Part shown: positions 1 through 37,240 of the stretch, in pieces
Numbering within the stretch: the first letter of the stretch is position 1
How the letters are laid out: every line of letters starts with the position of its first letter
Made by a program: the position numbers and the translations under genes
Origin: a virus
Length of the DNA: 37,240 bases
IMG/VR virus record: IMGVR_UViG_3300037485_000512
Span: 1-37,240 of that record
Strand: one strand, 5' to 3'
Notes under the pieces: generated by a model
The model's database searches: none
The model's input: only the letters and a program-made list of their open reading frames with translations
Told to the model about the DNA's origin: nothing

Positions 1-227
1 TGGTAAACCTTGGAAAAGTGTCACCAGAATCAAGAAACCTTTTCAAAGGAGATTTTATGCGGAACTTGCTTGATGATTATTCTGGTGGCGTTCCTTCTGC
101 TAGTGCGCCATACACACCATTGTTTGATGCAAAAAAGTTTCTTGCAGACTGGCAGTCGCCAATCGGCAAGTCTCAATTCGCTCAAAAATTAGAAATTGTT
201 CTTGGGCAGAAAGATGCTCAGTTTTTG
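1..227. repeat. Left copy of contig-end redundancy
   Basis: These 227 bases recur at 37014-37240. By eye there are four mismatches, at 128, 163, 164 and 225 of this copy, so about 223/227 identical. The repeat lies wholly inside one gene whose reading frame is only complete when the two ends are joined. This therefore looks like overlap of a circular assembly rather than a physical terminal repeat of the virion DNA. The mismatches would then be strain variants or end errors. Confidence 0.9.
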
Positions 228-614
228 TATGATTTAGCCAAAGTTTATGAGGGCAACACAATAACAGATATTGCTGCAAAAGCAAGCAATCTTAGAACAA
301 TTAAAAATCAAGGTGGGACTACTTACGTTCTTCCCATTACTCCAATCCTTACTGCTGTAAAAAATCGTTATTTAGCTGCAATGCTTTCAACAGGAACAGA
401 ACGATATGGATTAAAATCCGCACTTGCTAGGAATGCTTTACCTGGAGAAGTAAATGATGCTTACGTTAAAATGTTCAAAGGAACTTTTATGACAAGGCAG
501 GGAATTACCGCATTAGCAAACCAAGCATCAAGTGATCCAGAGTTTTCTGCCGAACTACAAAATGCACTTAAAGACTTTAATGAAAAAGAAGGCTTGCAGT
601 TTAAGCAGGATTAA
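1..614 (+). CDS. C-terminal part of large internal virion (ejection-type) protein, continued from 34571
   Basis: This open frame has no start of its own. Base 1 is the second base of a codon, the first whole codon is at 3, and the frame is the exact continuation of the gene starting at 34571. A GTG at 18 could be taken as a start, but it is internal: the same codon in the right-hand copy is preceded by more than 800 open codons. Joined, the protein has about 1,018 residues, of which these are roughly the last 204. The segment is mostly helical-looking and polar, with no motif I recognise. It lies directly upstream of the terminase genes. The role in the virion is inferred from position and size. 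Confidence 0.8.
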   Translation, partial: VNLGKVSPESRNLFKGDFMRNLLDDYSGGVPSASAPYTPLFDAKKFLADWQSPIGKSQFAQKLEIVLGQKDAQFLYDLAKVYEGNTITDIAAKASNLRTIKNQGGTTYVLPITPILTAVKNRYLAAMLSTGTERYGLKSALARNALPGEVNDAYVKMFKGTFMTRQGITALANQASSDPEFSAELQNALKDFNEKEGLQFKQD

Positions 615-633
615 AACTTAATTGATCAAGGCC

Positions 634-1185
634 ATGAGCGATAACGAACTTCTTGAGATTGACAGTAAACAGGCAATTAAGGAGTTCTTTCTTGAGGTTA
701 AGGAACGTGCGAAGTTGTTCCCACGCAACTCAATCGAGCATTACAATCCCAACGTAGCAGCACAGATCCTTTGGATGCTTGCACAGGGTGGACGTATCAG
801 CGTCATTGCTAAGAAGTGCAAAGTGTCGCATGAGTTGGTAAGATCGCTAGAATGGCGGCATAACGACACGCTTGAGTCAAAGCGTAAGGAGTTCTCTAAA
901 CGCTACGCAATTGCTGCGGCTGAGTACACAGATCTTTTGTTCGAGAAAGCAGAACAATTGTCCAACGACCCAGAGCAATTAAAGATGATCTCACCAGACC
1001 GTCTCGCTTTGACTATCGGTATTATGACAGATAAAGCTGGACAGCTTTCTGGCATGGCAAGTACAATCGTAGAACATCGTAAGGGTGCAAGTATTGACGA
1101 TGCTGCCAAGATGATTGCTGAGGCTAAATCTCGCATTGCCAATAAGATCAAGGAACAAGCAATTGACGTTGAAGTTGTTGAATAA
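634..1185 (+). CDS. Small terminase subunit (probable)
   Basis: A protein of 183 residues directly before the large terminase, which is the usual place of the small subunit that recognises viral DNA for packaging. The N-terminal third holds a helix-turn-helix-like stretch (AAQILWMLAQGGRISVIAKK followed by CKVSHELVRSLEWRH). It is followed by a long helical region with repeated E/K/A residues, suiting an oligomerising DNA-binding ring subunit. I chose ATG at 634; an in-frame TTG at 622 would add MIKA. The stop overlaps the next start as TAATG, implying translational coupling. Assignment rests on position and fold-like features, not on a conserved catalytic motif. Confidence 0.7.
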   Translation: MSDNELLEIDSKQAIKEFFLEVKERAKLFPRNSIEHYNPNVAAQILWMLAQGGRISVIAKKCKVSHELVRSLEWRHNDTLESKRKEFSKRYAIAAAEYTDLLFEKAEQLSNDPEQLKMISPDRLALTIGIMTDKAGQLSGMASTIVEHRKGASIDDAAKMIAEAKSRIANKIKEQAIDVEVVE

Positions 1186-2783
1186 TGCAATGGCGTAATC
1201 ATGCAATATTGCAACCTCCGTCAGACGACGAGATGTGTGCAATGGAACCAGATGAGCTTATGGAAATCCATAAAGTTTATCACGAAGCTATTGATAACGC
1301 CGAAAGAGACCCGTACAGGTATGGGTTTAGGTTACCACACTGGGAAAAGGCAGAGGAGCAACTTTCACAAGTTTCTGAAGTTTTAGCACTTGGTGGCAAC
1401 CGTAGCGGGAAGACTGCGTGGGGTTCGTATTGCGTAGTCAAAGCTGCAATTGAAAATCCTAAGTCTGAGATCTTTTGCTTCTCGCAAACGTCCGAAGTCA
1501 GCATACGCCAACAGCAAAGTGCCGTGTGGAACTGGATTCCGAGTGAGTTGCGTACAAAACAAACATCAGCAAACGCATACATCTCGTATACCAAAAAGAA
1601 TGGATTTACGGACAATTCGTTGATCTTTCCTAATGGTTCGCAGATCATCTTTAAGACGTACTCGCAGTATCAGAATAACCCCACGATCCTAGAAGGTGCT
1701 GAACTTGGCAGCAAAGACCCTAAATGGCACAATATCGGAGTATGGCTCGACGAATACTTATTAGGAAACGAGCTGATCGACACACTTCGATTTCGACTTG
1801 CGACTAGAAATTCAAAGTTGCTACTTACTTTTACTCCAATTGACGGATGGACAGAGGTTATTAAGGAATACTTAGACAACGCTACAACCATTGAGAATGT
1901 CCAAGCAGAGTTGCTAAACAACGAGATTGTTCCCTATGTACAACGCAGCAAGAAGCGAAATGCTAGCGTCCATTACTTCCACTCTAAAGACAATCCCTTT
2001 GGTGGGTACGAGCGGATCAAAGAAACCTTGATGGGCAGGTCAAGGGAGGAAATCTTAATTCGAGCATACGGAGTACCTGTAAAGTCTCACGCTACCAAGT
2101 TCCCTCGATTCAACAAGGAAGTTAATGTTGTCAAACCTCAAGAAATACCAACAACCAATGTCACAAGGTATCACGTTATCGACCCCGCTGGATCTAAAAA
2201 CTGGTTTATGTGCTGGATTGCCGTTGATGAATCAAATACATACTGGGTGTACCGTGAATGGCCTGGGGTTGACGTTGGCGACTGGGCTGAATGGCGCGGA
2301 GGAAAGTGGGTTGGTGGAGCAGGATCTAAAGGACAAGGATTCGGCATAAGAGACTACGTTGACACCATCCTAGAACTTGAAGAAAACGAAGAGATATTTG
2401 AACGACTAATCGACCCAAGACTTGGTGCTGCAAAATACCAAGCAGCAGATAGTTCGTCGAGCATCATTGAGGATTTGAACGAGCAGGAGATCATTTGCAT
2501 CCCTGCGCCTGGAATGGAAATTGATGACGGATTACAAGCGTTGATCTCAAAAATGTCATGGGATACCACTAAACCTCTAGATTCTGTCAACAGACCGCAT
2601 TTCTATGTAAGTTCAGACTGCGAGAACATCATACAAGCACTTTCCGAGTACACTGGTGAGGGTGGTTTAAAGGAAGCGTGGAAAGATCCGATTGACGTAT
2701 TGAGATATGCTGCTATTGCTGGTGTTGACCATGTTGATGAATCAAGGTCTTATTCTACGAGACAAGGTTCTGGAGGATACTAA
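1185..2783 (+). CDS. terL: Large terminase subunit (packaging ATPase/nuclease)
   Basis: This 532-residue protein is the motor that translocates DNA into the prohead and cuts it. The Walker A motif is GGNRSGKT at residues 70-77, Walker B is NIGVWLDE at 183-190, and the coupling motif LLLTFTP is at 212-218. The C-terminal RNase H-like nuclease is marked by an acidic residue in YHVIDPAGS (D333) and another in FERLIDPRLG (D410). Length is normal for the family. It starts on the TAATG shared with the small subunit stop and is followed after three bases by a small gene and then the portal, the usual packaging order. Confidence 0.95.
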   Translation: MQWRNHAILQPPSDDEMCAMEPDELMEIHKVYHEAIDNAERDPYRYGFRLPHWEKAEEQLSQVSEVLALGGNRSGKTAWGSYCVVKAAIENPKSEIFCFSQTSEVSIRQQQSAVWNWIPSELRTKQTSANAYISYTKKNGFTDNSLIFPNGSQIIFKTYSQYQNNPTILEGAELGSKDPKWHNIGVWLDEYLLGNELIDTLRFRLATRNSKLLLTFTPIDGWTEVIKEYLDNATTIENVQAELLNNEIVPYVQRSKKRNASVHYFHSKDNPFGGYERIKETLMGRSREEILIRAYGVPVKSHATKFPRFNKEVNVVKPQEIPTTNVTRYHVIDPAGSKNWFMCWIAVDESNTYWVYREWPGVDVGDWAEWRGGKWVGGAGSKGQGFGIRDYVDTILELEENEEIFERLIDPRLGAAKYQAADSSSSIIEDLNEQEIICIPAPGMEIDDGLQALISKMSWDTTKPLDSVNRPHFYVSSDCENIIQALSEYTGEGGLKEAWKDPIDVLRYAAIAGVDHVDESRSYSTRQGSGGY

Positions 2784-2786
2784 TAC

Positions 2787-3074
2787 ATGAATACAACCAA
2801 ACAAGCAAAGAAGCGTGGACGACCATTCAAGGCAAAGGTATTAGAACCATTGCCAACAACTGATGAAACAATAACATTGGATGACAACTATGTTGGTTCA
2901 TTCTTGGTTATTATGTTATGCCCAAACAAAAGCTGGGTAGGAGTGCGTATGGACGGAGAAAAGGTGCTTGTAAGGTGTCACGCAAACCGATCAGATAAAC
3001 TACTTGGCAAAACGATTAAAGTAGGTATCATCAAGTCACCAGACGCAGAAGATTTTTACGAACATATTTTATGA
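2787..3074 (+). CDS. Hypothetical protein with basic N-terminus, between terminase and portal
   Basis: 95 residues. The N-terminus carries KKRGRPFKAK, which contains the GRP core of an AT-hook and could contact the minor groove of AT-rich DNA. The rest looks like a small beta-rich domain (VGSFLVIMLCPNKSWVGVRM). The end overlaps the portal start by four bases (ATGA), so the two are probably translated together. I do not recognise the family. Confidence 0.75.
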   Translation: MNTTKQAKKRGRPFKAKVLEPLPTTDETITLDDNYVGSFLVIMLCPNKSWVGVRMDGEKVLVRCHANRSDKLLGKTIKVGIIKSPDAEDFYEHIL

Positions 3075-5137
3075 GCGACATGACCCACGAAGACGAAGAA
3101 GCAATGATTTACGCCGAGGACGAGCCTAATATCAATGCTTTGACAGATGCTTATAACACTTGTTTGTTGAATCTTGAAGAATACTTTGAGATTTGCCTAC
3201 GTTCATACAATGATCGTCGCAACATATGGCCTGGGAAGACTGACGATTTACGCAAGAACGATAGTAACGCATTCCCTTGGACGGGTGCTAGCGATACCGA
3301 GGTCAACGTGGTTGGCGAGCGTATCAACGCATTTGTGGCTATCTTAGACCAAGCATTACAACGATCCCACATTAAGGCATTTCCAACAAGCATGGCATCT
3401 ATGTCCCGTGCCGGCATGGTTTCGAGCTTCCTTAAATGGATGAGGTCTTCATACATACCTAATTTCCGTCAAGAGATGGAACTAGGTTCAAATTATCTGC
3501 TAGAGAAGGGGTTGATGGTATCTTACGTTGGCTGGAAACGAGAAAAAAGAACATACTTACAACAAGTATCCATACAAGAAATAGCGCAAGTCTCCCCTGA
3601 TCTAGCGGAACTTATTAGTTCTGGCGTTGATGATATGATGGTAATGGATATGCTGGCTACGGCATTCCCTGATCTATCTAAGAAACGCGCAACGAAGGTT
3701 ATCAAAGACCTGCGGAAAAAAGGTACGGCATCCGTGTCGATCCCACGCACAACGGTAGACTGCCCAATGGTGCATTCTTGCGCTCCAGATGGCGAGGTTC
3801 TATTCCCAGCATACGTTACCGATCCACAAAGGTCGCCATACGTCTTTTGGAGGACGTTCCTTACCGCTCAAGAGCTTGAAAAAAAGGTAACAAGTGATGG
3901 ATGGGACAAAGACTGGGTTGAGAACGCAATTTCCAACCTGCGCGGAAAAGACTCAATGTACCTCGATGGCGAGAAGATCAAGCAGAACACTCGACTTCCA
4001 ATTACGGATGACAACGATCTTGTGATGGTGGTTTACGCATACCAGCGTCTAATTGACGAGGAAGACGGCAGCGAAGGCATCTACTGCACCGTGTTCCACC
4101 CAATGACTGATGAATACGCAAAGCATGAGTTGTTGAACGGTTACGACGATTATCCGTTTGTTGTGACTAGGTTGTCAAACGACCAGAAGCGGATGTACGA
4201 TACACAGACGTTTTCAGACGTTCTAAGGGGCGCGCAGATGCAAGTTAAGACAGAACGAGACTCTCGTATTGATCGTGCGTCCATGTCCACCTTGCCACCT
4301 TTAATGCACCCTGCTGGACGACCTCCTAGCGACTGGGGACCAGGAGTCCGTGTACCATATCGTCGCCTTGGTGAAATTGCTTGGGGGCCGATCCCGCCGA
4401 ATGATAACAACTCGATTGAGATCGAGCTATCAATGACAAGGCAAGCAGATCGCGCCGTTGGTCTTGATCTTGACAATCCAATCTCAGCATCAAGGCAGCA
4501 GTTTTATGTGTCACGTTTCCTAGACCATGTTCGTGATGTCTTGGCAATGTCATGGAAGCTATACCAACGCATGGGGCCAGATGAAGTATTCTTCCAAGTT
4601 ACGGGTAATCCTAACCCACAGACTATGACTAAAGGAAGTCCCGATGAGAACTTCTCAATTGTGGTGAACTTTGACTCACAATCAAGTGACCCAGAGACGG
4701 CATCCGAGCAACTAAAGAACATGGTATCCTTGGTGCAAATGGACAGGAATGGCGTTATTGACATCAACAAGCTACTTGAGTTTACAGCAGCAAGCATCAA
4801 TCCAATCTTTGCGGATTACGTCTTGCAACCAGTTGAAGAAGCGCAGCAGAAGGTAGCTAAGAACGTCACCGATGACCTTGCTAAGATCTTTGCTGGTATC
4901 GAGGTTCCTGCACAAGCAAACGGAGCGCAGATGGCAATGCAGATGATCCAAGCATACGCGCAACAACCAGACATTGCCCAACGCGCACAGTCTGATGAAG
5001 CGTTTGCTGGACGACTTCAGAAGTATGCCAGCCAATATGAAATGATGATGATGCAGGCTCAGAATGCTGAGATTGGACGAATTGGAACAACAAATGCCCA
5101 GATGGGTGGAGTTGTTACGCAAAACATGCAAGAATAA
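3071..5137 (+). CDS. Portal protein
   Basis: A 688-residue protein of the size of podoviral portals, which form the dodecameric DNA entry ring at the head vertex. The segment FPWTGASDTEVNVVGERINA (about residues 75-94) is the kind of early motif seen in P22/T7-like portals. It is followed by a long alpha/beta body. The C-terminal 100 residues are Gln/Met-rich and helical (GAQMAMQMIQAYAQQPDIAQ), as expected for a barrel/crown region. It sits between terminase and scaffold/capsid genes. Family assignment comes from motif, size and synteny. Confidence 0.88.
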   Translation: MSDMTHEDEEAMIYAEDEPNINALTDAYNTCLLNLEEYFEICLRSYNDRRNIWPGKTDDLRKNDSNAFPWTGASDTEVNVVGERINAFVAILDQALQRSHIKAFPTSMASMSRAGMVSSFLKWMRSSYIPNFRQEMELGSNYLLEKGLMVSYVGWKREKRTYLQQVSIQEIAQVSPDLAELISSGVDDMMVMDMLATAFPDLSKKRATKVIKDLRKKGTASVSIPRTTVDCPMVHSCAPDGEVLFPAYVTDPQRSPYVFWRTFLTAQELEKKVTSDGWDKDWVENAISNLRGKDSMYLDGEKIKQNTRLPITDDNDLVMVVYAYQRLIDEEDGSEGIYCTVFHPMTDEYAKHELLNGYDDYPFVVTRLSNDQKRMYDTQTFSDVLRGAQMQVKTERDSRIDRASMSTLPPLMHPAGRPPSDWGPGVRVPYRRLGEIAWGPIPPNDNNSIEIELSMTRQADRAVGLDLDNPISASRQQFYVSRFLDHVRDVLAMSWKLYQRMGPDEVFFQVTGNPNPQTMTKGSPDENFSIVVNFDSQSSDPETASEQLKNMVSLVQMDRNGVIDINKLLEFTAASINPIFADYVLQPVEEAQQKVAKNVTDDLAKIFAGIEVPAQANGAQMAMQMIQAYAQQPDIAQRAQSDEAFAGRLQKYASQYEMMMMQAQNAEIGRIGTTNAQMGGVVTQNMQE

Positions 5138-5141
5138 TCTT

Positions 5142-5288
5142 ATGAAACAAGGACTTTATAGTAATATTGCAGCTAAACGCAAACGTATCGCAGCAGGCTC
5201 TGGCGAGAAAATGAACAAAGTTGGCAGCAAGAAAGCCCCGACTGCTAAGGATTTTCGCGACTCAGCCAAGACCGCCAAGAAAAAGTGA
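5142..5288 (+). CDS. Small basic phage protein (GLYxNIxAKRKRI family)
   Basis: 48 residues, very basic, beginning MKQGLYSNIAAKRKRIAAGS and ending in a Lys-rich tail. Short proteins with this GLY-NI-AKRKRIAAGSGEKM pattern followed by GSK-APTAKDF occur between portal and capsid genes in many marine and freshwater podoviruses and cyanophages. Their function is unknown to me. The ATG at 5142 follows the portal stop by four bases. The stop overlaps the next gene's GTG as GTGA. Confidence 0.8.
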   Translation: MKQGLYSNIAAKRKRIAAGSGEKMNKVGSKKAPTAKDFRDSAKTAKKK

Positions 5289-5629
5289 CTCCGATCTCAA
5301 ACTTTTTTGACCCAACCCACTTTAACCCCATGTATCCCAGTAGAACTGAGGAATACAAAAAGAGAACGTGGGGAAGTTCAGAAGCAAAAAACACGCTTTC
5401 AAACGATATAGCTCGATGCAACGGTGACTGGGTTGAGGACGGCGCGGATTCATGCTGGCGTGAAGGTTGCGAAACCTGCCTGCGGAGAACCGCTAAAAGA
5501 CCAGAATACTACTCACTGATTGATCCTCCTGCTATCATTGCATTTGAATGCGAATACCTAATTGAACCCGTAACTCCACCAAGCAGTGAGCGTAGAGAGG
5601 CATTATTATCGCTTTTAGAAAAATCTTAA
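5285..5629 (+). CDS. Small Cys-rich protein, CxxCLRRT motif
   Basis: 114 residues from a GTG overlapping the previous stop, or 99 residues from ATG 5330. The core is CNGDWVEDGADSCWREGCET followed by CLRRT, four cysteines that could bind zinc. Similar RC-G...WREGCxxCLRRT proteins are common small phage proteins near head genes. No established function is known to me. The C-terminal half resembles a short hydrophobic strand plus a charged helix. Confidence 0.7.
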   Translation: MTPISNFFDPTHFNPMYPSRTEEYKKRTWGSSEAKNTLSNDIARCNGDWVEDGADSCWREGCETCLRRTAKRPEYYSLIDPPAIIAFECEYLIEPVTPPSSERREALLSLLEKS

Positions 5630-5639
5630 TCAAACCATA

Positions 5640-5882
5640 ATGAAAAAGCGATTTACAAAGATAGTCACCAATCCCGCTACTGGACGCAAGAGAACTGTGA
5701 AGTTTGGGCAAGCCGGTAAAGCAGCAGACGGTGGTGATCGCATTCGTCCAGGTACTGCTAAAGGTGATTCGTATTGCGCTAGGTCAAATGCCATCAAAGG
5801 CGACTGGCGCAGTGATCCAAACTCGCCAAACAACCTATCGAGGCGCAAATGGAAGTGCAGCGGAAGCAAATCAATGAAATAA
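5640..5882 (+). CDS. Small basic head-region protein (PGTxKGDSYCARS motif)
   Basis: 80 residues, strongly basic. The features are RTVKFGQAGKAADG, then IRPGTAKGDSYCARSNAIKG, then NLSRRKWKCSGSKSMK. This pattern recurs in phage genomes near portal and capsid genes. The two conserved cysteines and the basic charge suit a small nucleic-acid-contacting or structural protein, which is inference. It lies in the run of four short genes between portal and scaffold. Confidence 0.75.
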   Translation: MKKRFTKIVTNPATGRKRTVKFGQAGKAADGGDRIRPGTAKGDSYCARSNAIKGDWRSDPNSPNNLSRRKWKCSGSKSMK

Positions 5883-5883
5883 T

Positions 5884-6087
5884 ATGACACCAATACCAAA
5901 ACCAACACTGCAACAGGCAATCGACGGCATTAGCGACCGTGACGAGTTCAAAGTCATCGTATCATTTATCCGCGAGGAACGTGAGAAGTTCTTTGGTGAT
6001 CTAAGGTCAGCGGAATCATCCAATGACGTAATGAAGATTGCTGGATCAATTGCAGCACTTGATGAACTACTTTCAGTCTTGTCTTGA
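5884..6087 (+). CDS. Small helical hypothetical protein
   Basis: 67 residues, almost entirely predicted amphipathic helix (FIREEREKFFGDLRSAESSN and a Leu-rich C-terminus). It begins one base after the previous stop. It is the last gene before a promoter/terminator interval. Function is unknown; the context suggests a head-assembly accessory. Confidence 0.7.
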   Translation: MTPIPKPTLQQAIDGISDRDEFKVIVSFIREEREKFFGDLRSAESSNDVMKIAGSIAALDELLSVLS

Positions 6088-6110
6088 CATCATCGTAATC
6101 ATGTTATAAC
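6084..6110 (+). promoter_or_regulatory. Candidate sigma70-type promoter
   Basis: TTGACA (6084-6089) is a perfect -35 box. TATAAC (6105-6110) is a good -10 box, but the spacer is only 15 bases. A start near 6117 would place the terminator hairpin at 6155-6189 about 40 bases downstream. Another TTGACA at 6219-6224 lies before the scaffold gene without a good -10 box. Confidence 0.4.
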
Positions 6111-6154
6111 AATGTCATGCATGGTTGTTCGTGCGTTTCATTGTTGTTGTGTTT

Positions 6155-6189
6155 AAAGCCTCCGAGCGTAAAAACTTGGAGGCTTTTTT
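6155..6189 (+). terminator. Rho-independent terminator
   Basis: A 12-bp stem (aaagcctccgag at 6155-6166 pairing with cttggaggcttt at 6175-6186, one G-T wobble) encloses an 8-nt loop and runs into six T residues (6184-6189). It closes the packaging/portal gene run before the scaffold and capsid genes. Confidence 0.85.
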
Positions 6190-6284
6190 ACGTCTATACC
6201 TATACATTACTAAACTACTTGACATACTAATGATTTAATGATTGACTTCGTGCATCGCCAACGCAAGGCGTAAAACTAGCGTTT

Positions 6285-7334
6285 ATGACTAATAGCACCA
6301 ATCAAGCCACCGCTGAGGCTACACAATCAGTGTCAGATAACATCTCATTTGAAGAGCTTGTAGCTCGTAGAATCGGGAGAGAAGTTGCACCAGAGACGGA
6401 AGAAGAGTCCGAGGAGGAAGTAGTAGATATTGATGACGCTGAACTTGCCAGTCTAGAAGACGGAGATGACGCAGAGGAATCTACTGAAGAATCTGATGAC
6501 GAATCGGAAGAAACTCCAGAGGAGCATGAAGAAATAGACCTGCTAAGTCTCTCAACAGAGCAGATTCAAGAACTTGCCAAAAAAGGTAAAAGCCGACTAC
6601 TTCAACGAATTGGAGAGCTTACCGCCCAAAAGCGGAGCCTAGAGGAAAAACTTGCTGCTCAACCACTACCAGCCCCACTAGCGAATGGTGACAGAATGCC
6701 AGACGACATCCAAGCAATTGGAGATCTGAATGCACTGAAATCATTCCATGAGGAGATGGCAAGGACGTTGGAGATGACGGATGACATTCTTGACGAACAC
6801 CAAGATTATGCTGATGACGATATTATTGTTGTTGGTGACAAGGAGTTCCCCAAGTCTAAAATCCGTCTAGCTAACCGAAATTCCAAAAAAGCAATTACCA
6901 AGTACATCCCTGCAAGACAGCAGGAGATTACAAAGATTGCCGAGTACGGAGTGATGGAAAAGCAATACTTAGCAGCAGCGCAAAAAGAAGTTCCAGACAT
7001 TGCGGACGAAACATCCGAAATTGGAAAGAACTACAAAGCACTAATTTCTGACCCGTTAATTTCTAAAATCAAACGAGACATCCCAGAGATTGGGATACAA
7101 ATAGAATACATCCTTGCACACGCATCAAAGTCTATCTTTGGAGGAAAAGTGAAATCTATACAAACTGGAGCTGGGAATAAGTTGAAGGTGTCGCCACCCG
7201 CTTCCCCAGTTGGTTCTGGTTCGTTAAAGATTAACTCTAGCTCAAAGGCAAAGACTAAAGATGCGTACCATAGGTTTGAATCAACAGGATCTGTTGAAGA
7301 TTGGGTTGCTTCCAGAATTGCTAGAATGAAATAA
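6285..7334 (+). CDS. Scaffolding protein (probable)
   Basis: 349 residues immediately upstream of the major capsid gene, the standard position for the internal scaffold that guides prohead assembly and is then expelled. The N-terminal third is extremely acidic (runs of E and D at about residues 35-90). A helical, coiled-coil-like central part follows, then a Ser/Lys-rich C-terminus, a composition typical of scaffolds. There is no clear ribosome-binding site before ATG 6285. Identity is inferred from composition and position. Confidence 0.75.
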   Translation: MTNSTNQATAEATQSVSDNISFEELVARRIGREVAPETEEESEEEVVDIDDAELASLEDGDDAEESTEESDDESEETPEEHEEIDLLSLSTEQIQELAKKGKSRLLQRIGELTAQKRSLEEKLAAQPLPAPLANGDRMPDDIQAIGDLNALKSFHEEMARTLEMTDDILDEHQDYADDDIIVVGDKEFPKSKIRLANRNSKKAITKYIPARQQEITKIAEYGVMEKQYLAAAQKEVPDIADETSEIGKNYKALISDPLISKIKRDIPEIGIQIEYILAHASKSIFGGKVKSIQTGAGNKLKVSPPASPVGSGSLKINSSSKAKTKDAYHRFESTGSVEDWVASRIARMK

Positions 7335-7351
7335 TTTACCGAAATAATATT

Positions 7352-8335
7352 ATGCCTATCTCAAATACATATCAACCAAATGCCCCAACGGGAAAAACCA
7401 CCACTGGTTCCGCAGTGGCAAACCGTGAGGATCTCAGTAACGAATTGACGCTACTTGCTCCAGAAGAAACCCCACTACTTAGCCTTTGCTCAAAAGGCAA
7501 AGCTACCAGTACCTTTTGTGAATGGACTGTAGACGGACTTGCTACACCATCAGCCGATGGAATTTCCGAAGGTGTGGATGTTAGTTCGTTTGATGACAAG
7601 TTTGCAAATCGCGCTCGTCTTGGAAACTACACGCAAATCTTTCGCCGTGATTTCCTTGTGTCTAACTTGCAACAAGCTGTCACCTCCGTTGGGCCTGCGA
7701 ACGTAGCCCAGGCGGAAGCAAAAAGCATGAGAGAACTCAAACGTGATGTAGAATTTGCAATCTGTTCGGACAATGATCGTTCTGTTGAAAACGGTATGGG
7801 AACTCCTTACAAACTGCGTGGTCTTGGCAACTGGTTGGCTTCCGCTAGCCCTGCTGATGTCCCATCTACATACCGCACACCTACTGGCAGTATCTTGACA
7901 GCTTCTCCTACAGAAACTACGTTTAACGATATTATTGCTTCTATCTTCACGGTAAATGGCGAGGCTAATAACCTGACGCTACTTGCAAGTGTTGCGCTTC
8001 GCAAGGTTGTTGCTAACTTTACTCGTAGTTCTGCTGCTGCAAGCTCTGAGGCTGTTTATAACGTCGCGCAAGATGCATCTTCTAAAAAGGTTACGCACTC
8101 TGTTCAAGTCTACGATTCCGATTTTGGTATTGTTAACGTGATTAACGCAAACCCTTCGTGCCTATCTGGTAACAAAGGATTTGTTATTAACCCTAAATAT
8201 CTTGGATTTAACTCGCTTATCCCTATGGGTTCCACTCGTTTGGAAAACCAAGGTGGCGGTGAGCGTGGATTTGTTGACATGGTTGGTACGCTTGTTTGCA
8301 AGCATCCTGGCGCACACGGCAAGATTTCCTACTAA
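7352..8335 (+). CDS. Major capsid protein, SU10-like (DUF5309-type)
   Basis: 327 residues. The N-terminal pattern EDLSNELTLLAPEETPLLSL, followed by a W-containing strand (FCEWTVDGL), G-rich residues and a basic spine-helix-like segment (EAKSMRELKRDVEFAI), matches the HK97-fold capsid family seen in SU10-like phages. The C-terminus LENQGGGERGFVDMVGTLVC is also typical. It follows the scaffold directly. The start is preceded by aataatattATG with no Shine-Dalgarno, a leader also found at 30438 and, slightly altered, at 32847. Confidence 0.88.
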   Translation: MPISNTYQPNAPTGKTTTGSAVANREDLSNELTLLAPEETPLLSLCSKGKATSTFCEWTVDGLATPSADGISEGVDVSSFDDKFANRARLGNYTQIFRRDFLVSNLQQAVTSVGPANVAQAEAKSMRELKRDVEFAICSDNDRSVENGMGTPYKLRGLGNWLASASPADVPSTYRTPTGSILTASPTETTFNDIIASIFTVNGEANNLTLLASVALRKVVANFTRSSAAASSEAVYNVAQDASSKKVTHSVQVYDSDFGIVNVINANPSCLSGNKGFVINPKYLGFNSLIPMGSTRLENQGGGERGFVDMVGTLVCKHPGAHGKISY

Positions 8336-8361
8336 TCCTTAACCAATAAAACTAAAAAAAT

Positions 8362-8832
8362 ATGAAAGTTACTAATAACGAAGCTGGACGAGGATATACG
8401 GATGTAATCGTGCTTACTGCTGCCGATCTTGCTGCAATTGCCGCAGGTGCAGGAACCAAGACTATTGGACTTATTCCAAAGGGTGGTGGTATTCGTGGTG
8501 CAAGCATTTCGACTAGCAAGACATTTGTTACCGCTGGTACTTCTACTGCTGTTCCTGCAACTGGTGCTGTTAAAGTAGGTATTAGTGGTACTGATGCAAA
8601 GCATATTGCATCTGCTGTGCCTCCTGCAACTGTTGATCTTGCTGCTCGATTTAGCACTGGTACTGGATTTGCTTCTTACGTTGCTGGTGGTGTGATCGAC
8701 ATCCCAACTAGTGCTGCTATTCCAGTTATCCTAACGGTTGCTGCTGGTACAGGCACTGGTGCTTACTCGCTACTAGATGGTCAAATTGTTATCACTCTTG
8801 ATATCATTGATCCAGTTGCAGCTACTGCTTAA
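8362..8832 (+). CDS. Decoration/head-stabilising protein (probable)
   Basis: 156 residues, Ala/Thr/Gly/Val-rich and beta-like throughout with almost no charged helices. Small beta-sandwich proteins of this composition directly after the capsid gene commonly decorate the shell of podoviruses. No diagnostic residue motif is visible, so this is a positional and compositional call. A terminator follows immediately (8841-8878). Confidence 0.6.
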   Translation: MKVTNNEAGRGYTDVIVLTAADLAAIAAGAGTKTIGLIPKGGGIRGASISTSKTFVTAGTSTAVPATGAVKVGISGTDAKHIASAVPPATVDLAARFSTGTGFASYVAGGVIDIPTSAAIPVILTVAAGTGTGAYSLLDGQIVITLDIIDPVAATA

Positions 8833-8840
8833 TTAAAATT

Positions 8841-8878
8841 AGTGGGGGGTAGTAATTCTACCCCCTGCTTTATTTTTT
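8841..8878 (+). terminator. Rho-independent terminator abutting the next start codon
   Basis: agtggggggtag (8841-8852) pairs with ctaccccctgct (8858-8869), a 12-bp stem with two G-T wobbles around a 5-nt loop, followed by tttattttttat. It lies after the capsid/decoration genes, as expected to limit read-through. Its T-tract touches the ATG at 8879. Confidence 0.8.
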
Positions 8879-9160
8879 ATGATTTCTAATGAAGCAATGA
8901 ATGATGCGTTGATTAAAGAACTTTGTTCTGGTCGTCAACTCATGGAAACAAAACAACACGTACGAGAGCTTTCTTGTGCAAAAGAAGCACAATCATTGCG
9001 TGGAACTACTACCGCAGCACTTGGAAAAGCAGTTGCAATAATTCCCTCGCATGAGTATTTTTTAATCCGTAATAAGTACGGAGAAGACGCATGGCATGAC
9101 CGTGGGTTTATCAAGAACTTCCAGAAATTTCATCCAGAACTTTCGCCAAATAAAGCATAA
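8879..9160 (+). CDS. Hypothetical head-completion-region protein
   Basis: 93 residues. The C-terminal half (IPSHEYFLIRNKYGEDAWHD followed by RGFIKNFQKFHPEL) resembles short proteins placed between capsid and connector genes in related podoviruses; no function is known to me. ATG 8879 has no Shine-Dalgarno because a terminator hairpin occupies that space. ATG 8897 (MNDALIKELC) is an alternative start. The stop overlaps the next gene as TAATG. Confidence 0.7.
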   Translation: MISNEAMNDALIKELCSGRQLMETKQHVRELSCAKEAQSLRGTTTAALGKAVAIIPSHEYFLIRNKYGEDAWHDRGFIKNFQKFHPELSPNKA

Positions 9161-10170
9161 TGCAGACGAGAACCTACGCAGACCTATTTGAGCTAGTATC
9201 AGCACTCTGCGGGGTCACCTTTGCAACTATAGAAGAACCTCGTATCCGCGCGTTGATGAACCGCAGGGCAGTACGGGCGTTTAAGTCTAGTAATTACTGG
9301 ACACGGTTTATTAAGATCGGCGAGGAGCGCACCGTTTATGGTGGATGCATTCCATTTTTTCAAGCAGGTAAAAATACCATTGACTCGTTTTTACGAATTT
9401 TTGCATACGCACCATATAGAACAAATGGTAGTCAAGAATATCAATACGCAGTTGGTCAAAGTGGTGCTGAGTTAGTTTCTGGTAATATAGTCCCAACGTC
9501 TGCATTTGTAGTTTATAAAAGTGCAATTAGCTTTTCCACAGCAGCAGGAGCAACGTCATCCTCACTAACGTCATCGTCGCTGATACCAGAGGAATGGTTT
9601 GAATACATGGCACACGGCACATACGCCGATTACCTCCGCGCTGAAGGCCAGCAGGAGAAGGCAGCATTAGCGGATGCTGAGGCTAGCGAGATACTACTCG
9701 ACGAGTTAATGAAAATTGATGAGCAACATACTCAGACGATTATCTCAAAAAGAATCTTTACGAATATGAATATGCAGTCCCGTGAAGGTGGCGGCGGTGC
9801 AATGGGTGCAAGTAGTGGTTCTGGTGATCAAGTATTGTTCCCGCCAATTACGTCTGGGGATACATGGGGTGGGTTTACTTGGGAAATCACAAGTGTGGAG
9901 GCAGGAAATACAGACTATTTGGGAACTCTTACGCTTGCTCGATTTGAACTTAAAGACCCATATGGTGCAGTTGCGTTATTACTAACATCCCCAACTCAAA
10001 TTACTTTAAACAACACCGCAGCAAACTTGTGGAGTGTGACTATTAACCCATTGACAATAACCCTAGCTGCAAATATTTACACTTATGGGTTGGAAACAAC
10101 AGACAGTATTACTGGGGTTAAAACCCAACTTGTTGGCACACTCACTGTAAACGTAGACCCAGTAATCTAA
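9160..10170 (+). CDS. Head-tail adaptor with C-terminal Ig/BppU-like domain
   Basis: 336 residues. The first about 210 look like a podoviral head-tail adaptor (gp11/gp4 type): DLFELVSALCGVTFATIEEP, a basic helix with RIRALMNRRAVRAF, and the helical PEEWFEYMAHGTYADYLRAE segment that usually packs on the portal. After a Gly/Ser/Met linker (about 200-225) comes a separate beta-sandwich-like domain (about 230-336) with alternating hydrophobics and a WSVTI strand, like N-terminal BppU-type baseplate/fibre domains. The fusion suggests a surface-exposed or fibre-docking extension of the connector. Adaptor assignment is moderately sure, the C-terminal domain call is inference. Confidence 0.65.
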   Translation: MQTRTYADLFELVSALCGVTFATIEEPRIRALMNRRAVRAFKSSNYWTRFIKIGEERTVYGGCIPFFQAGKNTIDSFLRIFAYAPYRTNGSQEYQYAVGQSGAELVSGNIVPTSAFVVYKSAISFSTAAGATSSSLTSSSLIPEEWFEYMAHGTYADYLRAEGQQEKAALADAEASEILLDELMKIDEQHTQTIISKRIFTNMNMQSREGGGGAMGASSGSGDQVLFPPITSGDTWGGFTWEITSVEAGNTDYLGTLTLARFELKDPYGAVALLLTSPTQITLNNTAANLWSVTINPLTITLAANIYTYGLETTDSITGVKTQLVGTLTVNVDPVI

Positions 10171-11648
10171 TGGCAAATATAACAGTAACAACGAGTGGTG
10201 GAGCATCCACACTAGTAAGTATTGGTTCGCGTGGGCCAGCAGGGCCAGCAGGCACAGGCGGCGGAGGAGCCACGCCAGCCGGAACAACTGGCTCGGTGCA
10301 GATCAATAACTCCGGTGCGCTGGCAGCAGACAGCGGTCTGGTCTACACAGGCACAGGTAATACTGGAGTGCTGAAAATCGGTGGTGGCAGCGTTATAATA
10401 TCTGACCCTACGGTGTCGCAGAACGTAGCGATTGGTGGCGGCAACCCGACACTTCCTTTTGCTAACCGCACTACTGGCAATTACAATACATCTGTCGGAA
10501 CTAACTCACTTCCACTACTCACTACTGGGAGCAGCAATGTTGCAATAGGCACATCTACTCTTTCAGCACTACTTGGTGGCAACAATAACGTGGGTGTTGG
10601 TGTAAACGCCCTCACTGCTGTTACTAGTGGATCAGGGAATGTTAGTCTTGGCAATGGTGCAGGTGCTTATATTACAACTGGTTCTGATAACATTTGCATT
10701 GGAGGCAGCGGCAACCCAGCAGGTATTACCAATGTCTCATCAATATCAATTGGAGCAACTGGTGACGGCAGCAGCACCACCGTTATAGGTATTGCTGGCG
10801 GCACTGCCACCACACAAACCAGACTTGTCGGTAACACTTTAATTCTTGGTCATGCTAGCACAACCACTTCTCGAACATCTTTAGTCCAAAGTGCAAGTGC
10901 CTCAGCCAAAACAATCACATTGCCAAACGCAACTGGTACTGTGCCTGTGTATACTAATGCAGCAGCAAATGGTAAGGTCTTAACGTCAAGCGGTACGGAC
11001 GGTGCTGCTACATGGGAAACACCAACGGCTGGTAGTGCTGCAGACACCACCGTTATCGACGGAAGCACAAACGCCGTATCGGGCAACGCTGTGTTTGACG
11101 AACTTGCTCTTAAAGCTCCGACTGCTAGCCCCACATTTTCTGGGACTGTGACGGCCACTGGTCAAATATCTTCATCTGGCAGCACGGACGCAGCCGTCTC
11201 AACCAACGTCGTCAACGTGGCGACAAACGATGCACGGTATTCAGGCCCTAAATTTTCTGCGTATAGCAACGTAAATCAGTTAGTGCCAACAGCGACATTT
11301 ACAAAAATATTATACCCGTTGACCGATTTTAACATATCGGCTGGCTATAATATAGCCAATTCCAGATTCACGCCCGGCAAAGCGGGATATTATTTATTGA
11401 CAGTTGGCGCTCGCCCACAAACAAACGCAAATTCGTCCATTTTTTACGTCTATAAAAATGGCGCTCAAGTAAAGGCTGTTTTTCAAGACTCCAATCACAC
11501 CACAATTAATCGCGCAGCGTGTCTAATTGTAAATGCAAGTGCAACGGATTATTTCGAGGTTTTCTGCTGGCACAACAAAGGCACTGATCTAACCGTTGAG
11601 CATATTCTGCAAACAAACGGTTTTTTCCAAGCCACATTCATCCCATAA
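10170..11648 (+). CDS. Tail fibre/adhesin: collagen-like, YadA-head-like repeats, C1q-like tip
   Basis: 492 residues starting on TAATG with the adaptor. Order: short N-terminal strand region; collagen-like GSRGPAGPAG (about 23-32); a Gly/Asn-rich beta-roll with repeats such as SSNVAIGTSTL, NNNVGVGVNAL and SGNVSLGNGA (about 85-180) resembling trimeric autotransporter heads; a Ser/Thr/Ala stalk including the NATGTVPVYTN and SPTFSGTVTATG phrases typical of fibre shafts; and a C-terminal jelly-roll-like domain of about 125 residues. That last domain holds the pattern SRFTPGKAGYYLLTVGA, YVYKNGAQV and the final QTNGFFQATFIP, as in C1q/TNF-like domains. It probably forms a trimeric host-binding fibre. 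Confidence 0.8.
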   Translation: MANITVTTSGGASTLVSIGSRGPAGPAGTGGGGATPAGTTGSVQINNSGALAADSGLVYTGTGNTGVLKIGGGSVIISDPTVSQNVAIGGGNPTLPFANRTTGNYNTSVGTNSLPLLTTGSSNVAIGTSTLSALLGGNNNVGVGVNALTAVTSGSGNVSLGNGAGAYITTGSDNICIGGSGNPAGITNVSSISIGATGDGSSTTVIGIAGGTATTQTRLVGNTLILGHASTTTSRTSLVQSASASAKTITLPNATGTVPVYTNAAANGKVLTSSGTDGAATWETPTAGSAADTTVIDGSTNAVSGNAVFDELALKAPTASPTFSGTVTATGQISSSGSTDAAVSTNVVNVATNDARYSGPKFSAYSNVNQLVPTATFTKILYPLTDFNISAGYNIANSRFTPGKAGYYLLTVGARPQTNANSSIFYVYKNGAQVKAVFQDSNHTTINRAACLIVNASATDYFEVFCWHNKGTDLTVEHILQTNGFFQATFIP

Positions 11649-11650
11649 CC

Positions 11651-12022
11651 ATGTCCATTATCCGCACACTCACCGAAGCAGAATCCGATCTCGCAGCAAA
11701 GGAGCAACTCGTCCTACAAGCTGGAGAAGCAACCCACCATCTTGCCAGCACGCTTGCCACCACCAACGCGCAGTTCTGGAACCTCCCGACAGAACGCTTG
11801 CTAGCAGTTCTCAATGCCGACCTACCAGCCACGCTCGCTACCTTTGAAGCCAACACCGCATTGGGTTTGCAGGTCAACGCCAGCCTCGACGCGCTTGCCG
11901 TTCCGCGTTTCTCCACCCGCGCACCTGTCACCGCTGGCAGATCGGACATTGTGTTCGACGGCACGGCGTTTGTATACGTCGCACCGCCTGCACCCGAACC
12001 ACCGCCAGAGCCAGAACCATGA
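11651..12022 (+). CDS. Small tail-fibre-associated hypothetical protein
   Basis: 123 residues. The N-terminus is a predicted helix (LTEAESDLAAKEQLVLQAGE) and the C-terminus is a Pro/Glu tail (APPAPEPPPEPEP). It lies two bases after the fibre gene and overlaps the next gene by four bases. Position suggests a fibre chaperone or attachment subunit, without a motif to prove it. Confidence 0.65.
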   Translation: MSIIRTLTEAESDLAAKEQLVLQAGEATHHLASTLATTNAQFWNLPTERLLAVLNADLPATLATFEANTALGLQVNASLDALAVPRFSTRAPVTAGRSDIVFDGTAFVYVAPPAPEPPPEPEP

Positions 12023-12336
12023 TGCGAGTGCTATTGATCACTCTCGCGCTAGCCACCTCTGCACTAGCTGAACGCACAGTGACGTTTGCATGGGACGCTA
12101 CAGCGGATGCAGACTCCTACACGCTATACGTCAACGGTGCGCCAGCAGGCACTACTACCGAAACGCAAGTCACGGTTCAAATTGCAGACGCTCGCACTGC
12201 GGTCAATGTAACGGGCAGCAACATCACTGGCGAGTCTGAGCCGTCTGCAACGCTCATCGTGCCGCCTGCACCGACTATACCCAAGGGATTTAGTATCTCA
12301 AAGATTGTCCGTACTACTACCGCCACGCCCAAATGA
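12019..12336 (+). CDS. Secreted fibronectin-III/Ig-like small protein
   Basis: 105 residues. The N-terminus MMRVLLITLALATSALA is a classical signal peptide with an ALA cleavage site. The mature part has the Fn3-like signature TFAWDATADADSYTLYVNGA, TTTETQVTVQI and SEPSATL. It would be exported to the periplasm or surface. Context between fibre and holin genes suggests release with lysis or surface action. Two tandem ATGs occur at 12019 and 12022. The stop (AAATGA) lies in a short direct repeat shared with the next gene's start. Confidence 0.7.
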   Translation: MMRVLLITLALATSALAERTVTFAWDATADADSYTLYVNGAPAGTTTETQVTVQIADARTAVNVTGSNITGESEPSATLIVPPAPTIPKGFSISKIVRTTTATPK

Positions 12337-12369
12337 ATCCGTTAACCTACATTGCTAAATGAATCCGTT
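12331..12369 (+). repeat. 13-bp direct repeat duplicating the holin start
   Basis: aaatgaatccgtt occurs at 12331-12343 and again at 12357-12369, 26 bp apart. In the first copy the ATG overlaps the stop of the Fn3-like gene and opens a 9-codon frame (MNPLTYIAK). In the second copy the ATG starts the holin-like gene (MNPF...). Confidence 0.85.
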
Positions 12370-12547
12370 CGACAACACTAGTCTACCAGTAAAGGCATTT
12401 GCGGGTATCTGTGCGCCCATTGCGAGCATGATGACTGACCTAGTGCCAGCGGAGGTTAACCCGTGGCTACAGAGCATTGCATTCGTAGCGGCAATCATTG
12501 TATCGGTGCTTTCGGCATTGTCGATCATTCGGCAAAATCTTAAATAG
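12359..12547 (+). CDS. Holin-like membrane protein
   Basis: 62 residues with a strong transmembrane segment at about 36-58 (WLQSIAFVAAIIVSVLSALS) and a weaker hydrophobic segment at about 10-28. Size, topology and position just upstream of the endolysin suit a holin that permeabilises the inner membrane. No specific family recognised. Confidence 0.6.
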   Translation: MNPFDNTSLPVKAFAGICAPIASMMTDLVPAEVNPWLQSIAFVAAIIVSVLSALSIIRQNLK

Positions 12548-12576
12548 TTGACAACAATTCCAAAATACACTAAACC

Positions 12577-12741
12577 ATGAATATGAATACGACAATCGTA
12601 GGACTACTCGCAGCAATCTTCGCCGCCATCCAGAGCATCGTGCAACAAGGCAACAGCATTGAAGATTGGAAAACATGGGCATTGCCAGCAGCACTAGCGG
12701 CACTAGGTTTCCTCGCCAAAGACCAAGAACCAACGGTATGA
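12577..12741 (+). CDS. Second small holin-like/membrane protein
   Basis: 54 residues. Two short hydrophobic helices (TIVGLLAAIFAAIQSIV and WALPAALAALGFLA) are separated by a polar turn, a two-segment holin or antiholin topology. The stop overlaps the next start (ATGA at 12738-12741). With the gene at 12359 it could form a holin/antiholin pair, which is inference. Confidence 0.6.
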   Translation: MNMNTTIVGLLAAIFAAIQSIVQQGNSIEDWKTWALPAALAALGFLAKDQEPTV

Positions 12742-12914
12742 GAAGCGACTCAGCAGTTCCAGGCTTGTTCATGCTGCTTGCCTTGGCAGGTATTGCAATC
12801 TTTGCGGTTACCTGCTCGTCATGCGCTACTAGTGAGGCTTTCCCATTCCGTGGTGAGTTTGGCTATGTCCCGTCAACGGGTCAGTTTGACGTACAGTTCA
12901 GATCGAGCAAGTAA
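12738..12914 (+). CDS. Small membrane-anchored or lipoprotein, lysis region
   Basis: 58 residues. One hydrophobic segment (GLFMLLALAGIAIFAVTC) is followed by CSSC-type cysteines (VTCSSCATS) that could serve as a degenerate lipobox, then a short extracytoplasmic tail. Position between holins and endolysin suggests an outer-membrane spanin-like or accessory lysis role. It is shorter than most spanins, so this is tentative. Confidence 0.55.
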   Translation: MRSDSAVPGLFMLLALAGIAIFAVTCSSCATSEAFPFRGEFGYVPSTGQFDVQFRSSK

Positions 12915-12929
12915 GCTCACACAGTCGCC

Positions 12930-13490
12930 ATGAGACGCGAAGCCATCATTGATATCCAACAAAGGATTGGCGTTGTTCCAGATGGTTTCTGGGGCGTTAA
13001 ATCCATCGAGGCTTGCCAACGTCATTGCCGTCGATTGATGCCAATCCCTAACCCGTGGCCTGCGCAGTCAGAGGCAGCGTTAATTGGTTTCTACGGTATG
13101 CACGGCAACGAGAACAAATTAGTTAACTTATTCGTGGGTGACCTAGATGTGCAATACGATGGCGGCAAAGTTAAAACTGTCCGTGTACACAACAGGATCG
13201 CAGCACCGCTAAGAAAGGTACTAGAAGAGGTCGCTATGGTATCTCCAGAGACTTTGCGGGAATATTGTGGCGGGTACAACAACAGACCTATGAGAGGGCT
13301 TAATAAGCCTTCCTTACACGCCTACGGTGCTGCCGTGGACTTCCGTGCGTATAACAACGGGAACCACCAGCACTGGCCTGTCTCGGCTGATATGCCCTTC
13401 AAGGTTATCGAGGCTTTCTCCCGCGAGGGATTCCTCTCAGCAGGTGTATGGTGGCAAAGGGACAGTATGCATTTCCAAGCCACAAGATAA
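12930..13490 (+). CDS. Endolysin, M15-type D-Ala/L-Ala-D-Glu carboxypeptidase
   Basis: 186 residues. The N-terminal 35 (IIDIQQRIGVVPDGFWGVKS) look like a short peptidoglycan-binding repeat. The catalytic part has SLHAYGAAVDF (H130, D137) and the terminal SMHF (H181), the zinc ligands of VanY/M15 peptidases that cleave peptidoglycan cross-links. It follows the holin-like genes. Its last codons (SMHFQATR) are duplicated at the end of the following HNH gene, indicating that an endonuclease cassette was inserted at its 3' end. Confidence 0.85.
   Translation: MRREAIIDIQQRIGVVPDGFWGVKSIEACQRHCRRLMPIPNPWPAQSEAALIGFYGMHGNENKLVNLFVGDLDVQYDGGKVKTVRVHNRIAAPLRKVLEEVAMVSPETLREYCGGYNNRPMRGLNKPSLHAYGAAVDFRAYNNGNHQHWPVSADMPFKVIEAFSREGFLSAGVWWQRDSMHFQATR
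13467..13480 (+). repeat. 14-bp direct repeat flanking the HNH gene, upstream copy
   Basis: atgcatttccaagc occurs here in the endolysin 3' end and again at 14088-14101 inside the last codons of the HNH gene. Both are read in frame as MHFQA, and both are preceded by a Ser codon (AGT here, TCA there). Confidence 0.9.
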
Positions 13491-13498
13491 CAACCATA

Positions 13499-13526
13499 TT
13501 GACATGCACTAAGATTGTGATACAGT
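13499..13526 (+). promoter_or_regulatory. Strong sigma70-like promoter for the HNH gene
   Basis: TTGACA (13499-13504), a 16-bp spacer and TACAGT (13521-13526) with an upstream TG (extended -10, tgaTACAGT). The expected transcription start at about 13532-13533 coincides with the ATG, so the message may be leaderless. Confidence 0.6.
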
Positions 13527-13532
13527 CCTCGT

Positions 13533-14111
13533 ATGTCCATGCAACCATTACCGCCAATAACATTTTTAAAGGAAGCACTTGAAATTGATATTAAATCACC
13601 ATCTTTTCTTCGTTGGAAAAATAGACCTCGAAATCATTTTGCAACTAATCGAGGATTTGGTATATCTAATACAAGGGATGCTGGTATGCCAGCGGGATCA
13701 TTTGCTTATTCTGGAGACAAGATACCAATGTACAAAGTAAAAATTAACCAACGAGCATATTTAGCTCACCGAATAGTTTTTGCTTTATTTTCGGGTAATG
13801 ATCCATTTCCTTTAGAAGTAGATCACAAAGATAGAAACCCACTTAACAATCACCCAGAAAATCTTCGTGTTGCTACTCGATCTGAAAACGCTAGTAATAA
13901 AGGAGTTCAATCAAATAATAAATCTGGAGAACGAGGCGTTACATGGTGCAAAAGAACATCTAAGTGGATGGCTCAAATAGGAAAAAATAACAAAACCCTT
14001 TTTCTTGGTAGATTTGATCTTATCAATGATGCTGCTGAAGCTAGATTCAACGCTGAAAAAGAACTTCATGGTGAGTTTTCAACTTCAATGCATTTCCAAG
14101 CAACTACATAA
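13533..14111 (+). CDS. HNH homing endonuclease with AP2-like domain, inserted at endolysin 3' end
   Basis: 192 residues. The HNH core is at about 80-120 (AHRIVFALF, VDHKDRNPLNN with D97-H98, then ENLRVATRSENASN). A C-terminal AP2-like DNA-binding domain spans about 131-182 (GERGVTWCKRTSKWMAQIGK, ending in ELHGEFS). Such proteins nick or cut DNA and spread their own gene. After EFS the frame continues TSMHFQATT, the displaced end of the endolysin. Codons are A/T-rich with many AGA, unlike neighbours. It has its own promoter. The paralogue at 20012-20512 ends right after KEFSNHG, supporting a fused tail here. Confidence 0.9.
   Translation: MSMQPLPPITFLKEALEIDIKSPSFLRWKNRPRNHFATNRGFGISNTRDAGMPAGSFAYSGDKIPMYKVKINQRAYLAHRIVFALFSGNDPFPLEVDHKDRNPLNNHPENLRVATRSENASNKGVQSNNKSGERGVTWCKRTSKWMAQIGKNNKTLFLGRFDLINDAAEARFNAEKELHGEFSTSMHFQATT
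14088..14101 (+). repeat. 14-bp direct repeat flanking the HNH gene, downstream copy
   Basis: Second copy of atgcatttccaagc. It lies just before the TAATG that couples to the next gene, so this is probably the original 3' end of the endolysin reading frame, now read as the end of the HNH protein. Confidence 0.9.
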
Positions 14112-14401
14112 TGGTAATTCCCAAAAAAGTAACGATTGGTGGCGTTACTTTTAAGGTAAAACGTACCAAAATTGATGCGTATGGTGAGATGGATTTCGAG
14201 GTGCGCGAGATCACTATTTCAACTTATATAAAGGATAACTTAGTCGCCATTGAAACTTTAAGGCATGAAATGATTCATGCCACACTCGCACTAGCGGGAC
14301 ATTCTTGGGCTGAAAACTACGACGAGGAGGCACTTATTAGGTGTCTTGAGAACATATTCTTCCCAGCGTGGGATAACCTAACTAAAAAGCATGGCATATA
14401 A
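14111..14401 (+). CDS. Small zinc metallopeptidase-like protein (HExxH)
   Basis: 96 residues with HEMIH at 52-56 in a helix (LRHEMIHATLALAG) and an acidic helix DEEALIRCLENIF at about 71-83 that could supply the third ligand. This layout is like SprT/ImmA-like minimal zincin domains found in many phages. It could be a peptidase or a non-catalytic zinc protein. It starts on TAATG with the preceding frame and overlaps the next gene by 11 bases. Confidence 0.7.
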   Translation: MVIPKKVTIGGVTFKVKRTKIDAYGEMDFEVREITISTYIKDNLVAIETLRHEMIHATLALAGHSWAENYDEEALIRCLENIFFPAWDNLTKKHGI

Positions 14402-15119
14402 ACGATTCCTAGTGTGCGCCGATAATCACGGTCATTTGGTCGATGTCGACGCTATGATCAAGTTGATGGCGTTTGCCGATAGTTGGAAACCACACTACCG
14501 TGTTCACTTAGGTGATCTGTGGGACTTTTCTCCTTTACGGAAGGGTGCTTCACCAGAGGATCGGGCTGAGGGGATATCCATGGACTACCTTGCAGGTATG
14601 ACATTCCTCGATGCGTTCAAACCGAACTACCTTACCCTCGGCAACCATGATGACCGCATCTGGCTAGGTATGCACAGCGGTGACGGCATCCTACAAGAGC
14701 GTTGCGCGGAACTGGTCAAGCACTCTGAGGAGCAATTCAAGAAGCGTAAGATCACATGGTGTCCGTACCACGTTTCAAAGTACCTACAACTGCCAGAGGG
14801 TGGCCCTAAGCTGCTACACGGTTTCCGCGCTACGATGTACCCAGCCCGATCCCACTACGAGAACTGGGGTAGTTGCCTAGTCGGGCACGTCCACAAGCCA
14901 GACATCTACTCAGCGAGGCACATTGACGGCTCCCAGGCGTTTAGTCTAGGGTGCATGGCTAATATCGACGCACTGACCTACGCAGACCGTCACGCCGCGA
15001 AACTATCATGGAGAAATGGCTTTCTTTACGGACTAATTAACGATAAAACTGGTGCTTGGAACGCTTGGAACGTAACAAAAGAAGGCGACGATTGGATATC
15101 ACCACAAGGGATTTTATGA
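14391..15119 (+). CDS. Calcineurin-like metallophosphoesterase
   Basis: 242 residues with the full two-metal motif set: DNH at 11-13, GD at 41-42, GNHD at 84-87, H143 in LLHG, and GHVH at 165-168. The family hydrolyses phosphomono- or diesters (nucleotides, cyclic nucleotides, nucleic acids or proteins); the substrate cannot be told from sequence. It is in an overlapping gene chain with the metallopeptidase-like gene and the following lipoprotein gene (ATGA overlap), expressed with late genes. Confidence 0.88.
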   Translation: MAYKRFLVCADNHGHLVDVDAMIKLMAFADSWKPHYRVHLGDLWDFSPLRKGASPEDRAEGISMDYLAGMTFLDAFKPNYLTLGNHDDRIWLGMHSGDGILQERCAELVKHSEEQFKKRKITWCPYHVSKYLQLPEGGPKLLHGFRATMYPARSHYENWGSCLVGHVHKPDIYSARHIDGSQAFSLGCMANIDALTYADRHAAKLSWRNGFLYGLINDKTGAWNAWNVTKEGDDWISPQGIL

Positions 15120-15490
15120 AATATCTATTTATATTGCTACTAGCAGGTTGTACTACAACGCCAAAGAATCCTGAAAAGTATATTGAATGGGAGAACAACT
15201 CATGCCTACCCACAGCAATTACGATGCAGTATGGGCTACGCAACTCAACCAAGTGGAGCGAAGTTTTGTTGTACCAATATACATCCCTGAAAACTGGGGA
15301 AACCAAGGGTCACGCAGTTTGTGCATACATTTACCCGATTGGATCAAACAAGCTGTGGGTCTACGATTACGAGGGAAGCACTCGTATCAAGGCATACATT
15401 AACGAGCCACTAGAGATCGCCCAGCTCGCAGAAGTTGCCCGTGGACGTATCGCAAACCAAGTAAGCCAAGCAGAATACCTAAAAAAATGA
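15116..15490 (+). CDS. Lipoprotein with papain/C39-like Cys-His pattern
   Basis: 124 residues from ATG 15116, which overlaps the previous stop (ATGA) and has a good AAGGG Shine-Dalgarno five bases upstream. The N-terminus MKYLFILLLAGC is a lipoprotein signal with lipobox LAGC (C12). The mature part shows NNSCLPTAITMQYGL, GHAVCAYIYP and KLWVYDYEGS, in the order Cys-helix, His-strand, Asp-strand seen in papain-like and C39-like folds. A surface-anchored peptidase-like protein might act in cell-wall release or superinfection exclusion. The fold call is inference. Confidence 0.65.
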   Translation: MKYLFILLLAGCTTTPKNPEKYIEWENNSCLPTAITMQYGLRNSTKWSEVLLYQYTSLKTGETKGHAVCAYIYPIGSNKLWVYDYEGSTRIKAYINEPLEIAQLAEVARGRIANQVSQAEYLKK

Positions 15491-15717
15491 AATCGCCAAC
15501 ATTGAATAAGACACTGACAGACTTGGATTTCGCTTTATCTCAAGCACCTGAGTTAAAAAGACCTAACGAGTTTACAATAGCGGATTTCATGGTAAAAATG
15601 GGCGTAACGGAGTCAGTTTCTCGTCGCCTTTTGGACGAGATGGTGAAAGATGGAAAGCTAGTTCGCCGTAAAGCTTTGCACGATGGACGGTATGCTAGGC
15701 TTTATTCTAAGGCTTAG
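15487..15717 (+). CDS. Small winged-helix DNA-binding protein
   Basis: 76 residues. FTIADFMVKMGVTESVSRRL is a helix-turn-helix and DEMVKDGKLVRRKALHDGRY is the wing-like beta hairpin, as in small MarR/GntR-like winged helices. It is the last gene of the rightward block, starts on an ATGA overlap with the lipoprotein, and converges on the leftward block with a 4-bp overlap. It is a candidate transcription regulator. Confidence 0.7.
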   Translation: MKSPTLNKTLTDLDFALSQAPELKRPNEFTIADFMVKMGVTESVSRRLLDEMVKDGKLVRRKALHDGRYARLYSKA

Positions 15718-15896
15718 TCTAGTGCTGGTATTTCAAACGTGAAATAGTGGTCTAGTTCCAGCAGGATAGCCGCGACTACCTCTGCCTCGATATGGTCGTG
15801 TTCAGGGTCATCAGTATGCTTGTGCGCTCTGCGGATGCCCTTTACGGTTCCCGATTCAATTGCGTCTCTGACTATATTGTATATGTTTGGTTTCAT
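15714..15896 (-). CDS. Small hypothetical protein, last gene of leftward block
   Basis: 60 residues, helical, with a His/Asp-rich middle (RAHKHTDDPEHDHIEAEVVA) that could bind a metal. It ends convergent with the winged-helix gene, overlapping it by four bases. No family recognised. I see no strong terminator hairpin at the convergence. Confidence 0.6.
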   Translation of the reverse strand: MKPNIYNIVRDAIESGTVKGIRRAHKHTDDPEHDHIEAEVVAAILLELDHYFTFEIPALD

Positions 15897-15955
15897 AGTA
15901 GTAATTGAGAGTATGTTAAAATATCCGTTATGGATGTTTAGGTCAGCGAGCAGGG

Positions 15956-16489
15956 TTATCCTGCGTTTCCTCGTTTATCGGTCGAGGCGACTTCGTTCAG
16001 TCCATCGCTGTTTAAGTAATACCTAGCTATCAGAAATGCGTCGATCATCCCGTCATGCGGTGTTGTGGATCGCTTGGTAGCTAGCCATGTCTCGTCTGGA
16101 GCTAACTCGCTTGCCTTAGCCAGTGCAAGAACTTTCGTCATCCCGGCTTCACGCCTCTTGCCAAGCATAGCGTCCTGCCAAGGTCGTACCGCGATACGAG
16201 CAACAGGCAACCCATGTGCAAGGCAAGACCCGTAGAGCATACCAAACGCTAGTGCCATTGATCGGATTGCCTGTGACGATTTAGCGTGTGCTAGCGGTTC
16301 CTCAATAGCTATGGAGACATCTTGAGGGAGGAATGCTCGGACGTAGCGTAGCGTGGCTAGAACGTCCACCTCAGTCTTGCCGTTGTGCTTTATCGTGGGC
16401 ATGGGTATTGAACTGATGACAGCACCGTTGTGCGCTGAGATAGCGCAAATTCCACCAGAGATGCCGTTGTCTATGCCGATAGTTATCAT
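15956..16489 (-). CDS. RuvC-like Holliday junction resolvase
   Basis: 177 residues with an RNase H-fold pattern: GIDNGISGG (D7), AIEEPLA (E63/E64), then HDGMIDAFLIA (H145, D146, D150) at the end of the core. This layout matches RuvC-type and phage resolvase families that cut four-way junctions in replication or packaging. It lies in the recombination-rich early block. The first 56 bases are repeated in diverged form at 16513-16568, so the start used today (16489) is a second one. Confidence 0.8.
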   Translation of the reverse strand: MITIGIDNGISGGICAISAHNGAVISSIPMPTIKHNGKTEVDVLATLRYVRAFLPQDVSIAIEEPLAHAKSSQAIRSMALAFGMLYGSCLAHGLPVARIAVRPWQDAMLGKRREAGMTKVLALAKASELAPDETWLATKRSTTPHDGMIDAFLIARYYLNSDGLNEVASTDKRGNAG

Positions 16490-16512
16490 TTAACGATACA
16501 AAGTTAGTTTGA

Positions 16513-16568
16513 GGTGAGATAGCGCACAGGCCACCAGATATACCATTGTCAATCCCAATTATTATCAT
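16513..16568 (-). pseudogene. Diverged remnant of the resolvase 5' end
   Basis: Reads MIIIGIDNGISGGLCAIS against MITIGIDNGISGGICAIS of the intact gene. The DNA is 44/56 identical by my count and most differences fall at third codon positions. The frame runs on into unrelated sequence and ends at 16371. Its ATG (16568) overlaps the end of the upstream gene, as is typical for this block, so it is probably the original start context of a resolvase gene. Confidence 0.8.
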
Positions 16569-16758
16569 GGTCTTGTTCTTGTATCAAGTATTCAGGAATA
16601 CCGTGGTATGCAGTTTGGATGCGGTCGAACGAATCTTTTGCGCTACCACCGCTTTCATATACCCCTTTTCCAATAACGGTCAGTTTTTCATGAACGATCG
16701 GTCGGGTTGTGCCTAGTAAGGCATATGCATAATCGGTTAGGATAATACTTCTTTTCAT
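16549..16758 (-). CDS. Hypothetical protein upstream of resolvase
   Basis: 69 residues from ATG 16758 (MKRSIILTDYAYALL...), ending in an acidic tail. A longer start at 16812 would lie inside the palindrome array and is unlikely. It is the first gene downstream of the tandem palindromes at 16779-16823, so they may control it. No family recognised. Confidence 0.6.
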   Translation of the reverse strand: MKRSIILTDYAYALLGTTRPIVHEKLTVIGKGVYESGGSAKDSFDRIQTAYHGIPEYLIQEQDHDNNWD

Positions 16759-16778
16759 GGTGATTTTTGGTTTGAGAC

Positions 16779-16823
16779 GGTTACAATTTGTAACCAGTTG
16801 AGTAGGTGACAACTTGTCACCTA
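16779..16823. promoter_or_regulatory. Tandem palindromic operator-like sites
   Basis: Two near-perfect palindromes, ggttacaatttgtaacc (16779-16795, 8-bp arms) and taggtgacaacttgtcacct plus one further A (16803-16823, 10-bp arms), share the half-site GGTkACAA. Their centres are 26 bp apart. With 1-nt centres they suit binding of a dimeric protein better than a hairpin. They fill the short gap between two leftward genes. Confidence 0.65.
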
Positions 16824-16832
16824 GTTGTGGTT

Positions 16833-17060
16833 TCAGTCCTCATGCTTTTTGTACTGTGCTAGCAGTTTCCTTGCAGTTTTTGCAATCAATTGTAGTTCGT
16901 CTGGATCAACCTTTATGGTTTGCTCGTCTTGGGTTAACACGATGTAGCCGCCAGCAGCCTCGTCATCGATGGTTATGGTGACAATTCCTTCGCCAAAAAT
17001 GGGGTTGCGATCATCCAAATGTACTACAGTGCTAATAACGCTTGTTATGTATTTGCTCAT
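16833..17060 (-). CDS. Hypothetical protein
   Basis: 75 residues from ATG 17060 (MSKYITSVIS...). The first half is beta-like with many Ile/Val/Thr, the last 25 residues a basic helix (IAKTARKLLAQYKKHED). The start overlaps the preceding gene's stop by four bases. Function unknown. Confidence 0.65.
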   Translation of the reverse strand: MSKYITSVISTVVHLDDRNPIFGEGIVTITIDDEAAGGYIVLTQDEQTIKVDPDELQLIAKTARKLLAQYKKHED

Positions 17061-17338
17061 TCGTTTATGTACGGTGATGTGAATTCTTTTTTGTTGTGAC
17101 CCCAACGGCCTATATGCTTTCTTTCTGGCTGATTAAGTCGCACTAACTCAGCGTGTCCCGTCTGCCAAATGTGGCAACTGCGTACGGCTTCGTCACGTTC
17201 GCGCTCTAGTTTTCGCGACAACAACACAATTGGATTTTCGTATGTGATTTTATTGGTTCCAACATAGTGATCTTCTTGCAGGAATCTAAGGTGCTTGTTT
17301 TCCCTTACGCACTGGTCTGTCTCTGGTGTATCACTCAT
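17057..17338 (-). CDS. Small phage protein with SDTPETD N-terminus
   Basis: 93 residues starting MSDTPETDQCV. An LSRKLERERDEA helix follows. Short proteins opening with S/TDTPETD and containing a KLERERD helix are common in phage early regions with no known function. It is a paralogue of the gene at 17331-17513, which it overlaps by eight bases. Confidence 0.7.
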   Translation of the reverse strand: MSDTPETDQCVRENKHLRFLQEDHYVGTNKITYENPIVLLSRKLERERDEAVRSCHIWQTGHAELVRLNQPERKHIGRWGHNKKEFTSPYINE

Positions 17339-17513
17339 GAATTTGTAGTGCCTTCTCGGCTTTTGCTTTAGTTTTCTGAGTTAAACCAATGCCTAAAATG
17401 TATTCCAATGCTTCCGCTAGCCTGTTCCGTTCACGTTCTAGCTTTTCAGCAAACTCGGTTGGTACAACGTGGTTACCCCGCGCTAAGTCGTCTGTCTCAG
17501 GTGTGTCAGTCAT
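17331..17513 (-). CDS. Small phage protein with TDTPETD N-terminus
   Basis: 60 residues, MTDTPETDDLARGNHVVP then FAEKLERERNRLAEALEYIL, a long amphipathic helix. Paralogue of 17057-17338. Its start overlaps the stop of a 12-codon frame (17510-17548), so it may be translated by coupling. Confidence 0.7.
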   Translation of the reverse strand: MTDTPETDDLARGNHVVPTEFAEKLERERNRLAEALEYILGIGLTQKTKAKAEKALQIHE

Positions 17514-17548
17514 TTAGTTGCGAGTTTGATGTTCAAGCGCGACTTCAT
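17510..17548 (-). CDS. 12-residue linker micro-ORF
   Basis: MKSRLNIKLATK. It is preceded by an excellent Shine-Dalgarno (AGGAGGT, about seven bases before ATG 17548). Its start overlaps the upstream gene's stop as ATGA and its own stop overlaps the downstream start as ATGA. It either encodes a peptide or passes ribosomes on between two genes. Confidence 0.4.
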   Translation of the reverse strand: MKSRLNIKLATK

Positions 17549-17841
17549 TTTAGCACCTCCTGCACTGTAATGCGTTCCCATTCGTCGGATTCAACATGTT
17601 GTTTTTCATCTTCAACCCATGGATACATACGTCCTGTTGGTCTGTAGTACCACATTTCAAACGTGCGCGGTTCGGGCTTAATTCGGTAATTTTGTGGCTC
17701 GTCATAAAAACCGATTTCTTCAGGTTCTACAAAGTCCTCCCAGTAAAAATTACCAAGTTCGTCGTTACAGAATTGTAGGTTTTTGCCATCCACCAATGCT
17801 TGCACCAGTGGTAAAAATAAGTGTGCGTTTTCTTTGTTCAT
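17545..17841 (-). CDS. Hypothetical protein
   Basis: 98 residues, acidic and aromatic-rich (FYWEDFVEPEEIGFYDEPQN, FEMWYYRPTGRMYPWVEDEK). The NYRIKPEP phrase recurs in short phage early proteins of unknown function. The start follows a CA-rich leader without Shine-Dalgarno. Confidence 0.65.
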   Translation of the reverse strand: MNKENAHLFLPLVQALVDGKNLQFCNDELGNFYWEDFVEPEEIGFYDEPQNYRIKPEPRTFEMWYYRPTGRMYPWVEDEKQHVESDEWERITVQEVLK

Positions 17842-17851
17842 ATTGTTTTTG

Positions 17852-18400
17852 TTAATACGGTTCGCCGTGCCATTCGCAGTCTTCGCAGATCCAGCCCAAC
17901 GTGTGGTGGTTGATTTTGATTCTGCCGCAAGTACACTCTTGTTTACGTTCGTCTTTGCGGCGGTAAAAGTTTGGTACTGCTACCGTACATAAGCCGTACT
18001 CATTATAATATACAACGCGCCAGTCGCCACAACACCAATACTCGTCCCCTTCCTGTATTAGTTCGCCCTCTTTAAGAAAGCGGTACTCTGTTTCAACGGG
18101 TTCAACTTTGCGGCGGTACTTACACGCTTCAGTATTATGATGCGACATATGCCCAATATTCGTAAAAAGCCATTGATCTATTGATTGAGCATAGAACTGG
18201 TCACTTTCTTGGATTAGCTCTCCTACTTCAAGAAACCTGTACTCTGTTTCAACAGGTTGTTCTGACTCTTCGGCAGGAATTTCAACGGGTTCATCCTTGC
18301 GGCAGATGTGTACCTCAGTCTTGCTAAATATCTTCTCGTAATTTACTGCGTATTTACCGCAATCTACTTTGCGTGGTGTGCTACCCTTGCCTGCGCTCAT
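17852..18400 (-). CDS. Hypothetical protein with internal duplication and zinc-ribbon end
   Basis: 182 residues. A unit EPVETEYRFLKEGELIQEGD (about 108-127) repeats an earlier QPVETEYRFLEVGELIQESD (about 48-67), each followed by an aromatic strand. The C-terminus CTCGRIKINHHTLGWICEDC is a CxC...CxxC zinc-ribbon-like end. A strong Shine-Dalgarno (AAGGAGG) precedes ATG 18400. It could be a small nucleic-acid or protein-binding factor; function unknown. Confidence 0.7.
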   Translation of the reverse strand: MSAGKGSTPRKVDCGKYAVNYEKIFSKTEVHICRKDEPVEIPAEESEQPVETEYRFLEVGELIQESDQFYAQSIDQWLFTNIGHMSHHNTEACKYRRKVEPVETEYRFLKEGELIQEGDEYWCCGDWRVVYYNEYGLCTVAVPNFYRRKDERKQECTCGRIKINHHTLGWICEDCEWHGEPY

Positions 18401-18657
18401 CTTGATAGTTCCTCCTTAGTTTGGTTAATGCTTTCCAATCGTTCGTTTTCTTCGTGCTTCTTGACCTCGTCGAGGAAAATCTTGTAGGTGGCAATGTCTT
18501 CCTCTAGACCGTCGATCTCGTCCTCCTCCATTGGCAGAGTTGGACGTGACTTACCAGTCGATTTGAAATGCAACTGGTCAAAATAAACCTTGAGCATACA
18601 AAGTAATGGTAGGCTTTCGGCGTGGTGTTTTGGTAGATTTTTATTCGGTAAGTTCAT
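18397..18657 (-). CDS. Hypothetical helical protein
   Basis: 86 residues, acidic, with a long C-terminal helix (EEDIATYKIFLDEVKKHEEN). A good Shine-Dalgarno (AAGGAG) precedes ATG 18657. The start overlaps the stop of the DnaC-like ATPase gene by four bases, so it might be a partner of that ATPase. Confidence 0.65.
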   Translation of the reverse strand: MNLPNKNLPKHHAESLPLLCMLKVYFDQLHFKSTGKSRPTLPMEEDEIDGLEEDIATYKIFLDEVKKHEENERLESINQTKEELSR

Positions 18658-19238
18658 AATATGTCTCCTTTTCTATACGATTCCCAGCTAAAGTGTACGC
18701 CGCATCCGTTCTCACGAATACGATCAATTACCGCAGGTGATAGCGACTCAGCGAACCGTTTTCTGTCATGGTTTGAGATTAGTAGCGTTGGTTTATTATC
18801 CATGTAACGTGCGTCGATGATGGCCGTCAGTTTCTGATCTTCAAATGCCGTCTCACCTCGATCTTGTATCTCGTCGATGACCAGGAAGGCAGCATTGCTG
18901 TAATCGTTTATAATGCCTCTCTCGGTGCGCTCAGACTCTTTTTTGTACGTCTCCCTAATCTCCATAAATAAATTGACTGCGGTCGTGTATACGCAAGGCA
19001 AATCACGTTTTACCATGCCAGATCCTCTCCCAACAGTCGTTTGATTATTCGGCGGGGTGCAGATCATAGCAATCTCGTATGCCATGCGGGTTTTCCCCGT
19101 GCCATGTTTGCCGTACAATAGGGTAATTCCACCGTTATTAGTGGATACCAACACGTTGTTGTACCCTTCCCACCACTCAATACCAGTAGGAGTGGCGGAA
19201 CCCTTGTAGCGTTTAGGAAATCCTTTAAGGTAATTCAT
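18654..19238 (-). CDS. DnaC/IstB-type AAA+ ATPase (helicase-loader-like)
   Basis: 194 residues from ATG 19238, chosen for its GAGG site seven bases upstream. Walker A is GKHGTGKT (43-50), Walker B is LVIDE (119-123), a sensor-1-like LISN is at 153-156, and an Arg-finger-like IDRIRENG is at 171-178. Related phage proteins load host or phage replicative helicase on the origin. No helicase gene is visible here, so it may recruit the host DnaB. It sits among early replication genes. Confidence 0.8.
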   Translation of the reverse strand: MNYLKGFPKRYKGSATPTGIEWWEGYNNVLVSTNNGGITLLYGKHGTGKTRMAYEIAMICTPPNNQTTVGRGSGMVKRDLPCVYTTAVNLFMEIRETYKKESERTERGIINDYSNAAFLVIDEIQDRGETAFEDQKLTAIIDARYMDNKPTLLISNHDRKRFAESLSPAVIDRIRENGCGVHFSWESYRKGDIL

Positions 19239-19555
19239 TTTAAACCTCTTTTCTTGAATGATGCATCGAGGACATTGGTTAAGCAATAAAAATTACGCTT
19301 TTTCTTAAATTCGTTCCAGTCGATTACAGGAGTTGGTTCAATAGACTCAGATTCTACCGTGCGAATCAACCTTTCAACAGCGGACGAGAACGAGCAATCA
19401 AGCCTTTCTGAGAGGCTCGTAACCCGTCTAAACGTCTCAACAGAGAAGCTCACTCTGGTGTTGACCTTCTTGTCCTGTATCTGGTTGCGTTTACGCCCAC
19501 ATCCGAATGAGAACTTGCGGTGCTTTATTTTGATTCGTTCAGTTTGCGCTTGCAT
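19235..19555 (-). CDS. Ribbon-helix-helix-like protein
   Basis: 106 residues. After a basic N-terminus, residues 31-65 (VNTRVSFSVETFRRVTSLSE, then a second helix SSAVERLIRTV) fit a ribbon-helix-helix DNA-binding domain. It overlaps the ATPase start by four bases. Candidate early regulator. The start is uncertain because it overlaps the upstream gene by 31 bases. Confidence 0.65.
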   Translation of the reverse strand: MQAQTERIKIKHRKFSFGCGRKRNQIQDKKVNTRVSFSVETFRRVTSLSERLDCSFSSAVERLIRTVESESIEPTPVIDWNEFKKKRNFYCLTNVLDASFKKRGLK

Positions 19556-19761
19556 TTCTCTTCAATTGCCTCGGTTAAGGTTTTTAGGTTCTTCTGCTCG
19601 ATCACGATCCCGTAGGTTTTACGGTAGATTAGTTTGTCGCCAACTAGCCCATAAGGTATCTTCTTCGCTCTCGCCGTTGTCATCAATCGCTGACCCTCGA
19701 CAATAACTTGCCCAGGTGCAACGGGATCACCGTAAAATATGTCATCAAGTCTCGTAATCAT
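19525..19761 (-). CDS. Hypothetical basic protein
   Basis: 78 residues, basic, mixed alpha/beta, with a Lys-rich C-terminal helix (LTEAIEEKCKRKLNESK). Overlaps the upstream winged-helix gene by four bases. Function unknown. Confidence 0.65.
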   Translation of the reverse strand: MITRLDDIFYGDPVAPGQVIVEGQRLMTTARAKKIPYGLVGDKLIYRKTYGIVIEQKNLKTLTEAIEEKCKRKLNESK

Positions 19762-19958
19762 TGTGCTATGAAGTAATTGGCAAATGACTTGCCGTTTTTT
19801 CTGATGGTTTCGGTAATGATCGGTGTGCCGGCATTGCGTAGCTCGTTAATCCTCGCACTAAGCCGAAAGCATCCCCATTTTTTGAGTGCTTCGATGGCCG
19901 TGATACAATTACCGTTTGCCAAATGCTCATGTAGTTTGTCTATTATGCTTTTTTTCAT
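19758..19958 (-). CDS. Small winged-helix protein (HTH_39-like)
   Basis: 66 residues from ATG 19958. The pattern HLANGNCITAIEALKKWGCF then RLSARINELRNAGTPIITET is a compact winged helix-turn-helix common in phages (ITAxEAL..G..RLxxRIxxLR..G). It may repress or activate transcription or bind the origin. It is preceded by a CA-rich leader. Confidence 0.75.
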   Translation of the reverse strand: MKKSIIDKLHEHLANGNCITAIEALKKWGCFRLSARINELRNAGTPIITETIRKNGKSFANYFIAQ

Positions 19959-20011
19959 TGTGTTTATGTTGTTTATTCGTTCCAATTCGTTGCGTTTAAT
20001 ATAATGGATAA

Positions 20012-20512
20012 TTAACCGTGATTTGAAAATTCTTTATGATAAATCATTCTTTGTTTTTTAATTTCAATCTCTGCGTCATCAATAGTGTTGAAGAGTTTTC
20101 TAAATACGTGCCTCCCATCCAGCTTGATTTGAGCAAGCCATTTTTCTGTCAGCTTATGGAAACAAACTCCTTTTACTCCTGATTTGGATTTTGCATATAT
20201 TTGTTTGTTTTGGCAGTTTTGAGACCTAGTAGCTATTCTTAGGTTGCACCAGCGATTATCCCATTTGTTACCGTTAATGTGGTCTATGTCAAATTCTGGA
20301 TAGTCTTTAGTCTTTAGCACCCAGGCTATTCGGTGAGCCGTATATGATTTACCATTAAATCTAATCATGGGATATCTTGATTTAGATGCTTGTTGGAGAG
20401 TCTTAATATTTGATGGTAATCCTCTGAATTTCGTTCTGGTTATTTCTCCTGTTTCCTCGTTGTATAAAAACGAAGACACAACTTCATCAATTTCAATTAT
20501 GCTAATTTTCAT
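20012..20512 (-). CDS. HNH endonuclease with AP2-like domain
   Basis: 166 residues. HNH core at about 59-100 (TAHRIAWVLK, DIDHINGNKWDN with D77-H78, then CNLRIATRSQN). The AP2-like tail at about 111-163 (GVKGVCFHKLTEKWLAQIKL) ends KEFSNHG. It is a homologue of 13533-14111. Its start overlaps the end of the upstream gene, and the sequence just downstream may retain that gene's displaced end. It is A/T-rich relative to neighbours, consistent with mobility. Confidence 0.9.
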   Translation of the reverse strand: MKISIIEIDEVVSSFLYNEETGEITRTKFRGLPSNIKTLQQASKSRYPMIRFNGKSYTAHRIAWVLKTKDYPEFDIDHINGNKWDNRWCNLRIATRSQNCQNKQIYAKSKSGVKGVCFHKLTEKWLAQIKLDGRHVFRKLFNTIDDAEIEIKKQRMIYHKEFSNHG

Positions 20513-20711
20513 TCCAAATTTTAATTTTAATCTTGCTGGCTAGTCCAGCGACTGCGTGTTTCTCCTCCGTATCTCGATGGAAATGCTTTGTTTTCTCCTT
20601 GTAAGCTATCCAAGTGCCGTCTTTCGACTGTTCAACGTGAATCTGGTGCTTACGCATCCATTTAAGCCTCGGAGATAACTCTTCTGGCAGTTCATTAAAG
20701 AGAAAATCCAT
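20502..20711 (-). CDS. Hypothetical protein interrupted or extended at the HNH junction
   Basis: 69 residues, basic (LSPRLKWMRKHQIHVEQSKD, TWIAYKEKTKHFHRDTEEKH). It ends in KIWNEN, with the HNH start embedded in those last codons. Function unknown. Confidence 0.65.
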   Translation of the reverse strand: MDFLFNELPEELSPRLKWMRKHQIHVEQSKDGTWIAYKEKTKHFHRDTEEKHAVAGLASKIKIKIWNEN

Positions 20712-20850
20712 TTCGTTTTGCTATGTTTTTAAGGATGTTCAACCACCCAGTTTGCTTCTTGGGTGTAGAAATTGCCTTAATAATTGCTAGTGTTAGTACT
20801 GGATCGCTCCCGATTGCTCTGATTGGTTTGTAAATTGATTTCAGTCTCAT
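20695..20850 (-). CDS. Small basic hypothetical protein
   Basis: 51 residues, MRLKSIYKPIRAIGSDPVLT then LAIIKAISTPKKQTGWLNIL. It is basic and helical. It starts on an ATGA overlap with the upstream gene and ends 17 bases inside the next gene, as usual in this packed block. Function unknown. Confidence 0.6.
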   Translation of the reverse strand: MRLKSIYKPIRAIGSDPVLTLAIIKAISTPKKQTGWLNILKNIAKRNGFSL

Positions 20851-21053
20851 TGTGTAAGTGTGTTAATTTCTTTTTTATGTCTCCAGACTTCAAGTCCCTT
20901 CGGCGTTTCAACTAGCGAGGATCGGCATCCCGCCATGTCTCGTAAGACGGTTCTAAGCCATTTCATATCCGTTTCGTTCTTCTCATCATACGGCATTGTG
21001 ATCGAAGTATGCCCTAGTTTAATCGCTTCTTCTGGTGTAATTATGGTAGTCAT
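20847..21053 (-). CDS. Hypothetical protein
   Basis: 68 residues, MTTIITPEEAIKLGHTSITM then a WLRTVLRDMAG helix. Overlaps the next small gene by four bases (ATGA). Function unknown. Confidence 0.6.
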   Translation of the reverse strand: MTTIITPEEAIKLGHTSITMPYDEKNETDMKWLRTVLRDMAGCRSSLVETPKGLEVWRHKKEINTLTQ

Positions 21054-21153
21054 TTAGTAAAATAAACCCTGCTGCAATTCTGCGGGTCACAGTGTTCTCT
21101 TGCCGTTGCAACTCGGCTTGTAGGTCAAAACGGAATATCGTCCTCTGCATCAT
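21019..21153 (-). CDS. Possible overlapping small gene
   Basis: 44 residues (MMQRTIFRFDLQAELQRQEN, VTRRIAAGF...). It would fill the otherwise empty 71-bp gap between the SSB-like gene and the next gene, but overlaps both (29 and 35 bases). Translation is unproven. Confidence 0.25.
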   Translation of the reverse strand: MMQRTIFRFDLQAELQRQENTVTRRIAAGFILLNDYHNYTRRSD

Positions 21154-21433
21154 CCTCAACTGCCGCTTGTACGTCAGCTTTGATGTTCTTAGCTTGGTTG
21201 TACGCCACCCAGTCAATGATCTTGGCGTTACCAATAATGATGTCACGCTCTCCGCTCAATTTGCGCTCCTTGGTGACGATTTGCTTAATAAAGCCGTCAT
21301 CACCGTACTGCCCTTTCTCACCCGTCAAGATGAGTGTAAGGTTGAGGTATTTCTTGCCATTCTTTGGCGATTCGTAGATCAAACTTTTGTCGATCTTGTC
21401 TAGGTTGATGCTTAGTGATATGTCCTGTTTCAT
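21125..21433 (-). CDS. Single-stranded-DNA-binding-like protein
   Basis: 102 residues from ATG 21433. It is a beta-rich OB-like body (KYLNLTLILTGEKGQYGDDG, IIGNAKIIDWVAYN) with an acidic tail ending EDDIPF, the tail type by which SSB proteins bind partners. It lies directly downstream of the exonuclease and RecT genes, a natural partner set. Shorter than bacterial SSB, so the OB call is inference from tail and context. Confidence 0.65.
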   Translation of the reverse strand: MKQDISLSINLDKIDKSLIYESPKNGKKYLNLTLILTGEKGQYGDDGFIKQIVTKERKLSGERDIIIGNAKIIDWVAYNQAKNIKADVQAAVEDDAEDDIPF

Positions 21434-22233
21434 TTTGTTATCCAATGTGGGAGTTCTAGTTTAGTATTTGCTGGGATTGTCTTAGTCCAAACGTCTTCGC
21501 TTACGCATTTCTTCCAGAGTGAGATTGCTTTAGTGTAGCCATCCCGCCCACGTCCAACAAATTCGCTAATGTCAACGATTGCCGTCTCATATGGTGCTGA
21601 CGATTCAACGAATGCCAGAATGAACCTGTAACGGTTCTCCCCAGTAATGGCATTCCAGAGATCGAGGTACATTGCGGCTTGCCAATGGTAACCTTTGTTC
21701 AGGATGACGTTTATTAGATTTGCCTCGCTGGTGATTGAGTTGATGGTTTTAAGGTCAATTAGGCAATCGCCAGATTTTGGAGCAATGTCAACCATGCCCC
21801 TGACGTTAATCTCATCCGATTCTGAATACATGGCGATCTCGGTATCGTAGCCAGCGACAAGCAGCGGTTGCAGGTCATCATCACCCATCACCGAATCTGC
21901 AATGATCAAGGCTTGCTCGTATTGCTCGTTCGTGATCGGCGTTATCCCATTTGAAATCATGTCATCCCGCCATTCTTGTGCTGCTTTCGTCCTGTAGCTA
22001 TCAAATTCGCTGATTGCATAGTCTTGCTGCCATTTCTTAGGCGTGAGTGCTAAACAATGCACCAAACTACCTAAAGCCATAGCAGGGGTGCTTTCCTTGG
22101 CTTTTGAGTGCTTCCATCCCCAAGGGCTTTGAGCGAATTCAAACAGCATGGATTTGCTTATATATCCGCCAAGGTTTGACGGTGTAGCCCCACCTTCGTA
22201 GTACTTTCTGCCTAAATCGTGTTCTAGTCTCAT
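21430..22233 (-). CDS. PD-(D/E)XK exonuclease (RecE/RecB-like)
   Basis: 267 residues with the RecB/Cas4-type motif series: H59 (ALGSLVHCLAL), E132, D149 in VRGMVDI, D160-L-K162 in LIDLKTI, and Q185/Y189 in HWQAAMYLDLW. This is a 5'-3' exonuclease that would resect DNA for the adjacent RecT annealase. Strong Shine-Dalgarno (AAGGAGGT) upstream of ATG 22233. The stop overlaps the SSB-like gene start by four bases. Confidence 0.85.
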   Translation of the reverse strand: MRLEHDLGRKYYEGGATPSNLGGYISKSMLFEFAQSPWGWKHSKAKESTPAMALGSLVHCLALTPKKWQQDYAISEFDSYRTKAAQEWRDDMISNGITPITNEQYEQALIIADSVMGDDDLQPLLVAGYDTEIAMYSESDEINVRGMVDIAPKSGDCLIDLKTINSITSEANLINVILNKGYHWQAAMYLDLWNAITGENRYRFILAFVESSAPYETAIVDISEFVGRGRDGYTKAISLWKKCVSEDVWTKTIPANTKLELPHWITK

Positions 22234-23027
22234 AATGTTACCTCCTTTTCTAGTTCCTTGATCATTTCATCCAAGGCAAATCCAGCTTTCTTAGCGGGTG
22301 CTTTCTTTTCTGGCACAATCTCCGCTTCGATTGTCGTGACTTCTGGTTCCTTGGCAGGTTCCTGTGCTATTTCCTCTGGATCGGGATCGGGTTCTGGTTC
22401 TGGTAGCACAAACGGGTTCTTGGGTGTGATGTTGCGAGGTGGTTCCGCGAAATCCCGCACCTCATCTTGAGTGTACATCCCCAAGCTCATGTCCGAAGCG
22501 TAGGCACGACTCCAGAACGAAGCAGCACGATACCGTAGCATTTGACCAGGCATCGTTAGCCACTTGCTCCCGTTCTTAGTTGACCAGCCTTCACGTTTCG
22601 CCATGTCTAGGGTGATTTTCTCACCTTTGAGTTCCTCACCGCTTTCCCTATCCCGTGCAACAGCGTAACAGGATGTCGGGTTGTCGTCGTCGTCCATAAT
22701 AAAGCGTAACGGGGAAAACTTCCCGCTAGCGTTAATCATGCCGATAAGGGCGGTTGCTGACCATGAAGGCCGTCCATGGATAATTGCCAGATTTTGGCAC
22801 ACCATGAGCGGATCGAGTCGAGTGCGTTTAGCGACATTAAGAGCAATCGCACAATTAGCCACATTGCCGGCGAAGTCTTTAGGGACTAGCGTTGACTTAC
22901 TTAGCATCATTGCTTGTCGCTGGATTAGCTCAAAAGCCTGCGTTTCCGCTTGGACTCTCAGCATGATATAGTTCTGTGGTTCTTGCACCGCAATTGCGTC
23001 TGTTTTTTGTTGTTGTTCTGTTTCCAT
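22230..23027 (-). CDS. recT: RecT-family ssDNA-annealing recombinase
   Basis: 265 residues. The core (VPKDFAGNVANCAIALNVAK, LDPLMVCQNLAIIHGRPSWS, LIGMINASGKF, then KWLTMPGQMLRYRAASFWSR) is the RecT pattern for annealing complementary strands. The C-terminal about 70 residues are a Pro/Glu/Lys-rich linker plus an acidic helix, perhaps a partner-binding tail. Located directly before the exonuclease, a classic two-component recombination module. Confidence 0.9.
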   Translation of the reverse strand: METEQQQKTDAIAVQEPQNYIMLRVQAETQAFELIQRQAMMLSKSTLVPKDFAGNVANCAIALNVAKRTRLDPLMVCQNLAIIHGRPSWSATALIGMINASGKFSPLRFIMDDDDNPTSCYAVARDRESGEELKGEKITLDMAKREGWSTKNGSKWLTMPGQMLRYRAASFWSRAYASDMSLGMYTQDEVRDFAEPPRNITPKNPFVLPEPEPDPDPEEIAQEPAKEPEVTTIEAEIVPEKKAPAKKAGFALDEMIKELEKEVTL

Positions 23028-23059
23028 CGAGTTGTTTTTTATCGTTTCAGTTTAGGTTA

Positions 23060-23404
23060 TCAAGACAAATTTTCGGTTTCTTCTAAATTTTCGTTTATCA
23101 AATCCAGCACCGTTTGGGCGGCATCCGCGAATTTCGGGTCATGTTCGACCAGGTATTGCACCCGTTCTCTGCTATGCATGATCGTTCCGTGGTGTCTTCT
23201 GCCGATTCGCCAGCCTGTGTCTTGGAGGGAATGCGTCTCACTCCAGATCGTAGCAAGAAGGTGTCTTGGTGTGCAATACATCGAGAGTTTGCTAGAGCTT
23301 AGGATTCCTTCGCGTGGCACGCTAAAGACGTGCGCGATGCAATCAAGAAGCTCTTCAAATCGTGACGCATCTTCGTCGTTTTCGGGTTCAAATCGTGTCT
23401 TCAT
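23060..23404 (-). CDS. Free-standing DnaA domain-IV-like DNA-binding protein
   Basis: 114 residues. Residues about 20-90 follow the DnaA C-terminal pattern: an initial helix with VFSVPREGILSSSK, a central helix (CTPRHLLATIWSETHSLQD), then the signature-like RIGRRHHGTIMHSRERV (66-82), where DnaA has GxRDHTTVxHA. There is no AAA+ part. It could bind DnaA-box-like sites to steer or block host replication or mark the phage origin. Family call from motif; role is inference. Confidence 0.7.
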   Translation of the reverse strand: MKTRFEPENDEDASRFEELLDCIAHVFSVPREGILSSSKLSMYCTPRHLLATIWSETHSLQDTGWRIGRRHHGTIMHSRERVQYLVEHDPKFADAAQTVLDLINENLEETENLS

Positions 23405-23640
23405 GCGGTTTTCTTGTAGTTCTCCCGATTATCGGTGCGGATTCTCTTCAGCATTCTGGCGAAAACTCTACGTTCTACCTCCATCGTCTCTAGTCCCGCG
23501 ATTAAAACAGCGTATCTTTGCCAAGGTTCTTCGCCATGACGAGTGTGGAATCTTGTCGTGGTATCTGTGACGCTACATTTAATCAGATAATTTTTGTAAT
23601 TATCATTTGTCAGCCATTTTTGTCTTTCAATAGTCATCAT
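23401..23640 (-). CDS. Hypothetical basic protein
   Basis: 79 residues, Arg/Thr-rich (VTDTTTRFHTRHGEEPWQRY, RVFARMLKRIRTDNRENYKK). Two adjacent ATGs at 23640 and 23637. Overlaps the DnaA-like gene by four bases, so they are probably co-translated. Function unknown. Confidence 0.65.
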   Translation of the reverse strand: MMTIERQKWLTNDNYKNYLIKCSVTDTTTRFHTRHGEEPWQRYAVLIAGLETMEVERRVFARMLKRIRTDNRENYKKTA

Positions 23641-23920
23641 GTCGGATTGTGTCGTTTAATTGTTGTTGCATATGTTCTAAATCAATACCTAAGTGATTTA
23701 GTAAGGATTGAAATTGTTCCCAATTTGGGAAGCCGTATTCGTTGTCTGTCGATTGGTTACGCTGCCAATGTTTCGTTAGCTCGTTCACCATTTCCTGTTC
23801 GCCCAGGTGGTCTTCGGTGTATCGTATTACGCTCTTTAGGTCATCGAGGATTAAGAGCGCATCTTCGGGCGTTGCCCCGCCCTCAGCGAGCAAGTTCAAG
23901 GCTTGGTTGTCTGGGTTCAT
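23627..23920 (-). CDS. Hypothetical acidic helical protein
   Basis: 97 residues, acidic, mainly helix (TPEDALLILDDLKSVIRYTE, FQSLLNHLGIDLEHMQQQLN). Overlaps both neighbours by a few bases. Function unknown. Confidence 0.65.
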   Translation of the reverse strand: MNPDNQALNLLAEGGATPEDALLILDDLKSVIRYTEDHLGEQEMVNELTKHWQRNQSTDNEYGFPNWEQFQSLLNHLGIDLEHMQQQLNDTIRHDDY

Positions 23921-24117
23921 ATCTTCAGGGTTAATGGACTTCCGTTTAAGGTATGGTTTCCCGTAGTAATCTCCCTAAGCAAAAGATGAAATCGTTCCAC
24001 CTTGATCGGCGAATCTCCAGCACAAGCCCTGCACAACATTGATTGCGCTTTATGGTCAAGGGTTTCTCCATTGATATAACCCATTTCTAAGATTTGTTTT
24101 TTGATTGCGGTTTTCAT
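23917..24117 (-). CDS. Hypothetical protein
   Basis: 66 residues with a basic first helix (MKTAIKKQILEMGY), a CRAC pair and a VERFHLLLREIT helix. Leader ACAAACACGAAACAAAC directly before ATG, no Shine-Dalgarno. Function unknown. Confidence 0.6.
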   Translation of the reverse strand: MKTAIKKQILEMGYINGETLDHKAQSMLCRACAGDSPIKVERFHLLLREITTGNHTLNGSPLTLKI

Positions 24118-24137
24118 GTTTGTTTCGTGTTTGTTAA

Positions 24138-24299
24138 TTACTTGGATGGTTTCGCTTCGTAATACCGATAAAAGGTAATTATTTCCCTTATGTCACTTAG
24201 TGCGGTTCTAAAGTATCGTCGATTGGTGGCATGGCGATATTTGAAAATGTCGCTGATTGCGTCACGATAAATTGATAGTAATTCTTGTTTGGTTTGCAT
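24138..24299 (-). CDS. Small Tyr/Arg-rich hypothetical protein
   Basis: 53 residues, MQTKQELLSIYRDAISDIFK then YRHATNRRYFRTALSDIREI. It is basic and aromatic. The preceding leader (TTAATTAACAAACACAAAAC) is nearly the same as the one before the next gene at 24117, suggesting duplicated gene boundaries. Function unknown. Confidence 0.55.
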   Translation of the reverse strand: MQTKQELLSIYRDAISDIFKYRHATNRRYFRTALSDIREIITFYRYYEAKPSK

Positions 24300-24313
24300 T
24301 TGTTTTGTGTTTG

Positions 24314-24424
24314 TTAATTAAAATAATGGTAAAAAGCGTGTAGCAAGTGCTTCAGTTTGACGACAAGCGGAACTATTCCCGCTCCGATTAGGCAACAGGC
24401 GAAGACTTCAAAGGTGGTTCTCAT
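24314..24424 (-). CDS. 36-residue transmembrane micro-protein
   Basis: MRTTFEVFACCLIGAGIVPL then VVKLKHLLHAFYHYFN: one hydrophobic segment followed by a basic/aromatic tail. It starts on an ATGA overlap with the gene at 24421, implying coupled translation. Function unknown. Confidence 0.5.
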   Translation of the reverse strand: MRTTFEVFACCLIGAGIVPLVVKLKHLLHAFYHYFN

Positions 24425-24741
24425 GCTGTTTTCCCTTCAAGGTTTTGGATCATTTGCCAGTTGCCAAGCCAAATTGCTCCGTCAAGCTCTTTACATTCAC
24501 GGCTCAGGAACCGCTTCACAAGGTCATCCTTTGCGCGTTTTGCAGATTCTGCTTTCATTGTGGCTTTCCATCCTTTCGGCCAGTTGCCGAAAAATGTTTT
24601 GTCGGTGCGCTTACATTCAATGTCAGCAATGACCCGTGCGTTGTCCTTGATCCAATCGGCTTGACAATATTCGATTTCTCGTTTTAAGGCCCCATCGGCA
24701 CAGGCTAAGTCTTCAGCTTGTTTTCTTGTTATCTGTTTCAT
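24421..24741 (-). CDS. Hypothetical protein
   Basis: 106 residues, mixed charge with several Trp (WIKDN, GNWPKGWKA, WLGNWQMIQN). The DIECKRTDKTFFGNW phrase has an E-C-K element, but I see no full nuclease motif set. Preceded by a (CA)n leader. Function unknown. Confidence 0.65.
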   Translation of the reverse strand: MKQITRKQAEDLACADGALKREIEYCQADWIKDNARVIADIECKRTDKTFFGNWPKGWKATMKAESAKRAKDDLVKRFLSRECKELDGAIWLGNWQMIQNLEGKTA

Positions 24742-24827
24742 TGTTTGTGTGTGTGTGTGTTATGGGTCACTCTCCATTTCCCCGGCTTGTGACGGGCCGC
24801 TTGCGCGGGCTGGATTGCCCCGTAGGG

Positions 24828-25019
24828 TTAGCGGGATGGTTTTAAGATCGTCAGGCTGCCGTTAACCCATTCAATACATAATTCTCCGCGATGTCTTGAC
24901 GCGAGCTTAAAAGCTGCCTCTCTCTCGCTAAATGCAAAACACCCATCGTTTGGCAATTTTGCAGCAAAACCCATTTTGCGGGTTAGCGGGTCAATTTCTC
25001 TTATCATTTTAATGGTCAT
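24828..25019 (-). CDS. Small hypothetical protein
   Basis: 63 residues, MTIKMIREIDPLTRKMGFAA then a FSEREAAFKLASRHRG helix and a terminal beta strand. The following 86 bases contain GC-rich hairpins but no gene. Function unknown. Confidence 0.6.
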   Translation of the reverse strand: MTIKMIREIDPLTRKMGFAAKLPNDGCFAFSEREAAFKLASRHRGELCIEWVNGSLTILKPSR

Positions 25020-25031
25020 AATTTTGTGATG

Positions 25032-25232
25032 TTACAGGGTAGCGCGTAAAGCTAGTTTATCAGTGATTTCACCCGCCTTGGCTAAGTAGTCCACATAGTC
25101 CACAAATGCCGTCCGTGTGGTGGCGTTATGGCGATTATGTGGAGCGGTTTTAATGCCCCACATGAGCGCGAATGATTCCAAGTGTGGGTGTGATTGCCAG
25201 AAACTGGCTCGGATTTGTTTTTGATTTGTCAT
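25032..25232 (-). CDS. Small hypothetical protein
   Basis: 66 residues, helix-rich, His/Thr/Arg-rich (WGIKTAPHNRHNATTRTAFV, DYLAKAGEITDKLALRATL). The last part resembles a single helix-turn-helix but is too short to assign. A T-loop-like hairpin lies about 20 bases upstream of the start. Confidence 0.6.
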   Translation of the reverse strand: MTNQKQIRASFWQSHPHLESFALMWGIKTAPHNRHNATTRTAFVDYVDYLAKAGEITDKLALRATL

Positions 25233-25251
25233 GTTTTTAATGTTAAGGTTT

Positions 25252-25270
25252 GCAAGGGGTAGAACCTTGC
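25252..25270 (-). ncRNA. T-loop-like intergenic hairpin, copy C
   Basis: On the minus strand GCAAGG-TTCTACC-CCTTGC: a 6-bp stem and a 7-nt loop opening with TTC and with A at the fifth position. It starts ten bases after the stop of the upstream gene (25281) and lies about 20 bases before the next ATG (25232). Confidence 0.5.
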
Positions 25271-25280
25271 GTGTTTTAGA

Positions 25281-25643
25281 TTAGAATGATGAAACGATGA
25301 TTCCGCCGCTGAATTCAATAAGCGTCCCGTGATCTTGGATGTAAGAGCGAATCCATTCGTCAAGCTCATCGTCTTCCTCTTCACCGTCCAAGTCGATTCC
25401 TGCCAATTTCATGGACTCTCCAAGCGGTTTCCCGTAATAATCAGCAATCCAATCTTGCAGGCTTTCAGATTCCGTGAAATCGCAGCGTATAGCCACAACG
25501 TCAAGCTCTAGCTCCACGCTAACACTGTCTTCGTATTCTTGAAGGTGTTCAGCGAGCGCAAAGGCTCCAGCTCGTGACCATTTGGCGTTTTCGTCTTGTA
25601 GTAATTCGTGCGCGATTTCGTAGTTTGTAAGTGTCTTTTTCAT
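25281..25643 (-). CDS. Acidic phage protein of unknown function
   Basis: 120 residues from ATG 25643. An N-terminal helix region (ALAEHLQEYEDSVSVELELD) is followed by VVAIRCDFTESESLQDW and a very acidic segment (DLDGEEEDDELDEWI). Proteins with this LEEYE...VVAIRCDF...DW pattern recur in phage early regions; function is unknown to me. Confidence 0.7.
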   Translation of the reverse strand: MKKTLTNYEIAHELLQDENAKWSRAGAFALAEHLQEYEDSVSVELELDVVAIRCDFTESESLQDWIADYYGKPLGESMKLAGIDLDGEEEDDELDEWIRSYIQDHGTLIEFSGGIIVSSF

Positions 25644-25676
25644 ATGTTTGTCGTTTGTTTGTTTGTAGTGTGTGTG

Positions 25677-25697
25677 AAGCAGGGATTGAACCTGCTT
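25677..25697 (-). ncRNA. T-loop hairpin in early leader, copy B
   Basis: Minus strand AAGCAGG-TTCAATC-CCTGCTT: a perfect 7-bp stem and a 7-nt loop identical to a canonical tRNA T-loop (TTCRANY). It begins ten bases after a stop codon (25708) and 33 bases before ATG 25643. It is preceded by CACC, as in copy A. Confidence 0.65.
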
Positions 25698-25707
25698 GGT
25701 GGGTGGG

Positions 25708-25905
25708 TTACATAGCGGCAATCAGCTTGGCCATTTCACTACCGGCTTGGTGGGATTCCCTCCACGTTTCCTTGGTGCGGCGAGCGGCATCGCCGCAGTG
25801 GCGAGTAATTTCGCGACTAAGCGCGCTGCCATCGGAAAATTGCGTCCAGATAAACTGACGGTTCTGGGAGTCTATATCGGAGTAGGTAATTTTGATGGTT
25901 TTCAT
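25708..25905 (-). CDS. Small hypothetical protein
   Basis: 65 residues from ATG 25905 (MKTIKITYSDIDSQNRQFIW). The later part is helical (ALSREITRHCGDAARRTKET). A longer start at 25995 would overlap the end of the gene at 25946 and is unlikely. CA-rich leader, no Shine-Dalgarno. Function unknown. Confidence 0.6.
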   Translation of the reverse strand: MKTIKITYSDIDSQNRQFIWTQFSDGSALSREITRHCGDAARRTKETWRESHQAGSEMAKLIAAM

Positions 25906-25945
25906 ATTTTCGGTGTGTGTTTGTTTGTTTGTAGTTATCAGTTGC

Positions 25946-26125
25946 TCATGAAGGATTCTGCAAATTGTGGATTGCATCTTTTCTGGTAATTCCAAATACC
26001 TCGCCTGATGTTTTATTTATTCCATCATGGTAGTAGGCGATAAAGCCTACGATAGTGAATCCTGTTGGATGTTTCGATTTGATTTTTACGCATTCGCTTA
26101 AAATCGAGTATGGTAATTTTTTCAT
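25946..26125 (-). CDS. Small basic hypothetical protein
   Basis: 59 residues, MKKLPYSILSECVKIKSKHP then TGFTIVGFIAYYHDGINKTS and a short terminal helix. Preceded by ACACACACACAAACAT before ATG 26125. Function unknown. Confidence 0.6.
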   Translation of the reverse strand: MKKLPYSILSECVKIKSKHPTGFTIVGFIAYYHDGINKTSGEVFGITRKDAIHNLQNPS

Positions 26126-26156
26126 ATGTTTGTGTGTGTGTGTTTAGTCTCTTCAG

Positions 26157-26190
26157 TTGCGGCATTACCGCAAGACGCTTTGCAGCGTTT
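26157..26190 (-). promoter_or_regulatory. Two adjacent small hairpins in early leader
   Basis: TTGCGG-CATTA-CCGCAA (26157-26173 as read on +) and ACGCT-TTGC-AGCGT (26175-26188), the latter giving a GCAA tetraloop on the minus strand. They occupy the gap between the gene ending at 26199 and ATG 26125. They are hairpins of a different kind from the T-loop elements at the neighbouring gaps. Confidence 0.45.
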
Positions 26191-26198
26191 CGACCTGG

Positions 26199-26528
26199 TT
26201 AATTCACTTTGATGCCGCCTACCATGAAATACCACTCACGGCTTCCCACCTTGCTTTGAGCGTATCCACAAGGCGTACAATAAAGCCCCACCCTTCCCCT
26301 TGCGCTATCGTCACCCCGTAGTATTCCAAGCGAGCCCTTCGACTTGCAAGACGGGCAAAAAGTACTATCATGCAAAGCTATCACCCCGTCAATTGCGCCT
26401 TCCCGACCAAATGAATCGGTTGCTGACCCAGAGCCCTTAACGAAGGCTTCCCAGTTGCAAGCTGCTTCATTGTACCAGCTTTCAATTTCAAGACCTTGGA
26501 TTGCTTGCTTTTTAATGTTTGTTCTCAT
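26199..26528 (-). CDS. Zinc-ribbon protein
   Basis: 109 residues. CPSC (58-61) and CTPC (84-87) form a four-cysteine zinc ribbon around a GSLGILRGDDSARGRVGLY beta region, like topoisomerase/primase-type or transcription-factor ribbons. The N-terminus contains a basic helix. It may bind nucleic acid; there are no catalytic motifs. Start ATG 26528 follows a T-loop hairpin. Confidence 0.65.
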   Translation of the reverse strand: MRTNIKKQAIQGLEIESWYNEAACNWEAFVKGSGSATDSFGREGAIDGVIALHDSTFCPSCKSKGSLGILRGDDSARGRVGLYCTPCGYAQSKVGSREWYFMVGGIKVN

Positions 26529-26555
26529 GTCGTTAGTTGGTTGGTGGTTGTGATT

Positions 26556-26576
26556 AAGCGGGGATTGAACCCGCTT
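26556..26576 (-). ncRNA. T-loop hairpin in early leader, copy A
   Basis: Minus strand AAGCGGG-TTCAATC-CCCGCTT: a 7-bp stem and a loop identical to copy B. One stem pair differs (G-C here, A-T there), a compensatory change. It begins ten bases after the stop at 26587 and 27 bases before ATG 26528. Confidence 0.65.
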
Positions 26577-26586
26577 GGTGGTCTTT

Positions 26587-26760
26587 TCAGTTGCTTTCCT
26601 TTTCGGGGGCTTCCACGCAACGCCCTAGTTTAGTATCAAAGTACAAGGGACGACGAAGGCCGTCTAATGCCTGGGCGTAGGCTAAATCTTGCAAGCTGTC
26701 AGCGGTGGCAACGACACATTCCATGTCGTCCAGTAATTCGTATCTTGGTTTAGTTGTCAT
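26587..26760 (-). CDS. First gene of leftward block, small hypothetical protein
   Basis: 57 residues from ATG 26760 (MTTKPRYELLDDMECVVATA). It is acidic, with a helix DSLQDLAYAQALDGL. It is the promoter-proximal early gene, so probably expressed first after infection. Function unknown. The early promoter candidate lies at 26804-26832. Confidence 0.6.
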   Translation of the reverse strand: MTTKPRYELLDDMECVVATADSLQDLAYAQALDGLRRPLYFDTKLGRCVEAPEKESN

Positions 26761-26803
26761 GTCGTTTATTGGTTGCGTTGCGTCTTGCAACTGTCAATAC
26801 TCT

Positions 26804-26832
26804 ACAATACGCCACCCGCCATTGCCAATCAA
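26804..26832 (-). promoter_or_regulatory. Candidate leftward early promoter
   Basis: On the minus strand TTGATT (26832-26827), a 17-bp spacer and TATTGT (26809-26804). The predicted start is near 26797, giving a leader of about 37 bases before ATG 26760. A TTGACA word also lies at 26797-26792 but has no -10 box at the right distance. Confidence 0.4.
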
Positions 26833-26871
26833 ATAATGCCAATAAAGTGAATTATTTTTACACCCGATTAA

Positions 26872-26903
26872 AGCACGTTGAAACTAAGTGAGTTACACGT
26901 GCT
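26872..26903. repeat. Inverted repeat
   Basis: AGCACGT (26872-26878) and ACGTGCT (26897-26903) are perfect 7-bp inverted arms around 18 bases. The ACGTG core recurs several times between 27078 and 27165. Confidence 0.5.
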
Positions 26904-27303
26904 CATCGCGGCAAGTTAGGCAAGCTACACGGGTGAATTCCAGCAACCGCGAGAAGCAAACTTGATTTGTTTGCATTCAGTTTCGATTAGACTGCTAGAC
27001 TAACAATCTATCAGAAGCGGTATGGGTATGATTAGATGCCGCTCACAATCCATCAATCACACTAACTTTTAACTCATTACGTGTTACGAGCCTATGGCGT
27101 TATTATAACGTGTACGTAATTATTACACGTCAGAATCATATGTGATGCCCGAAGCTACGTGATGCTTAATGAATAAGCTTCTTACGGAGTAGAGTCTAAT
27201 CAAGTCGAATCAAATCCGTCAAGCACTAATTTTTCGGAGGCAAGCAAATGCGTTGGAAACTTTCACTTTAGAGCCTGATATTCGATTACATAAGCGCAAG
27301 CAA

Positions 27304-27409
27304 GCCGGCACCTGGTCACTGGCCGGCACGTTAACAAGCGCACGTTCGATTCAAACAAGCGTTTAAATGCCGGCACAATTCAAACAAGCGTTTCAAGCAA
27401 GCGCACGTT
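27304..27409. repeat. Cluster of interspersed direct repeats
   Basis: gccggcac occurs three times (27304, 27322, 27369), attcaaacaagcgttt twice (27349-27364 and 27378-27393) and aagcgcacgtt twice (27336-27346 and 27399-27409). The first two GCCGGC words also form a stem around 12 bases. Confidence 0.75.
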
Positions 27410-27444
27410 TAAAACGATCGTTTAAATTACGCGTGACGCAAGCG

Positions 27445-27504
27445 GTGTTCGCGTGTACAGTGTTCGCCTGGATAGTGTTTGCGTGCGCAGTGTTCGCGTG
27501 AGTA
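27445..27504 (+). repeat. Four tandem 15-bp iterons
   Basis: Units begin at 27445, 27460, 27475 and 27490: gtgttcgcgtgtaca, gtgttcgcctggata, gtgtttgcgtgcgca and gtgttcgcgtgagta. The consensus is GTGTTCGCGTGnnnA. A run of G follows. Such arrays usually bind a replication initiator. Confidence 0.8.
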
Positions 27505-27665
27505 GGGGGGGCGGGGGTTGAGGTTTGAGTGGCGCGGAAATTCTTGTACCATCCATTAGCCAAACAAAAATTATTACAATTGGGCTATCATCCACCTGCC
27601 CTTTAAAAAATGTTACAATGGCGAATGTACTTGACAGGTTGGCGTGATTGTGCGTAGGTTTGTGC

Positions 27666-27923
27666 ATGGCAAGAGGAGATTCATATCAGTTGCAGGGTCA
27701 GCAGGGCGGGGTGTACCTAAGTGCTGGGCAGATTTCGTTAAAAAAATTCCGTGTTATCCATGCTTTGACGGCTACGGTCATTGATGGTTTGACTTCGACT
27801 AACATTGTTGATTCTACGGGTAACCCAATAACTAGCTTAACTTTAGCAGCAAATACGGTTGTTGGTGGTCAGTTTGATGGCGTTAGTGTTTTAACTGGCA
27901 CTTGTATCTGTTACTACGCTTAA
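27666..27923 (+). CDS. Small structural protein (probable), first late gene
   Basis: 85 residues from ATG 27666, beta-rich (GGVYLSAGQISLKKFRVIHA, SLTLAANTVVGGQFDGVSV). Short proteins like this precede tail tube genes in related podoviruses, but I see no family motif. An in-frame TTG at 27648 is a less likely start. Confidence 0.6.
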   Translation: MARGDSYQLQGQQGGVYLSAGQISLKKFRVIHALTATVIDGLTSTNIVDSTGNPITSLTLAANTVVGGQFDGVSVLTGTCICYYA

Positions 27924-27979
27924 TGTGCGGTATGCCGTACAAGATGTGTGGCTAATGTTGGTTCTATAGCTATTTACGA

Positions 27980-30433
27980 ATGAGTCAATACAGGTCAACG
28001 GGTGGGTTAGATGACGCTATTGCCAGTGATGGTGATAAGGCGTTTAACAGTGTTAACCTGCGTGACCAGTTGAACCAGTTGCTGCTTACCGAGGTGAGGG
28101 AGAGTGTTAACGGACGCATGGAGGGGTATTGGAAACCGAGGAAGAGCGTTGAGAGCCGTACTGGTGCGTTAGTGTCTGGTGGTAACCCGTTGCAGTTGCC
28201 GTTCCTGTTGGTTGGTACAAGTGTGCTGATTACTGCTGCATCTGTAACCGCTGGGGTAGTAACCCTGACAACAGCTTCTAATCACGGGTTAAGTCCTGGA
28301 GCAACATTGAACATCCAAGGGATTATTTACACTGCTGGGACTGATCCAAATGGAGTGTTCACAGCTACTGCTGCAGCTACAAACAGTATTACCTACTCGC
28401 TTGCTGGCGGGTCTGGGCTATACACCGTATCTGCTGTTACCCCAAGAACTGAGGTTATTACGTCCACCTCAAAAGCATTTACTTTTCTTTCTATTTCAAG
28501 TGGAACAATAACAATTACGGTTACCCACGGATTTGCTGTTGGTACTGTTGGTCTTGCTAGGATTGCTGGGTTAACTTTTACAGGTGTCGATCCAAACGGA
28601 GACAGAGTAATTACATACGACAGTGCGACCACATTAAGATTCACGGTTGCAGGAGCAGTTACAGTATCTGGATCTGGTACACTATCACAAGTTCCTGTCA
28701 ACGATGCCGCTGCCGGTAACGTCCGTGCATCATGCTTGTTCAGCAACCCTAACGAGCAATCCAAGGAGTACGTTATCGTAGCATTAGATACCGTTGCCAA
28801 GAAGATCGACCTTGATACCTATGCGGTAACTACGATTACCTACCCAGCGTCCGAGACGGTCGATGTGTTTACCGATATGCAGCAATGCTTTGACAAGGTG
28901 ATTTTATTCCGTGACAGGAAACAAGCACTTGTCTGGGATGGTATTGCTGGGGCGTTTACCGTAATGGCAGGTGGTAATTACTCCCAGCCTGTGATTATTG
29001 TAGGAACTACAGCAATATTAGGGGGAGTTGCAACCGTTCAAAATGCTGCTTCAGCCGCTCACAATTTAGTTGAAGGTGATCTTATTGAGATTATTAACAT
29101 TGCGGGTTCGCCACCCCCAGGCCCAGCTATTGGTCAGCAATACTACGTTGCAAGCGTACCAACTACATCTAGTTTTACAATATATGTTGATTGGCCAAAT
29201 CACACTAGTCATGTAATCACATACACAAAACCCCAAAGCAGTGGTGGCGGGTTTATGCATCTTCCAGGCGCACCGTGGGGGACATACTTCCAGAGACGAT
29301 TGTTTGTGCCGTACTACTACGATCAATCTGGGGTTAGCCCAAGTGTTGCTTTTACAGACAGGAATATCCGTGACGAGGTGGCAATTAGCGACATCCTCGA
29401 CGAGAATACCTACGATCAAATCTACAACCAGTTCCGTATTTCGGGTGGTACTGCTGACCAAGTGGTTGCAATGCATGGTTTCTTTGATGACACGATGATT
29501 GTACTGAACCGTAACAGCATCCACTCGATCAGTAATACTTCTGGGAACCTCACAGACACGGTTGTACGCGAGCTTACTGGCGAAGTTGGATGCCTAGCCC
29601 GTAAGACGGTTTTGATGCGTGGTAACACCATGTATTTCTTGTCTGACAATGGCGTGTATGGTCTTGAATTCCTCAATGATTACAACCTGCGCGGCATGGA
29701 TCAACCGCTTTCCAAGAATATCCAGCCGTACATTGACAGAATTAACCCTGACAAGGCAGATAAGGCCGTGGCGGTGTACTTTGACAACCGATATTTCCTT
29801 GCCGTACCGCTTGATAGCGTTGCTGGTGCAAACGATGCCATTGGAAACAACGCAGTATTGGTGTATAACTTCCTAAATAAGGGTTGGGAGTCCATTGATA
29901 CCTATGGGGATAGCCAATTTGTCATTACGGACTACATCACCGCATCTGGCGGGGTGCGAAATAACCTGTACGCAATCACAAGCAACGGTGGACTGCACCA
30001 AATGGAGTTTGCTGAGTCGATCAACGACCGATTGAGCGTGTCCAACATTGATAGTGCTATTGTGACACCGCAAATTGCCGCATCATTGACATCTAGGGGC
30101 TATAACTTTGCTTCTCTAGAGCGGAAACGCTTTACGGACACGCAAATCCAGATGCAGAACCTTGCTGGCGAGACTGGTGAGTACAGCATCTCGTTTGCAG
30201 CCGAAGACCCAGACTTTGCAACTGCCATTGGCACTACGTCCACCTTCCTTGGTGGTATGCTTACGCCTAGTACCGCTAACGAGGCTGAGACTGCGACTAT
30301 CCGTTGCCGTATCGGTGGTGTTCGTGGGTTTACTGGGACATTACTACTCAACAGGACTCAAGGCAGTCCAAAGATTCACTCAATCATGGTCGCGGGTTCC
30401 GTGACCAACAGACAAATCATTTCACAAAAATAA
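27980..30433 (+). CDS. Tail tubular protein B / nozzle (T7 gp12-like)
   Basis: 817 residues, the size of gp12-type proteins that form the podoviral tail nozzle. Typical features are the N-terminal DQLNQLLLTEVRESVNGRME, the central QRRLFVPYYYDQSGV and DDTMIVLNRNSIHSIS, and GEVGCLARKTVLMRGNTMYF then LSDNGVYGLEFL of the beta-propeller-like body. Two to three small beta domains rich in G/T/S (about residues 75-240 and 340-410), each with a HGLSPGA/HGFAVGT/HNLVEGD-like turn, appear inserted in the N-terminal part and are probably exposed on the tail. Confidence 0.85.
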   Translation: MSQYRSTGGLDDAIASDGDKAFNSVNLRDQLNQLLLTEVRESVNGRMEGYWKPRKSVESRTGALVSGGNPLQLPFLLVGTSVLITAASVTAGVVTLTTASNHGLSPGATLNIQGIIYTAGTDPNGVFTATAAATNSITYSLAGGSGLYTVSAVTPRTEVITSTSKAFTFLSISSGTITITVTHGFAVGTVGLARIAGLTFTGVDPNGDRVITYDSATTLRFTVAGAVTVSGSGTLSQVPVNDAAAGNVRASCLFSNPNEQSKEYVIVALDTVAKKIDLDTYAVTTITYPASETVDVFTDMQQCFDKVILFRDRKQALVWDGIAGAFTVMAGGNYSQPVIIVGTTAILGGVATVQNAASAAHNLVEGDLIEIINIAGSPPPGPAIGQQYYVASVPTTSSFTIYVDWPNHTSHVITYTKPQSSGGGFMHLPGAPWGTYFQRRLFVPYYYDQSGVSPSVAFTDRNIRDEVAISDILDENTYDQIYNQFRISGGTADQVVAMHGFFDDTMIVLNRNSIHSISNTSGNLTDTVVRELTGEVGCLARKTVLMRGNTMYFLSDNGVYGLEFLNDYNLRGMDQPLSKNIQPYIDRINPDKADKAVAVYFDNRYFLAVPLDSVAGANDAIGNNAVLVYNFLNKGWESIDTYGDSQFVITDYITASGGVRNNLYAITSNGGLHQMEFAESINDRLSVSNIDSAIVTPQIAASLTSRGYNFASLERKRFTDTQIQMQNLAGETGEYSISFAAEDPDFATAIGTTSTFLGGMLTPSTANEAETATIRCRIGGVRGFTGTLLLNRTQGSPKIHSIMVAGSVTNRQIISQK

Positions 30434-30437
30434 TATT

Positions 30438-31076
30438 ATGGGAGTCCTAGACACTACATACACATTTACTGCCACAGACGTTGTTACAAGTGCAAAGCTA
30501 AACAACGTGATCGACCAGACTACGTTTACAAGCAATGCTGTTGCTACTGGTAACACAACACTTGCAGTTACAGCATCTGGGCAACTAAAAGTAAACACAA
30601 GTGGTATTGGTGCAAACGAGTTAGCAAATGATTCAGTAACTACGGTAAAGATTCTAGATGGTAACGTAACACAGGCTAAAACAAATAACTCACTTGTCCC
30701 TACGGGAGCAATAATGGCATTCGGCATGAACTCGGTGCCTACTGGATGGTTGGCATGCAACGGGCAAACTACGGCAGGCTATACTGCACTTGCGGCACTG
30801 GTGGGTGCGAATGTCCCTGATCTTCGTGGTTACTTTGTGCGTGGATCTGGTACGAACAGTGACACCGTTGCATCTGGCGCATTTGGCGTAAAACAAGCAG
30901 ACGAACTTAAAAGTCACACACACTTAATGTATGTACATCCTGCAACTGGTGGTGGAGGAAACACGAATCCGGCTAGATTTGATAGTCTGGGATTGGGATC
31001 ATTCAATACACAGGCAACAGGTGGTACTGAAACTCGTCCATACAACATCGCCCTGCTATACTGCATCAAATATTGA
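30438..31076 (+). CDS. Phage tail-collar domain protein
   Basis: 212 residues. The C-terminal 120 carry the collar signature: PTGAIMAFGMNSVPTGWLAC then NGQ, VPDLRGYFVRGSG, KSHTH and the terminal ETRPYNIALLYCIKY. The N-terminal part is a beta/stalk region. It would be a short fibre or tail tip component. Preceded by aataatattATG and followed by a 4-base overlap with the cupin-like gene. Confidence 0.88.
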   Translation: MGVLDTTYTFTATDVVTSAKLNNVIDQTTFTSNAVATGNTTLAVTASGQLKVNTSGIGANELANDSVTTVKILDGNVTQAKTNNSLVPTGAIMAFGMNSVPTGWLACNGQTTAGYTALAALVGANVPDLRGYFVRGSGTNSDTVASGAFGVKQADELKSHTHLMYVHPATGGGGNTNPARFDSLGLGSFNTQATGGTETRPYNIALLYCIKY

Positions 31077-31633
31077 TGAACAAACACCTAGCAAGCACAA
31101 TAGAAGATTCTCTAGCACCAGATGTAAATCTGGATGTTAATGAAGAATTGTTTGTGCCTAAAATACCAACTAGCGAGGAGTTAGCTACAGCATCACCAGT
31201 TGAATTGCTTGAATACGAAATGTCACAGTTGCCAGACGGATTCTTCCCAACGGAACATTTCTTTACCCCTGGACTCTACGTCAGGAAAATATTCATGCCA
31301 GCACAATCAATGCTGACAAGTATGAAGCACAAGACCGAGCATCCGTTTATGGTTACATCTGGCAAGGTGCAGGTAATGCACCAAGATGGCGAGGAGATAT
31401 ATGAAGCACCATACATGGGTATCACCAAGGAGGGTACAAAGCGTGTGTTGTATATGCACGAAGACACCACTTGGCTAACATTCCATCCAAACCCAGAAAA
31501 TATTACAGACCCTGATGCAATGGTTGAATATTTAACAGAACCACTAGACAACCCGCTATTTCACAAGAACGATCCAAGGACTCAATCTTGGAAGAAAGAT
31601 AACTACACTCAAGCCCAAATCAGTCATGCATAA
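31073..31633 (+). CDS. Cupin-like phage protein
   Basis: 186 residues. A single jelly-roll with YVRKIFMPAQSMLTSMKHKT, EHPFMVTSGKVQVMHQDGEE and TWLTFHPNPENITD, the H...H/E...G...H layout of cupins. Similar proteins sit among tail genes of other podoviruses. It may be a virion or assembly protein, or a small-molecule enzyme; no substrate is deducible. Confidence 0.7.
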   Translation: MMNKHLASTIEDSLAPDVNLDVNEELFVPKIPTSEELATASPVELLEYEMSQLPDGFFPTEHFFTPGLYVRKIFMPAQSMLTSMKHKTEHPFMVTSGKVQVMHQDGEEIYEAPYMGITKEGTKRVLYMHEDTTWLTFHPNPENITDPDAMVEYLTEPLDNPLFHKNDPRTQSWKKDNYTQAQISHA

Positions 31634-31737
31634 ACTAATCAAAAGCAGTTGCCAAGTATTTGGCTTTATCGCCATTGTGGTATTATTTAAATACCTAAAA
31701 TATACGTTTTTAGGGGTTAATAGTGGCGAATGTACTA

Positions 31738-32819
31738 TGGCTTTTGTTGGCATTGGGTCGGCGGTAATTGGTGCTGGTGCGTCAATGTATGGTTCTAAAA
31801 AATCTGCATCTGCACTTAAAAAATCAAAAAAACCAGTCAATCTTACCAAGGCAACTCGGAATATGCTTGGCGCGTATCAAAATACGTTGCCAGACGTAAC
31901 GGCATTTGAGAAACAGTATCGTCCCCAGTTCCAAGGGTTAAATCTTGGCGATATGTCTGCATTCCTACAAGGAACAGGTGGACAAGCGGGGTTGTACCAA
32001 CAGACTGAGGGGGCAACTACTGAGATGCAACGCCAGTTGGGTGCTGCTAGGGCTAACGAACTAGCTCAACAAACTGGGCAAGCTGGGCAGGTGCGTGGGT
32101 TATTCCAATCGCTATCGCCAGAGGCAGCAGCACGGGTACAACAGGCACAAGATCAAGCCATGCAATCGCAAGGTCTTGCTGGGCTATACCAAGGTCAGAG
32201 CCAAGGGTACGTCAACCAAGCTAATATGCTAGGTAACGAGGCATTTGCTCGCCGTGGGTACTTGTCCCCAGAGCAGATGCGTAATGCGGAGCAGCAAGCC
32301 CGTGGTAGCGCACAGGCAGCAGGACGGGTTGGTGGCAACCTTGGCATAGCAAGCGAAATAATGAACCGTGAGAACGCACTTGCATCGCGTCGAGGTGAGG
32401 CAGCATCAGCGGGTCAAAATGCCTTCAACCAATTCCAAGCACAACAAAGTACAATGGGTAACCTTCGCGGTGAGGCACAGGGTGCAAACCTTAACGCCTA
32501 CCAAATGGGTAACCAGTTTTACGCACAACCTGGGTTAGAAGCACTTAACCGAACACCCGCTGGATACCTTGCGGGTCAGCAACAATTGAACATCGGTCTA
32601 GGTCAAATTGGACAAGGTTCACCAAAACTTTTTGACTATGGACAAGCGTTCAACCAAGGTGCGGTAAACCAACAAAACGCTACCGCTGCTGCTGGTGCGA
32701 ATGCCCAGATGAGTGCTAGTAACAACGCATCAATGATGAGTTTACTTGGCAATGCGGCAAGTGCATACGGAAGCTATGCCCAAAACCAGCCAGCACCACC
32801 AAGGGCAAGAACCGTATAA
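31738..32819 (+). CDS. Internal virion protein (probable), Gln/Ala-rich
   Basis: 360 residues from ATG 31738. The N-terminus MAFVGIGSAVIGAGASMYGS is a hydrophobic, glycine-rich segment like those at the start of podoviral internal/ejection proteins. The body is Gln/Ala/Asn-rich helix with repeats of the type QQTGQAGQVRGL. A longer start at 31626 would add a 37-residue leader read through an intergenic hairpin (31694-31714) and is less likely. First of three large proteins before the terminases. Confidence 0.7.
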
Positions 32820-32846
32820 AGAGCGAGATAGAAAGAATTTAATATT

Positions 32847-34574
32847 ATGGCACTATTAGGAGCATCAATTGACCCCAGCCTGTTCAGACAGGACTACTCT
32901 GGGTTTGTAAACGCAGCGAACACCAACGCTAACGCAATTGCTGGGCTTGGGCAAACCATTGCAAATACTGCAACTGATTACTTTAAAGACCAGAACGACA
33001 AGAAGAAGGTACTAAAGCAAAGTTCCACGCAAATTGATGCAGCAATCAAGTTGTATCCAGAGTTACAAGGCGCATTTGCACCAATCTTAGACAATCTCCG
33101 TGATGAGAACATTTCCTTAAATGATCGCTTTGCTTCCGCTAGTGCTACCCCTGGGCTTATTGAGCTTGCAATTGGACAGTCAAATAAAAATAGGGATTTT
33201 GGTCTTAAATCAAGAGAACTTGATATACAAGAAGGCAATTACATTGCAAGAGATAGAGCAAGTCAAGCAGCAGCTTATATTGATGCAACTAAACCTCTTA
33301 AATTGACAGATGATGTATACATTACTGGTGATAATAAAGGAATTGATATTTTAAAAGATGAATTTGGAAATATTTATGATCGTCAAACCAAATTAAGAAT
33401 TATAAATCCACCAGGTTATGCAGCAGGACTTCCACTTGATCAAGTTTTAGAACAAAAAGACGCAAGTGGTATGCCGATTAATTCGGTTTATAATCCAGCA
33501 GAACCAGTAAACGCTGGTGGACTCCTTCCTGAGTTAACACCCGATGTTCCGCAACCAACAGCAGAACAACAAGCAATTTTAGACGCTGGAGGAGCAGTTC
33601 CCCCCGATCAAGTTGCCGTACCTCAAAATGCAAATCCAATAAACATTGCGGCAAATCTTTCTGGTGGTCAACCAAGTCAACTCACGCCAAGAGCAAGATC
33701 AATTGGTGGAGATGGCAAAGCTGAAACACAAATGACAGCTCAACAAGTTCAAGATCTTGCTATTCAAGGATTCAGAATTAATGCTAGACCTCTTGCTGAT
33801 GGTAGCTTTATGGTTAGTGGAGCAGATATTGGTGGTGCTGGAGAAACAATTGAATCAAGTCCTGAAGGTGGGTTTAAAATTACAAGAGGTGGTGGTGGCG
33901 GTGCAAAAGCGGAAGCTGTTGCTAAAGCTCAAGAACAAACAAAAAACGAGTCATTTAGATTAAACCAAGCAAATACTGAAGAGGCATTCACACGTCTTGA
34001 TACAGCAGGAACAAATAATCCTGTTTTTGCAGCGGGAAATGCTTTACTTGCTGAGGCTTTACCAGCATCAGAAACAGGAGAATTAGCTGGGTTTTATGAA
34101 AGAATAAATAGCGAAAATTCATTTATAAAAATGAATCAACAAAGAGCAAGCTCTCCAACTGGAGGATCTGCTGGATCAATGACTGAAAAAGAATGGCCTA
34201 GATATGAAGGTCGATTTTCTCCACTTAAAACAAATGCTAAAAAAGACACGATAGCTAAATCGCTTAGTCTAAATCTTCTTAACTCATTTGAGGCAGTTAA
34301 CGGAACGCCAGATGATGTTATTAAACTGCTTAATGAAAAGAAAATAGATCAAGTTACATACGATAATTACGTTAGCGACTACATAACCAATAGACAAATT
34401 GCGCGAGTAAATGCTAATGGAGTTGAAGGTAAGTCATATGAATGGACAAAACTAAATAAAAATCTTTTAAGCAAGTCAACTATTTACGAAGCTCCTACTA
34501 CTTCAGGTAGTGGTATTGGACTAGATCAAGGCGCAAGAGATACATTGCAAGAATTTTTACCTAAATCTAAATGA
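32847..34574 (+). CDS. Internal virion/structural protein (probable)
   Basis: 575 residues. N-terminal helical region (VNAANTNANAIAGLGQTIAN), mid-region Pro/Gln/Gly-rich linkers, C-terminal helical part. No catalytic motif seen. Codon use changes within the gene: from about 33180 Arg is mostly AGA and codons end in A or T. The change continues through the next gene, as if this segment came from another phage. Starts after tttaatattATG. Confidence 0.65.
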   Translation: MALLGASIDPSLFRQDYSGFVNAANTNANAIAGLGQTIANTATDYFKDQNDKKKVLKQSSTQIDAAIKLYPELQGAFAPILDNLRDENISLNDRFASASATPGLIELAIGQSNKNRDFGLKSRELDIQEGNYIARDRASQAAAYIDATKPLKLTDDVYITGDNKGIDILKDEFGNIYDRQTKLRIINPPGYAAGLPLDQVLEQKDASGMPINSVYNPAEPVNAGGLLPELTPDVPQPTAEQQAILDAGGAVPPDQVAVPQNANPINIAANLSGGQPSQLTPRARSIGGDGKAETQMTAQQVQDLAIQGFRINARPLADGSFMVSGADIGGAGETIESSPEGGFKITRGGGGGAKAEAVAKAQEQTKNESFRLNQANTEEAFTRLDTAGTNNPVFAAGNALLAEALPASETGELAGFYERINSENSFIKMNQQRASSPTGGSAGSMTEKEWPRYEGRFSPLKTNAKKDTIAKSLSLNLLNSFEAVNGTPDDVIKLLNEKKIDQVTYDNYVSDYITNRQIARVNANGVEGKSYEWTKLNKNLLSKSTIYEAPTTSGSGIGLDQGARDTLQEFLPKSK

Positions 34575-37240
34575 GCGATCTTCAAGAAAACAAAAAAATA
34601 ATTGAGTCTGATCTTGCAAATCTTTCTACTGGAATCAACGAAATTGGCAAAAGACTCAGACAAGCTAAAGCAGAGGGTAAAGAAACAGACACTTCTCTTT
34701 TAGAGAAATTAAGACTTTTTGAGGCAAAATCTGAAGAGCTTCAAGTTCAATATTCCTCACTTCAACAACAAGAAGAAAAACCACAACAAGAACAAATTAG
34801 CAAACTTGGACAAGAACTCAGGACTCCATATGCAGTAGCTCCACCAAGAGGATATGCGCCTTATGGTTTGATGCCAAATGCTCCAAATATTACTGGAGGT
34901 GATATTTACCCAACAGTACAACAAGATACGCAAAGAAAACGTGAGATCATTGGTCAACTTTATAATGCTCCAGCGGGTAGCCCAGAAGCAGAGCAACTCC
35001 CAGCAGGAGTTAGAGCTGGAGTTGGAGCATTACCTACACCAGAATCAAAACTTGAATACTTAAAAAGAACATATCCAAGTGCAAATATTGCACCAATTGA
35101 TGTTGGTGGTAATACTGAGTATTTGATAAAAAATCAAGATGGTACTAGCTTCACAACACTTGATAAAGGTATTGCTGGAACTGCTGGAATGTTTGCCGTT
35201 GAAGCACCACTTGCTGTTGCTGAAATTGGTGCTACATTAGGAACACTAGCAGCAACAAAAAGTCCCGTTACTGCAACTCTTGCTGGTGGAGCAACAAGAG
35301 CAACACTTGGCCCTATTGCTGATTCTATAACAAGAGCAGCATTAAGTATGCCGCAAAAGGTTGTTGAAAGCATTGGTCGAAGAGGTTTGGAGGCAGCCAT
35401 TGGGACAGCCGCTGGATTAGGAATAGATGTAGTTCCATCTACAATGATTGCCGCCAGAATGCCAAGTGGTTTTAAAAATGAGTTTTTAAAGGCTTATCAA
35501 GGATCTGTCAAAAGACTAGGACTGCCTGAATCTGCTATTCCTGCTGGAGCGCAATTTGGAAAACAAGGACTTGAAACCGCTCAAGAATTAAGTGGTCAAT
35601 TTCCAAGATCTGGTATTGCAGACAACATGAGAAAGACTCAAGAAAGTATTCGCGTTCTTTTTGAGGGAGTAAAGAAAGGCGTTCCTGCTACTGCTAATGA
35701 TTTTAGTGCTATCGCGGTAAATCAAGACGGACAACGCCGCGCATTTGCTAATAGTATTGCTAGGGCAAATAATAAAAACACTACGCTTATTGAGGATAGG
35801 GTAAATCAAATACTTAAACCTAGAGCAAAAATAAATGTGGATGGTTTGGGCAAGATGTTTAGGGATACTATTCAATCAGCGGAAGATCAAGCAATAAAAT
35901 CAACAACCACACAATATGATGTATTAGCTGATGTAGCAGATGCTTCTAAATTCAAAATAAGTGCAAAACAATTATTAGATGCTCTCCCAAGACTTAAGGG
36001 CAAGGTAAACTTTGCTGGAGCATTTGACGAATCGGCAGTAAATAGCGTAGAATCAAGATTGAAATTATTAGCAGTAGATGAAAATAAAATTTCCTCAATC
36101 CAGAAGTTATTAGACGCCGAAAAAAATCCTTCTGTTATTGCACAGTTGCAAAACCAAATACAACAAATTAGAAAAGCAGACCAATTAGACTTTAGGTCTT
36201 TTGATGCCTGGATTAGAGCATTTAATGATGCTAGACCTGATGGTGGAGCAGTTGGAGGAACAACAAAAGATGTTTTTGGCGTTGGTATTTCTGCTGAGTT
36301 GTCAGAATTAAGACGCAATATTTACAGCAAATTTAAGGCTACATTTCCAGATGGCACAGTTAGAAATCTTGGGGATGAATTTCAGAAAGCAACTGAACTA
36401 GTCCAAACTAGAGGCACGTTTGAAGGAAATACTCTTGGTAGAGTTTTAAAAGAGGTTGTTGGAGAACAAGCAACAACCCCAAGAGATGTTGTAAGTTCTG
36501 TTATGAAAGAACCATTTACTATCAATAGAGTTTTGCAAGCAGCAAAAGAGCTTGAATTAGCCGATCCGACACAAGTAGGCATTACCCAAAAAATGCAAGA
36601 AATGATGCGCCTACAATATCTAAATGATCTTGGAATGGGCAGCAAAAAAGGAGTTGCATTGCTTAATTATGATCAAGGTATGCTTGATTCATTGTATGGC
36701 AATAAATCAGCAGCAATAGCTAGGGGATTAGATAGCATAAATGGCAAACTTAGAGTTTTAAAGTCAGCAGATGTTCCTCAGATGACACTTACTGATTTAA
36801 ATTCGTTGTCTTCTGCTCTTAGTCAAGATGCAAGAAATGAAGTTGCTAACGGGATAATTAAAAGAAATGCCTTAGAAAAACAAGAAGAAGCATTAGTCAC
36901 ATCGTCAATATTTAGGGCCGCCAAAAAAGGTAACTTTAAGGATATTGATCCAGATTTGCTTTCTAAATCAATACTGTCAAAGGGGAATACCATTAAAGAT
37001 ACTGAAACGGTAATGGTAAACCTTGGAAAAGTGTCACCAGAATCAAGAAACCTTTTCAAAGGAGATTTTATGCGGAACTTGCTTGATGATTATTCTGGTG
37101 GCGTTCCTTCTGCTAGTGCGCCATACACACCATTGTTTGACGCAAAAAAGTTTCTTGCAGACTGGCAGTCGCCAACTGGCAAGTCTCAATTCGCTCAAAA
37201 ATTAGAAATTGTTCTTGGGCAGAAAGATGCTCAGTTTATG
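34571..37240 (+). CDS. Large internal virion (ejection-type) protein, continues at position 1
   Basis: An unbroken frame of 890 codons to the end of the window, continuing to 614 for about 1,018 residues in all. Starts on ATGA overlap with the gene before. The N-terminal about 75 residues are coiled-coil-like and Gln/Glu/Leu-rich (LLEKLRLFEAKSEELQVQYS). A hydrophobic Ala/Gly stretch at about 195-300 (GTAGMFAVEAPLAVAEIGAT and GLEAAIGTAAGLGIDVV) could insert in a membrane. The rest is long helices. Size, membrane-like stretch and place suit a T7 gp16-type injection protein, but no transglycosylase motif is visible. Codon use is A/T-rich. Confidence 0.75.
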   Translation, partial: MSDLQENKKIIESDLANLSTGINEIGKRLRQAKAEGKETDTSLLEKLRLFEAKSEELQVQYSSLQQQEEKPQQEQISKLGQELRTPYAVAPPRGYAPYGLMPNAPNITGGDIYPTVQQDTQRKREIIGQLYNAPAGSPEAEQLPAGVRAGVGALPTPESKLEYLKRTYPSANIAPIDVGGNTEYLIKNQDGTSFTTLDKGIAGTAGMFAVEAPLAVAEIGATLGTLAATKSPVTATLAGGATRATLGPIADSITRAALSMPQKVVESIGRRGLEAAIGTAAGLGIDVVPSTMIAARMPSGFKNEFLKAYQGSVKRLGLPESAIPAGAQFGKQGLETAQELSGQFPRSGIADNMRKTQESIRVLFEGVKKGVPATANDFSAIAVNQDGQRRAFANSIARANNKNTTLIEDRVNQILKPRAKINVDGLGKMFRDTIQSAEDQAIKSTTTQYDVLADVADASKFKISAKQLLDALPRLKGKVNFAGAFDESAVNSVESRLKLLAVDENKISSIQKLLDAEKNPSVIAQLQNQIQQIRKADQLDFRSFDAWIRAFNDARPDGGAVGGTTKDVFGVGISAELSELRRNIYSKFKATFPDGTVRNLGDEFQKATELVQTRGTFEGNTLGRVLKEVVGEQATTPRDVVSSVMKEPFTINRVLQAAKELELADPTQVGITQKMQEMMRLQYLNDLGMGSKKGVALLNYDQGMLDSLYGNKSAAIARGLDSINGKLRVLKSADVPQMTLTDLNSLSSALSQDARNEVANGIIKRNALEKQEEALVTSSIFRAAKKGNFKDIDPDLLSKSILSKGNTIKDTETVMVNLGKVSPESRNLFKGDFMRNLLDDYSGGVPSASAPYTPLFDAKKFLADWQSPTGKSQFAQKLEIVLGQKDAQFM
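37014..37240. repeat. Right copy of contig-end redundancy
   Basis: Matches 1-227 with four mismatches. In the shared gene these give one synonymous change (Asp codon), Ile to Thr (two adjacent bases) and Leu to Met in the last codon. Confidence 0.9.

Follow-up and report, generated by a model that had tools for sequence, protein, structure and literature searches.

T-loop hairpins between the early genes of a group of uncultured phages: a conserved RNA element in gaps also used by hammerhead ribozymes

In T4-type phages, the intercistronic stem-loop cassettes known as PeSLs have hairpins where exchangeable small early genes adjoin. Single genes flanked by type II hammerhead ribozymes have been found in phages and prophages (Perreault et al. 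2011, PMC3088659). As regards recognition of the tRNA T-arm, a 5-bp stem with a 7-nt T-loop is enough for TrmA, TrmFO and TruB (PMC7912444), and the contacts of RNase P in the T stem-loop are reported at positions 53, 54, 56, 58, 61 and 62 (PMC11143913). The window, i.e., the whole stretch of DNA analyzed here, is a 37,240-base record of an uncultured virus, whose minus strand carries an early region with genes for RecT, an exonuclease VIII-like nuclease and a DnaC-like loader; the RecT and exonuclease genes adjoin the early operon. A preliminary description had reported three minus-strand hairpins in this operon, and all three are present in the sequence as described, each starting 10 nt past a stop codon, with the next ATG at 27, 33 and 19 nt (hairpins A, B and C, respectively). 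The hairpins (E-values from the family covariance model), their leaders and the gene that is the common neighbour of hairpins and hammerheads are as follows.

26556..26576, minus strand: T-loop hairpin A, AAGCGGG-TTCAATC-CCCGCTT (E = 1.2e-9)
26529..26555, minus strand: A/C-rich leader without a Shine-Dalgarno sequence, from hairpin A to the ATG of the 109-aa gene
25677..25697, minus strand: T-loop hairpin B, AAGCAGG-TTCAATC-CCTGCTT (E = 2.2e-10), preceding gene F00
25644..25676, minus strand: A/C-rich leader without a Shine-Dalgarno sequence, from hairpin B to the ATG of F00
25281..25643, minus strand: gene F00, 120 aa, function unknown, PHROG 9974
25252..25270, minus strand: T-loop hairpin C, GCAAGG-TTCTACC-CCTTGC (E = 4.7e-9), 3′ of gene F00
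25233..25251, minus strand: A/C-rich leader without a Shine-Dalgarno sequence, from hairpin C to the ATG of the 66-aa gene (F03)

Hairpin A is located between the stop codon of a 57-aa gene and the ATG of the 109-aa gene, and it differs from hairpin B by a single compensatory pair (G-C against A-T), as had been noted. The leaders with A, B and C have folding energies of -10.7, -9.0 and -8.3 kcal/mol (z = -4.4, -5.0 and -3.7 against shuffled controls), and each of them, folded alone, yields just its one isolated hairpin. The loops of A and B obey the tRNA T-loop rule, whereas the loop of C departs from it at one place, position 57, which is a T and not a purine.

The phage RecT led to 64 related IMG/VR loci, which made a comparison across relatives possible. 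With the 109-aa protein as the query no relatives were found, a megablast search of annotated phage records matched nothing in the early half of the window, and genome contigs scanned with RecT yielded three distant relatives only and no host. From the metagenome identifiers, which we read without any computation, the relatives appear to be freshwater phages. The hairpin recurs in them, in the same kind of gap, and altogether 50 distinct copies were collected, 7-13 nt downstream of a stop codon and 13-34 nt upstream of an ATG, and each of them on the early operon's mRNA strand. The element is present in 39 records, near-duplicates included, so that a feature limited to the window was ruled out. 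The window and 51 loci were searched with a strict pattern that required T[TC]CNANC between a G and a C and five or more stem pairs; it gave 41 matches, 40 of them in gaps and the 41st explained by a wrong gene call, and none on the other strand. A covariance model, run on both strands of 759 kb, picked out the same hairpins; its 42 matches at E < 1e-3 were confined to the mRNA strand. In the 30 complete records searched, those with any strong copy have one to three, and these are found in the early operon only.

The related loci were also surveyed by a census open to any loop, in which a stop codon, 6-13 nt, any hairpin and an ATG were required. The T-loop hairpins numbered 52 on the mRNA strand versus 0 on the other strand, a control that rules out a chance origin, and 7-nt loops in general were in excess on the mRNA strand (87 vs 15), with no clear excess for other loop sizes. 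When hairpins were picked solely by their A/C-rich leader, 39 of the 40 seven-nt loops were TYCNANC. We then scanned 2.9 million viral contigs by pattern. The 24-mer pattern of stem class 1 gave 11 stretches, all of the same kind where read, and the class 2 pattern gave 19 matches, whose setting was the same in each one read or tabulated; a generic GGTTCNANCC..(CA)5 pattern gave 9 matches, 7 of them family members and 2 (L093 and L094) not hairpins. Where read, the elements of these scans occurred only in contexts of the phage group of the window. Among annotated phages, short-query blastn returned just tRNA T-arms of Caulobacter phages and chance-level matches. A hairpin of the crAss-like phage cr109_1 (NC_055892.1, L096, 503-523), AAGCGGG-TTCCAAC-CTCGCTT, lies 6 nt past a TAA and is followed by an A-rich leader and an ATG; it falls in an unannotated 1.4-kb gap with E = 1, a chance-level similarity in spite of its identical form, and it was left out of the family count. 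At two loci (L013 at 2958 and L077 at 2935) a variant hairpin, TGCTGGGG-GTCAATC-CCCCAGCG, occupies the T-arm slot, with a UCAAU pentaloop that several hammerheads of the family also have as loop I. Rfam gave no gathering match to the hairpins in the window or in 9 loci, and its sole hairpin match, to Plastid-ycf2, was antisense and at chance level (E = 2.4). A literature search for T-loop hairpins in phage mRNA found no description.

The loop of the family is T-Y-C-N-A-N-C, in which U54, C56, A58 and C60 are invariant in 50/50 distinct copies; position 55 is T in 40 and C in 10 of them, position 57 is any base, and position 59 is T, C or A. The T-loop rule, stated at first for copies A and B, holds for those two, but the family is not confined to a purine at position 57, since C57, T57 and C55 exist. 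Judged by sequence, the 7-nt loop closed by G53-C61, with U54 and A58 able to pair, would form a T-loop in all 50 copies. The stem has 5-8 bp, mostly 6-7. In the aligned copies the closing pairs G52-C62 and G53-C61 are invariant, and the remaining five of the seven stem pairs vary with two-sided changes (83 cells vs 25 in shuffles). This count was made on hairpins pre-selected for pairing, and it supports the stem without proving it alone; the controls for strand and position do not depend on it. The wobbles of the stem, read on the mRNA strand, are mostly G-U (L008, L010 and L040), with one A-C mismatch (L007). The flanks are nearly free of G (1.3% in the spacer upstream, 3.7% in the leader), the leader downstream is 51% A, 35% C and 10% T, and a Shine-Dalgarno-like 4-mer is present in 0/50 family leaders versus 50/174 long genes, so that the hairpin is kept as an isolated RNA domain. 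From the distances, it would sit between the footprints of the terminating and the initiating ribosome. Since U54, C56, A58 and the closing pairs stay fixed while the stems drift, the loop seems to be read by something. Recurrence, stem covariation and the strand census together back the proposal of a T-loop hairpin family acting at the RNA level in the early operon, and we conclude that the family is a real, selected, cis-acting RNA element, a new one of the T-loop kind in an unusual setting.

The preliminary description had also considered a tRNA mimic, and chance remnants of complete tRNA genes. A full mimic is not supported, because the T-arm is the sole part of a tRNA present. ARAGORN found 0 tRNA genes in the window and eight related loci, Rfam at gathering scores found none in the window and 9 loci, and several unrelated stem sequences have just the loop in common; hence a tRNA gene or its remnant was rejected. 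An intrinsic terminator was rejected as well, because a T-run is absent after the hairpins.

The same operon of the window carries, in other gaps, two predicted self-cleaving ribozymes.

26146..26195, minus strand: type II hammerhead ribozyme, located between the 109-aa gene and the 59-aa gene, GGTC-GAAA-CGCTGCAAAGCGTC^TTGCGGTAATGCCGCAA-CTGAAGA-GACT
24764..24821, minus strand: Twister-P1-like ribozyme in a later gap (RF03160, 45.9 bits, E = 3.8e-8, full length)

The hammerhead core is complete (GAAA, the NUH cleavage triplet, CUGANGA and three stems, with stem II open), and cleavage in the window is predicted between 26174 and 26173. Each of 38 distinct records (44 loci) has one hammerhead, which shares the strand of the hairpins and lies either directly downstream of a stop codon or past a possible promoter. 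In the hammerhead alignment, 15 pairs are formed in 23/23 sequences (100% of cells), with two-sided changes of 88 versus 23 in shuffles. The Rfam hammerhead models did not report the hammerhead of the window at E <= 10, and the identification therefore rests on the core and the covariation. The 45.9 bits of the Twister-P1-like ribozyme are below the Rfam gathering score of 67.2; twister-like stretches occur in four relatives (L002 at 8449, L003 at 3807, L004 at 7639 and L017 at 6620), and two further regular-expression matches (L024 and L032) were in a coding-like context and were not counted.

For a comparison of slots, the genes adjoining each element were clustered. In one and the same gap, between F00 and F01, a T-arm hairpin is present in L005, L010, L017 and L027 and a hammerhead in L011 and L013, near-duplicate records being left out. 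Directly after F00, 15 records have a T-arm hairpin and 3 have a hammerhead; directly before F00, 11 records have a hammerhead and the window has hairpin B. Hairpins and ribozymes hence occupy the same kind of place. Because the slot after F00 is a bare ~20-nt A/C leader in four loci (L015, L031, L049 and L051), the element is dispensable. The genes between the elements also come and go, and the exchange of hammerhead and hairpin could reflect the shuffling of gene cassettes rather than equal function, which may explain a part of it. That relatives hold hammerheads in the same gaps lends indirect support to the RNA processing signal that had been suggested for the hairpins.

Further structures are found nearby.

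26777..26791, minus strand: leader hairpin of the first early gene (26587-26760), GTTGC-AAGAC-GCAAC, with an A/C-rich leader downstream

In the form GTTGC-NNGAC-GCAAC this hairpin is conserved in the window and about 20 relatives, between a shared AT-rich upstream sequence and a CA-rich leader, and the early transcript may begin with it. Upstream of F00, past a likely promoter, about 30 loci carry a single copy of a CCCGCGAYGCAGGG structure that might be a compact pseudoknot (GCG / CCC...GCG...GGG), and L078 (6321-6468) and L083 (7821-7968) carry four tandem copies of it at ~44-nt spacing; the tandem copies are reminiscent of the repeat RNAs of type III toxin-antitoxin systems. Elsewhere in the window (16771-16822, minus strand), one gap contains two strong inverted repeats, TAGGTGACA-AGT-TGTCACCTA and GGTTACAAATTGTAACC, which are palindromic and operator-like.

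Starting from what the comparison established directly (the element, its conservation, covariation, strand and position, and the slots shared with hammerheads), we infer that the hairpin acts in the formation or stability of mRNA boundaries and that its loop binds a host factor specific for T-arms. As a tentative proposal, the hairpin may be a boundary mark between early mRNAs, its T-loop serving as a candidate dock for such a factor. An isolated T-arm mimic would stand between the cistrons of the early operon, just past the footprint of the ribosome that terminates upstream, and the unstructured A/C-rich leader directly downstream would start the next gene without a Shine-Dalgarno sequence. 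The hairpin would use the type of slot that hammerhead or twister ribozymes fill in relatives and in other gaps of the same genome, and from this shared slot type a role in marking boundaries is therefore the most likely one. A defined stable hairpin would be supplied to the message downstream or, once the RNA is cut, to the end of the one upstream. A downstream message cut by the hammerhead would open with the hairpin of stem I followed by an A/C-rich leader, much like the T-arm hairpin and its leader, and because of this resemblance the T-arm hairpin is proposed to mark the same boundary. U54, C56, A58 and the two closing G-C pairs would be the contacts of the dock, and the reported RNase P contact positions match the invariant positions of the family. 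The host factor that reads them might be a TrmA/TrmFO-type or a TruB-type enzyme, acting as an RNA-binding protein, or RNase P. In a wider and more doubtful version, self-cleaving ribozymes and T-arm mimics would form an interchangeable set of devices that partitions the early RNA, the mimics recruiting a host tRNA-handling protein or RNase P and so setting the stability or translation of single early genes.

A purely mechanical leader hairpin is a somewhat unlikely alternative. Any stable hairpin would then insulate initiation from termination or protect an mRNA end, and the T-loop would merely be inherited with a spreading cassette. The placement just outside the footprints of the terminating and initiating ribosomes (offset 7-13 nt, leader 13-34 nt) agrees with it, as do the GTTGC-NNGAC-GCAAC hairpin and the CCCGCGAYGCAGGG structure, which fill similar leader places past likely promoters, and the recurrence of the elements as near-identical cassettes. 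However, an inherited loop under no constraint is expected to drift like the stem, whereas none of the 50 copies departs at U54, C56, A58 or C60, and the variation falls on positions 55, 57 and 59 and on five of the seven stem pairs; moreover, loops of other sizes lack a clear mRNA-strand enrichment.

It is improbable that the hairpins are in the first place sites for RNase P, in which case the host enzyme would read the T-loop and cut the 5′ spacer, parting the cistrons as a hammerhead does unaided. T-loop hairpins serve as model substrates of RNase P, and U54, C56, A58, G53-C61 and G52-C62 coincide with its reported contacts (PMC11143913); the slot is also common to self-cleaving ribozymes. 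However, RNase P measures 12 bp, and the stems here have 5-8 bp with A/C-rich flanks that are unable to extend them; a conserved RCC(A) 3′ of the stem is absent, so that the hairpins lack both the ~12 bp from T-loop to cut and the RCC(A) of an RNase P substrate. Short or single-stranded substrates are cut 5′ of guanosines, but the spacer is only 1.3% G. Judged in this way from the sequence, RNase P cleavage of the hairpin leaders would be possible and geometrically poor.

Slightly less probable still is a modification substrate, in which host Psi55 or m5U54 would stabilise or tag the phage mRNA. TruB accepts 17-mers with GUUYRANYC, and TrmA and TrmFO accept a 5-bp stem with a T-loop (PMC7912444); U54 is invariant, and copies A and B of the window fit TruB exactly. 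All copies would, by their sequence, suit TrmA or TrmFO (m5U54), having a stem of at least 5 bp and a canonical T-loop with U54. However, GUUYRANYC fits only 31/50 copies, 10/50 have C55, which cannot become pseudouridine, and copy C of the window has T57. Because 19/50 miss the TruB consensus and 10 lack U55, pseudouridylation is not a general purpose of the element, and an obligatory TruB modification of the hairpins would seem disfavoured. A mere boundary of mobile cassettes, i.e., a short block of homology for RecT-mediated exchange of small early genes, is very unlikely: the neighbours on both sides of hairpins and hammerheads change freely and RecT and the exonuclease are encoded beside the operon, but the compensatory stem changes lower homology yet keep the structure, and the constrained loop points to RNA; the wobbles on the mRNA strand are mostly G-U.

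Rfam lists no conserved intercistronic mRNA element made of an isolated T-arm mimic. Should the loop of the proposed boundary mark recruit a tRNA enzyme or RNase P, this would be a new viral use of the tRNA machinery on mRNA. The hairpin and ribozyme versions of the F00-F01 gap are directly comparable and offer a handle on the long-standing question of the role of self-cleaving ribozymes in phages.

Compared with the RNase P model hairpin AT1 (PMC11143913), the phage element is likewise a single T-loop hairpin with the conserved contact positions, but it has 6-7 bp instead of 12 bp, no RCCA and a G-free spacer. The non-tRNA hairpins read by TruB, Pus4 and TRUB1 have a GUUCNANNC-type loop and are, as here, short hairpins within mRNA; in contrast, 10/50 phage copies are without U55, and the phage element is fixed relative to stop and start codons. 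The PeSLs differ in that no T-run terminator follows the hairpins described here. With the tRNA T-arm the family has in common the 7-nt loop UYCNANC closed by G53-C61, and annotated tRNA genes of Caulobacter phages match the hairpin core GCGGGTTCAATCCCCGCTTC perfectly over 20 nt, whereas the stem of the family is mostly 6-7 bp rather than 5, C55 and Y57 are tolerated, and the hairpins lie past stop codons in mRNA, without acceptor, D or anticodon arms. The T-loop hairpin differs from the type II hammerheads of phages and prophages (PMC3088659) in having no catalytic core and in being too small for any known self-cleaving ribozyme, but it shares with them the gaps of the early operon, the strand, and the place directly past a stop codon and ahead of an A/C-rich leader, and one actual hammerhead lies within the operon of the window itself.
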